Below are positions 1-64,000 of a DNA stretch of 64,000 nucleotides, one piece after another; the stretch's first letter is position 1; each line of letters starts with the position of its first letter. The stretch covers positions 1-64,000 of the forward strand of contig DAHUYQ010000006.1 of NCBI GenBank assembly GCA_027315115.1. Direction: 5' to 3'. The notes below the pieces were generated by a model. It was not told the DNA's origin. It worked only from the letters and a program-made list of their open reading frames with translations, and did not search any database. This stretch comes from Solirubrobacterales bacterium. GTDB lineage: Bacteria > Actinomycetota > Thermoleophilia > Solirubrobacterales > Solirubrobacteraceae. Position numbers and translations under genes: made by a program.

Positions 1-168
1 GGCGGTGACCTCCCACGAGAGTTGACACCCCGTGGGTTCGAGGAAGCCGCCGGTGCCCCTCCCCGCTACCTCACCGCCACACAGCCCTCGACGCCACCGC
101 CCGATCTCCTGCAAATCCGGCGAAAAGCCCGAAACTTGAGACCTCCTGCGAAGACGAAGAAGAAGTGA
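1..168 (+). CDS. Possible 3' end of an upstream gene (left-truncated)
   Basis: This frame is open from the first base to a TGA at 166-168 and would encode a Pro-rich tail ending in a Lys-rich stretch (PPAKTKKK). Its stop would overlap the next gene's GTG at 165 as GTGA, the junction style seen repeatedly in this window. The competing possibility is that the downstream gene's own frame, open from position 9, is coding here. No start codon or domain is visible, so the identity is unknown. Confidence 0.3.
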   Translation, partial: GGDLPRELTPRGFEEAAGAPPRYLTATQPSTPPPDLLQIRRKARNLRPPAKTKKK

Positions 169-2402
169 GCGTTCCCGTCGGCGAATTCGGCGCTGCAGGC
201 TCCGCCTCGGTGAAGGGCGAGATTGGCATGTCGATGAAGCTGCACGGCTTCGCCTCGGGCTCGGTGGGCGTCACCTATCCCGTCACCGCCCACTACACGA
301 TCCCCAAGCCCTACACCTTCGCGGCGGGCGACACCGTCTCGATAGGCACCTCGGAGACAGTCGACGCGGGCGCCGCGCTGCGCACGAGCTTCCCGACGCT
401 CAGCAGCGCAGAGCTCGACGGCATCTTCGGCTTCCACGCCGACGCGAGCTTCAACCTCTGCTTCTTCTCCTGTACGGGCGAACAGAGCCTGTTCGACTTC
501 AGCCTGCCGGAAGGCTACGACGGCAGCAACCCCTACAGCGGCAAGATCCTCGAAGTCGCCAACCCGGGGACGGTCTGCTTCGACGCGATCGTGAACTTCG
601 TCGCCGGGTTCGGGCACGCGCCGGAAGCGTATGACCGCTGCCACAACTCCGAAACGGGAGTCAACAGCGGCTACATCGCGCTCCCGAACGTGACGACGAG
701 CTCCAGTCTGCAGCCGGACGGCTCGTTGCGCGCCGAAGGCGAAGACCCCTACGCGGTGGTGCCGATCAGCGCCGTCACCTGGGCGTCGCGACTGATGCCT
801 GGCGAGAAACCGCCGCCGCTGAACTTCGGGCCCGCCAAAGTCCCGGGCACCTCGATCACGCTCGGCTGGAACACGATCCAGCTCATCTTCACCGACATCG
901 AGAAGATGCGCCAGACCTTCACGTTCAAGCCGCAGGTGGACACGACGCTCTCATGGGGGCGCAGCCTCTCCTACACCGTGCTCGGCCCGCACGGGGAGCT
1001 CGTCGGCCAAGGCCCCGGCACGGGCGCGACGTTCCCGCTCGGCGACACGCTGAGACTGAGCACGCCTGCGGATCTGAGCGGGTCGCTCGCGGTGACTCCG
1101 AAGCTCTCCATGAGCAAGGCCAGCTTCTCCAACGAAACCAAGAACCTCAACATCGGCGAAGGGGAAGCGAGCGCCCTCGGCCTCACTCTCGACACTCCGT
1201 CGGCTGAATCCGAAGCGTTCGGCCACAAATTCACCGCATGGCCGGGGACCGAACTGAACCTTGGCCCCCTCTTCAAGCAATCGTTCCCGCTCGCGACCAC
1301 ATCGAACACGATCGCCGACGGCGACTGGACGCTGCAGGGATTCAACGAACCGACGCTCGCGGATCTGACCCTCACGCCAGACCCGCCGCCAGTGCCGGCC
1401 CCGCTGACCGTGCATCCGGTCGAGGGCCTGCCCTTCACCGGCACGATCGCCAGGTTCACGGACCCCGAGCCGAGCAGCGACGCCTCCGACTACGCGGTCA
1501 CGATCAAGTGGGGAGACGGCGAAGAAGAAGCAGGTGCGCTCACCGAAGTCGAAAGCGGGCCGGAGGGCGCCGTGTTCGCGGCCAGCGCCTCCCATGTCTA
1601 CAGGGAGGAGGGCGAATACGCGCTCGACGTGAGCATCCAGGACCGCGACACGCCGAGCCTGGTCGTGGTCGACCATTCCAAGGCGCTCGTCTCCGACGCT
1701 CCGCTGCACGCCACCGCGCACACCGACACCAGCACCACGGGCGGCACGTCCGCGCTTCTTTGGCCGCAGCCGCCGAGCAGCCAGACGCTCGCGAGCTTCA
1801 CCGACGAAGACCCCGGCGGAACGATCTCCGACTACAGCGCCACGATCGAATGGGGCGACGGGCAGAGCTCGGCCGGCGCGATCGCCGAAACCGCGTCGGG
1901 CAGCCATCTCTGGACGGTGAGCGGCACGCACAGCTACTCGCCGCAGGATCTCGGTCCGCACACCGTGACGGTCACGATCGCCGACGAAGGGGGCGCGAAG
2001 ACGACGGTCACGCTGGATGCGATCGCCTACGAATTCGCCGCCGGCGGCGACTTCGCGATCGCGCCCGCGGGCATCGGCGCGCAGGTGTCCTTCTGGGGCG
2101 CCCGCTGGTCGGCGGCCAACGCGCTGATCTCGGCGCCTGCCTCCTTCAAGGGCTGGGCGAACGTCGCCCCGACGCCGCCAAGCTGCGAAGGCGTGTGGAG
2201 CGCCTCGCCCGGGAACAGCTCATCGCCGCCGGCGAGCGTGCCGAGCTACATGGCGGTGATCGAGACGAGTCCGGTCTCCAAGCACGGCTCCGAGATCTCC
2301 GGCGCCGCCGAAGGCATCGCGGTCATCCACACCGCAGGCGGATATGGCCCCAACCCAGGCCACTCGGGCAGCGGCGAAGTGATCGCGCAGGGGTGCCCCT
2401 GA
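165..2402 (+). CDS. PKD-domain surface protein (possibly N-terminally incomplete)
   Basis: The 745-residue product is Gly/Ser/Thr/Pro-rich and beta-rich. Two PKD-type Ig-like repeats are visible at about residues 421-510 and 540-625, each with an F-T-D start and a K/E-W-G-D-G core. PKD repeats are typical of cell-surface proteins. No signal peptide follows the GTG at 165, and the frame stays open upstream to position 9 without a start codon, so the true N terminus may lie outside the window or be frameshifted. The gene favours GAA over GAG for Glu, unlike the metabolic genes nearby. No catalytic domain was recognised. Confidence 0.6.
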   Translation: MSVPVGEFGAAGSASVKGEIGMSMKLHGFASGSVGVTYPVTAHYTIPKPYTFAAGDTVSIGTSETVDAGAALRTSFPTLSSAELDGIFGFHADASFNLCFFSCTGEQSLFDFSLPEGYDGSNPYSGKILEVANPGTVCFDAIVNFVAGFGHAPEAYDRCHNSETGVNSGYIALPNVTTSSSLQPDGSLRAEGEDPYAVVPISAVTWASRLMPGEKPPPLNFGPAKVPGTSITLGWNTIQLIFTDIEKMRQTFTFKPQVDTTLSWGRSLSYTVLGPHGELVGQGPGTGATFPLGDTLRLSTPADLSGSLAVTPKLSMSKASFSNETKNLNIGEGEASALGLTLDTPSAESEAFGHKFTAWPGTELNLGPLFKQSFPLATTSNTIADGDWTLQGFNEPTLADLTLTPDPPPVPAPLTVHPVEGLPFTGTIARFTDPEPSSDASDYAVTIKWGDGEEEAGALTEVESGPEGAVFAASASHVYREEGEYALDVSIQDRDTPSLVVVDHSKALVSDAPLHATAHTDTSTTGGTSALLWPQPPSSQTLASFTDEDPGGTISDYSATIEWGDGQSSAGAIAETASGSHLWTVSGTHSYSPQDLGPHTVTVTIADEGGAKTTVTLDAIAYEFAAGGDFAIAPAGIGAQVSFWGARWSAANALISAPASFKGWANVAPTPPSCEGVWSASPGNSSSPPASVPSYMAVIETSPVSKHGSEISGAAEGIAVIHTAGGYGPNPGHSGSGEVIAQGCP

Positions 2403-2486
2403 TCGCACGCTGAGCAGGGGCGGCGCCGGGCCGGGCTGTGTGACCCCGGCAGCGCCGGCCGGGGGGGCTGCCCCTCTGCCCGCTCG

Positions 2487-3584
2487 CTAGGCGGCCACCG
2501 TGGCCGCCGAACGGGCGTCCCACGCCTCGATCGCCTCCACGCAGCGCTCCGCGGCTTTGCCGTCGCCGTAGAGCGGTGGGCGCTCGCCCGCAGGCGGCGC
2601 GGCGTCGAGCGCCGCGAGCGCTGCCTGGGCGTCAAGGTCCACGAGCGTGTTCCAGCCGCTGCGCACCGTCTCCACCCACTCGGTGTTGGGCCGCAGCGTG
2701 ATGCACGGCACGCCCGCCAGGTATGCCTCCTTCTGGACGCCGCCGGAGTCGGTCAGCACGGCTCGCGAGTGGCAGAGCAGCGTCGTGAACTCGGCGTAGC
2801 CGAGCGGCTCGGTGAGCGTCACGTGCGGGTCGGCGGCGAGCCGGTCATCCAGGCCGGTCTCCCTGAGCCGTGCCCGTGTGCGGGGATGCACCGGGAAGAG
2901 CACGGGCAGCGGCATCGCCTCGATCAGCTCGACCAGCTCCTCCAGGCGTTGCGGGACGTCGACGTTGCCCGCCCTGTGCGCGCTGGCCAGCAGGTAGGAG
3001 CCGGGCTGCACGCCGTAGCGCTCCGGCAGCGAGCGGTCGGCCCGCGCCGCGGGCTGCCAGCGCAAGGCGACGTCGACCATCACGTCGCCCACGACCACCG
3101 CGGAGCCGTGCGCCGACTCTGCCGCCAGGTTCTGGGCCGCCGTCTGGGAGGAGCAGAGCAGCAGGCTGCTGAGGTGATCGGTGAGCACGCGGTTGGTCTC
3201 CTCCGGCATGCTCCTGTCGAAGGAGCGCATGCCCGCCTCGACGTGGATCACCGGCACGCCCGCCTGCGCCGCCGCCAGGCCGCCCGCCAGCGTCGAGTTG
3301 GTATCGCCGTAGACGAGCACCGCCCGCGGATCGGTCTCGGCCAGGATCGGCTCCAGCGCGGCGAGCATCCGCGCCGTCTGCGAGGTGTTGCTGCCGCCCG
3401 CGATCTCCAGCCGCCGCTCGGGCTCGGCCAGGCCGAGCTGTGCGAAGAAGATCCGCGAAAGGTTGTCGTCGTGGTGCTGGCCGGTGTGCAGCAGCACCTC
3501 CTCGTGGCGCCGGCGCAGCACGCCCGAGACGGCGGCCGCCTTGATGAACTGCGGCCGGTTGCCTACGATCGTGAGGATTCTCAT
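2487..3584 (-). CDS. wecB: UDP-N-acetylglucosamine 2-epimerase
   Basis: The 365-aa product interconverts UDP-GlcNAc and UDP-ManNAc for cell-surface polysaccharide or teichoic-type polymers. The N terminus has the GT-B-like IVGNRPQFIKAA motif. Family motifs follow in order: GDTNSTLAGG, HVEAGMRSF, SAHRAGNVD and TDSGGVQKEA. Length matches the family. The start is the ATG whose last two bases overlap the VapC stop (ATGA), so translation is probably coupled to the toxin gene upstream. No other polysaccharide gene is adjacent, so its polymer is unknown. Confidence 0.9.
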   Translation of the reverse strand: MRILTIVGNRPQFIKAAAVSGVLRRRHEEVLLHTGQHHDDNLSRIFFAQLGLAEPERRLEIAGGSNTSQTARMLAALEPILAETDPRAVLVYGDTNSTLAGGLAAAQAGVPVIHVEAGMRSFDRSMPEETNRVLTDHLSSLLLCSSQTAAQNLAAESAHGSAVVVGDVMVDVALRWQPAARADRSLPERYGVQPGSYLLASAHRAGNVDVPQRLEELVELIEAMPLPVLFPVHPRTRARLRETGLDDRLAADPHVTLTEPLGYAEFTTLLCHSRAVLTDSGGVQKEAYLAGVPCITLRPNTEWVETVRSGWNTLVDLDAQAALAALDAAPPAGERPPLYGDGKAAERCVEAIEAWDARSAATVAA

Positions 3585-4003
3585 GACTGTGAGCCCGGGT
3601 CGAACGGGTTCTGGACGCGAACGCCCGCATAGTCCTGGCCGTCGCTGAGGTCCTCGGAGAGAACGACATCGCATCCGAGGGCGCGGGCTGCCTCCAGAAT
3701 CGCCGCGTCCCAGTAGGAGATGCCGAATCGCTGCCTGGTGTTCAGCGCTGCGTGCACGATGGCGAGCGTCGTCTCCTGGACAGGAAAGCGCTCAAAAGAC
3801 TCGATCAGCTCAGCGGCCTGCTCGTGGGTGATGCGATTGCTGCGGCTGTCCCGAGTCGCTTGCGCGTAGAACTCCTGCAGCACCTGAACCGAAAGCCCAA
3901 GATCTCGTTCCGCCAGGATGTCGCGGGCAGCGGCTGCCTTCTCCTGCTCGGCTGCGTCTCGCGAGATCGCGTAGAGCAGGACGTTGGTGTCAACGAAGCG
4001 CAC
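3581..4003 (-). CDS. vapC: PIN-domain toxin, VapC family
   Basis: This 140-aa PIN-domain protein begins MRFVDTNVLLYA, with the first catalytic Asp at residue 5. Later acidic residues lie in VLQEFYAQ, SYWDAAILEA and LSEDL, the spacing of a PIN active site. VapC toxins are Mg-dependent RNases acting on tRNA or rRNA. I chose the GTG at 4001-4003 because a GAGG lies 9 nt upstream and it gives the standard VapC N terminus; an ATG at 4018 is the alternative. It overlaps the antitoxin gene upstream and the wecB start downstream. Confidence 0.8.
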   Translation of the reverse strand: MRFVDTNVLLYAISRDAAEQEKAAAARDILAERDLGLSVQVLQEFYAQATRDSRSNRITHEQAAELIESFERFPVQETTLAIVHAALNTRQRFGISYWDAAILEAARALGCDVVLSEDLSDGQDYAGVRVQNPFDPGSQS

Positions 4004-4229
4004 GCTTATGGACCTCATCCCGAGGGAGGCGGTCACGGGCGCTGAAGCTGCCTATCTGAGCGATGACTCGCGCCTGCTGAGCCTCGCGCTTGCGGAACTC
4101 GCTCTCCGCGCCGGACAGCGAACCCAGGTATTCGGCTACGAGTGCGCTGACCGAGCTGCCGCGCTCGGCAGCGCGAATGCGAGCCGCTCTATAGACATCG
4201 TCGGGAACGGAAACAGTGATGTTGGCCAC
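3990..4229 (-). CDS. vapB: Ribbon-helix-helix antitoxin, VapB type
   Basis: The 79-aa product starts with the beta-strand and helix of a CopG/Arc fold (ITVSVPDDVYRAARIRAAER followed by GSSVSALVAEYL). It has a charged C-terminal tail of the kind that neutralises the toxin. It precedes and overlaps vapC, the normal antitoxin-first order. A palindrome overlapping its GTG start (4228-4242) is a good candidate for autoregulatory binding. Confidence 0.8.
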   Translation of the reverse strand: MANITVSVPDDVYRAARIRAAERGSSVSALVAEYLGSLSGAESEFRKREAQQARVIAQIGSFSARDRLPRDEVHKRALR

Positions 4230-4243
4230 TGTGATTCACAGTA
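4228..4243 (-). promoter_or_regulatory. vapB promoter -10 and palindromic operator
   Basis: ACTGTGA-T-TCACAGT is a perfect 7-bp inverted repeat at 4228-4242, covering the start codon. On the minus strand TACTGT (4243-4238) sits 8 nt before the GTG, in the position of a -10 box for a leaderless transcript. A VapBC complex bound here would block its own promoter. The operator role is inferred. Confidence 0.5.
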
Positions 4244-4265
4244 GCACGGGATCACGGCCAGAGAC

Positions 4266-5168
4266 TCAGGCCGCCGAGGCCACGACCGAGGTCGACCAGT
4301 CGATCACCGAGGTCGGCTTGACCACGTGGCGGCTGAGGCCGAGGTCCTTGGGGTCCAGGCCGAGGGCGAGGCCGACGAGCTGGGGCAGGTGCAGGACCGG
4401 CATCTCCAGTTTGCGAGCCACGACTTTGGCCGCCAGCGGCTGCTGGAGGTCGAGGTTGAGGTGGCACAGCGGGCAGGGCGTGACCAGGCAGTCGGCTTCC
4501 GCGTCCATCGCGTCGCCGAGGTGCGTGCCGGCCTGCTTCAGCGAGGCGTCCTTGTTCATCGTGATGATCGGGAAGCCGCAGCACTTGCGCATGCCCGCGT
4601 ACTCGATCACCGTTCCGCCGAGCGCCTCGATCAGCCGCTCCATGTAGTGGTCGCGCGGGTGCTCGTCGTCGATGCCCAGGCGGTTGCGCGGACGCACGAT
4701 GTAGCAGCCGTAGAAGGGGCCGACCTTGAGGTTGGTCAGCGGCCGCCTGACCTTGCTCGCAAGCGTGTCGAGGCCGATCTCCTCCACCAGTAGCCACAGG
4801 AAGTTCTTGTTGGTGAGGCCCTTCTCGTAGGTCAGGCCGTCGGAGGAGAGCGTCTCGTTGACGTGCGCGCGGTACTGCGCGTTGGCGTCGAGGCGTTCCT
4901 GGCACTCGGTCTGCGCGCCCTGGCAGGTGGAGCAGATGTTCATCATCAGCTCTGCGCCCTCCACCTGCTGGGCCAGCGCGAAGGTGCGCGCGTTCAGCGT
5001 GTCGGCGAGCTCCTGGTTGTGCTCGGCGATCACGCCGGCGCCGCAGCAGTTGCCGCGGTCGAGCTCCACCAGCTCGATGTCCAGCAGAGGGGCGACCTTC
5101 GCCATCGAGCCGTGCAGCTCGGGAGTGAATCCCCGGCTCACGCAGCCGGGCCAGTATGCGACCTTCAT
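4266..5168 (-). CDS. Succinate dehydrogenase/fumarate reductase CCG-domain subunit (SdhE/HdrB-like)
   Basis: The 300-aa protein carries two complete CCG motifs: C9, C41-C42, C79-x2-C82 and C155, C196-C197, C232-x2-C235. CCG domains bind unusual Fe-S clusters in HdrB and in the SdhE subunit of type-E succinate:quinone oxidoreductases, where they replace the haem b membrane anchor. It is the last gene of an sdhA-sdhB operon, its ATG overlapping the sdhB stop. It probably passes electrons from SdhB to quinone at the membrane face. This SdhE is unrelated to the small flavinylation factor of the same name. Confidence 0.8.
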   Translation of the reverse strand: MKVAYWPGCVSRGFTPELHGSMAKVAPLLDIELVELDRGNCCGAGVIAEHNQELADTLNARTFALAQQVEGAELMMNICSTCQGAQTECQERLDANAQYRAHVNETLSSDGLTYEKGLTNKNFLWLLVEEIGLDTLASKVRRPLTNLKVGPFYGCYIVRPRNRLGIDDEHPRDHYMERLIEALGGTVIEYAGMRKCCGFPIITMNKDASLKQAGTHLGDAMDAEADCLVTPCPLCHLNLDLQQPLAAKVVARKLEMPVLHLPQLVGLALGLDPKDLGLSRHVVKPTSVIDWSTSVVASAA

Positions 5169-6256
5169 TCGTCCTCTCCCACGATGTAGAGGTTGAGCTC
5201 GTAGCGTTGCGGCTTGCCCTCGACCCGCTCGTAGATGCGCTTGACCGAGTCGAGGTCGCGCTTTGCGATCTTGTGGCCGAAGATCGCCTTCGTCGGGCTG
5301 ACCTTGCCTTTGACCACCGCCTTGACGATCGCGGGCAGCGAGGACAGGAGCTCCTTGCCGGCCGCCGGATGGAACTTCCCGAACCAGGAGTCGCCGCCGT
5401 AGGAGCGCGGCAGCAGCTCCGCCTCGTGCAGCAGCCCGTAGTCGCGAATCAGCGTCGTGAACGCCTCCTCGTGGCGGTGCCCGTTGTTGACGTCCACGAT
5501 CTGCTCGTCAGAGCCGGCGATCCGGCGCAGGCGCATGATCTGGCCCATAGGGTTGACGTCCTTGGGGCAGGCCTCCACGCACTTGAAGCAGTGCGTGCAG
5601 TCGTAGATCCCCTGCGGGTCCTGGGAAAGGTCGTTGAGGCGGACGTGCCGGGCGTCGTCGCGCGGGTCGCCGACGAAGCGGTAGGCCTTGGCCAGCGCCG
5701 CCGGGCCGATGAAGCCCGGGTCGACCTCCATCGCAAGGCAGTCCGAGACGCAGGCGCCGCACTGGATGCAGGCCATCGTCTGGGTGACGTCGACCATGCT
5801 CTCGCGGTCGACGATGTACTCGCGCTCTGGGACCGGCTGCTTGGCGATCAGCCACGGCGTGACACGGCGAACCTTCTTCCAGTGCACCGCGTCCATGTCC
5901 ACGATCAGGTCCTTGATCACCGGCATGTTGCCCATCGGCTCGATCTCGATCACGCCGTCCTTGGCGCTCTTGATCGCCTCGTCCAGGTGCGTGTGGCAGG
6001 CCAGCGCGGGCTCGCCGTTGATGCGCACGCCGCAGGAGCCGCAGATCGCCTGGCGGCAGGAGCAGCGGATGCCGATCGAGCCGTCGAAGCGGTTCTTTGC
6101 CTGCAGGATGCCCTCGAGCACCGAGCGGTGCCCCTCGAGCTCGATCTCGTGCTCGTCCCAGTAGGCGGCCTGACCAGACTCCGGGTCGTAGCGGCGCACG
6201 CGCAGCTTGAATGCCTGCGGGACGCTGCTGCGGGGCGCGGTGGTGGTGCTCGACAT
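5165..6256 (-). CDS. sdhB: Succinate dehydrogenase/fumarate reductase iron-sulfur subunit
   Basis: The 363-aa protein has the plant-ferredoxin [2Fe-2S] motif C67-x4-C72-x2-C75-x11-C87, followed by two bacterial-type cluster motifs, CIQCGACVSDC and CTHCFKCVEACP. These form the electron wire from flavin to the third subunit. It is about 110-130 residues longer than classical SdhB because of a C-terminal extension, plausible as a docking surface for the CCG subunit. Its ATG shares one base with the sdhA stop (TGATG). Confidence 0.9.
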   Translation of the reverse strand: MSSTTTAPRSSVPQAFKLRVRRYDPESGQAAYWDEHEIELEGHRSVLEGILQAKNRFDGSIGIRCSCRQAICGSCGVRINGEPALACHTHLDEAIKSAKDGVIEIEPMGNMPVIKDLIVDMDAVHWKKVRRVTPWLIAKQPVPEREYIVDRESMVDVTQTMACIQCGACVSDCLAMEVDPGFIGPAALAKAYRFVGDPRDDARHVRLNDLSQDPQGIYDCTHCFKCVEACPKDVNPMGQIMRLRRIAGSDEQIVDVNNGHRHEEAFTTLIRDYGLLHEAELLPRSYGGDSWFGKFHPAAGKELLSSLPAIVKAVVKGKVSPTKAIFGHKIAKRDLDSVKRIYERVEGKPQRYELNLYIVGEDE

Positions 6257-7950
6257 CAGTATTTCCTCTCTTCGGGCTCCCACTGCGTGATGTTCACCGG
6301 CGAGTAGGACACCTTCGGCCCGTCCGCCGTGGCGGTGATGTTGATGTGCTTGAGCCAGTTCTCGTCGTCGCGCTCCGCGTAGTCGGTCCTGAACTGCGCG
6401 CCGCGCGACTCCTTGCGCTCGATCGCCCCGAGCACGATCGCCTCGGCGCAGTCGAGCATGTAGGAGAGCTCCAGCGCGCCGAGCACGTCCTGGTTGAAGA
6501 CGGTGCCGCGATCGTCGATCCAGGCGCTGCCCGCCTCCTCCTTCAGACGCGCGACGGTCTCGCGGGCGCTCTGCAGGCCCTGCTCGTCGCGGAAGACCGC
6601 GGCGTAGCGGTTCATCGTCTCGCCGAGCTCGTCCTTGATCTCCGAGACGCGCCGGCCGCCCTTCTCGCGGCGCACGATCGCGTCGATGCCGGCTTCGTCG
6701 GCCTGCACGCGCGAGACGGTGTTCAGCGCCGGCATCGGCATCGACGCGCTGCGCGCGGCGGCGTGTTCGCCGGCGCGGCGGCCGAAGATCAGCGTGTCCA
6801 GCAGCGAGTTGGCGCCCAGGCGGTTGCCGCCGTGGACCGAGACGCAGGCGACCTCGCCGGCCGCGTAGAGCCCGTCGATCGGCGTGCGGCCGTCGATGTC
6901 GGTCTTCACGCCGCCCATGATGTAGTGCTGGCCCGGCCGGATCATGATCGGTTCGCGCGTGATGTCCACGCCGGCGAAGTCGCGGCCGAGGTTGACGATC
7001 TCGCGCAGCGCCTCCAGCGTGCGCTTGCGCGGCACGACCGTGACGTCGAGGTAGATGCCGGCTTTGTTGGGGCCGACGCCGCGGCCCTCGTTGATCTCGA
7101 TCTGCTCGGCGCGGGAGACCACGTCGCGGGATGCGAGCTCCATCTTGTTGGGCGCCGACTTCTCCATGAAGCGTTCGCCGTTCGCGTTGAGCAGGTGCGC
7201 GCCCTCGCCGCGGGCGCCCTCGGTGATCAGGATGCCACTCTCCACCAGGCAGGTGGGGTGGTACTGGACCATCTCCATGTCCATCAGCGGCGCGCCCGCG
7301 CGGTAGGCCAGCGCGATTCCGTCGCCGGTGACGATCAGCCCGTTGGTCGTGGGCTTGTAGGCCTGGCCGGCCCCGCCGCAGGCCAGGATCACGTTCTTGG
7401 CCAGGAAGGACTCCATCCGCCCGCTGCGCACGTCGCGGGCGATCACGCCGACGCAGCGTCCGGCGTCGTCGATCAGCAGCGAGGTGGTGAACCACTCCTC
7501 ATAGCGCTCCACCTGCTCGTGGTGCTTCATCAACTGCTCGTAGAGCACGTGCAGCAGCGCCTGGCCGGTGATGTCGGCGACGTAGGCGGTGCGCTTCATC
7601 GAGGCGCCGCCGAAGGCGCGCAGGTCCATCTCGCCCTTCTCGTTGCGGTGGAAGGTGACACCCATGTGCTCCAGGTGCATGACCTCGCCCGGCGCCTCGC
7701 TGCACATCACTTCGATCGCGTCCTGGTCTCCGAGGAAGTCGGAGCCCTTGACGGTGTCGAAGGCGTGCGAGCGCCAGTCGTCGTCGAGGCTGATCGCGGC
7801 GTTGATGCCGCCGGCTGCGGCGACCGAGTGCGAGCGGACCGGATGGACCTTGCTCATGATCGCCACCGAGGCGCCCGCCTGCGCCGCGGCGAGGGCGGCG
7901 CGCTGGCCGGCGAGGCCGGCGCCGATGATGAGGACGTCGTGCTCTGGCAT
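6256..7950 (-). CDS. sdhA: Succinate dehydrogenase/fumarate reductase flavoprotein subunit
   Basis: The 564-aa flavoprotein interconverts succinate and fumarate. Visible motifs are the N-terminal FAD fold (VLIIGAGLAGQRAALAAA), the flavinylation His region (SHSVAAAGGINA), the active-site block (MVQYHPTCLVESGILITEGA), a second FAD-binding segment (DGLYAAGEVA) and a substrate-site stretch (HGGNRLGANSLL). It is first in the operon with sdhB and the CCG subunit. Direction in vivo cannot be decided from sequence. A TATAGA hexamer lies 9 nt upstream of the ATG. Confidence 0.92.
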   Translation of the reverse strand: MPEHDVLIIGAGLAGQRAALAAAQAGASVAIMSKVHPVRSHSVAAAGGINAAISLDDDWRSHAFDTVKGSDFLGDQDAIEVMCSEAPGEVMHLEHMGVTFHRNEKGEMDLRAFGGASMKRTAYVADITGQALLHVLYEQLMKHHEQVERYEEWFTTSLLIDDAGRCVGVIARDVRSGRMESFLAKNVILACGGAGQAYKPTTNGLIVTGDGIALAYRAGAPLMDMEMVQYHPTCLVESGILITEGARGEGAHLLNANGERFMEKSAPNKMELASRDVVSRAEQIEINEGRGVGPNKAGIYLDVTVVPRKRTLEALREIVNLGRDFAGVDITREPIMIRPGQHYIMGGVKTDIDGRTPIDGLYAAGEVACVSVHGGNRLGANSLLDTLIFGRRAGEHAAARSASMPMPALNTVSRVQADEAGIDAIVRREKGGRRVSEIKDELGETMNRYAAVFRDEQGLQSARETVARLKEEAGSAWIDDRGTVFNQDVLGALELSYMLDCAEAIVLGAIERKESRGAQFRTDYAERDDENWLKHINITATADGPKVSYSPVNITQWEPEERKY

Positions 7951-7959
7951 GGCCGGGAC

Positions 7960-7965
7960 TCTATA
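7960..7965 (-). promoter_or_regulatory. Putative -10 box of the sdh operon
   Basis: TATAGA on the minus strand ends 9 nt before the sdhA ATG, predicting a transcript that begins within a few bases of the start codon. No clear -35 was seen. Confidence 0.4.
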
Positions 7966-8045
7966 GCTCCGCCCTGGATGGCTGCGTAGCGGGGCGTCTG
8001 CCGGTGTCCAGGGGCCCAGGCCTGTGGCGGCGGCCCGCCGCTTAT

Positions 8046-9410
8046 CTAGAGCAGCGTCCTGATCGGATAGAGGTGCACGAAGCCGTAGATCAGGGCGATC
8101 GCCCATCCGACCGTGGCCGCCTTTGGCATCCACTTGGAGCCGAAGAAGCGGGCGGTGATGAGGTACACCCCCGGCATCACGGTGACCATGTAGTAGAGGT
8201 AGGAGATCCTGTCCGAGACGGCGCTGCCCACCAGATAGGGCAGGAATGTGCCGAGGCACCAGCAGGCGCCGAGCGCGGCCAGGCGCTCTCCCGTCTTCCA
8301 GGCGGCGGCCAGGGCGGCGCAGAGCGCGGGGATCGCGAGGAAGATGATGAACGGGTTCATCACGCCCTCGAAGCGGTAGGTGTCGTGAGTGGAGACGACT
8401 TTGCCCCCGGCGGAGGTGCTGACGGCGACACGCAGGTAATTGATCGGCTTTTCGTTGAGCAGCCAGGCCAGCGGATCGGAGGCGATGCCGGTTTCGCCCG
8501 GCTTTGCCTTCAAGAGCTGCGCGTAGTCGTACATGTGCGCCAGATGCGCGAACGGGTTGCCGCCGTAGGTGATGTGGGTGCCGGGGTCGTAGGCGGGCAC
8601 GAGCACGTCCAGCAGCCACAGCAGGCCGACGGTGCCCGCCGCGCTCGCGAGCACGAAGAGGCCGAGCTGGCGTCCGCGGGCGATCAGCGCCGCCCTGAGA
8701 TCGTCGTGCTCGGCGATCCAGACCCGCGCGACCTGGAGCCCCTCCAGCAGCACGAAGACGAACAGCAGCGCAAGCGCGACTTCCTTCATGCAGGCCGCGA
8801 CGCCGAGCGCCAAGCCGGCGAGCAGCGGGCGTTTTCGCATGTAGAAGGCGGCGGAGACGATCATCATCGCCACGGCGTAGATGTCGAGCGTGCCGATCCG
8901 GCCGTGGACGAGCATCAGGTTGTCGAGCGTCATCACGGCGCTGGCGCCGACCGCGAGCCACGGTCCTCCTCCACATGCGCGTACCAGTGCGTAGAGCGCG
9001 ATCAGCGCGATCAGCGAGAACAGGATGCTGCCGGCGCGCCAGCCCGTGGGGTCATCGCCGAAGACCTCGATTCCCGCGGCGATCCCGAGCTTGGCGAGCT
9101 GCGGGTGCTCGGCGTTGGGGTCCTTGTAGAGCGGGGCTTCGTGATACGGCATGTTGGCCGGCGGGTTGATCCCCACGATCACTCGGGCCGCGTTGACGTA
9201 ATAGGACTCGTCGAAGATCAGGTCGGGCTTGTGCACCTTGCAGCAGGGCTGGCTCAGGTCGATCGCTTTGCCGCCGAAGGAGAAGATCAGGATCAGGCAG
9301 AGCGCGATTCGCGGCGCCCAGCGATTGTCGAGCGCTCGCCCGGCGAGCACCGCGGCGGTCGCGAACGGCCCGGGTCTTCCTCCGCGCGAAGCGGCGGCCT
9401 GCACAGCCAT
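8046..9410 (-). CDS. PMT-family (GT39-like) membrane mannosyltransferase
   Basis: The 454-aa protein has about ten hydrophobic segments. Its first extracytoplasmic loop carries the acidic DESYYVNAA motif, followed by AEHPQLAKL and HGRIGTLD. This matches dolichyl/polyprenyl-phosphate-mannose protein O-mannosyltransferases, which transfer mannose to Ser/Thr of exported proteins in actinobacteria. It lies 12 bp after a site-2 protease gene on the same strand. The acceptor substrate is unknown; Ser/Thr-rich exported tails are encoded elsewhere in the window. Confidence 0.75.
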   Translation of the reverse strand: MAVQAAASRGGRPGPFATAAVLAGRALDNRWAPRIALCLILIFSFGGKAIDLSQPCCKVHKPDLIFDESYYVNAARVIVGINPPANMPYHEAPLYKDPNAEHPQLAKLGIAAGIEVFGDDPTGWRAGSILFSLIALIALYALVRACGGGPWLAVGASAVMTLDNLMLVHGRIGTLDIYAVAMMIVSAAFYMRKRPLLAGLALGVAACMKEVALALLFVFVLLEGLQVARVWIAEHDDLRAALIARGRQLGLFVLASAAGTVGLLWLLDVLVPAYDPGTHITYGGNPFAHLAHMYDYAQLLKAKPGETGIASDPLAWLLNEKPINYLRVAVSTSAGGKVVSTHDTYRFEGVMNPFIIFLAIPALCAALAAAWKTGERLAALGACWCLGTFLPYLVGSAVSDRISYLYYMVTVMPGVYLITARFFGSKWMPKAATVGWAIALIYGFVHLYPIRTLL

Positions 9411-9422
9411 CTCGGCGCGCCG

Positions 9423-10559
9423 CTAGGAGGTCGGTCGCAGCGCCTGGCGCACCTGCGCCAGCGTCACGACCCCCCGCAGCGTCCCCTCGCCGTCGACCGC
9501 GACCATCCCGCCGAGTCGGCCGAGCGCCTCCGAGCGCAGCAGCGACTCCAACGGCTGGGTCTCTCCGATTCGCACAGGAATGTCGTCGTCGAGCGCGTCG
9601 AGCACGCTCAGCGCCGGCCTCCCTGCCGCCAGCTCGGCGTCCACCCGCTCCGCTCGCAGCACGCCGATGAAGTGCCTGGCCGGGTCGATCACCGCGAACC
9701 ACGGCCATTTGTACGGGGTGAAGAACTGCTCCTGCGCGTCGATCAGCGTCGTCTCCACCGGGATCGTGATCGGCTCGCGGTCCATCACGTCGGCCACCGT
9801 CAGCCGCTGGATCTTCTGCCCCAGCGAGCCCTGGATCACCGCGGCGCCCGCTCCCTGGTAGATGAACATGGCGATCAGCATCAGGAAGAAGCCGTTGCTG
9901 TCGCGCCGGGCCAGCAGGTAGAGGCCGGCCAGGCCGATCGCGATCGAGAACGCCTGGCCCAGGCGGCCTGTGACCCGGACCGCGAGGTTGCGATCTCCCG
10001 TGAGCTTCCAGATCGCCGACTGCGCGAGCTGCCCGCCGTCGAGCGGGAACGCGGGGATGAGGTTGATGGCCAGCACGAACAGGTTCAGGATCGCCAGCAC
10101 CTTCAGCCACACGCCGACCGGGCTGGCGTGCGGGCCGGCTTCGACGGCGAGGCCGAGCAGCGGCTCGTGGGGGGCGGCGAGGTTGCCAAGCAGCCCGCAG
10201 ATGACGATCACGGCGGCTGTCGCGAGCGGGCCGGCCGCCGCCACCGCGAACTGGCCGCCGGGAGTCTCCATGCTGCCGCTGGTCCTGGTGATGCCGCCGA
10301 GCGCCCAGAGCTGGATCTCGATCACCTCCAGCCCGTTGCGCTTGGCGACCAGCGCGTGACCGAGCTCGTGGATCACCAGCGACAGGAAGAATGTGAGCGC
10401 GGTGAGGACCGTGACCGCGAACGCGTTCGGGATCTGGCCGCCCAGGAGTTCCTGCAGGAGGAAGATGTAGATGAACAGCACCAGGAACCAGCTGATGCCA
10501 GCCGTGATCCTGATGCCGAACACGCGGGCGAGTTGGAAGCTAGTTCGCCTCGGACTCAC
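9423..10559 (-). CDS. Site-2 intramembrane metalloprotease with C-terminal CBS domains
   Basis: This 378-aa M50 protease has its zinc motif HELGH at residues 64-68 and the third-ligand motif NLIPAFPLDGG around 166-176. About six membrane segments fill the first 245 residues. The remainder (VADVMDREPITIPVETTL and following) is a CBS-domain pair that may sense adenine nucleotides. Such proteins cleave membrane-anchored regulators. Its substrate is unknown. It probably forms an operon with the mannosyltransferase downstream. Confidence 0.85.
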   Translation of the reverse strand: MSPRRTSFQLARVFGIRITAGISWFLVLFIYIFLLQELLGGQIPNAFAVTVLTALTFFLSLVIHELGHALVAKRNGLEVIEIQLWALGGITRTSGSMETPGGQFAVAAAGPLATAAVIVICGLLGNLAAPHEPLLGLAVEAGPHASPVGVWLKVLAILNLFVLAINLIPAFPLDGGQLAQSAIWKLTGDRNLAVRVTGRLGQAFSIAIGLAGLYLLARRDSNGFFLMLIAMFIYQGAGAAVIQGSLGQKIQRLTVADVMDREPITIPVETTLIDAQEQFFTPYKWPWFAVIDPARHFIGVLRAERVDAELAAGRPALSVLDALDDDIPVRIGETQPLESLLRSEALGRLGGMVAVDGEGTLRGVVTLAQVRQALRPTS

Positions 10560-10630
10560 ACTCGCAATGGTATGCCGCGGCGGGGTGCTGCGGCGCGGCT
10601 CCCGGTTGGAGGCCCGCCCTGGCGGGAAAA

Positions 10631-12364
10631 TCAGAGCTGCGGGCGGTGCCGCTCGACGATCTCGGCGAAGGCGGTGCCCGCGGGCAACGTGCCGTACTCA
10701 AGCCCGCCTCCGCTCGCAAGCCGCGACCCGCAGAAGGCGTCCGCCACCGCCGCGGGCGCGTAGCGCACGAGCAGCGAGCCCTGCAGCGCAAGGGCCATCT
10801 TTTCCACGACGCGCCTGGCCCTGGTCTCGATCTGCTCGAAGTCCGCGAGCTCCTGCTTCAGCGAGGCGACATGGGCGTCGAGTCGCGAGTCGCCGCCGCT
10901 TGCCAGATCCACCTCGGCGAGGAAGACCTCGGCGCTGCGCGGCTCGCGCACCAGCGCTCGCAGCACGTCGAGGCTCATGACGTTGCCGGAGCCCTCCCAG
11001 ATGGAGGCCAGCGGCGCCTCGCGGTAGAGGCGCGGCATGCCCGACTCCTCGACGTAGCCGTTGCCGCCCAGGCACTCCAGCGACTCGAAGGCGTGGTTGG
11101 GCGCGCGCTTGCACGCCCAGTACTTGCCGACCGCCGTGGCCAGCCGCTTGAAGAGCTGCGCGTCGGTGGAGCTCTCGCCGGATCTCGCGTCCGCGTCGGC
11201 CTCGTCATAGGCCCTGGCCAGGCGCATCGCAAGCGCGGTCGCGGCCTCGGCCTCCACGCACAGGTCGGCCAACACGTTGCCCATCAGCGGTTGCTCGATC
11301 AGCCGCTTGCCGAACGCCGAGCGGTGGGCGGCGTGGTGAGTCGCGTTGAGCACGCCCGAGCGCATGCCGGCGGCGGCGCCGATCACGCAGTCCAGGCGCG
11401 TGTGGCCGACCATCTCGATGATGGTGCGCACGCCGCGTCCCGGCTCGCCGACCATCCGCGCCCAGGCACGGTGCAGCTCGATCTCGCTGGAGGCGTTGGA
11501 GTGATTGCCGAGCTTGTCCTTCAGGCGCTGGATGTGAAAGGCGTTGCGGCTCCCGTCGGGCAGGATGCGCGGTAGCAGGAAGCAGGAGAGCCCGGCGGGC
11601 CTCCCGTCCGCCTCGCGCGCCTGGGCGAGCACGAGGAACAGGTCGCTCATCGGCGCCGAGCAGAACCACTTGTGGCCGGTGATCAGGTACTCGCCACCCG
11701 GACCGCCGCCGTCGACCGGCTCGGCGTAGGTGGTGTTGGCTTTGACGTCCGAGCCGCCCTGCTTCTCGGTCATCCCCATGCCGGCGATCGCGCAGCCCTT
11801 CTGCGCGACCGGCGCCAGACGCGGGTCATAGTCGGTGGAGGTGATCGGCGTCTCCCACTGCGCCAGCAGGTCGGGCTGGGCGCGCAGCGCGGGAATCACC
11901 GCGAAGGTCATCGTGATCGGGCAGGCGAAGCCCGCCTCCGCCTGCATGGCGGTCATGTAGAGCGCGGCTCTGGCGACGTGGGCGCCGTCCTTGTCGGGGT
12001 GGCGCCACGGCAGCGCGTGCAGCTCGTGCTCGACTCCCAGCCGCATCAGGCTGTGCCACGCCGGATGGAACTCGACCTCGTCGATGCGGTGGCCGTAGCG
12101 GTCGTGCGTCTTGAGCACCGGCCTGTTCTCGTTGGCCAGGCGCCCCCACTCCATCGGCTCGCCGCCGACGAGCCTGCCGAGCTCCGCCGCCCGGTCATGC
12201 ACCCAGGCGGCGCCCTCCCGCCTGCTCGCCTCCACGAGCGGCACGTTGCTGGAGAACAGATCGAGCCCTGCCAGCGGCGGCGCCTGGTTGAGCACGTCGT
12301 GCGTCTTCCAGGGCGACCCTTCGCCGGCCCGTGCCTGATCCTCGGTTGCAGGCAGCAGCGCCAT
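10631..12364 (-). CDS. AidB-like acyl-CoA dehydrogenase
   Basis: The 577-aa flavoprotein shows acyl-CoA dehydrogenase signatures: GMGMTEKQGGSDV for flavin contact and GHTRLDCVIGAAAGMRSGVL in the helical domain. The segment LASIWEGSGNVMSLDVLRAL is typical of the AidB subgroup, which includes the E. coli alkylation-response protein. The length and extra C-terminal helices also fit AidB. It is probably either an isovaleryl-CoA-type dehydrogenase or a DNA-damage-related flavoprotein. The gene stands alone, divergent from icd. Confidence 0.85.
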   Translation of the reverse strand: MALLPATEDQARAGEGSPWKTHDVLNQAPPLAGLDLFSSNVPLVEASRREGAAWVHDRAAELGRLVGGEPMEWGRLANENRPVLKTHDRYGHRIDEVEFHPAWHSLMRLGVEHELHALPWRHPDKDGAHVARAALYMTAMQAEAGFACPITMTFAVIPALRAQPDLLAQWETPITSTDYDPRLAPVAQKGCAIAGMGMTEKQGGSDVKANTTYAEPVDGGGPGGEYLITGHKWFCSAPMSDLFLVLAQAREADGRPAGLSCFLLPRILPDGSRNAFHIQRLKDKLGNHSNASSEIELHRAWARMVGEPGRGVRTIIEMVGHTRLDCVIGAAAGMRSGVLNATHHAAHRSAFGKRLIEQPLMGNVLADLCVEAEAATALAMRLARAYDEADADARSGESSTDAQLFKRLATAVGKYWACKRAPNHAFESLECLGGNGYVEESGMPRLYREAPLASIWEGSGNVMSLDVLRALVREPRSAEVFLAEVDLASGGDSRLDAHVASLKQELADFEQIETRARRVVEKMALALQGSLLVRYAPAAVADAFCGSRLASGGGLEYGTLPAGTAFAEIVERHRPQL

Positions 12365-12429
12365 CTCCAGCAGAGCTTAGTGCCTCGCGATAGCATCCGC
12401 GCCTGCGTTCATGCCGGTTTGCGCAGGCG

Positions 12430-12451
12430 GGGCAGGCAGCACTGCCTGCCC
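12430..12451. promoter_or_regulatory. 22-bp palindrome in the aidB-icd divergent region
   Basis: GGGCAGGCAG-CA-CTGCCTGCCC is a perfect 10-bp inverted repeat with a 2-nt centre, midway in the 172-bp gap between the two divergent genes. The short centre favours a protein-binding site over an RNA hairpin. The regulator is unknown. Confidence 0.4.
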
Positions 12452-12536
12452 GATGGGTCCCCCGCAGCAACGAGCGCCCTGAGCATCGCAGCGGCCCGCC
12501 CGGGCCAACAAAGCCTTACGACCTCAAGGACTAGAC

Positions 12537-13751
12537 ATGGCCAAGATCAAGGTTGCCAAACCGATCGTGGAGCTCGACGGCGACGAGATGACTCGCATCA
12601 TCTGGTCGATGATCAGGGAGAGGTTGATCCTGCCCTATCTGGAGGTCGAGCTGGACTACTACGACCTCGGCATCGAGAGCCGCGACGCGACCGACGACCA
12701 GATCACGATCGACGCGGCGGAGGCGATCAAGCGCCACGGCGTGGGAGTGAAGTGCGCGACGATCACCCCCGACGAGGCGCGCGTGGAGGAGTTCGGCCTC
12801 AAGCAGATGTGGCGTTCGCCGAATGGCACGATCCGCAACATCCTCGGCGGCGTGATCTTCCGCGAGCCGATCGTGATCGCGAACGTGCCGCGCCTGGTGC
12901 CGAGCTGGACCAAGCCGATCGTGATCGGCCGCCACGCCTTCGGCGACCAGTACCGCGCCACCGACATGGTGGTGCCGGGCGCGGGTGCGCTGACCCTCAC
13001 CTTCACGCCCGCCGACGGCGGCGAGCCGATGGAGCTCCAGGTCTACGACTTCCCGGGCGGCGGCGTGGCGATGGCGATGTACAACCTCGACGAGTCGATT
13101 GCCGACTTCGCGCGCGCTTCGATGCGCTACGGCCTGGAGCGCGGCTATCCCGTCTATCTCTCGACCAAGAACACGATTCTCAAGCGCTACGACGGCCGCT
13201 TCAAGGACATCTTCGCGGAGATCTTCGAGAGCGAGTTCAAGGCGCAGTTCGAGCAGGCGGGCCTGACATATGAACACCGGCTGATCGACGACATGGTCGC
13301 CGCCGCGCTGAAGTGGGAGGGCGGCTACCTGTGGGCGTGCAAGAACTACGACGGCGACGTCCAGTCGGACACCGTCGCCCAGGGCTTCGGCTCGCTCGGG
13401 CTGATGACCAGCGTGCTGATGACCCCCGACGGAGAAACGGTCGAGGCGGAGGCGGCGCACGGCACGGTCACCCGCCACTACCGTCAGCACCAGCAGGGCA
13501 AGCCTACCTCAACCAACCCGATCGCCTCGATCTTCGCCTGGACGCGCGGGCTGCAGGCGCGCGGGCGCATGGATGGCACGCCGGCCGTCGGAGAGTTCGC
13601 CGCGACGCTGGAGCGCGTCTGCGTGCAGACGGTCGAAGAAGGAAAGATGACCAAGGATCTCGCGCTGCTGATCGGGCCTGATCAGGCCTGGCAGACCACC
13701 GAGGAGTTCCTCACCTCGATCGATGAGGGCCTGCAGCGCGCTATGTCCTAG
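12537..13751 (+). CDS. icd: NADP-dependent isocitrate dehydrogenase (dimeric, eukaryote-like type)
   Basis: The 404-aa enzyme oxidises isocitrate to 2-oxoglutarate in the TCA cycle. The N terminus [16 protein letters not shown], the substrate loop SPNGTIRN, the metal-site stretch [19 protein letters not shown] and the cofactor region [14 protein letters not shown] identify the subfamily II enzyme, not the E. coli type. It is followed 53 bp later by mdh on the same strand, so the two TCA genes probably share a transcript ending at the terminator at 14863. Confidence 0.93.
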
Positions 13752-13798
13752 CCCGCTGTCGAGCCATGGCAACGTCAACTAAAAGAGCCAGGAGCTGA

Positions 13799-14791
<993 letters not shown>

Positions 14792-14862
14792 AATCCGTAT
14801 GAGCGGCGGGTGGGGACCTTGTCTCCCCACTCGCCCCTCGAGGCGGGAAGGCAGCAAGAAGA

Positions 14863-14899
14863 AAGGGGGGCGCGGTCAATGCCGCGCCCCCCTTAATTT
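14863..14899 (+). terminator. Intrinsic terminator after mdh
   Basis: A 13-bp perfect stem (AAGGGGGGCGCGG paired with CCGCGCCCCCCTT) with a 6-nt loop is followed by AATTT. It lies 70 bp after the mdh stop and ends the icd-mdh unit. Confidence 0.85.
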
Positions 14900-14949
14900 C
14901 ATGTCAGGTCTAACCCGAAGTGCCTCAAGTAAGGCCGACGGATCGTCGG

Positions 14950-15013
14950 TTCTGCCAAGGACGCAGCGAACGTGGCGTACTCCATACGCGAGCGAGCGAA
15001 GACGCCGGCAGAA
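14950..15013. repeat. Structured intergenic element, copy A
   Basis: A conserved core (14957-15005) contains the hairpin GCGTA-CTCCA-TACGC and is closed by an outer stem TTCTGCC/GGCAGAA. A second copy with the same core but different, still complementary, stems lies at 41525-41630. Both copies sit within 30 bp of the stop of a minus-strand gene, between convergent genes. It may be a bidirectional terminator, a 3'-UTR structure or a small RNA. Confidence 0.6.
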
Positions 15014-15039
15014 GCGACGAGACTAGGCCTGCGGCGGGA

Positions 15040-15495
15040 CTAGGCCTTGGGGTGCCACCCGCGGCCCTGCTTGGCAACCTTGCCTTCCTGCTCAAGCGAG
15101 GGAAGCACGCGGTAGAGGTAGTTCTGCTTGATGCCCATCCGTGCGGCCAGCTCGGGGATGGTGATCCCGGGCTGCTCCTGGACGAACTTGAGCGCCTGCG
15201 CGGAACGGGTGCCGCTGCCCTTGCGCCTGCCGGCGCGACGACGCGGAGTGGAAGCGGCGGCGCCGCTGGGAGCCGCTGCTGCGCTGCGACGCGGGCGGCC
15301 CGGCCCGCGGCGGGTGGCCGGCGCTGCGCTCACGCGTGCGGGCGCGGGTGCGGCAGGTGCGCTGGCGCCGTTTCCGCCTACGCCCTCGAGCGCGGCGGCC
15401 GCGGCTTCGAGGCGATGAAACTCTTCGACGAGCGGCCTCAGCTCGGTCAGGCGCTCGTTGATCTCTTGGCGCTTCTCGTCAAGGAAGTCAGTCAC
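15040..15495 (-). CDS. Putative DNA-binding protein with AT-hook-like linker and C-terminal winged helix
   Basis: The 151-aa product begins with a charged, probably coiled-coil segment (residues 1-40). A Pro/Ala/Arg-rich linker follows with an AT-hook-like RRGPGRPRR. A C-terminal helix-turn-helix (residues ~100-150, ITIPELAARMGIKQNYLYRV) completes it. It resembles small nucleoid or regulatory proteins conserved in actinobacteria, but I do not recognise a named family. I chose the GTG at 15493-15495 because a GAGG lies 7 nt upstream; a longer start at 15531 is possible. Confidence 0.65.
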   Translation of the reverse strand: MTDFLDEKRQEINERLTELRPLVEEFHRLEAAAAALEGVGGNGASAPAAPAPARVSAAPATRRGPGRPRRSAAAAPSGAAASTPRRRAGRRKGSGTRSAQALKFVQEQPGITIPELAARMGIKQNYLYRVLPSLEQEGKVAKQGRGWHPKA

Positions 15496-15616
15496 GTGGG
15501 AACCTCGCTCGAATGGTTTACTTGCTGGCATTGTTACACATGCAGAGCGTTACATCACCTGATGGAGATCGTCAGCGCTCGCGATGTCACTCCGCGTCGC
15601 TTGCGCGGTGAGGCCA

Positions 15617-16078
15617 TCAGTCCCGGTCGGGACGGTTCATCAGTTCGCTGAGATGCTGCAAGGTGCGGTGTGCCTCTCGTTCCGGCATGCCACCCACCAG
15701 GGCGCGGCTGGCGATCGCTCCGATCGGCCCGAGGGGCGCACGGAACTCGTTGTGATATCGGAAATGCGTCGCCTGTCCATCCCGCTCGGGGATGAGCACG
15801 TACTCGGTGCGTGCGCGGGAGCGCGCCGGTCCCCTGCCCTCCCACACGGCACGGCGGTTGGGGACGCACTCGACAAGCTTCCAGTGCACGTCCAGGCTGA
15901 CGCCGCGCAGATGCACCTGCTGCTCCATCCGGTATCCCACACGTGGCGCTCCACCGTCGGCGTGCCGCAGACGCCGGTGAATCGTGACCCATTCCGCGAG
16001 CCGGCTCGGGTCCATGACGACATCCCAAACCTGTTCGGGCGAGGCATCGATGTGTACTGAGGCTTCGACTGTGCTCAT
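15617..16078 (-). CDS. SRPBCC-fold (polyketide cyclase/START-like) protein
   Basis: The 153-aa protein has the helix-grip pattern: VEASVHIDASPEQVWDVVMDPSRLAEW at the N terminus, central strands, and a long C-terminal helix. SRPBCC proteins bind hydrophobic ligands; the ligand here is unknown. The ATG at 16078 was preferred to upstream codons because it starts one residue before the conserved strand. It lies 57 bp downstream of an NAD-binding epimerase-like gene on the same strand. Confidence 0.75.
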   Translation of the reverse strand: MSTVEASVHIDASPEQVWDVVMDPSRLAEWVTIHRRLRHADGGAPRVGYRMEQQVHLRGVSLDVHWKLVECVPNRRAVWEGRGPARSRARTEYVLIPERDGQATHFRYHNEFRAPLGPIGAIASRALVGGMPEREAHRTLQHLSELMNRPDRD

Positions 16079-16135
16079 CGCTGCCGGGAACCGTAGCTTG
16101 CCCTGATCCCGGGCAGCCTGCACCTTGTGCGTCGA

Positions 16136-17074
16136 TCAGCGGGCGGCAAGCGGCTCGACCCGCTCCCATTCGCCGAGCGCATGCTCGACGGCCGCCTCGA
16201 AGGTGTGCAGCTCGACTCCCAGCAGGCGGGCCGCTCGCTGGTCTGAGACGGGCATCTCGCAGGCAAGGCTTTCCATCAGCGGCAGCACGAGCTCGGGGTC
16301 CTCCCTGGCGATCGCGGAGGCCAGCGCCGCCACGATCGGGGTCAGCCGCAGGCGCATTCTCACCGCCGGTCGCGCGAGGAGCATGATGTCGGCGATCCGG
16401 CAGAGAAGCTCTTCATATGTGAGCGTCTGCGGTCCCCCGACATCCAGTGCGAGTCCTCCGACCTCGCTGACGGTCGCGGCCGCCACCAGCATGGCAGTCA
16501 CATCTCTGGCGTCTATCGGCTGCACTCGTTTTGCGTGCCACGCCGGCAGCGCGAGCACCGGCAGCCGCTCGACCAGGCGCACGAGCAGCCGAAACGAGCG
16601 CGACCCGGCGCCGATCACTATCGAGGCGCGCAACGCGACCGAGTCGGGGACCGCGGACATCAGGACGCGCTCCACCGCGGCGCGACTTGCGAGGTGGGCC
16701 GATACATGGCCCGCGACAGGCAGCGGACCGCCGAGATATACGATCCGGCGCACACCCGCGTTGCGTGCCGCGGTTGCGAAACGCTCCGCGCCGAGTCGCT
16801 CGCGCTCGGGAAACGCGCCGATGGCCTTTGCGGAGTCTCCGATCTGCGGGGCCGTCTCCATGGAATGGATCAGGTAGTACGCAACCTCGATGTCTTGCAG
16901 CGCACGCGAGAGGCCGGCGCCGGTCAGCACGTCGCCGCGCACCGGCTCGGCGCCCTGCGCCCTGATGCGTGACGGCTCGCGAGAGAGCGCTCGAAGCCGA
17001 TGTCCCTGTGAGGCCAGTTGCGGGATCAGGGCCGCGCCGACGAAGCCGCTTGCCCCTGTGACCAGGATCTGCAT
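16136..17074 (-). CDS. NAD(P)-binding epimerase-like protein (atypical SDR, NmrA-like)
   Basis: The 312-aa protein opens with the dinucleotide-binding motif ILVTGASGFVGAALIPQL and continues with an extended SDR fold (VRRIVYLGGP, PIDARDVTAMLV). The classical YxxxK is not evident, placing it with atypical SDRs such as NmrA-like or DUF2867-fused proteins that act as redox sensors or reductases. It is divergent from the lhgO-like gene, with only 28 bp between starts. Substrate unknown. Confidence 0.75.
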   Translation of the reverse strand: MQILVTGASGFVGAALIPQLASQGHRLRALSREPSRIRAQGAEPVRGDVLTGAGLSRALQDIEVAYYLIHSMETAPQIGDSAKAIGAFPERERLGAERFATAARNAGVRRIVYLGGPLPVAGHVSAHLASRAAVERVLMSAVPDSVALRASIVIGAGSRSFRLLVRLVERLPVLALPAWHAKRVQPIDARDVTAMLVAAATVSEVGGLALDVGGPQTLTYEELLCRIADIMLLARPAVRMRLRLTPIVAALASAIAREDPELVLPLMESLACEMPVSDQRAARLLGVELHTFEAAVEHALGEWERVEPLAAR

Positions 17075-17102
17075 TCCGAGTCATCATGATGGCGAGGTGC
17101 GC

Positions 17103-18350
17103 GTGAAAGAGCCAGTCCCGCCTGCCGGAGCAGTGACTGCCCCCGCCGCTGCCTGCGATTTCGCGGTGGTGGGCGGAGGGCTGGTCGGGCTCGCGGTGGC
17201 GCGCGAGCTCGCGCGCCGGCGCCCCGGCTGCTCGATATCGGTGCTGGAGCGCGAGCGGGCGATCGCTAGTCACCAGAGTGGCCACAACTCGGGTGTGATC
17301 CACGCCGGCATCTATTACACGCCGGGATCGTTGAAGGCCAGGCTCTGCGTGGCCGGCGCCGCCGAGCTCTACGACTACTGCGCGCAGCGCGGCATCGCGG
17401 TGGAGCGCTGCGGCAAGCTGATCGTCGCGCTGGAGGCGGCCGAAATGCCGGGCTTGGAGGAGCTGCACAGGCGCGGTCGCGCCAACGGCGTTGCCGGGCT
17501 GCGGATGCTCGACGCCGCTCAGGTCGCGCAGATCGAGCCACATGCCGGCGGGATCGCCGCGCTCCATTCGCCACACACCGGGATCGTGGACTTCGCGCAG
17601 GTCGCGCGCGCATACGCCGAGGATGTACGCGCGTCCGGTGGCGAGATCGTCACTGCTTGCACCGTGCACGGGGCGATCGACGGAGCAAGGAGCGTGCTGA
17701 TCGAACATTCGCTGGGCAGCACGGAGGCGCGCTACGCGATCTTCTGTGCGGGCGCCTGGTCGGATCGGCTCGCGGTCGCCGGCGGCGCGGACCCGGACCC
17801 GCGGATAGTGCCCTTCCGAGGGGCATACCTGCGCCTGCGCAAGGAGCGGGCGGACCTCGTGCGGGGCTTGATCTATCCGGTCCCCGACCCGCGCCTGCCC
17901 TTCCTCGGCGTCCACCTGACCCGCACGATAGGCGGCGAGGTGCTCGTGGGTCCCACGGCGTTGCTGGCCCCCGCGCGCGACGCCTACAGGCTCTCCAGGC
18001 TGCGTGGGCGGGATCTGCTGGAGACCGCGAGCTGGCCCGGTTCCTGGCGGATGCTTGCCAGATGGTGGCGCACGGCCGCGAGCGAGCTGCGCCAGGCGCT
18101 GGACACCAAGGCGATCGTCGCCGCGGCCGCCCGCTATCTGCCCGGCCTCACGGACGCCGACGTGGAGCCCGCGTTCGCGGGCATCAGGGCGCAGGCGCTG
18201 AGCAGGGACGGCGCGCTCGTCGACGACTTCGTGTTCTCGCGCACGGCCAGGTCGCTGCACGTGCGCAACGCTCCTTCGCCGGGAGCGACCTCCTCGCTGG
18301 CGATCGCGCGCCACGTGCTCGACGCGGCGGCCGACGGGCTCGGCGGCTGA
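17103..18350 (+). CDS. lhgO: L-2-hydroxyglutarate oxidase/dehydrogenase
   Basis: The 415-aa FAD protein is of the DAO superfamily: FAVVGGGLVGLAVARELARR at the N terminus, then SHQSGHNSGVIHAGIYY, the LhgO signature. Further family blocks are HTGIVDFAQVARAYAEDV, PFRGAYLRLR and GGEVLVGPTALLA. LhgO oxidises L-2-hydroxyglutarate to 2-oxoglutarate, passing electrons to oxygen or quinone. A GTG at 17097 is an alternative start; the chosen one has AGG 5 nt upstream. Confidence 0.88.
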   Translation: MKEPVPPAGAVTAPAAACDFAVVGGGLVGLAVARELARRRPGCSISVLERERAIASHQSGHNSGVIHAGIYYTPGSLKARLCVAGAAELYDYCAQRGIAVERCGKLIVALEAAEMPGLEELHRRGRANGVAGLRMLDAAQVAQIEPHAGGIAALHSPHTGIVDFAQVARAYAEDVRASGGEIVTACTVHGAIDGARSVLIEHSLGSTEARYAIFCAGAWSDRLAVAGGADPDPRIVPFRGAYLRLRKERADLVRGLIYPVPDPRLPFLGVHLTRTIGGEVLVGPTALLAPARDAYRLSRLRGRDLLETASWPGSWRMLARWWRTAASELRQALDTKAIVAAAARYLPGLTDADVEPAFAGIRAQALSRDGALVDDFVFSRTARSLHVRNAPSPGATSSLAIARHVLDAAADGLGG

Positions 18351-18692
18351 GCCGACCGCCGGGTCGGGTCGGTTGGGTCGCGCCGGGTCGGGTCGGTCGA
18401 AGCCGGCGCCGCCGGTCGCCGTCCGAGAAGTTTTCCCTGCGATTTGCGAGAAGCCCGGCGATTGTCTCTTGAGCCTCGACCGCCGGGATGATTTGATGCC
18501 CGCATCGCCTCGCGCCCTCCCGCCGGAGGAGACGGAGGCGCCTCATTCGGGCTCTGTGCGGGCCCTGGAGCCAGGGGTCCGGGCCTGAAGGTCAGGCCCA
18601 TCCATGCCGTCAGACAGACGCCGGTCATCCGCGCGGCGATCCGCCGCGCGATGCCCGCGCGCAAGGACAAGAGAAGAGAAGGGGGAATCGTT
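18351..18692. other. 342-bp gap with GGGTCG repeats and three hairpins
   Basis: The first part (18361-18400) is a GGGTCGGGTCGG-type low-complexity repeat. Further on are three perfect inverted repeats: CCCTGG-AG-CCAGGG (18563-18576), GGGCCTGA-AGG-TCAGGCCC (18581-18599) and GCGCGGCG-ATC-CGCCGCGC (18631-18649). Together they would make a highly structured leader for the small Cys-motif gene that follows. I see no convincing protein-coding frame. Confidence 0.45.
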
Positions 18693-18929
18693 TTGCAGGC
18701 AAGAGCGCAGGGAAAGCGGAAGACGCGGAAGATCAGTTGCGATGACTGCTACTTCGCCGCGAACATGCTCTGCGCGCTGAACCTGGACGAGCCCTGCACG
18801 ACCTTCCGCCCCGCCGAGGCCAACCTCAAGCCTCCGCCGCAGCTTCGGATGGTGTTCCGCCAGGAGCGTCGCGCGCGCACCGCGTGGGCGTTCCCCTCCG
18901 CACAGGAGCAGGCTTCCCTCTACGTCTGA
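18693..18929 (+). CDS. Small Cys-motif protein, lineage-type hypothetical
   Basis: The 78-aa basic protein has ISCDDCYFAANMLCALNLDEPC, a CxxC followed by two more Cys, suggesting a metal site. The TTG start is chosen because AAGGGGG sits 8 nt upstream and the preceding residues are low-complexity. I recall similar proteins from Thermoleophilia but no function. It is preceded by an unusually structured leader. Confidence 0.6.
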   Translation: MQARAQGKRKTRKISCDDCYFAANMLCALNLDEPCTTFRPAEANLKPPPQLRMVFRQERRARTAWAFPSAQEQASLYV

Positions 18930-18980
18930 GCCCGTCCGCTCGCAGCGAGCCCGTCCGCTCGCAGCGCGTCCGGGCTCTCG

Positions 18981-20246
18981 TCACTCCGGGCGCTTGGATC
19001 TGCGTGCCATCCAGTTGGCGCCCGGCGTGTCGGTCGCGCCGTGGACCGCGATCGAGCACAGCACGACGAACGCGGCGACGTCGAAGATGCGCTGGCCGGC
19101 GGCGATCTGACGGTCGAGGATCAGCAGAGAGAAGGTCATGCTCGCCACGCCCTTGGGTCCGAACCAGCCCAGGAACAGGCGCGTCGCACGATCTGTGGGC
19201 GTGCCGAGCAGCGCCAGCCAGACGGCCAGGGGACGGGCGATCAGGAACGCGATCGCGACGAAGCCGACGGTCGCGAAGCCCTCGCTGGTCAGCGCGTGAA
19301 CCGTCAACAGCGACCCGAACACGAGGAAGATCGCGAGCTTGACGATCTCCACGATCTCGTCGGAGCGGTCCTCGAAGTGGATGCGCAGGTCCGGCCTGCG
19401 GATGCCGAGCACGATCGCCGCCACGAACACCGCGATCAGACCGTTGCCGGTCGGGGAGAGCACGGTCAGGCCATAGGTGGCCAGCGCGGTGCCCAGCGCG
19501 AAGAGGGAGCGCTGCGCGCCGGGAATCGCATGCGTGAACAGCGGGGGCGCGTCCAGCAGGCGGCGTAGCAGGCGGATGTGTGGTGCCGGCGTGGGCCTGA
19601 CGGCTGCTGTTCCCGGCAGCAGCAGCGAGGCGATCAGCCCGCACGCCAGGCCGAACAGGAGCCCCAGTCCCAGGTCCTGCACCAGGAAGCGCCACCAGAC
19701 GAAGCCGTCCGCGGCCGGTTCCAGCGCGGCGGCGAACGCCAGCACGGCGGGCAGGGCGAGCCCATCGTTGAGGCCGGACTCGAGGTTGAGCGAGTGGCGC
19801 AGAAGCCGCGGCACCCGAGGGTTGGTGACGATGCTGGAGGTCAGCACCGGGTCGGTCGGCGAGAGCAGCGCGCCGAGCAGCAGCGACTCGGTCCACGAGA
19901 GGCCGAAGAGCAGATGCGCGGCCAGCGCCATCACCCCGGCCGTGATCGGCGTGGCGAGCAGCAGCTTGCGGACTGGCAGGCGCCAGGCATGTTGCAGCAT
20001 CTCCCCCTCCACCTCCAGCCCGTCGCGGAACAGGATCACGATCAGAGCCACCAGCGCGAGGTCGGTCACGAAGCGCGAGCGAGCGCCGAAGTCGACCAGC
20101 CGCAGGCCGCCGTTTCCGAGCAGCAGCCCGGTCAGCACGAACAGCCACGTGAGCGAGAGGAACGAGCGCTCCGCCAGTCCCGAGACCAGAGCCCCGAGGA
20201 TCAGCAGCACGCCCAGGACCGCGGCGGTTGCCTGCAAGCTTGGCAC
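18981..20246 (-). CDS. Monovalent cation/proton antiporter (CPA1, NhaP-like)
   Basis: The 421-aa protein has about 12 hydrophobic segments. The pattern LLLGALLSPTDPVLTSSIV followed by LESGLNDGLALPAVL matches the unwound TM4 and the acidic ion-binding helix (with ND) of CPA1 antiporters. It would exchange Na+ or K+ for protons across the cytoplasmic membrane. It is divergent from the small TM protein gene at 20312. Confidence 0.88.
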   Translation of the reverse strand: MPSLQATAAVLGVLLILGALVSGLAERSFLSLTWLFVLTGLLLGNGGLRLVDFGARSRFVTDLALVALIVILFRDGLEVEGEMLQHAWRLPVRKLLLATPITAGVMALAAHLLFGLSWTESLLLGALLSPTDPVLTSSIVTNPRVPRLLRHSLNLESGLNDGLALPAVLAFAAALEPAADGFVWWRFLVQDLGLGLLFGLACGLIASLLLPGTAAVRPTPAPHIRLLRRLLDAPPLFTHAIPGAQRSLFALGTALATYGLTVLSPTGNGLIAVFVAAIVLGIRRPDLRIHFEDRSDEIVEIVKLAIFLVFGSLLTVHALTSEGFATVGFVAIAFLIARPLAVWLALLGTPTDRATRLFLGWFGPKGVASMTFSLLILDRQIAAGQRIFDVAAFVVLCSIAVHGATDTPGANWMARRSKRPE

Positions 20247-20311
20247 GAGCCTAGATTCTCATGTCTACTATTTGGATTGACCGGGAAAGCGCGAGCAGAG
20301 GTGGTGGTCAG

Positions 20312-20785
20312 ATGTCAGGCAAGGAAGGTGCAGGGAAGGCCGCAGAGGCGGCCCGCGCCGCGCGGCGCAATCGCTACGTGCAACGACTGATCGAAGACGA
20401 GGATCTGCGCGAGAACATTCTCGCGGCCTACGCGGCGGCTCGCAGCGCTTACGGCCGCATGCACAACGGCAAGCCGGCGACCAAGGCGCTCTTCGAGGAT
20501 CGCAAGCTGCAACGTGAGCTGACCGAAGCGGCAAAGGCGCTGCGGGACGCCTCCGCGAGCCTGGGCGAGAAGCCGCAGAAGAAGAAGCGGCGCAAAGGCG
20601 GCGGCCGGACGGTGCTGCTGGTGGTGCTCGCGGGCGTGCTGGCGCTGGTGCTCAGCGAGGGGCTGCGCTCGAAGGTGCTCGACCTGCTCTTCGGGGCCGA
20701 GGAAGAATTCGACTACAGCTCCACGACAACTCCCTCCCAGCCGGCGCCGGCGGCGACCGAGAGCGCTTCGGCGTCCGCATCCTGA
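20312..20785 (+). CDS. Hypothetical single-pass membrane protein
   Basis: The 157-aa protein has a charged N-terminal domain (residues 1-95, helical, Arg/Lys/Glu-rich) with a KKKRRKGGG stop-transfer patch. One transmembrane helix follows (TVLLVVLAGVLALVLS, about 103-118), then a short Ser/Thr/Pro/Ala tail. I do not recognise the family. It is 53 bp upstream of a TetR gene on the same strand. The ATG has AGAGGTGG upstream. Confidence 0.65.
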   Translation: MSGKEGAGKAAEAARAARRNRYVQRLIEDEDLRENILAAYAAARSAYGRMHNGKPATKALFEDRKLQRELTEAAKALRDASASLGEKPQKKKRRKGGGRTVLLVVLAGVLALVLSEGLRSKVLDLLFGAEEEFDYSSTTTPSQPAPAATESASASAS

Positions 20786-20837
20786 GCGGCGCCAGAGCGC
20801 AAGTGACCCGAGCAGCGGCAGCATTGAGAGCAAGACG

Positions 20838-21467
20838 ATGAGCGCGACGGATGTCCGGGCGCCCGCCCGCCCGGCCCCGTCGCGCGCGCTCACGAGCGAG
20901 AAGGCGCAGCGGATCGTGGCGGCGATGCGCCACAGCGTCGCGCTGCGCGGAACCGCCGGCTCGACCTTCGAGCGCGTCTCGCGCGAGGCGGGCGTCTCGC
21001 GCGGACTGCTGCACTATTACTTCGGCACCAAGGAGAAGCTGCTGGTCGAGGCGGTGCGCCACGACTGCGAGCTGCGGCTGCAGCGCCTGGAGCAGCAGCT
21101 CGCCGGCGCCAGCACGGCCGACGCGTTCGTGGGCCTGATGGCGCAGAGCCTGCAGGAGACGATCCGCGAGGAACCGGACTTCGTGACCCTGCTGTTCGAG
21201 CTCTTCACGCTCTCTCGTCGCAACGAGGACATCGCGGTGGAGTTCACCGCGCTGCAGCGACGGATGCGAGAGCATCTCGCCGGCATGCTCGCCAGCGCGC
21301 AGCGCGAGGGAGTCCTGGCGCTGCACGCGGAGCCGGAGGCGGTCGCGGAGATCCTCTTCTCGCTCGCCGACGGGTTCGCGCTGCGGATGCTCGCCGAGCC
21401 GGACCGTGACTTCTCGCAGACGATCGTCGCGGGGATCGCCTGCGCCAAGGCGCTGCTGGCCGGCTGA
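20838..21467 (+). CDS. TetR-family transcriptional regulator
   Basis: The 209-aa protein has an N-terminal TetR HTH (residues ~25-65: STFERVSREAGVSRGLLHYY then FGTKEKLL) and a helical ligand-binding domain. It probably represses its own gene and a neighbour in response to a small ligand. The nearest candidates are the membrane protein just upstream or the antiporter. Target and ligand are unknown. Confidence 0.9.
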   Translation: MSATDVRAPARPAPSRALTSEKAQRIVAAMRHSVALRGTAGSTFERVSREAGVSRGLLHYYFGTKEKLLVEAVRHDCELRLQRLEQQLAGASTADAFVGLMAQSLQETIREEPDFVTLLFELFTLSRRNEDIAVEFTALQRRMREHLAGMLASAQREGVLALHAEPEAVAEILFSLADGFALRMLAEPDRDFSQTIVAGIACAKALLAG

Positions 21468-21494
21468 GCGCTGGGCGCAGGGCCACGGGGAGGC

Positions 21495-21524
21495 TTGGCA
21501 TCAGATGGTTGGCACTCCTATAAT
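21495..21524 (+). promoter_or_regulatory. Promoter of the FmdB-like gene
   Basis: TTGGCA (21495-21500) and a consensus TATAAT (21519-21524) are spaced 18 bp. Initiation about 7 nt further would fall 3-4 nt before the ATG at 21535, so the mRNA is essentially leaderless. The -10 box lies inside the CIRCE-type palindrome. Confidence 0.7.
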
Positions 21525-21535
21525 GCGAGTGCCAA
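21509..21535 (+). promoter_or_regulatory. CIRCE-type operator (HrcA site)
   Basis: TTGGCACTC-N9-GAGTGCCAA is a perfect 9-bp inverted repeat with the 9-bp spacer of CIRCE, whose consensus is TTAGCACTC-N9-GAGTGCTAA. The single A/T to G/C change is present in both arms, so symmetry is kept. The spacer holds the TATAAT and the right arm ends on the A of the start codon. HrcA binding would block initiation until heat stress. Confidence 0.8.
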
Positions 21536-21906
21536 TGCCGATCTACGAGTACCGACGTCCCGACGGCAGCACCTTTGAGGTGATGCAGTCCTTCTCCGAC
21601 GATCCGCTCACGCACGACCCCGAGACCGGGGTGGAGGTGCAGCGCGTGCTGCACGCGCCTGCCGTGCACTTCAAGGGCTCGGGCTTCTACAACACCGACT
21701 ACGGCACGCGCCGTCGCCAGCGTGAGAACGCCGCCACCGGCGACTCCGCCAGCGGGGGCGGCGGCGCCGGCGAGGGCAGCAAGCCGGCCGCGGGCGAGAA
21801 GAGCTCCTCGGAGAGCTCGGCGCCGGCCAAGGCGGAGTCGGGCGGCGACAAATCCGCCGCCGGCAAATCGGACTCCAAGGCCGCGAGCGCGGTCGGCGCC
21901 GGATAG
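21535..21906 (+). CDS. FmdB-like protein lacking the zinc-ribbon cysteines
   Basis: The 123-aa protein starts MPIYEYRRPDG, like the FmdB/putative regulatory protein family (usually MPIYEYRC followed by a second Cys pair), but no Cys is present anywhere. The fold may persist without zinc. After about residue 65 the chain is Gly/Ser/Ala/Lys-rich and probably disordered. A CIRCE-type operator controls it, suggesting a role in heat stress or proteostasis. Chaperonin genes are not nearby. Confidence 0.75.
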   Translation: MPIYEYRRPDGSTFEVMQSFSDDPLTHDPETGVEVQRVLHAPAVHFKGSGFYNTDYGTRRRQRENAATGDSASGGGGAGEGSKPAAGEKSSSESSAPAKAESGGDKSAAGKSDSKAASAVGAG

Positions 21907-21929
21907 CCGCCTCACCGCGCTGCTGAGCC

Positions 21930-23138
21930 TCAGCGGCTCATGAACTCGGCGACCTGACGCTTCTTGGCCGCTTCGCTGATCGTCAGGCCTTCTTCGCCGT
22001 CGGGCAGCGTGATCGTGCCGGTCGGCTCCAGCACCTTGGTCGGAGGGCTGCCTTCGATCGCCAGCGAGGCGAACAGAGCGAGCAGGCTCTCCCCGCTCAT
22101 GTCGGAGATGATCGCCGGCGGGGCGTTCCAGGCGATCAGCGGCAGCCGCGCGAAGGCGGTCAACGTTTTGAGCTGCGCCTGCATCGCGGTGAACAGCGCC
22201 TGCTGGTGTTCCTCGCGGTTGAGGTCGTCCTGGCTTGGCGCGCAGAGGTTGTGGCGCGTGCGGGCGATGATCAGCGCTTGACGCCCGTCGATGTGGTGCG
22301 TGCCGGCCGGCAGCCGCAGCGTGTAGCCGCCGTTGGCCGCGCCGCCGGAGATCTCTGAGTCCACGCAGCCGCCGGTGTAGGTGATGCCGCCCATCGAGTC
22401 GATCAGCGCCGGGAAGTTTTCGAAGTCCACTTCGACAAGGTGGTTGATGGGCACGCCGAGGAAGCGTTTGACCACTTCGATCGACTCCTTCGGCCCGCCG
22501 TAGATGTGCGCGGCGTTGATCTTCTGCAAGCCATGGCCCGGGATTTCCAGCACGGTGTCGCGGGGGATCGAGAGCCGCGCGGAGTGCCCGCCTCCGGTGC
22601 GGATCACCATGATCGTGTCCGAGCGCCCGAAGCCCGTGGTTTCCGCTCCCGGTTCCCTGCTGTTCCTTTCGCGCCGGTCGGAGCCGAGCACGAGGATGTT
22701 GGTCGGCGAGGCGAGCGGCAGCCCCGACCCTTCCAGCACGCTCGCGACGTTGCTCGGCGGCGCAACGCGCCTGAAGTGCGAGCTGATCAGGAACAGCAGC
22801 AGCGAGAGCAGCACCCAGCCCGCGATCAGGCCGAGCAGGCCGAGGGTCACGCGCTTGGGCGTGACGCGCGGCAGCCGCCTGCGCGGGCCCGGCTGCCGCG
22901 GCGGATGCGTGCCGCCGTCGCCCGACGGCGGGATCGTCCCCTGGCCCGAGCCTCCCGGCATGCGCCCGGCGCGGTATCGCGTGTAGGGCTGCGCCGTGGA
23001 GGTGGGGGGCGGCTGCGGCATGCGCGGCTGCGCCGGCATGCGCGGCGTCCTGCGGCCGGAGCCGGAAGCGGGCCGAGGAGGGTATTGCCCCCGCCCGCTG
23101 TTCCCTCCGCGAGGGCTTTCAGGGCCTTGATCTGACAT
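21930..23138 (-). CDS. LytR-CpsA-Psr (LCP) family cell-wall glycopolymer ligase
   Basis: The 402-aa protein has a Pro/Gly/Arg-rich cytoplasmic N terminus, one transmembrane helix (about 95-118) and an extracellular LCP domain. Motifs include NILVLGSDRR, GRSDTIMVIR, LSIPRDTVLEIPG, and the arginine block ALIIARTRHN. LCP enzymes attach polyprenyl-linked glycopolymers to peptidoglycan. The ATG at 23138 was chosen since it starts the Gly/Pro tail. It is divergent from rsmI. Confidence 0.88.
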   Translation of the reverse strand: MSDQGPESPRGGNSGRGQYPPRPASGSGRRTPRMPAQPRMPQPPPTSTAQPYTRYRAGRMPGGSGQGTIPPSGDGGTHPPRQPGPRRRLPRVTPKRVTLGLLGLIAGWVLLSLLLFLISSHFRRVAPPSNVASVLEGSGLPLASPTNILVLGSDRRERNSREPGAETTGFGRSDTIMVIRTGGGHSARLSIPRDTVLEIPGHGLQKINAAHIYGGPKESIEVVKRFLGVPINHLVEVDFENFPALIDSMGGITYTGGCVDSEISGGAANGGYTLRLPAGTHHIDGRQALIIARTRHNLCAPSQDDLNREEHQQALFTAMQAQLKTLTAFARLPLIAWNAPPAIISDMSGESLLALFASLAIEGSPPTKVLEPTGTITLPDGEEGLTISEAAKKRQVAEFMSR

Positions 23139-23181
23139 CGCTGCTTTGCGGCCGCGCCGCAGAATGGCAGGCGGCGGCACC

Positions 23182-23187
23182 TATATT
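23182..23187 (+). promoter_or_regulatory. Putative -10 box of the rsmI operon
   Basis: TATATT ends 7 nt before the rsmI ATG, predicting a leaderless mRNA. No good -35 match was seen. Confidence 0.45.
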
Positions 23188-23194
23188 CTGCGAG

Positions 23195-24130
23195 ATGAGC
23201 AGCAGCAGCGCGAAGGTCGGCCGGCTGACCCTCTGTCCTACGCCGATCGGGAATCTGAGAGACATCACGCTGCGCACGCTCGACGTACTTCGCGAAGCGG
23301 ACGTGATCGCCTGCGAGGACACCCGTCGAACCGGCGTGCTGCTCGACCATCACGACCTCAGGCACGACGGGCTGACCCTCCTCAGCCTGCACGAGCACAA
23401 CGAACGCGAGCGCGTCCCCGATCTGGTCCGGCGGATGCGCGACGGAGCGCACGTGGCGCTGGTCAGCGACGCAGGCACGCCGCTGATCTCCGACCCCGGC
23501 TTTCCGCTGGTGGCGGCCGCGATCGCGGAGGGAGTCCCGGTGCAGGCGCTGCCGGGGCCAAGCGCCGCGATCACCGCGCTCGTCGCCTCGGGTCTGCCAG
23601 CCAGCAGCTTTCGCTTCGTGGGGTTCCTGCCGCGCGGCGGCGGCGAGCTGACGCGGCTGCTGGGCGGCTGCTCGGAGACAGTCGTCGCGTTCGAGTCGCC
23701 GCGCCGGCTGGCGGACTCGCTTGCGCTGCTGGCGCGACTGGACCCGCAGCGCCCGGTCGCCGTCTGCCGCGAGCTCAGCAAGCTGCACGAGGAGGTGGTG
23801 CGCGGGCAGGCGGCCGAGCTGGCCGCGCGCTTCGCCGAGCAGGAGGCGCGCGGAGAGATCGTGCTCGTGATCGGGGCGGGAGGCCAGCAGGGGGACCGGC
23901 GTGCGGCCGGCGAGGCGCTGGAGGCGCTCGTGGAGGCCGGCGCGCGGCGGCGGCCCGCGGCGCGCGTGCTCGCAGGGCTGACCGGTGTGAGCGCGAACGA
24001 GCTGTATCGGTCCCACACGCCCGGGTCCGGGCAGGAGCCGAAGCGCGAGTCCGACGCCACGCCCGTGGACGGCCCGGGCACGGCTGAGTACGAGGCAACG
24101 GGGGCCGCCGATAGCCTTCGGCGAGCGTGA
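23195..24130 (+). CDS. rsmI: 16S rRNA (cytidine-1402-2'-O)-methyltransferase
   Basis: The 311-aa SAM enzyme methylates the ribose of C1402 in the ribosomal P site. Motifs include LTLCPTPIGNLRDIT, ACEDTRRTGVLL, LVSDAGTPLISDPG and LPGPSAAITALVASG, all characteristic. The C-terminal ~30 residues are variable and charged. Its TGA overlaps the metG GTG as GTGA. It heads a five-gene operon. Confidence 0.93.
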   Translation: MSSSSAKVGRLTLCPTPIGNLRDITLRTLDVLREADVIACEDTRRTGVLLDHHDLRHDGLTLLSLHEHNERERVPDLVRRMRDGAHVALVSDAGTPLISDPGFPLVAAAIAEGVPVQALPGPSAAITALVASGLPASSFRFVGFLPRGGGELTRLLGGCSETVVAFESPRRLADSLALLARLDPQRPVAVCRELSKLHEEVVRGQAAELAARFAEQEARGEIVLVIGAGGQQGDRRAAGEALEALVEAGARRRPAARVLAGLTGVSANELYRSHTPGSGQEPKRESDATPVDGPGTAEYEATGAADSLRRA

Positions 24131-25626
24131 GCTACTACGTCACAACGCCGATCTACTACGTCAACGCGGCACCGCACCTCGGCCATGCCTACACGACCAT
24201 CGCCGCGGACGTGATCGCCCGTCACCACCGTCAGCGCGGCGAGCAGGTCTTTTTCCTGACCGGCACCGACGAGCATGGAGAGCCGGTCGCCGACGCGGCG
24301 CACGCGCTCGGGATCGAGCCCCAGGAGCTCGCGGACCGCAACTCCGAGCGCTTCAGGGCGCTCGCCCCCCGGATCGACGCCACCAACGACTTCTTCATCA
24401 GGACCACCGATCCCCAGCACGTCGCCCGGGTGCAGGAGGTGCTCTCCCGCGTGCGCGAGAACGGCTACGTCCACAAGGGCATCTACGAGGGCTGGTACTG
24501 CCCCCGCTGCGCCGACTTCAAGGCCGAGAACGAAATCGACGAGGGCAAACTCTGCCCCATCCACCACATCGAGCTCACCCGTGAGCAGGAGGAGAACTAC
24601 TTCTTCGCGCTCTCGGCCTTCCAGGAGCGGCTGGAAGAGCTCTACGCGCAGCGCGAGGACTTCGTGGCGCCTCTCACCCGTCGCAACGAGGCGCTCTCGT
24701 TCATCCGCTCGGGACTTCGCGACGTGCCGCTGACGCGCAAGCGCCTGAGCTGGGGCGTGCCCGTCCCCTGGGATGCCGAGCACGTCTTCTACGTCTGGTT
24801 CGACGCGCTGCTCAACTACGTGTCCGCGCTCTCCTACGCTCGGCCGGGCGAGGATCTGACCAGCCGCTTCTGGCCCGCCGACTGCCACCTGATCGCCAAG
24901 GACATCCTGCGCTTCCATGCGATCTACTGGCCCGCCCTGCTGATGGCGGCGGAGATGGAGCTGCCCAAGCGTCTCTTCGTCCACGGCTATCTGCTGATGG
25001 AAGGGGAGAAGATGAGCAAGTCGCTTGGCAACGTGCTCGATCCCTTCGCCGTCATCGACCGTTTCGGCAGCGATGCGCTGCGCTTCTACCTGATGCGAGA
25101 CGTCTCCTTCGGCCAGGACGGCTCGGTTTCCACCACCGCCTTCGAGCAGCGCTACGAGAGTGAGCTGGCAAACGAGTACGGAAACCTCGCCAGCCGCGTC
25201 GTGGCGATGGTCGGCCGGTACCGAGACGGCGTGGTTCCGCGGGCGCAGCTCGACTCCGAGCTGCAAGCCGAACTGAACGGCATGACCGACGAGGTCGCGC
25301 TGCTGATCGACCGGGTGGAGCTCACGCAGGCGCTGGAGGCGATCTGGAGTCGGGTGCGGCGGCTCAACCGCTACGTCGAGGAGCGCGCTCCATGGCAGCT
25401 TGCCAAGCAGGGCGCCGACGCCGAGCTGGACGCGGTGCTGGGATCCCTGGTGGCGGGGCTCTTCCGGGTGAGCGTCATGCTGCACGCCTACCTGCCGAGC
25501 GCGACCGGGCGGCTCTTCACGGCGCTCGGGGTGAGCGAGGTCTCGATCGGCGCGGCGCGCGGCGAGGTCGATCTGGGCGGGCAGCGCATCGCCCCGCTGG
25601 AGCCGCTGTTCCCGAAGGTGCAGTGA
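24127..25626 (+). CDS. metG: Methionyl-tRNA synthetase
   Basis: The 499-aa class I synthetase charges tRNA-Met. The HIGH-type motif is HLGH at residues 17-20 and KMSKS lies at 295-299. The knuckle region has CPRC and a single further Cys, as in the short one-knuckle MetG type lacking a full second pair. There is no C-terminal EMAP-like tRNA-binding domain, consistent with the length. The operon has GTGA overlaps on both sides. Confidence 0.96.
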   Translation: MSYYVTTPIYYVNAAPHLGHAYTTIAADVIARHHRQRGEQVFFLTGTDEHGEPVADAAHALGIEPQELADRNSERFRALAPRIDATNDFFIRTTDPQHVARVQEVLSRVRENGYVHKGIYEGWYCPRCADFKAENEIDEGKLCPIHHIELTREQEENYFFALSAFQERLEELYAQREDFVAPLTRRNEALSFIRSGLRDVPLTRKRLSWGVPVPWDAEHVFYVWFDALLNYVSALSYARPGEDLTSRFWPADCHLIAKDILRFHAIYWPALLMAAEMELPKRLFVHGYLLMEGEKMSKSLGNVLDPFAVIDRFGSDALRFYLMRDVSFGQDGSVSTTAFEQRYESELANEYGNLASRVVAMVGRYRDGVVPRAQLDSELQAELNGMTDEVALLIDRVELTQALEAIWSRVRRLNRYVEERAPWQLAKQGADAELDAVLGSLVAGLFRVSVMLHAYLPSATGRLFTALGVSEVSIGAARGEVDLGGQRIAPLEPLFPKVQ

Positions 25627-26399
25627 GCCCGGGCAGCCGGGAGCCGATCGTGATCGACAGCCACACGCATCTGCATCTGTGCGAGCAGCCGGACTCCGAG
25701 CTGGTGGCGGAGGCGGTCGCGGCCGGCGTGAAGAAGATGCTCACCGTCGGCACGAACGGGGCTTCCTGTCGGCTCGCGCTCGCGGCCGCGGAGGCGTATC
25801 CACAGGTCTTCGCGGCGATCGGGCGCCACCCCAACGAGTCCCATGGCTTCGACGACGCGGATCTGGCCGAGCTGCGGGCGCTGGCGATGCACGAGCGCTG
25901 CGTGGCGATCGGCGAGAGCGGCCTGGACTTCTATCGCGAGAGTGCGTCCCCAGCCGATCAGGAGCGCGCGTTCTCGGCCCAGATCGTCCTGGCGCGAGAG
26001 ACGGACAAGCCGCTGGTGATCCATTGCAGAGCCGCCGAGCAGCAGGTGCTCGACCAGTTGGCCGCCCAGGCGGATGGTGTTCGAGTCGTGCTGCACTGCT
26101 TCTCGATGCCGGATCGGCTGCACGAGTGCCTGGAGCGGGGCTACATGATCTCCTTCGCCGGCAACGTGACCTACAAGAGCGCCGCGGACCTGGCACAGGC
26201 CGCGCGGACCGTGCCGGAGCAGAGCCTGCTGGTGGAGACGGACGCTCCCTACCTCACGCCGCAGGCCGTGCGCAAGCACCGCAACCGGCCCGCCTTCGTG
26301 GTCCACACGGCGCAGTTCATCGCGCAGCAGCGCGGCGTGAGCGTGGAGCACATCGGCGAGGTGGTCGAGGCCAACGCCGCGGCGCTGTTCGGCTGGTGA
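25623..26399 (+). CDS. tatD: TatD-family metal-dependent hydrolase
   Basis: The 258-aa TIM-barrel hydrolase has metal-binding motifs DSHTHLHL, IGESGLDFYR, KPLVIHCRAA, VLHCFSM and ETDAPYLTP in order. TatD proteins are 3'-exonucleases or D-aminoacyl-tRNA-type deacylases. The gene between metG and rsmA is a widely conserved position. The GTG overlaps the metG stop; a second GTG at 25650 would remove nine residues. Confidence 0.92.
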   Translation: MSPGSREPIVIDSHTHLHLCEQPDSELVAEAVAAGVKKMLTVGTNGASCRLALAAAEAYPQVFAAIGRHPNESHGFDDADLAELRALAMHERCVAIGESGLDFYRESASPADQERAFSAQIVLARETDKPLVIHCRAAEQQVLDQLAAQADGVRVVLHCFSMPDRLHECLERGYMISFAGNVTYKSAADLAQAARTVPEQSLLVETDAPYLTPQAVRKHRNRPAFVVHTAQFIAQQRGVSVEHIGEVVEANAAALFGW

Positions 26400-27310
26400 G
26401 CGCCGCGGTGCAGATGTCCGAGCCGACGCAACCGAGCCTGAGGCGGCTGCGGCGCTTCGGCGTGCGACCCGACCACGACCTCGGCCAGAACTTCCTGATC
26501 GACTCGAACATCCTGCAGGTGATCGGCAGGGCGGCCGAGCTTTCGCCCGAGGATGTCGTGCTGGAGATCGGCGGGGGGCTGGGCGTGCTCTCCGAGCACC
26601 TGGCCCCCAAGGTCGCTCATCTGCACGTGATCGAGATCGACCGGCGGCTGGAGCCCGCGCTGCTGGACGCGCTCGCGCCCTGGGGCAACGTCACGCTGCA
26701 TTGGGGGGATGCGATGCGTGTCGACCTCGCGAGCATGCGGCCGGAGCCGAGCAAGGTCGTCGCGAACCTCCCGTACGGGATCGCCGCCGGTGTGCTGCTG
26801 CGCACGATCGAGGAGCTGCCGGGCGTCGGCCTGTGGATCGCGATGGTGCAGCGCGAGGTGGCTCAGCGGCTCGCGGCCTCGCCGGGCAGCGGCGCATATG
26901 GCGTGAGCTCGGCGATCGCGCAGCTCTCCTGCGAGGTCGAGCTGCTGCGCAACATCCCCCGCACCGTGTTTCATCCCGTGCCCAACGTGGACTCCGCCCT
27001 GGTGAGAATGGCGCGCGTCGCCGAGGCCCCTTCGCCCGCGCTTGCCGCGCTGGTCAGAGCGTCCTTCGCGCACAGGCGCAAGGCGCTCGCGCGATCGGTC
27101 TCGATCGCCACCGCGGGTGGCGGCCCGCGGGGGCGGCAGGCCGGAGCCGGAGCCGGAGCCGGAGCCGCGGGACGCTTGCGGGCGGGGCCGGTGCTTTCGC
27201 GCCAGCGCGTGCTGGACGCGCTCGCGGAGATGGGTCTGCCGCAGGACGTCAGAGCGGAGCGGCTCTCGGCGCGGCAGTTCCGCGAGCTGGGAAGGCTGCT
27301 CGGGGCATGA
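26396..27310 (+). CDS. rsmA: 16S rRNA (adenine-1518/1519-N6)-dimethyltransferase
   Basis: The 304-aa KsgA-type enzyme has LGQNFLIDSNI, SAM motif I (VLEIGGGLGVLS) and the catalytic NLPYGIA. Near residue 245 it carries a Gly/Ala insertion coded by a short GCCGGA hexamer repeat at 27140-27167. The start overlaps tatD as GTGA and the stop overlaps ispE as ATGA. Dimethylation of the two adenines is a late step of 30S maturation. Confidence 0.93.
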   Translation: MSAAVQMSEPTQPSLRRLRRFGVRPDHDLGQNFLIDSNILQVIGRAAELSPEDVVLEIGGGLGVLSEHLAPKVAHLHVIEIDRRLEPALLDALAPWGNVTLHWGDAMRVDLASMRPEPSKVVANLPYGIAAGVLLRTIEELPGVGLWIAMVQREVAQRLAASPGSGAYGVSSAIAQLSCEVELLRNIPRTVFHPVPNVDSALVRMARVAEAPSPALAALVRASFAHRRKALARSVSIATAGGGPRGRQAGAGAGAGAAGRLRAGPVLSRQRVLDALAEMGLPQDVRAERLSARQFRELGRLLGA

Positions 27311-28236
27311 GCTCATTCGAGCCGCTGCGGGTGCTGGCGCCCGCGAAGATCAACCTCGGGCTGTTCGTCGGGCCGCTGCGCGAGCGTGACGGCAAGCACG
27401 AGCTCGCGAGCGTGATGCAGTCGATCTCGCTGGCGGACGAGCTGACGCTGACGCTGGCGCCTGCCGCCGCCGACGACGAGCTGGTCTGCCCCGGTGTGGA
27501 CGGTCCACCTGAGCGCAACCTGGCGATGCGCGCGCTGAGCGCATTCCGGCGCGCGAGCGGGTGGGATGCGGGTCCGGTGCGCCTGCAGGTGCTCAAGCGG
27601 GTGCCCGTGGCGGCGGGACTCGGGGGCGGCTCCGGGGATGCGGCGGCCACTTTGAGGCTCGCGATGGCCGCCTCCGGGCGCGGCGATGCAGACATGCTGC
27701 TGGAGCTGGCCGCGGATCTGGGCGCCGACGTGCCGGCCCAGGTGCGGCCCGGCAGATGGCTCGCAAGGGGCGCGGGCGAGGATCTCATCGAGCTCTCGCC
27801 TCCGAGCACAGAGCTGGGCGTGCTCGTCTTTCCCGACCCCCACGAGCTCTCCACCGCTGCTGTCTACGGAGCGCTCGATCGCCATTGGAGCCTGCGTTCG
27901 GAGACAGAGCTGGACCGTCTGGCGCGCGCGCTGCGCAAGGCTCTTCAGGACGGCCAGGCGCTCCCTCCGCTGGGGCTGCTCGGCAACGACCTGCAGGCGC
28001 CGGCTGTCTCGCTCTGCCACTCGATCGCCGAATCCCTACATCGTGCGAGGCTGATGGGCGCGGAGGCGGCGATCCTCAGCGGGTCCGGCCCGACGGTGCT
28101 CGGTCTCTACGCCGGGCCCGACGGTCCCGCCAGGGCGCAGCGCGCCGCCGAACAGCTTGCCGGACAGGGGCTGACAGCGCTAGCGGCCAGATCCGTCGAC
28201 GCCTCCTACGGCCAGGCGATGCCCGCGACGGCGTGA
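27307..28236 (+). CDS. ispE: 4-diphosphocytidyl-2-C-methyl-D-erythritol kinase
   Basis: The 309-aa GHMP kinase phosphorylates CDP-ME in the MEP isoprenoid pathway. Motifs are APAKINLGL at the N terminus, the ATP loop PVAAGLGGGSGDAAA, and the GHMP motif AILSGSGPTVLGL. It is the last gene of the rsmI-metG-tatD-rsmA-ispE operon, an order common in actinobacteria. Confidence 0.93.
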   Translation: MSSFEPLRVLAPAKINLGLFVGPLRERDGKHELASVMQSISLADELTLTLAPAAADDELVCPGVDGPPERNLAMRALSAFRRASGWDAGPVRLQVLKRVPVAAGLGGGSGDAAATLRLAMAASGRGDADMLLELAADLGADVPAQVRPGRWLARGAGEDLIELSPPSTELGVLVFPDPHELSTAAVYGALDRHWSLRSETELDRLARALRKALQDGQALPPLGLLGNDLQAPAVSLCHSIAESLHRARLMGAEAAILSGSGPTVLGLYAGPDGPARAQRAAEQLAGQGLTALAARSVDASYGQAMPATA

Positions 28237-28312
28237 CCCTGAGGCGCGGGCGGCGGCCGGGCGCCGTGGCGCTCGCATCGCCTGCCGTTACGCAACAATG
28301 GTGCCCAGCACC

Positions 28313-28525
28313 ATGAGCAGAGCAGCGATCACCGATCTCGTGACCGTCTGTGCGGTCGTATTCGGGCTGGCGATCTTCGCGGCCCTGATCCTCGTGCCCG
28401 CGTGGACCTCCTACACCCGCATCTGGGAGCGGGTCGCGGCGGCGTTCATGTCGCTATACGTGCTCGTGGTGTTCGCCGGCATCGGCGTGCTCGGGGCGAT
28501 AGCCGTCGTCTACTACTGGGGCTGA
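28313..28525 (+). CDS. Small two-helix membrane protein
   Basis: The 70-aa product has two hydrophobic helices (about residues 8-28 and 43-64) separated by a short polar loop. It has no recognised domain. It lies between ispE and the PucR gene, with 39 bp to the next start. The ATG at 28313 is chosen; one at 28298 adds five residues. Confidence 0.55.
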   Translation: MSRAAITDLVTVCAVVFGLAIFAALILVPAWTSYTRIWERVAAAFMSLYVLVVFAGIGVLGAIAVVYYWG

Positions 28526-28564
28526 GGGCCTATCCTCGACGCGCTCGACGCGGTCACCGAGGCT

Positions 28565-29737
28565 GTGGCGGCCGGCGCCGGCCTGCCCGAGGTCGTGCGC
28601 GCCGCGGCGCGTGCACTCGACGCGAGCCTCGCGGTCACCGACGCCGGGGGCGCGACGCTCGCGGTGGCCGCGCGATCGCAGTCGGAAGAGCGCGCGCTGC
28701 TGGCCAAGGCCGACGGCGTGCAGGGCGTGCCGCTGCGCCTCGCGGACACGGTCGTGGGCACCCTGCACATGCGGGCTCGCAGCGAGGCGCCCGCGTCGAT
28801 GCTGCGCCTGATCACGACGATGATCGCCTCCGAGGTCGAGCGGATGCGCGCTCCGGCCCGAGCCTCGGAGTCGGCCGCGGGCGACTTCCTGCGCGCGGTG
28901 CTCTCGCGTGAGCTGGTGGACCGCGAGCAGCTAATCGCCGGCGCGCGCGAGCTCTCGCTCGACGTCGCCGACGGCGCCAGCATGATCGTCGCCCGCGCGC
29001 GGCCCCAGGCTCCGACGGAGGAGGGCTGGCGCGGCCGCGTGCGCGCGATCGCCGAGCGTGGCGCGCGCGCCGTGTCCAACCGGGCAATCGCCGCGCTCTC
29101 CGAGCGCGACGGCATCTCCGCGGCCGAGGTGATCGTGCTGGTGCCGGGCGGCGAGGAGCAGACCGGCGCCCGCGCCGCCGACGCGGTCGCGAGGGAGCTC
29201 CAGGAGGCGCTCAGCGGCTTCACGTTCGCGCTGGGGCGCAGCCGCATCGCCTCCGATCCAGCCGATTTGCCGCGTGCCGCCGCCGAGGCTCTGCTCGCGG
29301 CCAACGTCGCGGAGGGAGGCGACGGGCAGCAGCCGCTGGCGTTCGACCAGACGGGCGCCTACAGGCTGCTGCTCTCCACGATGAGCGAGAACCCCGGTGA
29401 GCTGCAGCGCTTCTATGCGGAGACCGTGGAGCCGCTGGTCGCCTACGACGACCAGTACGAGACCGACCTCCTGCAGACGCTCGAGACCTTCCTCGAGCTC
29501 GACGGGAACGTCGCGCGGACGGCCCAGCGCCTGTTCACCCACAGGCACACGATCTACTACCGCCTGGAGCGCGTGCGCGAGCTCACCGGCCTGGACGTCA
29601 GCTCGACGGACGGGCGCGAGAAGCTCTCGCTTGGGCTGAAGGCGATGCGCGTGCTCGGACTCTCCTCCTCCGCCGGTCCGGCGAGCGAGGCCGGCGCGGC
29701 CGGCGGGCGGGTGCCGCGCGGCGCGAGCGAGTCCTAG
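28565..29737 (+). CDS. PucR/CdaR-type transcriptional regulator
   Basis: The 390-aa protein has an N-terminal GAF-like sensory region (to about 100) and a central GGDEF-related CdaR domain. At about 296-360 is the PucR C-terminal helix-turn-helix (LLQTLETFLELDGNVARTAQ, then LFTHRHTIYYRLERV). Such regulators usually control purine, sugar-acid or amino-acid catabolism. GTG at 28565 is the only start in the open frame after the stop at 28523. Targets unknown. Confidence 0.85.
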   Translation: MAAGAGLPEVVRAAARALDASLAVTDAGGATLAVAARSQSEERALLAKADGVQGVPLRLADTVVGTLHMRARSEAPASMLRLITTMIASEVERMRAPARASESAAGDFLRAVLSRELVDREQLIAGARELSLDVADGASMIVARARPQAPTEEGWRGRVRAIAERGARAVSNRAIAALSERDGISAAEVIVLVPGGEEQTGARAADAVARELQEALSGFTFALGRSRIASDPADLPRAAAEALLAANVAEGGDGQQPLAFDQTGAYRLLLSTMSENPGELQRFYAETVEPLVAYDDQYETDLLQTLETFLELDGNVARTAQRLFTHRHTIYYRLERVRELTGLDVSSTDGREKLSLGLKAMRVLGLSSSAGPASEAGAAGGRVPRGASES

Positions 29738-29829
29738 CTGGTCCTGGAGGCCGGGTCTCGCGACTGCGCGCCGGTGCCGGGCTCGGCGCGTCAAAGGACG
29801 GTGCGCGAACCTGGCGGGCGGACCCGGTG

Positions 29830-30393
29830 TCAGCCCCCGCGTGCGGCGAGCACGAGCGTGTAGATCGCGCCGACTTTGCGGTTGGTCCTGCGCGGCGCGC
29901 CCAGGCTGATTCCGACGCCGACGGCCTGGAAGCTCGGCGTCAACAAGATTTCGCGGTGCGGCCCCGAGCTCAGCCAGGCGGCGACGACGGCCGCCGGCGT
30001 CGACTGGCTCGCGTCGCCCCATCCGATGTTCTGGCCCACCGACAGCCGCGGGCTGTTGCGCCCGTATGCCGACGCTTCGATCCTCTGCATCGGCGTGGCG
30101 CCCGAGAGGCTGTTGTCGCCGAAGTAGCCGCCGATCAGCATGTCGTGGCTCTGGCCGGCCGCGATCGAGCGCAGAGCGGCGTTCATGCGGAAAGGCCGCA
30201 GACCGTGCGCGTGCCGCGCCCGGTTGATCACGCACAGCGTCGCCGCGACGGCGGTCCGCATCGTGCTCTTCCGCGGGCGCGCATAGGCCCCTCGGCAGAG
30301 CTGCGCCCTGCCGGCTGCCGCCGGCCCAGCCATCGCTGTGAACGCCACCAGCGCCAATGCGCCGAGCATGGCGACTCGCATACGCCAATTCAT
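29830..30393 (-). CDS. Secreted CAP-domain (SCP/PR-1-like) protein
   Basis: The 187-aa protein has a signal peptide (MNWRMRVAMLGALALVAFTA, cleavage probably after AAAG). The CAP domain follows, with INRARHAHGLRPF, AAGQSHDMLIGGYFGDN, VGQNIGWG and SSGPHREILLTPSF. Bacterial CAP proteins are extracellular and of mostly unknown function. It stands alone, convergent with the PucR gene. Confidence 0.85.
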   Translation of the reverse strand: MNWRMRVAMLGALALVAFTAMAGPAAAGRAQLCRGAYARPRKSTMRTAVAATLCVINRARHAHGLRPFRMNAALRSIAAGQSHDMLIGGYFGDNSLSGATPMQRIEASAYGRNSPRLSVGQNIGWGDASQSTPAAVVAAWLSSGPHREILLTPSFQAVGVGISLGAPRRTNRKVGAIYTLVLAARGG

Positions 30394-30574
30394 CGCGTGC
30401 TCCCCTTCGACGGATCGAGGGGCGCATCCTTTCAGATGTCGATGCGGAACGTTTTGCTCGGTTGTGATCGGCGCCGATTTGTCTGTGACGTCACGGTGAG
30501 GCGACGGTTAGCACAAGCACGTGTCCTGGGCCGAGCAGCCCTTCATGCGATGATGCACAGCACACGCCGGTCTT

Positions 30575-30646
30575 TGGGGAGTGGGGTAATTGGCAGCCCG
30601 GGAGACTTTGGCTCTTCAAGTTCTGGTTCGAGTCCAGGCTCCCCAG
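30575..30646 (+). tRNA. tRNA-Gln (anticodon UUG)
   Basis: The acceptor stem TGGGGAG pairs with CTCCCCA and the discriminator is G. The anticodon stem GGAGA/TCTTC encloses CTTTGGC with anticodon TTG. The T arm TCTGG-TTCGAGT-CCAGG is intact. CCA is not encoded. Confidence 0.95.
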
Positions 30647-30740
30647 TAGTGATCGCCCAGCGCCCGCGGCCTCGGCTTGAGGCAGGCGTCGCGCGGCACG
30701 ACGAGATCGTCGTGGATCGGTGCGGATTGGGGCCAGGAAG

Positions 30741-30878
30741 GTGTCTCGCCCGCCCTACATCCACCTGCTTCGGGAGGTGCGAGCGCTCGGATATAGCGCG
30801 GTTGGACGACGCTACGGCGTGTCGGACAACGCGGTCCGCAAGTGGCTCGCCCACTACGAGCGGGCTGGCGCCGGAGGC
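30741..30878 (+). pseudogene. Remnant of an HNH-endonuclease-type C-terminal helix-turn-helix
   Basis: The stretch reads PPYIHLLREVRALGYSAVGR, then RYGVSDNAVRKWLAHYE. I recall this HTH tail at the C-terminus of phage/homing-type HNH endonucleases. No HNH motif precedes it. It begins 94 bp after tRNA-Gln and stays in frame, without a stop, into glmU. A GTG at 30741 with AGGAAG just before it could start a fused product, but a relic is more likely. Confidence 0.45.
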
Positions 30879-30944
30879 ATGTCAGACGGGCAGGGAACGC
30901 GTGCTGCGGACTCTGTGCCACGTGCTGCGGCTACAGTCTTGGCC

Positions 30945-32327
30945 GTGAGCGGGTTGACGGTGATCGTGCTGGCGGCTGGCCAGGGCACGCGCATGCGCAG
31001 CAAGACGCCCAAGGCGCTGCACGAGCTCTGCGGGCGGCCGATGGCCCTGTGGCCTGTGGCTGCCGCGCAGGAGGCCGGCGCCGCGCGCGTGGTGATGGTC
31101 GACGCGCCCGCCAGGCCGCTGGAAGCCGTGCTGGGAGAGGGCGTCGAGCTCGCTGTCCAACCGGAGGCCAACGGAACCGGCGGGGCCGTGATCGCGGCCT
31201 CATCGCACATCGACCCCGACAGCACCGTCGTGGTGCTCAGCGGGGACGTTCCGCTGGTGAGCGCGCAGGCGATCCTAGGGCTGGCGCGGGCGCATGAGGC
31301 CGATGGCGCGGCCGCGACGCTGGCCAGCACCGTTCTGGAGGACCCGGCCGGCTACGGCCGCGTGGTGCGCGACGACTCGGGCGCGCTGCTGAAGGTCGTC
31401 GAGACAAAGGTGGCCGGCGACGCGAGCGAGGAGGAGCTTCAGATCGACGAGGTGAACACGGGCATATACGCCTTCAGCGGCGCCGCGCTGCTGGACGCGC
31501 TGCCCCGTCTGAGCGCCGACAACGCGCAGGGAGAGCTCTACCTGCCGCAGACCCTGGACATCCTGCGTGCCGACGGGCAGCGCGTCGCCGTCCACGTCGT
31601 CGACGACGAGCGGCTGGTGCTGGGCGTCAACGATCGCGTCGCGCTTGCTCGCGCACGCGCGCTCGCCCAGACGGCGATCTGCGAGCGGCACATGCTCGCC
31701 GGCGTGAGCATCGTCGACCCCGCGTCGACCTTGATCGAGGTCGATGTGCAGATCGGCCAGGACGCGGTGATCGAGCCCGGCACGCAGCTCCGCGGACGCA
31801 CGGTGGTCGGCGAGTCCGCCGTGGTGGGCCCGCACACCAACGCGATCGACTCGCAGATCGGCGCCGGCGCCAGGGTTCGCATGGCCTGGCTGGAGGGGGC
31901 ACGGGTCGGCGAGGGCGCGACCGTGGGGCCGTTCGCATACCTGCGCCCCGGGGCGCGCCTCGGCGAGGGCTCGAAGGTGGGCACGTTCGTCGAGGTCAAG
32001 AACTCCGACATCGGCGCCGGCGCGAAGGTCCCGCACCTCTCCTACATCGGGGACGCGGACGTCGGCGAGCGCACCAACCTCGGCGCGGGCACGATCACCG
32101 CCAACTACGACGGCCGCGAGAAGCACAGGACGACGATCGGCCGTGACGTGCGGGGCGGCGTGGACACCTCCTTCGTGGCTCCCGTCGACATCGGCGACGG
32201 CGCCTACACGGCCGCCGGCTCGGTGATCACCGAGGACGTGCCGGCGCAGGCGCTCGGGATCGCCCGCGCCCAGCAGGTGAACATCGACGGCTACGCCGAG
32301 CGGCAGCGCGGCGAGCGAACCGCATGA
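30945..32327 (+). CDS. glmU: Bifunctional N-acetylglucosamine-1-P uridyltransferase/glucosamine-1-P acetyltransferase
   Basis: The 460-aa enzyme makes UDP-GlcNAc. The N-terminal nucleotidyltransferase has LAAGQGTRMRSKTPKALHEL, and the C-terminal left-handed beta-helix has hexapeptide repeats ending YIGDADVGERTNLGAGTITA and NYDGREKHRT. The GTG at 30945 gives the normal length. The frame remains open upstream through the HTH relic at 30741, so a longer N-terminal form cannot be excluded. The stop overlaps an upstream prs ATG. Confidence 0.93.
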   Translation: MSGLTVIVLAAGQGTRMRSKTPKALHELCGRPMALWPVAAAQEAGAARVVMVDAPARPLEAVLGEGVELAVQPEANGTGGAVIAASSHIDPDSTVVVLSGDVPLVSAQAILGLARAHEADGAAATLASTVLEDPAGYGRVVRDDSGALLKVVETKVAGDASEEELQIDEVNTGIYAFSGAALLDALPRLSADNAQGELYLPQTLDILRADGQRVAVHVVDDERLVLGVNDRVALARARALAQTAICERHMLAGVSIVDPASTLIEVDVQIGQDAVIEPGTQLRGRTVVGESAVVGPHTNAIDSQIGAGARVRMAWLEGARVGEGATVGPFAYLRPGARLGEGSKVGTFVEVKNSDIGAGAKVPHLSYIGDADVGERTNLGAGTITANYDGREKHRTTIGRDVRGGVDTSFVAPVDIGDGAYTAAGSVITEDVPAQALGIARAQQVNIDGYAERQRGERTA

Positions 32328-32350
32328 GCGCGAGCGAGCCGCATGAGCTT

Positions 32351-32356
32351 TACAAT
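32351..32356 (+). promoter_or_regulatory. Putative -10 box for prs inside the glmU-prs junction
   Basis: TACAAT ends 9 nt before the ATG at 32366. It would give prs its own short-leader transcript in addition to glmU read-through. Confidence 0.45.
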
Positions 32357-32365
32357 CCATCGGAG

Positions 32366-33388
<1,023 letters not shown>

Positions 33389-33452
33389 ACGCGCTTGCGC
33401 CGGCCTCCGGCGGGCGGTGGCCAGGGAGGACGGCCTTCTCGGCGTCGGCTGC

Positions 33453-33458
33453 TAGAGT
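33453..33458 (+). promoter_or_regulatory. Putative -10 box of rplY
   Basis: TAGAGT lies 13 nt before the rplY ATG within a GCTAGAGT context that recurs before other genes here. Confidence 0.4.
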
Positions 33459-33471
33459 CCTCGCCCCGGAA

Positions 33472-34128
33472 ATGGCTGACGATAGTTCGACACTCACAGT
33501 CCACAGCCGCGAGCCCGAAGGCTCGCGTTCGGCGCGGCGCCTGCGACGCTCCGGCCGCGTCCCCGGCGTGCTCTACGGCGCCGGCGAGACGCCGTTGAGC
33601 TTCGACGTGGACGCGCGCGAGCTGCGCGTGGCGCTAGCGGCCAGCGGCGCGGTGCTGGACCTGAGCATCGACGGGGGCAAGCCCAGCCCGGTCGTGCTCA
33701 AGGAAGCGCAGCGCGACCCTGTGCGCGGCGACACGACCCATGTCGATCTGCTGCGCGTAAAGCTCGACACCGCGATCAGCGCGGTGGTCACGCTGGAGCT
33801 CGCCGGCGTCGACGACGCGCCCGGCGTCAAGCGTGGCGGCGTGCTGGAGCACCTCACGCGCGAGGTGAACATTGAGGCGCTGCCTACCGCGATTCCCGAG
33901 TCGATCGTCCACGACGTGAGCGCGATGGAGATCGGCGAGACGGTGATGCTCGAGGCTGTGAGCCCGCCGCAGGGCGTCAGCCTGCTCGACGATCCGGAGA
34001 CGGTGGTCGCCATCCTCTCGCCGCCACGGCTGCAGACCGAAGCTGAACCGGAGATCGAGTCCGAGACGGGTCTGGTGGGCGAGCAGGCCGGCGAGTCGGG
34101 CGGAGGCGAGTCCGGCGGTCAGGAGTAG
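33472..34128 (+). CDS. rplY: Ribosomal protein L25/CTC family
   Basis: The 218-aa protein is the long CTC form. An N-terminal 5S-rRNA-binding L25 domain (REPEGSRSARRLRRSGRVPG, then VLYG) is followed by a TL5 C-terminal domain and an acidic Glu/Gly-rich tail. CTC proteins bind 5S rRNA and help under stress. Its TAG stop is in the same frame as pth, which begins 3 nt later. Confidence 0.92.
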   Translation: MADDSSTLTVHSREPEGSRSARRLRRSGRVPGVLYGAGETPLSFDVDARELRVALAASGAVLDLSIDGGKPSPVVLKEAQRDPVRGDTTHVDLLRVKLDTAISAVVTLELAGVDDAPGVKRGGVLEHLTREVNIEALPTAIPESIVHDVSAMEIGETVMLEAVSPPQGVSLLDDPETVVAILSPPRLQTEAEPEIESETGLVGEQAGESGGGESGGQE

Positions 34129-34131
34129 CCG

Positions 34132-34788
34132 CTGCGCCCGTTTGGCAGGGCCGCAGCCGTCGACTGGCTGATCGTAGGGCTGGGCAACCCCGGCCGCGAG
34201 CATGAGGGCACGCGGCACAACGTAGGCTTCGCGGTCGCGGACGAGCTGGCGCGGCGCTGGGATCTCCCCAAGCCCAAGGAGCGCTTCCGCGGCAGGATCA
34301 CAGAGGGCCGCGCGGGCGTGGCGGGCGGGCCGAGGGTCGGAGCGCCGGCCGTGGGGGCGCCGGAAAGCGGCGGTCCGACCGTCGTCGGGGCCCGCGATCG
34401 AGTGCGCGTCGCGCTGCTCTGGCCGCTGACCTACATGAACGACGCGGGCCGTTGCGCAGGGCCGGCGCGCGGCTCCTTCAAGCTGCCGATCGAGCGCGTG
34501 CTGGTGCTGCACGACGAGATCGACCTGCCATTCGGCGAGATCCGCGTGCGCCTGGGCGGCGGGCTGGCCGGCCACAACGGCCTGAAGTCGCTGCGCCGCG
34601 AGCTGGGCGGAGCCGAGTTCTGGCGGGTGCGGATCGGCGTCGGGCGCCCCGAGTCCACCGACCCCGAGATCGTCGCCTCATACGTGCTCTCGCGCTTTCG
34701 CGAGAGCGACGCCGAAGTCAGCGCGCTCGTGGAGCGCGCGGCCGACGCCGCGGAAGCGCTAGTGCTCGACGACGAGGCACACTCCTAG
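34132..34788 (+). CDS. pth: Peptidyl-tRNA hydrolase with an apparent CTG start
   Basis: The product recycles peptidyl-tRNA released from stalled ribosomes. Catalytic motifs are all present: GLGNPG, TRHNVGF (catalytic His), LVLHDEIDLPFG (Asp) and GHNGL. The homologous frame runs back to the rplY stop at 34126-34128 without any ATG, GTG or TTG before the N-terminal motif. CTG at 34132 has AGGAG with 6-nt spacing, so I infer a CTG start (218 aa). A Gly/Ala/Pro-rich insertion of about 25 residues precedes the LLWPLTYMN motif, so a GTG at 34318 would delete the active site. Confidence 0.85.
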   Translation: MRPFGRAAAVDWLIVGLGNPGREHEGTRHNVGFAVADELARRWDLPKPKERFRGRITEGRAGVAGGPRVGAPAVGAPESGGPTVVGARDRVRVALLWPLTYMNDAGRCAGPARGSFKLPIERVLVLHDEIDLPFGEIRVRLGGGLAGHNGLKSLRRELGGAEFWRVRIGVGRPESTDPEIVASYVLSRFRESDAEVSALVERAADAAEALVLDDEAHS

Positions 34789-34790
34789 CC

Positions 34791-38189
<3,399 letters not shown>

Positions 38190-38231
38190 TCGTGTGGTGG
38201 GGAACCGCACCATGCCGCTGTTGCTTTCCGC

Positions 38232-38237
38232 TACTAT
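38232..38237 (+). promoter_or_regulatory. Putative -10 box of the foldase gene
   Basis: TACTAT ends 10 nt before the ATG at 38248. Confidence 0.35.
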
Positions 38238-38247
38238 GCCCCACTCG

Positions 38248-40741
<2,494 letters not shown>

Positions 40742-40809
40742 GGCTCTCGTCTGGAGGTCGCCGCGATGCGGCTTGAAGGAGCTTCGTCGCGCGTCTCGAA
40801 TGCGTGAGG

Positions 40810-41124
40810 ATGGCGCGCGCAGCCGTGAGAGCACAACCCCGTGGAGGCCTTCGATGGGACAGGGTGGGCCGCCTGGCGATGCTGGCCGTCGTCGTCGTCC
40901 TGCTCGCGCTCTACGTCCGCTCCGGCCTCTCGCTCTGGAGCGCCTGGCGCGCATCGAGCCTCGACAGCGCAAAGGTGGTCTCGCTGAAGGCCCAGAACGA
41001 CCGCCTGAAGAGCCGGGACGCGCAGCTCCACGAACGCTGGGAGACCGAAGCGCAGGCGCGGCGTCTGGGGATGGCCCGCGCCGGCGAGAAGGCCTACGTG
41101 ATCCGCGGGCTGCCTCACGACTGA
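40810..41124 (+). CDS. ftsB: Septum-formation protein FtsB/DivIC family
   Basis: The 104-aa protein has a basic cytoplasmic N terminus, one transmembrane helix (LAMLAVVVVLLALYV), and a coiled coil (LKAQNDRLKSRDAQLHERWE). The C-terminal segment reads ARRLGMARAGEKAYVI. This is the FtsB/DivIC plan; the protein links FtsQ and FtsL at the divisome. Position after eno supports the call. A GTG at 40804 is an alternative start. Confidence 0.85.
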   Translation: MARAAVRAQPRGGLRWDRVGRLAMLAVVVVLLALYVRSGLSLWSAWRASSLDSAKVVSLKAQNDRLKSRDAQLHERWETEAQARRLGMARAGEKAYVIRGLPHD

Positions 41125-41150
41125 GGCTCACGCGCCGCAGCTCCGGCTGC

Positions 41151-41156
41151 TAGCCT
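41151..41156 (+). promoter_or_regulatory. Putative -10 box of the 41166 gene
   Basis: TAGCCT ends 9 nt before the GTG start. Confidence 0.3.
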
Positions 41157-41165
41157 CGCGCCGCA

Positions 41166-41492
41166 GTGGAGGCGACGCGGGCGATCGAACAGTGGCGTGA
41201 GGGCGAACGACGGCTGCGGGCCTGCCCCACCGAGCGCAAGCCCACCCTCGAGCGGATATCCGCGACGCTCGTGAGCGAGCTGCGCAGGCGTCTCGGTGGG
41301 CGATTCACCGTCGCCGAACTGGTCGAGCTCTACGACCGCGGCACCTCCTGGTGCCTGCAGAGCGCGATGAGGATCGCGCCAGAGGACCCGTGGGCGTGGG
41401 ACTCAGGCGTCGTCGTGGACGCCGCATTCGCCCGGTACCTGCGAGAGGCCGCCGACTACGCGGGCGGCAAGCACGTCGCGGAGGAGCAGTAG
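41166..41492 (+). CDS. Conserved hypothetical protein
   Basis: The 108-aa, probably all-helical protein has no motif I can name (FTVAELVELYDRGTSWCLQS and PWAWDSGVVVDAAFARYLRE are its most patterned stretches). It follows ftsB on the same strand in the enolase neighbourhood. Codon use is normal for the window, supporting real coding. Confidence 0.6.
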   Translation: MEATRAIEQWREGERRLRACPTERKPTLERISATLVSELRRRLGGRFTVAELVELYDRGTSWCLQSAMRIAPEDPWAWDSGVVVDAAFARYLREAADYAGGKHVAEEQ

Positions 41493-41524
41493 AGACGCGC
41501 GGTATCGCGCGGGTCGCGCTAGGC

Positions 41525-41630
41525 CCTAGACGGTCGAGAGTCAAGGAGCTCAAGGACGCAGTGAGCGTGGCGTACGGATGTACGCGAGCGAGCGAGGACG
41601 CAGAGATCCGCCGGCTATCGGCCGTCTAGG
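41525..41630. repeat. Structured intergenic element, copy B
   Basis: The core at 41552-41601 matches copy A (14957-15005) except at four transitions and in the hairpin loop. The hairpin is GCGTAC-GGAT-GTACGC. The outer closing stem CCTAGACGG/CCGTCTAGG is unrelated in sequence to copy A's but still perfectly paired. The right arm overlaps the stop codon of the minus-strand gene. Confidence 0.6.
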
Positions 41631-42255
41631 AGTCTTCGCGGATGCGGCGGATCACTATCTGGTCCTCTTCGACCCGGACCTCGACGGGCCGGTGCCCGGC
41701 CCAGTGCTCGGCGTAGACCGGGTCGTCCTGGATGGCGGGGTCGAGCCAGAGGCCGTAGCCCTCTTCGCCGTGGTCGAAGGTGCCTTCCAGGACCGCGCCA
41801 TCGCGGCCGGCGGACTTGCGGCCGCGGCCGCCGCGGCGCCCACGTCTGCGTCGTGCAGGCGCCTCGTCCTCGTCCCCCTCCCCCTCCTCCTCTTCCTCCT
41901 CCTGCTCCGCTTCTTCGGCGGCCTTCGCGCGTTTTTCGGCGGCGGTCTTCGCGCGCTTCTCCGCGGCCGCCTTCGCCTTGGCTTCCTTGGCGGCCTTCTC
42001 GCGCTCGGCCTCCTTGGCGGCGGCCTCCAGCTCGGCGGCGATCAGCGCGTCGTCCTCGGCGCGCATGTCGAAGTCCTCAGCCAGCTCGGCGCCGCCCTCG
42101 GCCGCCTCGCTCTCGTCCAGCGCGTTCTGGCGCTTGAACTCAGCGATATCCTGGCCGGAGACCTCCAGCTGGTGGGCGATCCAAGCATCGGTGCGTCCCT
42201 GACGGACCCATCCGCGGATCTGGTTTAGGTGCGGGCGCAGTGACTTGCGAGCCAT
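41626..42255 (-). CDS. Conserved Ala/Lys/Glu-rich protein with N-terminal HTH-like segment
   Basis: The 209-aa protein starts with a short helical domain ([20 protein letters not shown] then [11 protein letters not shown]) resembling a DNA-binding helix-turn-helix. A long Ala/Glu/Lys coiled region and an Arg/Gly-rich patch follow. The C terminus is a compact beta-rich domain ([20 protein letters not shown] onward). It may be nucleoid- or RNA-associated; function unknown. Confidence 0.65.
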
Positions 42256-42506
42256 CGACGGCCCGGGAGACTAGCGCATCGCGAGCTCTCGGTGCGGCCG
42301 GTCGTCTCTCAGGCGCTCCTGGCCGCCCTCGGAGAGCCGTCCGGCGGCGGCAACTTGGCCGTACGAGTCCGATCAGCAGGCATGCGGCGGTTGCCAACGC
42401 ATGTGCGCCGGTCCGGGGTTCAGATTATGCTTGGGCAGAAGGCGCCGTCGGTGGTGCCGAGTGCATTGCCGATCTCGAAAGCCAGGCGGGGCGGGGGCCC
42501 CAAGAC

Positions 42507-42761
42507 ATGTTGGTCCTCACGCGCAAGTCCAACCAGAGCATCATGATCGGCGATGACGTCGAGGTGACCGTACTCTCCGTGATGGGGGACAAGGTGCGGA
42601 TCGGCATCCAGGCCCCGGGCGACGTGCCGGTGTTCAGGACCGAGATCTACATGGAGATCCACCGCGGCGAGCACGGGCAGGAGCAGCGCGACGAGCAGGC
42701 GCAACGGCAGGAAGTCGACGACGCGCTGCGCGAGCTGGGCGGAGGGGGCTCGGCGCAGTAG
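42507..42761 (+). CDS. csrA: Carbon storage regulator CsrA
   Basis: The 84-aa protein begins [20 protein letters not shown], the RNA-binding first strand. It continues [22 protein letters not shown], with the R-T-E block of the family. CsrA dimers bind GGA motifs in mRNA leaders and control translation. No flagellar gene or FliW partner is in the window. A 251-bp leader separates it from the divergent gene. Confidence 0.92.
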
Positions 42762-42823
42762 AGGCGCCCGCCGGCAGCGGCCGCCCAGGCGCCCTTCGCT
42801 GCCGCGACCCGCTCCAGGCGCTC

Positions 42824-43069
42824 TCAGTCGAGCAGCAGGTAGAGCGAGGCGAACATCGCGGCGGTGACGATCACCGCCGTGGCGAACAGCGTCAGCACGA
42901 GCACCACGAAGCGCAGCGAGCCGCGCTTGTGCAGGCGCTCACGCTCGCGCTTGCGCGCCCGCCGCTCGGCGGTGCGCAGGCGCGAGTCGCGCAGGCTCCG
43001 CTCGCGTGAGATCTCCGCCGCGAACGCCTGCTCGATCTCGGCGGCGCTGCGCCGCATCCGCAAGCTCAT
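42824..43069 (-). CDS. Small basic single-pass membrane protein
   Basis: The 81-aa product has a highly charged N-terminal helix rich in Arg/Glu and a C-terminal transmembrane segment (FVVLVLTLFATAVIVTAAMF). The ATG at 43069 is preferred to a further upstream start. No family recognised. It is 34 bp from the aldolase-like gene on the same strand. Confidence 0.55.
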   Translation of the reverse strand: MSLRMRRSAAEIEQAFAAEISRERSLRDSRLRTAERRARKRERERLHKRGSLRFVVLVLTLFATAVIVTAAMFASLYLLLD

Positions 43070-43103
43070 GTGCGCCACTGTCCCATGTTCGTGACTCCGG
43101 GTC

Positions 43104-44030
43104 TCAGCCGACCGGAGCCCTGCCCTCCGCACGCTCGTAGACCTCGATGAAGCGCAGGTAGTTCTGAGCGATCTGCTGCGCGCCGTCGATCCGCTCGATC
43201 TTCCCGTCGACGTACGCCTTCAGCGGGTTCCACCAGATCGAGCGGCCGATGGCGAAGCCGACGAAGCCGTCGACGGGTGCAGCCTGCTGCAGCCAGTGGT
43301 CGACCTTCGCATCGTCGGCGCCGCGCCCGAGCACGACGCAGGAAACACCGTCGCGTCCGTCGGAGCGGGCCTGTGCGACGAGCATCTCGCAGTCGGCACG
43401 CTCTTCGACGCCCTCGATCTTCCAGATGTCAACCTCGATGCCGGCGTCCTGGATCTCGGCGATCGCCTGGCGCATGAGCTGCGGGCGCAGCTCGGCGTCG
43501 TAGCGGTCGGCGTCGCCGTCGACCTGCGCGAGCTGCTCGGGCTCGGCCGGAACCAGCAGCTCGAAGAGGAACTTGCGATCGCGCTGCGTGAGCCAGTCGG
43601 AGAGGCGCTTAAGCTTGGCAAGCTGGTCGTCGTTGGCGGCCCGGTCGCCGGCCGGGTTGTAGCGCACGAGCACCTTGCTGAAGTCCGGGTTCAAGCGTTC
43701 GATGTGCTCGCCGAAGTCCTCGCCGTACTCGAAGTCGAAGAAGTTCTGGCCGGAGCGCTCGACCGGCACCGCGAGCTTCAGGCCCCGCTCACGCGCCTCC
43801 CGCGGCACGCTGCCGCCGAACTGCTCATCCACCAGCACGCCTGTGACATCCGCCTTGATTCCGGAGGCGACTGCCTGCGTCATGCCCTCGAAGATGAGGT
43901 GCTTGGCGTCGGCGATCATCGCCGTCTGCTCGGGGTCCGGGGCTCCCTCGATGCCGAAGAACTTCTTCTGGAATGAGCCGCGATGGTCGAAGGCTAGAAT
44001 ATAGAGCTTTTGGTCGTAGCCGCGTTGCAT
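43104..44030 (-). CDS. DUF2090-type aldolase-like protein (IolC C-terminal domain homologue)
   Basis: The 308-aa protein begins YDQKLYILAFDHRGSFQKKF and keeps the TIM-barrel pattern of the domain fused to IolC kinase in some myo-inositol operons (VLVRYNPAGD, KFLFELLVPAEPEQL, WKIEGVE, VVLGRGADD). By analogy it may be a 2-deoxy-5-keto-gluconate-6-P or related aldolase. No inositol gene is nearby, so the substrate is open. AAAGGA precedes the ATG. Confidence 0.75.
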   Translation of the reverse strand: MQRGYDQKLYILAFDHRGSFQKKFFGIEGAPDPEQTAMIADAKHLIFEGMTQAVASGIKADVTGVLVDEQFGGSVPREARERGLKLAVPVERSGQNFFDFEYGEDFGEHIERLNPDFSKVLVRYNPAGDRAANDDQLAKLKRLSDWLTQRDRKFLFELLVPAEPEQLAQVDGDADRYDAELRPQLMRQAIAEIQDAGIEVDIWKIEGVEERADCEMLVAQARSDGRDGVSCVVLGRGADDAKVDHWLQQAAPVDGFVGFAIGRSIWWNPLKAYVDGKIERIDGAQQIAQNYLRFIEVYERAEGRAPVG

Positions 44031-44159
44031 CGATCGAATATCCTTTTACGGTCGCTGCCGCTGCCTGGAGCTCGTAGTCGCCGCCGGCGCGGCGTATTGG
44101 CGATGACGGTCTGAAAGGACTCTACCGATCGAAGCCTCTTGCGAGGCGCAAGCCGCGCC

Positions 44160-44165
44160 TAGAAT
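44160..44165 (+). promoter_or_regulatory. Putative -10 box of the rhomboid-like gene
   Basis: TAGAAT ends 9 nt before the ATG at 44175. Confidence 0.4.
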
Positions 44166-44174
44166 GGCCAGAGG

Positions 44175-44942
44175 ATGTCTCCGGGCGCCGATCTCTTCAT
44201 CGTCTGCCGGCAGTGTGGGTCGGAGGTCAGCCCCTACATCACCGAGTGTCCCTACTGCGGACATCGTCTGCGGCGGCGCGCGCCCAAGCTGCCGCGCGAG
44301 CGGCCTGGCCGCCAGGGCGAGAAGCGGCGTCAGCGCCCTGCGTTGCGCGGCTTTCGCGGCGCGGGTGCGCTGGTCGGCGCCGGCGTGGACTCAAGGCCCT
44401 ATGCGACCATCGCCCTGGTGCTCGTCGCCTGCGGGATGTGGGTCGCGACCTCGGGGGGGTTCGTCTCGCCGGCGAAGCTCGCCTTGGAAGGGCCGGTGCG
44501 GGGAGAGTGGTGGCGTCTGTTCAGCAGCCAGTTCCTCTACACGAGCGGCATCTACGCCTTCGTCGCGCTGCTCGCGGTCGCGGTCTTCGGCTGGCTGCTG
44601 GAGCGGCGGCACGGCCCGCTGGTCGTGGCCGCGCTGTTCCTGGGCGCCGGCGTGACCGGCGCGCTGGCCGCCGAGGCCGCGTTCGCCTACCCATTGATCA
44701 GCGGCGGCAACGCGGGCGCGCTCTGCCTGATCGCCGCGTGGGCGGCGCCGGACCTTCGCTCCGCGCGCAGGAGCGAATGGTACGAGGGCGATCTGCTCGG
44801 CGCCGCGGCGATCGCGGCCGCGCTGCTTGCGATGCCGTTCGCGCGCTCGGAGGCGAACTGGCTCGCCGGCGTGGTCGGCGCCGCCTTCGGCCTGGTGCTG
44901 GGCCTCGGGCTCTCGCGCATCCGCTCGACCTCCGAGATCTGA
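44175..44942 (+). CDS. Zinc-ribbon rhomboid-fold protein lacking the catalytic dyad
   Basis: The 255-aa protein has an N-terminal zinc ribbon (CRQCG and CPYCG), a basic linker and about six membrane helices. GEWWRLFSSQFLYTSGIYAF aligns with the rhomboid GEWWRL...FLH block. The catalytic GxSG position reads GGNAGAL, with Ala for Ser. The expected AHxGG helix reads NWLAGVVGAAFG, without His. It is therefore probably an inactive rhomboid acting in binding or quality control, like iRhoms or derlins. Confidence 0.75.
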   Translation: MSPGADLFIVCRQCGSEVSPYITECPYCGHRLRRRAPKLPRERPGRQGEKRRQRPALRGFRGAGALVGAGVDSRPYATIALVLVACGMWVATSGGFVSPAKLALEGPVRGEWWRLFSSQFLYTSGIYAFVALLAVAVFGWLLERRHGPLVVAALFLGAGVTGALAAEAAFAYPLISGGNAGALCLIAAWAAPDLRSARRSEWYEGDLLGAAAIAAALLAMPFARSEANWLAGVVGAAFGLVLGLGLSRIRSTSEI

Positions 44943-45083
44943 GGGGCGCCTCCAGGGGCGAGTCCGGTCGAGCGCTCGCGCGGGGCGCCTGCGTTCAAGC
45001 GGTGCCCGGGGCATCGCCTGCGCCTATCATCAGTGGCCGTCAACCAGCGTTGCCGTCAACCCAGCGCGAGAGGAGCCACCTGC

Positions 45084-45761
45084 ATGAACGTCCGCTTCCT
45101 TGGACACGCCGCGTTTGAGCTCAGCGACGGAGAGGCGACCGTCCTGATCGACCCATTCCTGACCGGCAACCCGAAGGCCGCGGCCGCGGCCGACGAGCTC
45201 GCCGCCGACGCGATCCTTCTCAGCCACGGTCACGGCGACCACTTCGGCGACACGGTGTCGATCGCCAAGCGCACCGGCGCCGACGTCGTCGCGATCGTGG
45301 AGATCGCAAACGAGCTGGCAGGCGCCGGTCTGCAGAAGGTCCACGACCCGAACCTCGGCGGCACCGTCGAGCTCGACTGGGGCTCGGTGAAGCTGGTGCC
45401 GGCGTGGCACACCTCGACCACGCCGAACGGGACGGTGAACACCCCCGCGGGCCTGGTGGTGAGGTTCGGCGGCAAGACGATCTACCACACGGGCGACACC
45501 GCGCTCTTCTCGGATCTGGCCCTGGTCGGCCAGCGCGATCCGATCGACCTGGCGCTGGTCTGCATCGGCGGCCATTACACGATGGACCGTCATGACGCGG
45601 TGCAGGCGGCGAAGCTGATCGGCGCCTCCCAGCTCATCCCCTGCCACTACGACACCTTCCCGCCGATCGAGACCGACGCGCAGGCCTTCAAGGCCGACGT
45701 CGAGGCTGCCACCGCCACGCAGGTGGTGGTGCTCGCTCCCGGCGAGACGCACTCGCTATGA
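45084..45761 (+). CDS. Metallo-beta-lactamase-fold hydrolase, UPF0173 family
   Basis: The 225-aa protein has FLGHAAFEL, DPFLTGNP, the metal motif HGHGDHFGD and later VPAWHTST, YHTGDTALFSD and IPCHYDTFP. These define the UPF0173/UlaG-like hydrolases. The substrate is unknown. AGGAG precedes the ATG. The stop overlaps the next gene as ATGA, so the two are co-translated. Confidence 0.87.
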   Translation: MNVRFLGHAAFELSDGEATVLIDPFLTGNPKAAAAADELAADAILLSHGHGDHFGDTVSIAKRTGADVVAIVEIANELAGAGLQKVHDPNLGGTVELDWGSVKLVPAWHTSTTPNGTVNTPAGLVVRFGGKTIYHTGDTALFSDLALVGQRDPIDLALVCIGGHYTMDRHDAVQAAKLIGASQLIPCHYDTFPPIETDAQAFKADVEAATATQVVVLAPGETHSL

Positions 45762-46033
45762 CCCATGCCGTCGTCCTGATCGAGGCCGAGCGCGACGCGC
45801 TCAGCCGCCTCGGCGGCGAGCTCGCCGACCTGGAGGGCGTCGCGGAGGCCTACTCGGTCACCGGCTCCTGGGACTTCGTGGCGATCGTGCGCGTGCCCGC
45901 CCACGACCAGCTCGCGGACGTGGTCACGGCCGGCATCAGCAAGCTGCCCGGGGTCTCGCGCACGCAGACGATGGTCGCCTTCGCGGCCTACTCCAAGCAC
46001 GACCTGGAGGCTCTGTTCTCGGTCGGCGAGTGA
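45758..46033 (+). CDS. Stand-alone AsnC/Lrp ligand-binding (RAM) domain
   Basis: The 91-aa protein is a single alpha/beta RAM domain (THAVVLIEAERDALSRLGGE, AYSVTGSWDFVAIVRVPAHD, PGVSRTQTMVAF) without the HTH of Lrp regulators. Such stand-alone domains bind amino acids as oligomers. It is translationally coupled to the UPF0173 hydrolase, implying a shared pathway. Confidence 0.82.
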   Translation: MTHAVVLIEAERDALSRLGGELADLEGVAEAYSVTGSWDFVAIVRVPAHDQLADVVTAGISKLPGVSRTQTMVAFAAYSKHDLEALFSVGE

Positions 46034-46139
46034 TCGCGTCCGGGCCGGCCGCCGGAGGCTGAGGAGGGGCTCGCCGCGGTGGGCTGGCTGGGCACGCCGA
46101 GGGCCGCCGAGGGGGCTGGCCAGGCAGCCAAGATTGCTG

Positions 46140-46145
46140 TACTGT
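46140..46145 (+). promoter_or_regulatory. Putative -10 box of the R2-like gene
   Basis: TACTGT ends 7 nt before the GTG at 46153. This supports that start over the GTG at 46144, which lies inside the hexamer. Confidence 0.4.
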
Positions 46146-46152
46146 GGTTTGC

Positions 46153-47094
46153 GTGTCCGACGGCAAGGTCTCTGAGGCCACCGAGGAGCAGACTGGGTCA
46201 CTGAACGCGCGGCCCGACTTCCGCGCCACGAGCGACCCTGCGCTGCAGGAGTCGGCTGAGCGCGGGGCCGCCCAGCTTCTCGGCTACGGCGAGCTCTACT
46301 CGCTCTGGGAGCGGCAGCAGTGGGCTGTCGGCGCGCTGGACTTCAGCCAGGATCGCATCGACTGGCACGAGCGCATCGACCCCGAGGAGCGCTACGCCCG
46401 CATGTACGGGCTGAGCTCGTTCTTCGTCGGCGAGCAGCGCGTGGCGGCCGAGCTCGGCCCGATGATGTGGGCCTGTCCCGAGGAGGACATGCGGATCTTC
46501 CTCTGCACGCAGATCGCCGACGAGGCCAGGCACGTCGCCTTCTTCGACCGCTTCTACTCGGAGGTCGGAGTGCTGGAGGCCGGCGATCTCGACGGGCGCC
46601 TGCAGGAGACGAGCGAGCACCTGAACCCCGAGTTCGGCGTGCTCTTCGACGAAATGCTGCACCGGCGCGTGCAGCGCCTGGCGCATGAGCCGGAGGACCT
46701 GGAGGCGCTGGTGGAGGCGGTCACGATCTACCACATGGTGATCGAGGGGATGCTCGCGCTCACCGGCCAGCACTTCATCATCGAGTACAACGAACGGGTC
46801 GGGACGCTGCCCGCGTTCGTTGAGGGCTTCACGAACGTCGCCCGCGACGAGCACCGTCACGTCGCCTTCGGCGCCCGCTTCCTGAAGGACATGGTCGCCC
46901 GCGACGATCGCTACCGCGCGGCGGTGCAGCGCACGCTCGCGGAGATCGCGCCCGCCGCCGAGGGCGTGCTGCGGCCCAAGTGGATCGCCGCCTCCGAAGA
47001 GGACGCGGAGATCTTCGGGGTGCGCGTCAGCGAAACCCGGGCCTTCGCGGCCAGCGCGCTGCAGCGGCGCCTGAAGGTCATCGGGCTGGGCTGA
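46153..47094 (+). CDS. Ferritin-like diiron protein, ribonucleotide reductase R2/R2lox-like
   Basis: The 313-aa helical protein shows six candidate ligands in the R2 order: Glu in FFVGEQRV, E and H in QIADEARHVAFF, Glu in HMVIEGMLALTG, and E and H in ARDEHRHVAFG. It could be a class I RNR small subunit or an R2-like ligand-binding oxidase. No large RNR subunit is adjacent, which favours an oxidase. The metal (Fe/Fe or Mn/Fe) cannot be told. Confidence 0.75.
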   Translation: MSDGKVSEATEEQTGSLNARPDFRATSDPALQESAERGAAQLLGYGELYSLWERQQWAVGALDFSQDRIDWHERIDPEERYARMYGLSSFFVGEQRVAAELGPMMWACPEEDMRIFLCTQIADEARHVAFFDRFYSEVGVLEAGDLDGRLQETSEHLNPEFGVLFDEMLHRRVQRLAHEPEDLEALVEAVTIYHMVIEGMLALTGQHFIIEYNERVGTLPAFVEGFTNVARDEHRHVAFGARFLKDMVARDDRYRAAVQRTLAEIAPAAEGVLRPKWIAASEEDAEIFGVRVSETRAFAASALQRRLKVIGLG

Positions 47095-47098
47095 GCGG

Positions 47099-47151
47099 CG
47101 CGGGTCGCGCGGCGTCGCGCGGGTCGCGCTGGTCTGGTCGCGCGGGTCGCG
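47099..47151. repeat. GCGCGGGTCGCG intergenic repeats
   Basis: Three near-identical copies of a GGTCGCGCGGGTCGCG unit fill the gap between convergent genes. A single matching unit lies at about 41503-41517 and a related GGGTCGGGTCGG tract at 18361-18400. Function unknown. Confidence 0.4.
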
Positions 47152-47187
47152 ACCGCCGCCCGCGGGTCTCGCCTCTCGCCGCCGGGC

Positions 47188-48732
47188 TCAGCCTCCGGCG
47201 CCTTCGGTTGCGCTGGCTTCGCGCGCGCTCTCTTCGCCTTCCGGGGCCGGCGTCCCGCCCGCCTGTTGGGGGGCCACGACCGGCGCGGTGGAAGACGTGC
47301 TGGTGGCGCTCGAGCTCGTCGACGTGGCGCTGCTCGTGCTCGTGCTCGAGCTCGTGCCGGTGGAGGTCGTGGTTGTCGTCTGGGTGCTGCTCGGCAGCGT
47401 GGTCGTTTCGGTGACGACCTCGGTCGGCGGTTCGCCCGTTTCGGTGTGAGCGGTGGTCGCGCCTTCGGTTTCGGAGGAAGAGGAGGAGGAAGAGAGGGCG
47501 CTGGTCGTCAGGCTTTCGCTGGTGGAGGTGGTCGTGGTCGTCTGCGCGACCGCCGCCTTGCCCGGATGATGGGGGCCCTTGCCGTGGGCGCTTGCCGCCT
47601 TTGCCGAGAGCGCCGTGGCGCGTTCGGCGCTGGCGGGCTGTGCGAGCGCGCGCACCACCACTGGGGCGCTCGGCACGGCCGCGGGGGCTGTGGCGGCCAG
47701 CACCGAGCTGCCGGTCGTCTGGCGATGGTGTCTCTGCTGTGCGGAATGGCCCGCCTCGACCGCGCCTGCGGTGACCAGCGCGGCGGCGGCGAGTCCGGCG
47801 ACCGCCTTGGTCGCGATCGTGCCCACCCCGGCGGTGGCCAGGCCGCCCGCGGCGCTGCCGCCACCGATAGCGGCAGCCGAAGCGCCGGCGCCGGCGCCCG
47901 CGCCGCCGGCGACGTGGCTTGCTCCCGCGCCGATCTTGCTCGCGATCAGCTTGCGGATCACCAGCGCGGCGCCGACGGGCATCACCGCCGCCAGCGCGGT
48001 GTTGTTGCTCTTGAGCTGCTTGCGGAAGCTTCTGCAGCGCTCGCAGGAGCGGACATGCCGGCGAGCGGGCGCGCTGGTCTTGATCAGGCCCTCGGCGGCT
48101 TCGCCGAGCTCCTCCCGCACCTGCTCGCAGCTCAGTTGCCTGGCCTCCGCGGCCTCTGCCAGCGAGATTCTCGCCCGCACCAGCAGCGACTTCACCGACG
48201 GGATCGTGGTCTCCATCGCCTCGGCGATCTGGTCGTAGGAGAGCGCGTCGATCTCCCGCAGCAGCAGCGCGGTGCGCTGCGTCTCCGGCAGCTCCTGCAC
48301 GTCTTCGATCAACTGCCGGAAGCTCTCACGGCGCATCACCTTCTCGCCGGTGGAGATGCCACCCTCCGCGAAGTGGACGTCCATCGAGTCCACGCCGATC
48401 GCGGATGCCTTGCGCAGGTGGTTGAGCGAGCGGTTGCGTGCGATCCGGTAGAGCCAGGGACGCACGTTGATCTCACGCTGATCGGCCAGGATCGCGTTGA
48501 AGGCCGCGGCGAAGACCTCCTGCAGCACGTCCTCGGCGTCCTCCTTGGAGCTGAGCATGTGCCGGCAGAAGGCGAGCAGGCGCGCGTGGTAGCGCGAGAA
48601 CAGCGTTTCGAACGCCGCGTGCTGCCCCCTGCGGATCATCGCGATCAGACGCTCGTCCGACTGCAGCCGCAGCAGCGGCGAAGGGCCGCGAAGGGCGGGG
48701 AGCGTTGTCTGCTTGAGTGCTGAGACCTCCAT
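47188..48732 (-). CDS. ECF sigma factor with zinc-finger, membrane helix and Ser/Thr-rich tail
   Basis: The 514-aa protein begins as an ECF sigma factor: region 2 (about 38-105, ending PWLYRIARNRSLNHL) and region 4 (about 145-200, ALLLREIDALSYDQIAEAME). Then comes HVRSCERCRSFRK, resembling the C-terminal half of an anti-sigma zinc finger. A Gly/Ala region with a probable membrane helix (near residue 310) follows, then about 170 residues of Thr/Ser/Pro. It may be a sigma factor held at the membrane by its own C-terminal part. Confidence 0.85.
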   Translation of the reverse strand: MEVSALKQTTLPALRGPSPLLRLQSDERLIAMIRRGQHAAFETLFSRYHARLLAFCRHMLSSKEDAEDVLQEVFAAAFNAILADQREINVRPWLYRIARNRSLNHLRKASAIGVDSMDVHFAEGGISTGEKVMRRESFRQLIEDVQELPETQRTALLLREIDALSYDQIAEAMETTIPSVKSLLVRARISLAEAAEARQLSCEQVREELGEAAEGLIKTSAPARRHVRSCERCRSFRKQLKSNNTALAAVMPVGAALVIRKLIASKIGAGASHVAGGAGAGAGASAAAIGGGSAAGGLATAGVGTIATKAVAGLAAAALVTAGAVEAGHSAQQRHHRQTTGSSVLAATAPAAVPSAPVVVRALAQPASAERATALSAKAASAHGKGPHHPGKAAVAQTTTTTSTSESLTTSALSSSSSSSETEGATTAHTETGEPPTEVVTETTTLPSSTQTTTTTSTGTSSSTSTSSATSTSSSATSTSSTAPVVAPQQAGGTPAPEGEESAREASATEGAGG

Positions 48733-48912
48733 ATGCGCCCTTTCGACAAGACGGGACCTCCCGGCCGTCCCAGCCCTGCAGACACCGTAGCAGCGCCCGA
48801 GTTGCGGATGTTGAGGCAGCCGCTCGCGCGGAAGCGCCGGGAAGGCGCAAATTCCGCGTCATCATGTCCGCATGGATGTTTCTATCCGCGCTTGCGCAGA
48901 TAGCATCGTCGC

Positions 48913-48997
48913 GCCCAGGTGGACAAACAGGCAAAGTCAGCGGACTTAAAATCCGCCGCCCTGCGAGGGCTTGTGGGTTCGACTCCCACCCTGGGTA
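48913..48997 (+). tRNA. tRNA-Leu (anticodon UAA)
   Basis: Acceptor GCCCAGG pairs with CCTGGGT (one G-U) and the discriminator is A. The anticodon stem GCGGA/TCCGC encloses CTTAAAA with anticodon TAA. A long class II variable arm and the T arm GTGGG-TTCGACT-CCCAC are present. CCA is not encoded. Confidence 0.95.
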
Positions 48998-49064
48998 CTG
49001 GATGGCGACGGGTGTCGCTGCCGTCGGTGGCCGTGGGCCTTCGGCCGGCGACCGCGATCTGTGC

Positions 49065-49088
49065 AACTATCGCGGGAGCACTATAGTT
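49065..49088 (+). promoter_or_regulatory. Promoter and inverted-repeat operator of the HTH gene
   Basis: AACTAT-N12-ATAGTT is a perfect 6-bp inverted repeat, and its right arm overlaps the -10 box TATAGT (49082-49087). The ATG follows 7 nt later, so the message is leaderless. Autorepression by the encoded HTH protein is a reasonable guess. Confidence 0.5.
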
Positions 49089-49094
49089 GAGCAG

Positions 49095-49835
49095 ATGCCT
49101 GCCTCGGATCTGGTTTCGACCGGTGACGCCGCTCGTCAGCTTGGCGTTCATCCATCGCGTGTCCGAGCTCTCTTGGCCGCCGGAGAGCTGCGCGGCTTCA
49201 AGCTGGGCGACAGGTGGATGGTCCAAGCCGACAGCATCCGTCGCAGAGGCGCCGTTCCCTCCGCGCCCGGGCGCCCGCTGCGGTCGGCGAACGCTTGGGC
49301 GGCATTGTCGCTCGCTTCCGGCGAAGGCGCTGCCGGCCTCACGCCTGACGCTCGCTGGCGTCTGCGCGGGCTGCTCGACCAGCAGGGGGTTTCCGGTCTA
49401 TCGCCGCGCCTTCGTCATCGTGCCCGGCGGGAGCGCTACCGCGCCCACCCCGGTGTGCTTGACGAGCTGTCGAACCGCTCTGGGCTGGTGCACACGGGTA
49501 TCGGCGCAGCAGGCGCTCACGGCCTTGATCTCGCCGCGGGCAACGAGTTGGACGCTTACGTCTCGCTGGAGCGCCGTGACGCGGTTGTCGATGCGTTTGC
49601 GCTCGAATCGGTCGAGGCAGGCGGCAACGTGTCGCTGCGCGTCCTCCCCGCCGGCGTCGAGCCGTTCGCCGAGAGTCGGGTTGTCGCTCCACTGGCCGCC
49701 GTCGCGCTTGACCTGTCCGAGGAGGCCGAGTCGCGCAGCGCGCGCGTTGGTCGCGAAGCTCTGGCGACGCTCGATGAGCAACGACAGTGGCGGGCGCGTT
49801 CGGTGCGGTCCGCTCACGGGCAATCGCGAGGGTAA
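49095..49835 (+). CDS. HTH (excisionase/MerR-like) protein, antitoxin-like
   Basis: The 246-aa protein starts with an excisionase-type winged HTH (DLVSTGDAARQLGVHPSRVR, ALLAAGELRGFKLGDRWMV). A larger domain follows (HPGVLDELSNRSGLVHTGIG through AHGLDLAAGNELDAYV). The architecture resembles transcriptional antitoxins paired with nucleotidyltransferase toxins, though I cannot name the family. It lies 97 bp after tRNA-Leu and has an operator-like promoter. A short overlapping frame follows. Confidence 0.65.
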   Translation: MPASDLVSTGDAARQLGVHPSRVRALLAAGELRGFKLGDRWMVQADSIRRRGAVPSAPGRPLRSANAWAALSLASGEGAAGLTPDARWRLRGLLDQQGVSGLSPRLRHRARRERYRAHPGVLDELSNRSGLVHTGIGAAGAHGLDLAAGNELDAYVSLERRDAVVDAFALESVEAGGNVSLRVLPAGVEPFAESRVVAPLAAVALDLSEEAESRSARVGREALATLDEQRQWRARSVRSAHGQSRG

Positions 49836-49917
49836 TGACCTACGCGATCTATTCCCAGACGAGCGACTCGCGCTGGCGCGAGTCGCGTACAGGCTGCTGA
49901 TCAACCCGGTCGAATAG
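49774..49917 (+). CDS. Short overlapping frame, possible partner relic
   Basis: A 47-residue frame begins at an ATG inside the end of the HTH gene and finishes DLFPDERLALARVAYRLLIN. The amphipathic end looks protein-like, but there is no ribosome-binding site. It may be the truncated start of a partner gene or a shifted C terminus of the HTH protein. Confidence 0.25.
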   Translation: MSNDSGGRVRCGPLTGNREGNDLRDLFPDERLALARVAYRLLINPVE

Positions 49918-49972
49918 CCCGGTACCAGCCCGGGCCTGGTGCCCGCCGCGTGCCATCGCGGCCGCTCTGCGC

Positions 49973-49978
49973 TAGAGT
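49973..49978 (+). promoter_or_regulatory. Putative -10 box of the ThDP enzyme gene
   Basis: TAGAGT in a GCTAGAGT context ends 11 nt before the ATG, the same layout as upstream of rplY. Confidence 0.4.
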
Positions 49979-49989
49979 CGCGAGCCGCG

Positions 49990-51651
49990 ATGTCCTCTGC
50001 TACGGGTCCAGAGAGCCTCGCCGCGACGAGCAGCTTCCACGGCGGACGCCTCGTTGCGCGGCGACTGAAGGCACACGGCGTGAGCAAGCTGTTCACGCTC
50101 TCGGGCGGGCACCTCTTCTCCATCTACGACGGCTGCAGAGCAGAGGGGATCGACATCGTCGACGTGCGCCACGAGCAGACTGCCGCGTTCGCCGCCGAGG
50201 GCTGGGCGAAGGTCACGCGCCAGATCGGCGTATGCGCGCTGACGGCGGGGCCTGGCATCACCAACGGCATGAGCGCGATGGCCGGCGCGCAGGCAAACCA
50301 CTCCCCGCTGCTGGTGCTCGGCGGTCGCGCCCCGGCGCTGCGCTGGGGACAGGGCTCGTTGCAGGAGATTGACCACGTGCCGTTCGCCGCGCCTCTGTGC
50401 AAGTCGGCCGCGACGGCGCAGGGCCCCGGCGAGATCCCCGGCCTGGTCGAGCAGGCGATCATGACCGCGCTGGCGCCCCACAGCGGAGCGGCGTTCGTGG
50501 ACTTTCCCCTCGACCACGTCTTCACCGAGGCGGAGGAAGGCGATTTCGACGGCGCGGGGGCGCCCGTGGCGCCGCGAGTCGACGCGGCCGCGATCGAGGC
50601 GGCCGGCGCGCTGCTCGCCGGCGCGCAGCGGCCCGTGGTGATGGCCGGCACCGACTTGTATTGGGGACACGGCGAGCAGGCGCTGCTGGCGCTGGCGGAG
50701 ACCCTCCGCATCCCGGTCTTCGTGAATGGCCTGGCGCGCGGCTGCGTGCCCGCCGACCACGAGCTGTTCTTCTCCCGCGCGCGCAGCGCCGGCCTGCAGG
50801 GCGCCGACGTCGCGCTGGTGATCGGCGTGCCGATGGACTTCAGGCTCGCCTTCGGCGCCGCGTTCGGGCCGGAGACGCAGATCGTCGCGATCGACTGCGC
50901 TCAGCCGGAGCGGCCGCATCCCCGCCCCGTCGCGGCCGAGCTCTACGGCGACATCGCCCATACGCTCTCCGATCTCACGGTCGCCGCCGGCGGCGCCGCG
51001 CTTGGCGGCCCGGAGTGGGTGGCCGGCCTGCGCGAGATCGAGACCGAGCGCCGCGCCGCCGAGCGGGCGGAGCTGGAGGATGACCGCGCGCCGCTGCACC
51101 CGATGCGGCTCTACAAGGAGCTGGGAGAGACGATCGACCGCGACGCGATCGTGATCGGCGACGGCGGCGACTTCGTCTCCTATGCCGGCAAGGTGATCGA
51201 CAGCTTCGCGCCCGGCTGCTTCCTGGATCCCGGGCCATTCGGCTGCCTCGGCTCGGGGCCGGGATATGCGCTGGCGGCGAAGCTCGCGCACCCCGACCGG
51301 CAGGTCGTGCTGATGATGGGCGACGGCGCCTTCGGCTTCGCCGGCATGGAGTTCGACACGCTCGCGCGCCACGGCGTCAACGTGGTCGCGGTGATGGGCA
51401 ACAACGGGATCTGGGCGCTGGAGAAGCACCCGATGGAGTTCCTCTACGGCTACTCGGTCGCCGCCGAGCTGCGGCCCGGCACCCGCTACGACAAGGTCGT
51501 GGAGGCGCTCGGCTGCCACGGCGAGCTGGTGGAGCGGCCGGCCGACCTGAAGCCGGCGCTCGCGCGCGCGTTCGAGTCCGGCAAGCCGGCGCTCGTGAAC
51601 GTGCTCACGGACCCGGACGTGGTCTACCCGCGCAAGTCGAACCTGGCCTGA
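49990..51651 (+). CDS. Thiamine-diphosphate enzyme, acetolactate synthase-like
   Basis: The 553-aa protein has the catalytic Glu in [19 protein letters not shown], a central domain and the ThDP/Mg motif [19 protein letters not shown] then [10 protein letters not shown]. It belongs to the acetolactate synthase/oxalyl-CoA decarboxylase superfamily. No small ALS subunit or ilv gene is adjacent, so another decarboxylase or carboligase activity is as likely as acetolactate synthesis. Confidence 0.82.
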
Positions 51652-51694
51652 GGGGGCGGGGGTGGCCGGGCGGCCGGCCGGGTGGGCCCGGGGC

Positions 51695-52615
51695 TCAGCC
51701 GAGCCCGGCGAGCCGCAGGACCCCGCCGCGCAGGATGTCGTGCTCTGAGACCTCGACCGCCTGCAGGCCAAAGGCGTCCAACGCCTCGCCCAGCAGGATC
51801 ATTCCCGCGACGATCGTCGGGGCGCGGTCGGGGTGGAGCCCGGCCACTTTCCGGCGCTGCTCTTCGTCCATCTGAGACAGGCGGGCGAGCAGGCTCTCGA
51901 CGGTCGCGCGCCGGAGGTCGTAGCCGTGGACCCGGGCGGGGTCGTAGGGGTCAAGCGCCTGGTCGATCGCGGCCGCCGAGGTGGCGGTGCCTGCGACGGC
52001 GATGCCGCGCCTCACCGATGTGCGGACTGCCGCCGGCAGGCCGGCTTGGAAGGTCTGCGCGACGTCCGCTCTGAGCGCCCGCAGCTCGTCTGGCAGCGGC
52101 GGGTCGTTGTCGATGTGGCGCTCGCTCATGCGCACCACGCCGGCCTGCAGCGAGGTGTGGAACGTGGGCGTGTGATCGTGGCCGACGACGAACTCGGTCG
52201 AGCCGCCGCCGATGTCGATCACGACGCCGGGCTCCGGGGTCGGCGGACGGCCGCTGGTGGCGCCGAGGAAGGTGAGCTGCGCCTCTTCGTCGCCGGTGAG
52301 GACCTTCGCGTCCAGCCCGAGCGCCCGCACCCGCTCGCTGAAATCCCGGCCGTTGACGGCGTCCCTGACGGCCGAGGTGAGCACCGCGATGTTGCGCTCG
52401 CAGCCGAGGCGGTCGATCGTCTCGCGGTAGCCGGCGAGGACCTCGAACGTGCGGTCCGCGGCATCCTGCGAGAGCCTGCCCTGCGCATCGACGCCGTGGC
52501 CGAGCCGCGTGACGACCGAGCGGCGCTCCAGCTCGCTGACCGCGCCGTCGGCGCCGACCTCGGCCACCAGCAGCCTGATCGAGTTGCTGCCTATGTCGAC
52601 GACGGCGACGCGCAT
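51695..52615 (-). CDS. ppx: Exopolyphosphatase/guanosine pentaphosphatase
   Basis: The 306-aa protein of the Ppx/GppA family opens AVVDIGSNSIRLLVAEVG and carries the second phosphate loop VVIDIGGGSTEFVVG and AVAGTATSAAAIDQAL. It corresponds to the short actinobacterial Ppx type. It hydrolyses polyphosphate or pppGpp. Its start faces tRNA-fMet. Confidence 0.92.
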   Translation of the reverse strand: MRVAVVDIGSNSIRLLVAEVGADGAVSELERRSVVTRLGHGVDAQGRLSQDAADRTFEVLAGYRETIDRLGCERNIAVLTSAVRDAVNGRDFSERVRALGLDAKVLTGDEEAQLTFLGATSGRPPTPEPGVVIDIGGGSTEFVVGHDHTPTFHTSLQAGVVRMSERHIDNDPPLPDELRALRADVAQTFQAGLPAAVRTSVRRGIAVAGTATSAAAIDQALDPYDPARVHGYDLRRATVESLLARLSQMDEEQRRKVAGLHPDRAPTIVAGMILLGEALDAFGLQAVEVSEHDILRGGVLRLAGLG

Positions 52616-52655
52616 GTCGGCGCATCGTAAGGCAGGCTGAGGCGGCGATCGTTGC

Positions 52656-52661
52656 TAGAAT
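52656..52661 (+). promoter_or_regulatory. Putative -10 box of tRNA-fMet
   Basis: TAGAAT ends 11 nt before the first tRNA base. Confidence 0.4.
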
Positions 52662-52672
52662 GATTGGTCCGC

Positions 52673-52744
<72 letters not shown>

Positions 52745-52746
<2 letters not shown>

Positions 52747-52794
52747 CTTCGCGAAAACCGCTCTACAGAGCGGTTTTCGTCGTTCTTGGGCGCG
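52745..52794. repeat. Island boundary repeat, left (attL-like)
   Basis: This 50-bp segment, starting with the last two bases of tRNA-fMet and including its terminator, is repeated perfectly at 57199-57248. Weaker similarity continues on both sides, including the GCCGTGGGTACC block about 20 bp downstream. Confidence 0.8.
52751..52780 (+). terminator. Intrinsic terminator of tRNA-fMet
   Basis: AAAACCGCTC-TACA-GAGCGGTTTT is a perfect 10-bp stem, extendable at the base, with a T tract. The identical hairpin is repeated at 57205-57234. Confidence 0.85.
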
Positions 52795-53015
52795 CCTCCC
52801 AGCGGCGATGTTGGCCGTGGGTACCACTCGTGGGTACCAAACGAAGCCCAGAATGTGCGCCTGTGGCCCACTTGGGTGCCTCAAAAGCACCGCTGCGCTC
52901 ACGTGGCAGCTCTGGTCATGTGGGAGGCAACGAAGAACAGGAGCTCGCCGATGTCGCGTTTCTATTCCCCGCCTGTAGTTGGCGGAACGTCTAGGTGGCA
53001 TCCGACGCAAGGCTA
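52795..53015. other. Non-coding left arm of the island
   Basis: Apart from a doubled CGTGGGTACC unit about 20-45 bp in, I see no promoter, RNA or credible coding frame in this 221-bp stretch before the AbiEi operator. Confidence 0.4.
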
Positions 53016-53135
53016 TTCTTCAGATGAACGTTGCACGCCTAGTCTATAATCTATGTAACGTTCATCTGAAGAAAAGCCTGCTTTCCCCGCGCGGCCTGCT
53101 TTCCCCGCGCGCAAGCCGCGCAACGTTCATCTGAA
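53016..53135 (+). promoter_or_regulatory. Promoter with three operator copies for the AbiEi-like operon
   Basis: TTCTTCAGATGAACGTT (53016-53032) and its exact complement (53057-53073) form a 17-bp inverted repeat around a consensus TATAAT (53045-53050). A third half-site AACGTTCATCTGAA lies at 53122-53135, just before the ATG. Characterised AbiEi antitoxins bind inverted repeats upstream of their own gene and repress it, so autoregulation is very likely. Confidence 0.75.
53076..53111. repeat. 18-bp tandem duplication in the leader
   Basis: GCCTGCTTTCCCCGCGCG occurs twice head to tail between the inverted-repeat operator and the third half-site. It alters the spacing between operators by 18 bp. 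Confidence 0.8.
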
Positions 53136-53140
53136 AAACC

Positions 53141-53971
53141 ATGGCCAGAGGTAGACCCCCAGGCAGCGCATTCGAGAGCTCAGTCCTCCAGCGATTGCGC
53201 GAGGAGCGGCGCAGCACGCTCGACCTGCGCATGGACGGCGCGTGGTTGGCTTCGCTCTCCAAGAACATCCCCGACAGCATCCATCAGATGCGCAAGCGCG
53301 GCACCCTCAGGACACTGCAGCGTGGTCGCTACCTCGTTGCGAGCGACCCCGGCGCGGCGTGTCCAAGGCTCGATGATCTCGATCCCGTAGCCGACGCCGT
53401 GCTCGCCCGACTGAACATCGACTACTACATATCCTGGCACTCGGCGCTCTGGCACTACGGCCTCCTCGACCAGCAGTCCCGCCGCGTGTACGTGGCGGTC
53501 ACCGCGCGCAAGCGTCCGGTGACGCTCGGCCTCGCAAGCGTCCGTTTTGTGACCGTGACCGCCCGCAAGTTCTTCGGACGTACCCCTGCGCAGGAGTTCG
53601 AGTGGCCGGTGTGGATGGCGAGCGTCGAGAAGGCGCTGATCGACTCCTTCGATCGGCCACGTATTGCCGCGCCTCTGCCCGTGATCGCCAACGCGCTGCG
53701 AATTGCCCACCGCGACGGTCTTCTGGACCCGGAGCGTCTGGTCGCCGACGCGATCCGCTTTGGCAGTCCCAACCTCAACCGCCGGCTCGGATTCTTCATG
53801 GACCTCTACGACATCCCTGGCGTCGCGCCGCTTGCACTGCGTCTCGGACGCTCCTACGCTGTGCCGCTGGCCCCCGGCGGCCTCCCACAAGAGGAGCGCC
53901 TGCGCGTCAACCGTCGCTGGCGCGTCTACGAGGATCCGGCGATCATTGGCACAGCTCTGGAGCTGAAGTGA
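53141..53971 (+). CDS. AbiEi-family antitoxin-like protein (type IV TA)
   Basis: The 276-aa protein has an N-terminal winged-helix part (SIHQMRKRGTLRTLQRGRYL) and the AbiEi core: YYISWHSALWHYGLLDQQSR, then KFFGRTPAQEF and VASVEKALIDSFDRP-like blocks. AbiEi antitoxins repress their operon and block phosphorylation-type toxicity of AbiEii. Here the gene downstream is not an AbiEii but an unfamiliar, frameshifted gene. Confidence 0.75.
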   Translation: MARGRPPGSAFESSVLQRLREERRSTLDLRMDGAWLASLSKNIPDSIHQMRKRGTLRTLQRGRYLVASDPGAACPRLDDLDPVADAVLARLNIDYYISWHSALWHYGLLDQQSRRVYVAVTARKRPVTLGLASVRFVTVTARKFFGRTPAQEFEWPVWMASVEKALIDSFDRPRIAAPLPVIANALRIAHRDGLLDPERLVADAIRFGSPNLNRRLGFFMDLYDIPGVAPLALRLGRSYAVPLAPGGLPQEERLRVNRRWRVYEDPAIIGTALELK

Positions 53972-55149
53972 GCAGCCGATGAGCAATGGCCCAGTCACTA
54001 CCGAGGGCATCTTGGAAGCCGCGAGCTCGATGACTGGGACAGAACGCTCCAAGACGTCAGGGCGAGCGTGGAAGTGTGGACGCCTCGCGATGACGAGATC
54101 GCCATGTTGTGGGCGGCGCTGATCCTGCTCCGCGAAACCAATCCAGCGTCGCCACCTACGCTGCCCGCCGAAGCATCGATGCTCTACTCCGGCCAGCTGA
54201 ACGCTCAGCTGGATCACATCGAGGCCGACCCATTCGATGGACAAGCTTCACGGGCAACGATGTTCAAGAGAAGGCTGCCGTTATTCGGACGGCCATCGCG
54301 ACCGCAAGAGACGCGGTTGACAAACAACGGATACAGCTGACGGCGGAAGCCCCCCTATCAGGGCAGCGGATCGATCGCTGCCAAGAGTTGGCATGGCAAG
54401 CCTTCACAGAAGGCAATCCGCTTCGCACACGATTGCAAGATATGGGTACGTTGGAGATCGAGGAGGACGAAGACGCCTTGTCGCGCCCTCGAGTCGGCCG
54501 GCCGGTTCCCAAGGAGGCGTTTACCGACCAGGGCCGGTTCGGCGTCGACGCAGACGCCAGGTCTTTGGGGCGACGGGCCGCAGCTCGCCAACAAGGATGG
54601 CTCTACCGAGAACTTGCGAACATTGAGCAGCTCATTGAAGTCCGCGACACCGTCGCGAGCGCGATAAGTGACGCCATCGAGGACTTGCGCAACAACGGAA
54701 GCAAAGCCGACGTCGTCATCTTGCCCAACGGCTTCATCCCGGAGGGGCTCACCGATGACCCGGCGTTCACATGGACCTCGATCAACACACAAGAGCTGGG
54801 GCGCCTCGGTGACATATCGGTTACCGGAGTTGCTCCCCGGGACGCAGAGTTCGTAGTCGTCTGTGACCTCTCCCGCAGCGTACGCATCCGGGAGCAAAAG
54901 CGTCCAGGCGACAGCATCCCAATGGTGCTCGAGGTCAAACCAATCAACGCCAAGCGGGCCGCGGAGATGCTCGACACCGGACTTGCCCAAGTCGCTTCGC
55001 ACCAAACGCGCGATGAAGCCATTGCCGAGCTTCAGAGCCTCCGCGTAGAAGTGCTCGCCGACGTCGACTATTACGCGTCGGGAATTCACGTGAACCGCGC
55101 CGTGCGTCTCATCTCAATCAGGGATCCCCACGAGCGAAACGGCCCGTAG
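53968..55149 (+). pseudogene. Frameshifted partner of the AbiEi-like gene, unknown family
   Basis: Coding-like sequence runs in two frames. GTG at 53968 overlaps the AbiEi stop (GTGA) but shifts within 12 nt into a frame reading WPSHYRGHLGSRELDDWDRT and on to EADPFDG at about 54240. From there the other frame continues TSFTGNDVQEKAAVIRTAIA to 55149. One added base near 54239 (GATGGACA to GATGGGACA) joins the parts smoothly. The C-terminal half (VVILPNGFIPEGLTDDPAF, MVLEVKPINAK) is a compact alpha/beta domain I do not recognise. Confidence 0.55.
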
Positions 55150-55254
55150 GCGACGGCGAGAATGCTTCGCTGAGGAAGCAAGCATGCGATCGGTCTGGCT
55201 GTCTGTGGTGCCAGAAAGCGGTCGGGAGCGGCACGAGCTACATCGGCACAGCGG

Positions 55255-56127
55255 TCAGTTCTCGTTCGTGAGAGCGAGCACCAGCTGGGAGACCTCGTAC
55301 CGGTCGCCTGGGTTGCACCGGGCGACGCGTTGCTCGGTGTCGTCGAGCGCTGTGACGAACGCGTAGCGCCTGCGGATGTTGCTGAGCCATACCTCCGGTT
55401 CGACGGGCCGCGTCAGGAGTCCGATGTCCTCCGGCGGCAGCGATTTCGCGTCGACGTCCGCGATTATCTCTGCGGGATCGAAGGGTCGCTGGCCGAGGCC
55501 GTCGTCGACGACGTCGTGCCAGACCTTCAGGACGAGCAGTCTGCGGATCTGCGTCTCCTCGAGGGCGCCGCGGCCGAAGAGGTCGAGGTCGTAGAGGTCC
55601 CTCAGCTTGCGACGCCGGCGCCACGCGGCGAGCTTCTCGGCGAGCGACTCCTCCAGTGCCGGCGCGGGAATCGCTGGGGGTGTGAACTCGTAGCCGGCGT
55701 GTACGGCGAGTTCGACTGGCGTGGAGGGCTTAGTGGGCAGCCATAGCTTGCGGGGTGAGATCTCGACGCGGGCTGGGATGGCTGGGCGGCCGAGGGGTGT
55801 GTCGACGATCAGCTTCGCGCGGGTGGCCTCGCGCTCGGCGAGGCTGAAGCGGACGTCGAACAGCTCGGCGCCGTCGAGCGTGTCGAGGAGGAACTCCGCG
55901 GTCTCGAGGTCCGGTGTGGCGAAGTCCAGGTCTGTGGAGAAGCGGCCCGCGTTGCCTGCGCGCAGCTTGCGCAGCGAGGTGCCGCCCTTGAGCACGATGC
56001 CGAGCTCGAATGCGCCCTGGTCGTGGAGGTGCTTGAGCGCGTAGTCCTGGGCGACGTCGAGCAGAGCGGGATCGCGCATGCCGCTGCGGCCCTGGAAGTG
56101 GCGTGCGAGATAGCCCTGGGTGATCAT
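55255..56127 (-). CDS. AbiEii nucleotidyltransferase toxin
   Basis: The 290-aa protein has the DUF1814 nucleotidyltransferase signature: IVLKGGTSLRKL near residue 45 and the metal motif STDLDF near 64, then EKLAAWRRRRKLRDLYDLDL. AbiEii and MenT enzymes transfer nucleotides to targets such as tRNA acceptor ends and stop translation. Its ATG overlaps the antitoxin stop (ATGA). The pair appears complete. Confidence 0.85.
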   Translation of the reverse strand: MITQGYLARHFQGRSGMRDPALLDVAQDYALKHLHDQGAFELGIVLKGGTSLRKLRAGNAGRFSTDLDFATPDLETAEFLLDTLDGAELFDVRFSLAEREATRAKLIVDTPLGRPAIPARVEISPRKLWLPTKPSTPVELAVHAGYEFTPPAIPAPALEESLAEKLAAWRRRRKLRDLYDLDLFGRGALEETQIRRLLVLKVWHDVVDDGLGQRPFDPAEIIADVDAKSLPPEDIGLLTRPVEPEVWLSNIRRRYAFVTALDDTEQRVARCNPGDRYEVSQLVLALTNEN

Positions 56128-56915
56128 CGCTGTGGGAGTAGCGAGTCGTAGACGTGCCAGCGTCTGCTCCACTGCGCCCGGCGATCGCGAGGCCCGAGAA
56201 ACGTGACGGGGAGCCGGGCGGGGAGCAGCGTCTCGATCTCCTCGGCGATCTCGTCGCGGCCGGCCCATTCGGCTAGGTAGCCGAGCCGTACGAGCGTGGA
56301 GATACGCCGCCCTGCTGCCTCCCGCAGCAGGTCTTCCGCCTTGGCGGCTCGGAATGTCCCGGCGAGCCAATCGTCGGCGTTGCCCCAATTGCCCTGCGCC
56401 GCCGGACGCTCGGCGGCGGCGACGAGGACGGTCGCCTCCGTCCATACGGGCAATCCCCGAACGGTCTTGGTCGGCAGGCGCCAGTCGAAGGTGACCGTGC
56501 GGACGCCCAGCGACGGTGGCGGGCGCCAGTCCCGCCGGTGTGCGAGCACCGGGCGGTCCGGCTGGTGGGATGAGTGGCCGAGCTCCCAGACAGCCGACTC
56601 GAACGCGACTGCGACGGGAGCGTCCGGGCTGTGCGCGAGCAGCGCGCGCAACTCGATCCACGGGTCACCCGCCCGGTAGCGGCCGGCTCGGGCGGCCGGC
56701 GCGAACTCCCAGGCGCCGCGTGTACGTAGGGGCAGAAGCCAGCCTAGGCGGACCAGGCGCTCGGCCGCCGCCTCGGGCTGCAGAGACATCTGAGCCCGCG
56801 CAAGGATCTCCGTGAGGAGCGATCGCGTGACCACGGCAGGCTGGCGCAGCTCCAGCTCCTCGAGGATGGGAGCGAGGCGCGCCGACACTGGTCGTGTTTG
56901 CATTTGCGCGTCCAT
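56124..56915 (-). CDS. AbiEi antitoxin
   Basis: The 263-aa protein has an N-terminal winged helix (QPAVVTRSLLTEILARAQMS region) and an AbiEi-type C-terminal domain (PVAVAFESAVWELGHSSHQP, VRTVTFDWRLPTKTVRGLPV). It is first in the operon with the AbiEii gene. TATGAT lies 6 nt before the ATG, so it is probably transcribed leaderless. It differs markedly from the AbiEi-like protein 3 kb away, so the two are not recent duplicates. Confidence 0.82.
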   Translation of the reverse strand: MDAQMQTRPVSARLAPILEELELRQPAVVTRSLLTEILARAQMSLQPEAAAERLVRLGWLLPLRTRGAWEFAPAARAGRYRAGDPWIELRALLAHSPDAPVAVAFESAVWELGHSSHQPDRPVLAHRRDWRPPPSLGVRTVTFDWRLPTKTVRGLPVWTEATVLVAAAERPAAQGNWGNADDWLAGTFRAAKAEDLLREAAGRRISTLVRLGYLAEWAGRDEIAEEIETLLPARLPVTFLGPRDRRAQWSRRWHVYDSLLPQR

Positions 56916-56921
56916 AACGTC

Positions 56922-56927
56922 ATCATA
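56922..56927 (-). promoter_or_regulatory. Putative -10 box of the AbiEi/AbiEii operon
   Basis: TATGAT on the minus strand ends 6 nt before the ATG. A short palindrome TACG-A-CGTA lies just upstream and may be an operator half-site. Confidence 0.4.
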
Positions 56928-57038
56928 CTACGTCGTAAACGCCTGGACGCAAAAACCCTTGCTGCGACGTTACCGCCCTTTTGCCGCGCCTGAGACCGGT
57001 CTTTTCTTGGTGCGGCGGCTCGCCCCTCCACAGCGAAC

Positions 57039-57188
57039 TCATGCCGCGCCATCACCAAGCTCCCGCAGCCACCCGACCTCCCGCCCGAGCGGCCACAACT
57101 CCTCGATTCGATGGGCGATGGCTGCTACGATCCGCTTCTCAGCGAGGGTTCCCTGGGCCGCAGGGTCGGTCGCAGGTTTCGGGATCAA
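57039..57188 (-). CDS. Possible short relic gene at the island's right end
   Basis: A 49-residue frame from a TTG reads LAEKRIVAAIAHRIEELWPL and on to a stop at 57039. The amphipathic pattern looks protein-like but no family is recognised and no ribosome-binding site is clear. It may be the tail of a gene cut at the attachment site. Confidence 0.25.
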   Translation of the reverse strand: MIPKPATDPAAQGTLAEKRIVAAIAHRIEELWPLGREVGWLRELGDGAA

Positions 57189-57198
57189 TCCCGCCCCC

Positions 57199-57248
57199 TA
57201 CTTCGCGAAAACCGCTCTACAGAGCGGTTTTCGTCGTTCTTGGGCGCG
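57199..57248. repeat. Island boundary repeat, right (attR-like)
   Basis: Perfect copy of 52745-52794, including the tRNA terminator hairpin. The ~35 bp before it resemble a degenerate tRNA-fMet T arm (GGTCGCAGGTTT, then AATCCCGCCCCC), and GCCGTGGGTACC recurs 17 bp after it. Confidence 0.8.
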
Positions 57249-57270
57249 GCGCTCGGAGGCGATTTTAGCC

Positions 57271-57357
57271 GTGGGTACCGATCCTCGCGTGCGCGCCTTC
57301 CACGAGAGCGCCGAGAAGCTGATGGCCGAGCTGGAGGCCGAAGGCGCCAACTTCTGA
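57271..57357 (+). CDS. Short 3'-end gene remnant next to the right repeat
   Basis: A frame beginning GTGGGTACC encodes 28 residues (FHESAEKLMAELEAEGANF at the end) with normal codon use. It is probably the tail of a gene replaced by the island, or a micro-protein. No ribosome-binding site. Confidence 0.25.
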   Translation: MGTDPRVRAFHESAEKLMAELEAEGANF

Positions 57358-57398
57358 TCGTGCTGAGCGAGCCCGGTGGGCGCGCGCGAGCTGCTGCC

Positions 57399-57647
57399 CT
57401 AAGCGGCTAGCAGCTCGCTTACGAGGTCTGGCTTGAAGTAGCTGGAGTGCGTTCGCTTGATCGTCTCCAGCGAGTCTGCACTGAGAAGCACGACATCGGC
57501 ATCCTGCCGCACGGCGGCTTCCCGCTCGGCCGCGCTGTAGGCGGCCTGTGCGGCCTCGTAGTCGGTGCCGAACTCCTTGACGGTCGTGTGGCCGCTCGCC
57601 ACGTTGCGCGTGACCAGGAAGTGCTTGATCTCGTTGGTGGGGCTCAT
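57399..57647 (-). CDS. Hypothetical 82-aa protein, promoter-proximal region hit by IS
   Basis: The protein reads MSPTNEIKHFLVTRNVASGH, then an Ala/Glu-rich helix and SSYFKPDLVSELLAA. No family recognised. The IS701-family element is inserted 13 bp before its ATG. Removing the element restores an ATGA overlap with the RelA/SpoT-like frame upstream, so it was the downstream gene of that operon. Confidence 0.6.
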   Translation of the reverse strand: MSPTNEIKHFLVTRNVASGHTTVKEFGTDYEAAQAAYSAAEREAAVRQDADVVLLSADSLETIKRTHSSYFKPDLVSELLAA

Positions 57648-57660
57648 TTGCGTTCTCTCT

Positions 57661-59140
57661 CTAGTAGTACTTTGGTAAGTATTTGCAGGAGGTTTGTCGT
57701 CGGAGGGCGAATCTCGTGGCATGGTCATTGTTATGGAGCGTGTCACGGAGTGCGAGGAGACGGCCGTCGGTGTTGTTGGCGCAGCGCCCGAGGTCAGGGA
57801 GCGTCTTTCGGCTTTCATGGGCGATGTCGGGCGGGATCTGAGGCGCTCTGAGCAGCGTCGTTGCGCGGGGCTGTATGCGCGCGGGTTGCTGGAGGCGGGG
57901 GCGCGCAAGTCCCTTGAACCGCTCGCGGCGAGGTTGGGCGAGGACGGCGACTATGAGTCGCTGCAGCATTTCTTGGCCGACAGCCCGTGGGATCCGGTCG
58001 TGATCCAGCGCGCTGTCGCCGAGCGCGTCGCGCCCGAGATCGATGTGCAGGCGTGGGTAATAGATGACACAGGGGTGCCGAAGGACGGCAAGCACTCGCC
58101 GGGGGTCAAGCGCCAGTATTCGGGGACGCTCGGCAAGATCGGCAACTGCCAGATCACGGTGTCCGTGCACGCGGTCGGCGAGCGCGGGACGGTACCGCTC
58201 GACTGGGTGCTGTACCTGCCAGAAGATTGGTGTGAGGACGCAGAGCGTCGGCGCAAGGCGAAGATCCCCGATGAGGTGGGGTTTCAGACCAAGCCCGAGC
58301 TGGCCGTGGGCCTGATCGAGCGGGCCGCGACGTGGAAGATCCCCCGCGGGCCGGTGCTCGGCGATGAGGCCTACGGCAAGAACACGAAGCTGCGCACGCG
58401 CCTGCACGAGGCCGAGATCGAGTACGTGCTCGCGATCAACTCCGACGCGAGCGTCTATGAGGCGGGCACCGCCTTCAGCGTGCCTCCACGGCGCCCTGGC
58501 TCGCGCGTACCGGCACCGAGCGCGCTCGTCGCGCCGGACGCAGATCCGCGCCAGATCGCCGAGCTCGCCGCATCGCTGCGACCAGAGGACTTCCAGACGC
58601 TCGTCTACCGAACCCGCAAGGAGCAGGAGCTCTCTTCTCGCTTTGCGATCGTGCGCGTGATCGCCGCACACCCCGTCGAGCGTGGCGGCGCCGAGCCGCG
58701 CGAGGAGTGGCTGATCATCGAGTGGCCCGAGGGCGCCGAGCAGCCGACCGGTTACTGGATCTCAAACCTGCCCGCCGACACCCCGCCCGAGCGGCTCGTC
58801 CACCTGGCGCGGCTGCGCTGGACGATCGAGCTCGACTACCGCCAGCTCAAGGGCGAGCTCGGCCTCGATCACTACGAGGGTCGCAGCTACCTCGGCTTTC
58901 ACCACCACTGCGCGATCGTCACCGCCGTGCACGGCTTCCTCACCCTGGAGCGGCAGAACCCAAATCACCGGCGGCCGGCCTGAGCCTTCCTCAGGCAGTC
59001 CTGCTGTTCCAGCCGCTGCTGCGCTGCTGGACCGGCCGCTGCTCCACCTGCCAGCAGACGATCGACCTCGCCGCGCTGCCACTACGCCCGCGACATCCGC
59101 CGCCCAAACACCAGTGAAATACTTACCAAAGTACTACTAG
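57661..59140 (+). mobile_element. IS701-family insertion sequence
   Basis: Perfect 20-bp terminal inverted repeats TAGTACTTTGGTAAGTATTT (57665-57684 and, inverted, 59117-59136) are flanked by the 4-bp direct repeat CTAG, the usual IS701 target. The element proper is 1472 bp and encodes one DDE transposase. Identical ends suggest recent arrival. Confidence 0.9.
57721..58983 (+). CDS. IS701-family transposase, C terminus frameshifted
   Basis: The 420-residue frame has DDE motifs: WVIDDTGVPKDGKHSPGVKR with the first Asp, VLGDEAYGKN with the second, and IELDYRQLKGELGLDHYEGR with the Glu. It stops at 58981, while the family's C-terminal GLSLPQAVLLFQPLLRCWTG continues in the -1 frame to 59117 with a Cys-rich end (GRCSTC). 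A one-base indel near 58975 is implied. The upstream TTG at 57694 is too close to the AGGAGG to be used. Confidence 0.82.
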   Translation: MVIVMERVTECEETAVGVVGAAPEVRERLSAFMGDVGRDLRRSEQRRCAGLYARGLLEAGARKSLEPLAARLGEDGDYESLQHFLADSPWDPVVIQRAVAERVAPEIDVQAWVIDDTGVPKDGKHSPGVKRQYSGTLGKIGNCQITVSVHAVGERGTVPLDWVLYLPEDWCEDAERRRKAKIPDEVGFQTKPELAVGLIERAATWKIPRGPVLGDEAYGKNTKLRTRLHEAEIEYVLAINSDASVYEAGTAFSVPPRRPGSRVPAPSALVAPDADPRQIAELAASLRPEDFQTLVYRTRKEQELSSRFAIVRVIAAHPVERGGAEPREEWLIIEWPEGAEQPTGYWISNLPADTPPERLVHLARLRWTIELDYRQLKGELGLDHYEGRSYLGFHHHCAIVTAVHGFLTLERQNPNHRRPA

Positions 59141-59389
59141 CCGTAGGGCCAGTGCCATGATCGCAGCTCCAACGCCAATTGTCAGGAGCTCTTGGGCGGA
59201 GAGCTTGCCTTCCTCCGTGCGTGCAATCACGGCGGCGGCGTAGGCGAACATGGCGCGTTCGGTCTCCGGTCCCTCGCCGAACTTGAACTGGACGCCGGTC
59301 TTCAGTCCCGCCTGCTCGACGGCGTTCGCCCACATGTCCTGCCCGCTGGTCCGCAGCTGCACCTCGATCGGGAGGCCGGCCCGGCGCAC
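59123..59389 (-). pseudogene. RelA/SpoT synthetase-domain remnant
   Basis: The frame reads (ALHLIV)RRAGLPIEVQLRTSGQDMWA and FKFGEGPETERAMFAY, matching the last third of a (p)ppGpp synthetase domain (LHLVVRR...VEIQLRT...WA). The first two thirds, including the catalytic core, are absent: the frame fuses upstream into the end of the ATPase gene. Its last five codons are IS-derived; before insertion it ended LERERK and overlapped the 82-aa gene. Confidence 0.7.
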
Positions 59390-59391
59390 GA

Positions 59392-59973
59392 TCAGGTGCA
59401 GGGCGCGGGGAAGATTCCTCGCAGGCTTTCGAGACCGCCGTGGACGGCGCCGACGCCCACCTGCTCTTCGACCGAGCTGGTGGCGGTCCGCAGCTTGAGC
59501 GCTACCTGCGCGTCCAGTCCCTTGATCGGCAGCCTGAGCGCGGCGCTCGCGCCGATGCCACCCGATTGACGCGTGCGTTTGAGGACCATGCCGCGGGCGA
59601 TCTTCTCGAGCTGATGTGCCTGAAGATGGCCGCTGAGTAGCGCATTGATCTGGGCGAGCACGTGGCGGCCAAACCCCGAGGCGCTGCGCACGGTCTCATC
59701 CGACAGGCCCCACACCGGGATCGGCAGTAGCAGGAAGTCCGCTGGCAGCCTCTCGCCGACGGTGGCGATCACGCTGCTCTTGCCCGCTCCCGGGGGAGCC
59801 CAGACGATGGTCGCGCGCGGCTCTTCATAGGTGATCATCTCCAGCACCTGGCCCTCGACGTCGTGGCCGCCAAGCTCTGCGTGCGGCACGTGGTCGCTGG
59901 GGAGCTCTGCGAAGCGCTGTGTCGGCTCGAAAGCCTTCTCCTGCGCGAGCAGTTGGAGGTCGGCTGCGCTCAC
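59392..59973 (-). CDS. P-loop ATPase, apparently truncated
   Basis: The 193-aa protein has a clear Walker A (APPGAGKSS, residues 59-67) and a following AAA-like region, but the chain ends before any Walker B. The C-terminal codons run into the RelA/SpoT remnant in another frame, suggesting a deletion joined two genes. The GTG overlaps the upstream ATPase stop as GTGA. Confidence 0.65.
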   Translation of the reverse strand: MSAADLQLLAQEKAFEPTQRFAELPSDHVPHAELGGHDVEGQVLEMITYEEPRATIVWAPPGAGKSSVIATVGERLPADFLLLPIPVWGLSDETVRSASGFGRHVLAQINALLSGHLQAHQLEKIARGMVLKRTRQSGGIGASAALRLPIKGLDAQVALKLRTATSSVEEQVGVGAVHGGLESLRGIFPAPCT

Positions 59974-60887
59974 GAGGGCACCCACGGGGCGCTCACGCGG
60001 TACAGGCGCCGCGGGCGTCCGCGCACGCTCTGGCGCTCGTCGCGGGCGCTCACCAGCCCCTCGGCTTCCAGCTCCTCGAGCACCTTGCTGATCCGCTGCC
60101 TGGTCCATCCCATCCGGCGCATGAGCTCCGCGTCGGTCGGGCTCGCCTCGCCGATCGCCTCGAGCTCTGCGAACAGCATCGAGTGCGGGCGCCCGAGCAG
60201 CGCGGCGCGGTGAGCCGCATCTAGGTTCGCTGCTGCCGACGCCGGCATCTGATCGATGATCACGCGCCGCGCGACGTCAAGCAGTCGCCGCGGATTCTCA
60301 GGGCCCACGGCTGCGATCTCGGCGATCACGCTCCCCGGCTGGCTGCGTCCCAGGCGCTTCTCCAGCAGTTCCCTGCGCTGGCGCTCGTCCAGGCGCGGCG
60401 GCTCGACGATCACGGGGAAGAAGGCGTCGGCCGGCGGCGCGCGCACGATGTCGGCCGCGAGCGCATCGACTGCCGCTGCCCACGTGAAGGGCAGTTCCCA
60501 AAGCCGGTCGCGCATCCGTCCGAACAGGTCATATGCGATCCCCGCGTCGAGCAGGCCGTCGATGAGAATCACCAGGTCGGGCTGCTCGCGCCCAAGCTGG
60601 GCGAGGATGCTCAGAGCGTCGCCTTCACCGCCGGCCAGGCGCTGCAGGATGCCGGCGGCGCTCTCGTCCTCGGCGACGTTCAGCAGCCGCACCGGGCGCT
60701 CACGCCGGCGCAGCTCGAGCGCGAGGGAGTTCAGGAGCGTGGTCTTGCCTGCTCCGCGCTCGCCGAGGATCAGGACGTTCAGATCGTTCTCCAGCGCCCG
60801 AAGCGCCTGCTCGAGCGCGTCAGAGCGGACGAGCAGGCGTGCGTCGGCGGGGTTGTCGTAGAGGGGTCGTGGATCCAGGCGCGCCAT
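59970..60887 (-). CDS. AAA/NTPase with C-terminal winged helix
   Basis: The 305-aa protein has Walker A LGERGAGKTT (41-50) and Walker B LVILIDG ending at D110, an AAA lid, and a C-terminal winged HTH (ELMRRMGWTRQRISKVLEEL). This resembles STAND/AAA regulators found beside effector genes. It is first in a minus-strand operon of two ATPases, a RelA/SpoT remnant and an 82-aa gene. Confidence 0.75.
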   Translation of the reverse strand: MARLDPRPLYDNPADARLLVRSDALEQALRALENDLNVLILGERGAGKTTLLNSLALELRRRERPVRLLNVAEDESAAGILQRLAGGEGDALSILAQLGREQPDLVILIDGLLDAGIAYDLFGRMRDRLWELPFTWAAAVDALAADIVRAPPADAFFPVIVEPPRLDERQRRELLEKRLGRSQPGSVIAEIAAVGPENPRRLLDVARRVIIDQMPASAAANLDAAHRAALLGRPHSMLFAELEAIGEASPTDAELMRRMGWTRQRISKVLEELEAEGLVSARDERQSVRGRPRRLYRVSAPWVPS

Positions 60888-60921
60888 GTTGCATAGATTA
60901 CCGTATCAAAGGCAACGACAG

Positions 60922-60950
60922 GTTGCGTTCGTTACCGAAACCAACGCAAC
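60922..60950. promoter_or_regulatory. Inverted repeat upstream of the ATPase operon
   Basis: GTTGCGTT-N13-AACGCAAC is a perfect 8-bp inverted repeat in the 237-bp gap between the divergent ATPase and HTH genes, 35 bp before the ATPase ATG. It is a candidate operator for either. Confidence 0.45.
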
Positions 60951-61110
60951 AGGGTGGCCCGCGAGATGGCAGATCAGGCGGGTCACCGGCTTGCGCCCGG
61001 CCGAAAGAGCGCCTTGATCGCGCACTCGGCCGTAGAAAGCGAACGCCTTCACGCAACCCCCTACCTCGACATGGCTTTCTGTTTTTCGTCGCTTTTGGAA
61101 AGCCGACTGC

Positions 61111-61116
61111 TATCAT
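61111..61116 (+). promoter_or_regulatory. Putative -10 box of the HTH gene
   Basis: TATCAT ends 8 nt before the ATG at 61125. Confidence 0.4.
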
Positions 61117-61124
61117 GTCCGCCT

Positions 61125-61568
61125 ATGACTAAGAGCGAGCATCGGCGGGTGCTGGCCAGCTTCGTGGTGCTGGACGATGTGATCACGCGCGCGAGCGACG
61201 CTCTCTCCAGTGGTGATGTGGCCGTCGCAGAGCGCGCTCTGAAGCAGGCGAAGAAGGCTGTGTATGCCGACGCGCCGGCGTTGACGGTGCCGGAGGCGGC
61301 GGATGAGCTGGGTGTGAGCCGGCCGACTGTGCGTAGCTGGATCGCCAAGGGATTGCTCGACGTGCTTGGGGACACCTCGCCGCGCCGCGTGACGTTCGCG
61401 AGCGTTCAAAGCCTCAAGGAGCGTGTGACCAGGCTTCGTGCCATCGCCAAGGATGAGCGTCGCTTCGCTCGGTTGCTGAGCGAAGCCGCCGATCAACGCG
61501 CGCTCGCTCAGCCGGGGGCGCGAGAAGGCATCCAAGACGCTCTCGCTGGCAAGACCGTAGACCTCTGA
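61125..61568 (+). CDS. Small HTH (MerR/excisionase-like) protein
   Basis: The 147-aa protein has a helical N terminus and a central HTH (ALTVPEAADELGVSRPTVRS, then WIAKGLLD). A helical C terminus follows (VQSLKERVTRLRAIAKDERR). The HTH is like those in RHH/MerR-type antitoxins. A truncated AbiEii-like frame lies 400 bp downstream on the same strand, so it may be the surviving antitoxin of a broken pair. Confidence 0.65.
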   Translation: MTKSEHRRVLASFVVLDDVITRASDALSSGDVAVAERALKQAKKAVYADAPALTVPEAADELGVSRPTVRSWIAKGLLDVLGDTSPRRVTFASVQSLKERVTRLRAIAKDERRFARLLSEAADQRALAQPGAREGIQDALAGKTVDL

Positions 61569-61623
61569 TCGCAGGCCCACTGCTCCCTCGATCGCTAAGC
61601 CTGGCGGTTCATGCACGGTTTGG

Positions 61624-61941
61624 CTACTCGGGAGTTTCGTTGGTAGCGACACGGAAGACTTCGACCAAGCGTTGCAGCGTGAACGGCTGGCGCAGCTTGG
61701 CCACGACGTTCTGGTTGGCGAACATGCCCTTCTCCCAAACAGCCTGCTCGCGGGGACGCGCATCGAGCCAATGGACCCGCGCCAGATACTCGCTCTGCTC
61801 CGGATCGTCAGCGTTCTCCCCCATGTTGGTCGCTCGGAGCTCGGCCTGCAAGATCGGCAGTGTCGCGCCGTCGATCTCAACTTGGAAGTCATAGGAGGTC
61901 AAGAAGCTGCCGGGTGACGTCAGCCACCTGCAGCGGCTCAT
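61624..61941 (-). CDS. Conserved hypothetical protein with a W-KG-FANQN motif
   Basis: The 105-aa protein reads YDFQVEIDGATLPILQAEL, then VHWLDARPREQAVWEKGMFA, NQNVVAKLRQPFTLQRLVEV. The motif looks conserved, but I do not know a function. It is convergent with the HTH gene, and its 5' end overlaps in-frame sequence leading into the AbiEii-like fragment. Confidence 0.5.
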   Translation of the reverse strand: MSRCRWLTSPGSFLTSYDFQVEIDGATLPILQAELRATNMGENADDPEQSEYLARVHWLDARPREQAVWEKGMFANQNVVAKLRQPFTLQRLVEVFRVATNETPE

Positions 61942-61966
61942 CGGCGATCACGCCCCTGACCGAGGT

Positions 61967-62308
61967 ATGCCGCCGGCGCGGTTGCAGCGGTGGCTGAACG
62001 CAATGATCATCACCGCTGTGCTTGACCGAGTTCGTGATGAGGGCGGCGAGCCGGTCTTCTTGCTCAAGGGCGGCCTGGCGATGGAGTTGCGGCTACAACT
62101 GCGAGCCCGCGCCACCGGCGACTACGACGCGGCGTTCAGGGCGCGGGCCGAGGAAGTGATCGACCGCCTCGACGAAGCGTTGGCTCAGCCTTGGAATAAC
62201 TTCAACCTGACCCGCGACGCGCCCGAGACCATCCCCAACACGAAAGCGGTACGGCTTCGGTTGCGACTGAGCTACAAGGGCCGCACGTGGGGAAGCGTGA
62301 AGCTGGAC
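61967..62308 (+). pseudogene. Truncated AbiEii-like nucleotidyltransferase
   Basis: The frame has FLLKGGLAMELRLQLRARAT followed by GDYDAAFRARAEEVIDRLDE, the nucleotidyltransferase core (KGG then D-x-D). It continues VRLRLRLSYKGRTWGSVKL, where similarity stops. Sequence beyond 62308 is unlike the family. Open in-frame sequence upstream of the ATG (SHLQRLIGDHAPDRG) also looks homologous, so both ends are probably lost. Confidence 0.6.
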
Positions 62309-62435
62309 CGCCGCTCTCGGCGCCGGTGCGCCCGCGGGGTCGGGAGCTGCCTCACCGGCGACGTTTGTATGCGAAACGCTCGACTCGTCGGCGACCAGCG
62401 TCCCGCCATGGCCGCGACCGCGGTAGGGTGCAACG

Positions 62436-62603
62436 ATGGCAAGGCAGACAGGCGTCGCGCTTTACGTGATCGCGCTGGTAGCCGTCGTGGTCGGCGTGGA
62501 CGTCTTGTTCTTCCGAAATCGGTTCTGGGAGCGCCTGATGGTGAATGTCGGGATCGTCTTGGTGTTCGCGGCGTTCGGTCTGAGGTTCCTGAAGCGAGGG
62601 TGA
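62436..62603 (+). CDS. 55-aa two-helix membrane protein
   Basis: ATG at 62436 opens a 55-residue frame with two hydrophobic helices (VALYVIALVAVVVGVDVLFF and MVNVGIVLVFAAFGLRFL) around a short FRNRFWERL loop. Similar short proteins are widespread in Gram-positives. The function is unknown. It is shorter than usual gene-calling limits. Confidence 0.65.
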   Translation: MARQTGVALYVIALVAVVVGVDVLFFRNRFWERLMVNVGIVLVFAAFGLRFLKRG

Positions 62604-62739
62604 GCCGTCGTGTCCTCTGGGGAGAGCGGGTGGTCGATGGTCTCCAATGGGCGCTCTGGTCGTCTCGCTGAGGGCGGGCTTCCGGGCCGACTCGGCCGCG
62701 TGGCCGCAGGACGGTCACAGACCGAGGCAAGGAGCAAGC

Positions 62740-63501
62740 ATGAACAGCGAGAATCGCGATCCCTCACGAGACGGGATCACCGATGCCTCCACCCCGGCCG
62801 TGGTCGATCGGGCCACGTTTCAGGCGCAACTGGACGCCCTGCGGGCGCGCGAGAAGGCGCACACCCGGGCGGGCGACGCGATCGCCGCTGCCCGGCGGCG
62901 ACTGCCGATGGTCGAGTTGGACGCCGCGACTCGCCTGACCGGGCCGCACGGGCCGCTCACGCTGCTCGACGCCTTCGAGGGCCGCAGGCAGCTCATCGCC
63001 TACTACTTCATGTGGTACGACGGCAAGCCCGCCCCCGAGCAGTGCGAGGGCTGCACCCGCTACACGACGCAGATCGGCGAGCTCTCCTACCTGCACGATC
63101 GCGACATCACCTACGCCACCTTCTGCCAGGGCCCCTATGAGGAGAGCGTGCGCTACCGCGACTTCATGGGCTGGGATCTGCCCTGGTACTCAGTCCAGGA
63201 GTCGCTCGACACGCTCCTGACCGGCCGCCGGGTCGGCATGTTCCACCTGGTGTGCTACCTGCGCGACGGCAACCGGGTGTTCGAGACCTACTGGACCAAC
63301 GGCCGCGGCGCCGAGGCGATGGACTACAGCTACGCGCTGATGGACCTGACTGTCTACGGACGCCAAGAGACCTGGGAGGACTCGCCCGCGGGCTGGCCGC
63401 GGCGCGGCGACTACAACTACCGTGCCAACGGGCGGCCGATCGCCCAATGGTCCCGGATCGAAGCCGGGCGCTCCGACGACCTCGGAAGCACGGCGGCGTG
63501 A
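62740..63501 (+). CDS. DUF899-family thioredoxin-like protein
   Basis: The 253-aa protein has the DUF899 pattern: RRRLPMVELDAATRLTGPHG, LLDAFEGRRQLIAYYFMWYD, then CEGCTRYTTQIGELSYLHDR and later WPRRGDYNYRANGRPIAQWS. The family has a thioredoxin-like fold with a CxxC. The reaction is unknown. AAGGAG lies 6 nt before the ATG. Confidence 0.85.
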   Translation: MNSENRDPSRDGITDASTPAVVDRATFQAQLDALRAREKAHTRAGDAIAAARRRLPMVELDAATRLTGPHGPLTLLDAFEGRRQLIAYYFMWYDGKPAPEQCEGCTRYTTQIGELSYLHDRDITYATFCQGPYEESVRYRDFMGWDLPWYSVQESLDTLLTGRRVGMFHLVCYLRDGNRVFETYWTNGRGAEAMDYSYALMDLTVYGRQETWEDSPAGWPRRGDYNYRANGRPIAQWSRIEAGRSDDLGSTAA

Positions 63502-63591
63502 CCGAGCCGGCGCTGGTCTGAACGAGACCGAGCGAGCGGCCTGATGCTGCGGGCGCGCCAGATGAGCGGATCGTGCGGCGGCCGAGCTCCC

Positions 63592-63855
63592 TCACTGGCA
63601 GCCTGTGAGGTGGTGGGTGTGTTGGGCTGCTCTGGTGATCTTCCATAGCTGGTCGCAGCGGTGTACGACTCCGGCGCTGCGGAGTCTGCCGAGGCTGTCC
63701 AGCAGCGCGACTCGCTCGAGGTGGCTCAGTTCGGTGGCGATCTCGTCGACCGACCACAGCGTCTGGTCGTCGCCGATCAGCTTGATCACCGCGGCGTCGA
63801 TCTCCTCTTCTGCCCAGGGCTGATGGGTGGTGGGGGATGTGTTCCCGTGCTGCAT
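63592..63855 (-). CDS. Winged-helix-like small protein
   Basis: The 87-aa product reads WAEEEIDAAVIKLIGDDQTL, WSVDEIATELSHLERVALLD, then SLGRLRSAGVVHRCDQLWKI, the pattern of a small winged helix. It may bind DNA and regulate itself through the repeated sites in its own promoter. The ATG at 63855 follows a purine-rich region. Confidence 0.65.
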   Translation of the reverse strand: MQHGNTSPTTHQPWAEEEIDAAVIKLIGDDQTLWSVDEIATELSHLERVALLDSLGRLRSAGVVHRCDQLWKITRAAQHTHHLTGCQ

Positions 63856-63924
63856 GGGAAGGGCATCCTTTCGGTGCCTGGCCCGCGGCAGTCCTTGCCG
63901 AGGGCGCTTGATGGACAGTCGATA

Positions 63925-63953
63925 CTTATAGTCCATAGACCGATAGTCGTCAA
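63925..63953 (-). promoter_or_regulatory. Strong sigma70-type promoter with 8-bp tandem sites
   Basis: On the minus strand TTGACG (63953-63948) and TATAAG (63930-63925) are spaced 17 bp. Three related 8-bp units (ATAGTCC, ATAGACCG, ATAGTCGT on the plus strand) lie across the spacer and -35. The leader to the ATG is about 60 nt. Confidence 0.75.
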
Positions 63954-64000
63954 GGGGCGATGCTTCAGGGGTGCCGATCCGCTCTCCCGCCCATGCCGCG

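What the first reader, a model, noticed from the sequence alone, without database searches (positions are those of the whole stretch)
14950..15013. A two-copy structured intergenic element with compensating stems
Copies at 14950-15013 and 41525-41630, 26.6 kb apart, share a ~50-nt core differing at only four transitions plus the hairpin loop. The central hairpin changes from GCGTA/TACGC to GCGTAC/GTACGC. The outer stems differ completely in sequence (TTCTGCC/GGCAGAA versus CCTAGACGG/CCGTCTAGG) but remain perfectly paired. Each lies between convergent genes, within 30 bp of the stop of the minus-strand gene, and both such genes encode putative DNA-binding proteins. This looks like a selected RNA or DNA structure and may be an undescribed 3'-UTR or terminator class.
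Basis: partly seen in the sequence, partly recalled or inferred. Interest (0 to 1): 0.72.

Follow-up and report, generated by a model that had tools for sequence, protein, structure and literature searches.

The report
Hairpin repeats inserted at stop codons
The two matching hairpins belong to a large family of short, apparently mobile DNA elements in a little-studied group of bacteria; they tend to sit exactly at the stop codons of genes, appear to supply the stop codon themselves, and keep their folded shape although much of their sequence changes.

Summary
BLAST with copy 1 finds 28 places in this genome. A covariance model from 19 copies matches 21 of 24 genus genomes and 69 of 146 family genomes. 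Pairing is strongly supported: 95.2% of cells paired, 26 of 34 pairs with double changes, covariation 0.528 against 0.152 shuffled. The folded strand is S (AAGGACGC...GAGGACGC): wobbles are G.T, not A.C, and S folds better than its complement in 95 of 116 copies. S mostly lies antisense at the 3' end of a gene, whose stop codon falls in an 11-nt span at the element's edge in 66 of 86 scored copies. Between rplW and rplB only 2 of 19 readable genomes carry it. In 28 of 124 cores with AGTG...CACT ends, taking the element out rejoins a stop codon in 21 of 27, five as TGATG. Convergent neighbours are not the rule and there is no terminator T-run. Best reading: a non-autonomous mobile hairpin inserting at T^AG/T^GA and rebuilding the stop. 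Movement as folded single-stranded DNA is inferred; the enzyme is unknown.

The parts
14943..15020 (+). copy 1, whole hairpin on the S strand; outer stem 14943-14956 with 15007-15020
   Evidence: ortholog L239 shares host and both flanks
14957..15005 (+). copy 1 core: loop strand AAGGACGC 14957-14964, apical hairpin 14975-14979 with 14985-14989, loop strand GAAGACGC 14998-15005
   Evidence: BLAST family of 28 places
15021..15046 (-). GACTAGGCC twice (15021-15029 and 15038-15046), 17 nt apart: probable small duplication of the host gene end, which would explain why the host stop of copy 1 is not at the stem edge
   Evidence: L239 has the stop once, beside the element
15040..15531 (-). host gene of copy 1, small protein with a weak winged-helix match
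41525..41630 (+). copy 2, whole hairpin on the S strand; outer stem 41525-41537 with 41618-41630
41552..41601 (+). copy 2 core: loop strand AAGGACGC 41552-41559, apical hairpin 41570-41575 with 41580-41585, loop strand GAGGACGC 41594-41601
41626..42255 (-). host gene of copy 2; its stop codon 41626-41628 lies in the outer stem; no Pfam match

Best explanation
The two copies belong to a family of non-autonomous mobile hairpin elements (about 80-115 nt here; 164 nt in most copies of a long form). SHOWN: a conserved internal loop (AAGGACGC opposite GAGGACGC) lies between freely varying but paired stems; S is the strand whose folding is kept; elements are present or absent at orthologous gene junctions; the protein end is unchanged where I compared it; most scored copies have the host stop at the element's edge; in a long-form subset the host T joined to the flank behind the element makes a stop codon. 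INFERRED: a trans-acting enzyme, not identified, recognises the folded S strand as single-stranded DNA by its loop, cuts beside T and inserts without a clear target duplication, and the element's first bases (AG or GA) rebuild the stop, in the manner of TnpA-REP or integron integrase on their own hairpins. Stop codons may be a real target or simply where such insertions survive. WEAKER INFERENCE: some old copies are now kept for a local role.
For: Dispersed copies; covariation 0.528 v 0.152 and 0.684 v 0.178, and 20 of 34 pairs double-changed on the BLAST-found set. Strand: G.T v A.C 126:38 and 77:21, 39:12 on A1; S folds better in 95/116 (RNA) and 99/116 (DNA), controls 59/109 and 60/109. Insertion: rplW-rplB 2 of 19; nrdJ 9 of 17 occupied or remnant with the same C-terminus. 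Stop phase: 66 of 86 within 11 nt, 12 more at -24 to -30. Rejoined stop 21 of 27, five TGATG. Head-to-tail tandem copies.
Against: No enzyme or master copy found; no insertion event observed between close strains. 19 of the 28 long-form copies have CT before and AG behind, which a TA or CTAG duplication would explain too; only the TGATG cases and one rplW comparison speak against it. All three copies of the other class that passed the filter fail the rejoin test. Only 28 of 124 cores had ends I could define this way. Copies at most shared hosts are no more alike than background. In-place compensatory change at two sites suggests function beyond mobility. The G.T bias is absent in the upper stem of A3 (17:18).
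Confidence: 0.5

Rival explanations
1. A cis-acting RNA element: S is transcribed from the convergent neighbour or as antisense RNA, and its hairpin halts or processes transcripts that run into the host gene.
For: Compensatory change in place at nrdJ and at copy 1/L239; S folding kept, S usually antisense; convergent pairs 32 of 98 classed copies against 107 of 802 background pairs.
Against: Presence/absence between relatives, decayed copies, no T-run, tandem operon positions where no S promoter is known; insertion logic unexplained.
Confidence: 0.2
2. A MITE of a DDE transposase (IS630- or IS5-like) with target TA or CTAG, whose terminal repeats happen to be long and palindromic.
For: Terminal inverted repeats; CT before and AG behind in 19 of 28 long-form copies; 329 ends of one terminal repeat type in a 4.6 Mb genome, control 2.
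Against: Terminal repeats differ wholly between subfamilies while the inner loop is conserved; TGATG joins show no duplication; strand-biased wobbles are not expected.
Confidence: 0.17
3. Integron-type attC sites (folded bottom strand at the 3' end of cassettes).
For: Folded strand antisense to the gene, hairpin at gene ends, tandem copies.
Against: Integron integrase model over its cut-off in 0 of 146 family genomes, although generic recombinases match below it in 146 of 146; hosts are core genes in place.
Confidence: 0.04
4. A bidirectional intrinsic terminator class.
For: Hairpins at 3' ends, enriched between convergent genes.
Against: No T-run; present between rplW and rplB; conserved loop and strand bias not needed.
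Confidence: 0.06

Closest known systems
REP/BIME elements with TnpA-REP (RAYT); PMC8266576 (abstract and passages seen)
   Same: Hairpin with an unpaired region in the stem, one strand recognised, found mostly behind genes, cleavage at CT beside the hairpin
   Different: REPs are 20-40 bp and have GTAG beside the hairpin; here 80-164 nt and PF01797 in 1 of 24 genus genomes
CGTC-tagged REPs; PMC3733652 (abstract, outline and passages seen)
   Same: Palindromic repeats behind genes without a dedicated transposase
   Different: 8-9 bp stems with an unpaired end tag and CCA tail; here long stems and a conserved internal loop; the paper's text has no hit for Actinobacteria or Conexibacter
Mycobacterial MIRUs; PMC12548453 (one passage seen)
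   Same: Short repeats said to be mobile and inserted at start codons with coupled -4 spacing, so that insertion costs little; tandem copies (tandem nature recalled)
   Different: MIRUs carry an ORF; here the feature is a covarying hairpin and insertion at the stop. Sequences were not compared
Integron attC sites (recalled)
   Same: Folded strand antisense to the gene, variable stems, position at the gene end
   Different: No integron integrase over cut-off, no cassettes
Bacterial MITEs (PMC2229807, search listing only)
   Same: Short non-autonomous repeats with terminal inverted repeats
   Different: Ends not conserved between subfamilies; no target duplication in TGATG cases

Membership tests
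REP/RAYT | Y1 transposase (PF01797) in the genome | tested here: not met
   1 of 24 genus genomes, 0 of 11 good ones; not tested outside the genus
REP/RAYT | 20-40 bp palindrome | tested here: not met
   about 80-115 nt and mostly 164 nt
REP/RAYT | one folded strand recognised, with a needed bulge | tested here: inconclusive
   S strand bias and conserved internal loop; recognition cannot be tested here
CGTC REP | 8-9 bp stem with unpaired CGTC at one end and CCA tail | tested here: not met
   structure against the description
Integron attC | integron integrase | tested here: not met
   0 of 146 over cut-off; none of 14 control genomes was over it either
Integron attC | conserved R boxes (recalled) | not tested
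   outer stems vary freely, boxes not searched
DDE MITE | conserved terminal repeats and a target duplication | tested here: inconclusive
   ends differ between subfamilies; duplication excluded only in the TGATG cases
MIRU | inner ORF coupled to the neighbouring gene | not tested
   only survival of the ATG in five TGATG cases was seen
Intrinsic terminator | hairpin followed by a T-run | tested here: not met
   7/121 and 4/121 against 5/121
Any Rfam family | match at the gathering score | tested here: not met
   no match over the elements in the window or in 8 loci; best at E up to 10 for copy 2 covers its flank only

The most novel reading that the evidence does not exclude
A so far undescribed class of mobile elements adapted to stop codons: a folded single strand is inserted without duplication into T^AG or T^GA, its own first bases rebuild the stop and a following ATG survives; recognition is by a conserved purine-rich internal loop while all stems drift, through an enzyme that is neither a RAYT nor an integron integrase; old copies are then kept in place for a role at gene ends.
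Probability: 0.33. Interest if true: 0.8.

Novelty: new variant of a known kind. Interest (0 to 1): 0.6.

Why it matters
It would show how a mobile element fits into gene-dense genomes by using the one codon where insertion need cost nothing, even between ribosomal protein genes. It offers a natural series of many copies in which shape is kept and sequence is free, so recognition of a folded single strand can be tested, and it points to an unknown mobilising enzyme in Thermoleophilia.

Tried and rejected
Relatives of the first host protein in genome contigs: none found, although L239 later proved to hold one. Rfam: no family. Plasmids and phages with copy 2: no match. RAYT and integron origin: not met. 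A master copy with an enzyme was sought among isolated halves and around 20 of the 329 ends in genome FR_37 and not seen; this was a part of that genome only. A CsrA role (two AGGA motifs; csrA at 42507-42761) was dropped: S would be antisense RNA, and in nine copies of another class none keeps AAGGAC (by eye). Phylum matches in families f27, f20 and f41 (L331-L334) look like other repeats by eye, and L236 (Acidobacteria, shorter gap) is not counted as a member. A test of inheritance at shared hosts was mixed: copies more alike than background in 22 of 33 comparisons for the core and 23 of 33 for the outer stem, mean differences 0.002 and 0.035; within nrdJ several pairs are clearly closer, L104 is not. 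An earlier count said 22 of 27 for the rejoined stop; the right figure is 21 of 27. Nine answered paper searches showed no description of this family; that covers this open-access library and these terms only.

Full report
What is there. Both copies are real. Reading the + strand as S, each is one long hairpin: outer stem, inner stem, an internal loop with AAGGACGC on the left and GA(A/G)GACGC on the right, an upper stem with G.A mismatches, and an apical hairpin. Copy 1 spans 14943-15020, copy 2 41525-41630. Both fold better than shuffles, the + strand more so than the - strand.

How many. BLAST gives 28 places for copy 1 and 34 for another copy in the 3.3 Mb genome. A covariance model R1 from 19 copies matches 21 of 24 genomes of the genus, 69 of 146 of the family, in 17 of 25 genera, and 33 of 396 drawn from the phylum at 90% completeness or more: 9 of the family, 5 of the same order, 11 of the same class, 8 others. 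Five of the eight belong to one family outside the class; nine copies fetched from them all have GAGAACGC on the right strand and five of nine AAGGCCGC on the left, so I take them as relatives. The other three look unrelated.

Structure. On 81 distinct genus rows 95.2% of cells pair, 26 of 34 pairs have a double change and the covariation score is 0.528 against 0.152 in shuffles, none of 500 reaching it. On 38 rows from other genera: 92.4%, 32 of 34, 0.684 against 0.178. Sliding partners by 1-3 columns removes the signal. These alignments were fitted to the model; the MAFFT alignment of 19 BLAST-found copies, on which RNAalifold chose the structure, already gave 20 of 34 pairs with double changes.

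Which strand. In S the wobble cells are G.T rather than A.C: 126 to 38 in A3 and 77 to 21 in A4, 39 to 12 in A1. In the upper stem of A3 alone there is no bias (17 to 18), in that of A4 there is (24 to 6). For 116 copies chosen by the core pattern, S has the lower folding energy in 95 (RNA) and 99 (DNA); flanking controls give 59 and 60 of 109. The pattern fixes the purine-rich core, so part of this comes from the core.

Where. With my own codon-usage gene finder, 121 matches (two places appear twice under other locus ids) are 56 tandem with S antisense, 5 tandem with S sense, 33 convergent, 3 divergent, 3 inside a predicted gene, 21 unclear. For 122 pattern-found cores in loci of 3 kb or more: 48, 15, 32, 3, plus 24 far or at a contig edge; adjacent gene pairs in the same loci are 587 tandem, 107 convergent, 108 divergent. 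Of 121 matches 86 had a well-scored host frame; the first base of its stop falls within an 11-nt span at the model's edge in 66 and 24-30 nt before the model in 12. Stops are TGA 42, TAG 40, TAA 4.

Insertion. Of 20 genomes with rplW, 19 were readable: two (G000, G020) carry an element and 17 have rplB within about 25 bases. G002 reads ...GGC TAG GAGC, G020 ...GGC T[GAGATGA...TCTC]AG GAGC, by eye. At the nrdJ end (named by recall) 17 genomes were readable; nine have an element or remnant, eight none, and the C-terminus CGNNTGCG is the same in all 17. In a long form, 28 of 124 distinct cores have ends AGTG...CACT with at least 12 of 14 pairs; 86 lack such ends, 10 pair less well, and 9 more were cut by contig ends. 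Sixteen of the 28 are exactly 164 nt. Taking the element out joins host T to AG or GA in 21 of 27 evaluable copies, five as TGATG, the overlap of stop and next start. The three copies of the other class are among the six that fail. Nineteen of 28 have CT before and AG behind on S, which a TA or CTAG duplication would give as well; the TGATG cases show none. Head-to-tail tandem copies occur.

Kept in place? Copy 1 and L239 (a Solirubrobacterales MAG) share the host gene, the flank GACGGATCGT on one side and ACGAGACTAGGCCT on the other; 5 of 14 outer stem pairs are changed on both sides and still pair. Five nrdJ copies have double changes at 11 of 34 pairs, with 10 of 170 cells unpaired. Against this, copies at most other shared hosts are no more alike than background, which fits separate insertions or great age, and decayed copies exist.

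Mechanism. One folded strand, a conserved loop with free stems, and joins beside T or CT resemble TnpA-REP, which acts on one strand, needs the bulge and cuts at CT (PMC8266576, abstract and passages), and integron integrase (recalled). Neither explains these genomes: PF01797 in 1 of 24, the integron integrase model over its cut-off in 0 of 146, with generic recombinases below it in all 146. The enzyme is unknown and no master copy was seen. The preference for stop codons may be targeting or survival; the window has 36 CTAG sites, and I did not model insertion elsewhere. MIRUs are the nearest published analogue of the insertion logic (PMC12548453, one passage), CGTC REPs the nearest palindromes without a transposase (PMC3733652, abstract and passages).

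Verdict. A real, strongly covarying family, far larger than reported, best read as a mobile hairpin adapted to stop codons. Mobility is inferred from comparison, the enzyme is missing, and a local role of retained copies is possible but unproven.

Noticed in passing
window 14865-14899: GGGGGGCGCGG...CCGCGCCCCCC followed by TTAATTT: a terminator-like hairpin behind the gene at 13805-14791 (malate dehydrogenase by recall), separate from the element.
   Followed up: no
L100-L105 and L059 (143-156 nt matches): Copies with an extra hairpin of about 30-40 nt in the apical loop, in several genus genomes.
   Followed up: partly
G000 contig ends C28 and C63 (L013, L014): Contigs end inside head-to-tail copies of about 101 bp; the copies farther from the host have right arms that do not match their left arms.
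   Followed up: partly
G146 (FR_37, JAOSKU010000001.1): 329 matches of one terminal repeat (up to 3 mismatches; control 2) in 4.6 Mb: an unusually repeat-rich genome.
   Followed up: partly
L331-L334: Other GC-rich long hairpin repeats, one in tandem, in distant Actinomycetota, hit weakly by the model.
   Followed up: no
window 42507-42761: A csrA gene (PF02599) lies about 0.9 kb from copy 2.
   Followed up: partly
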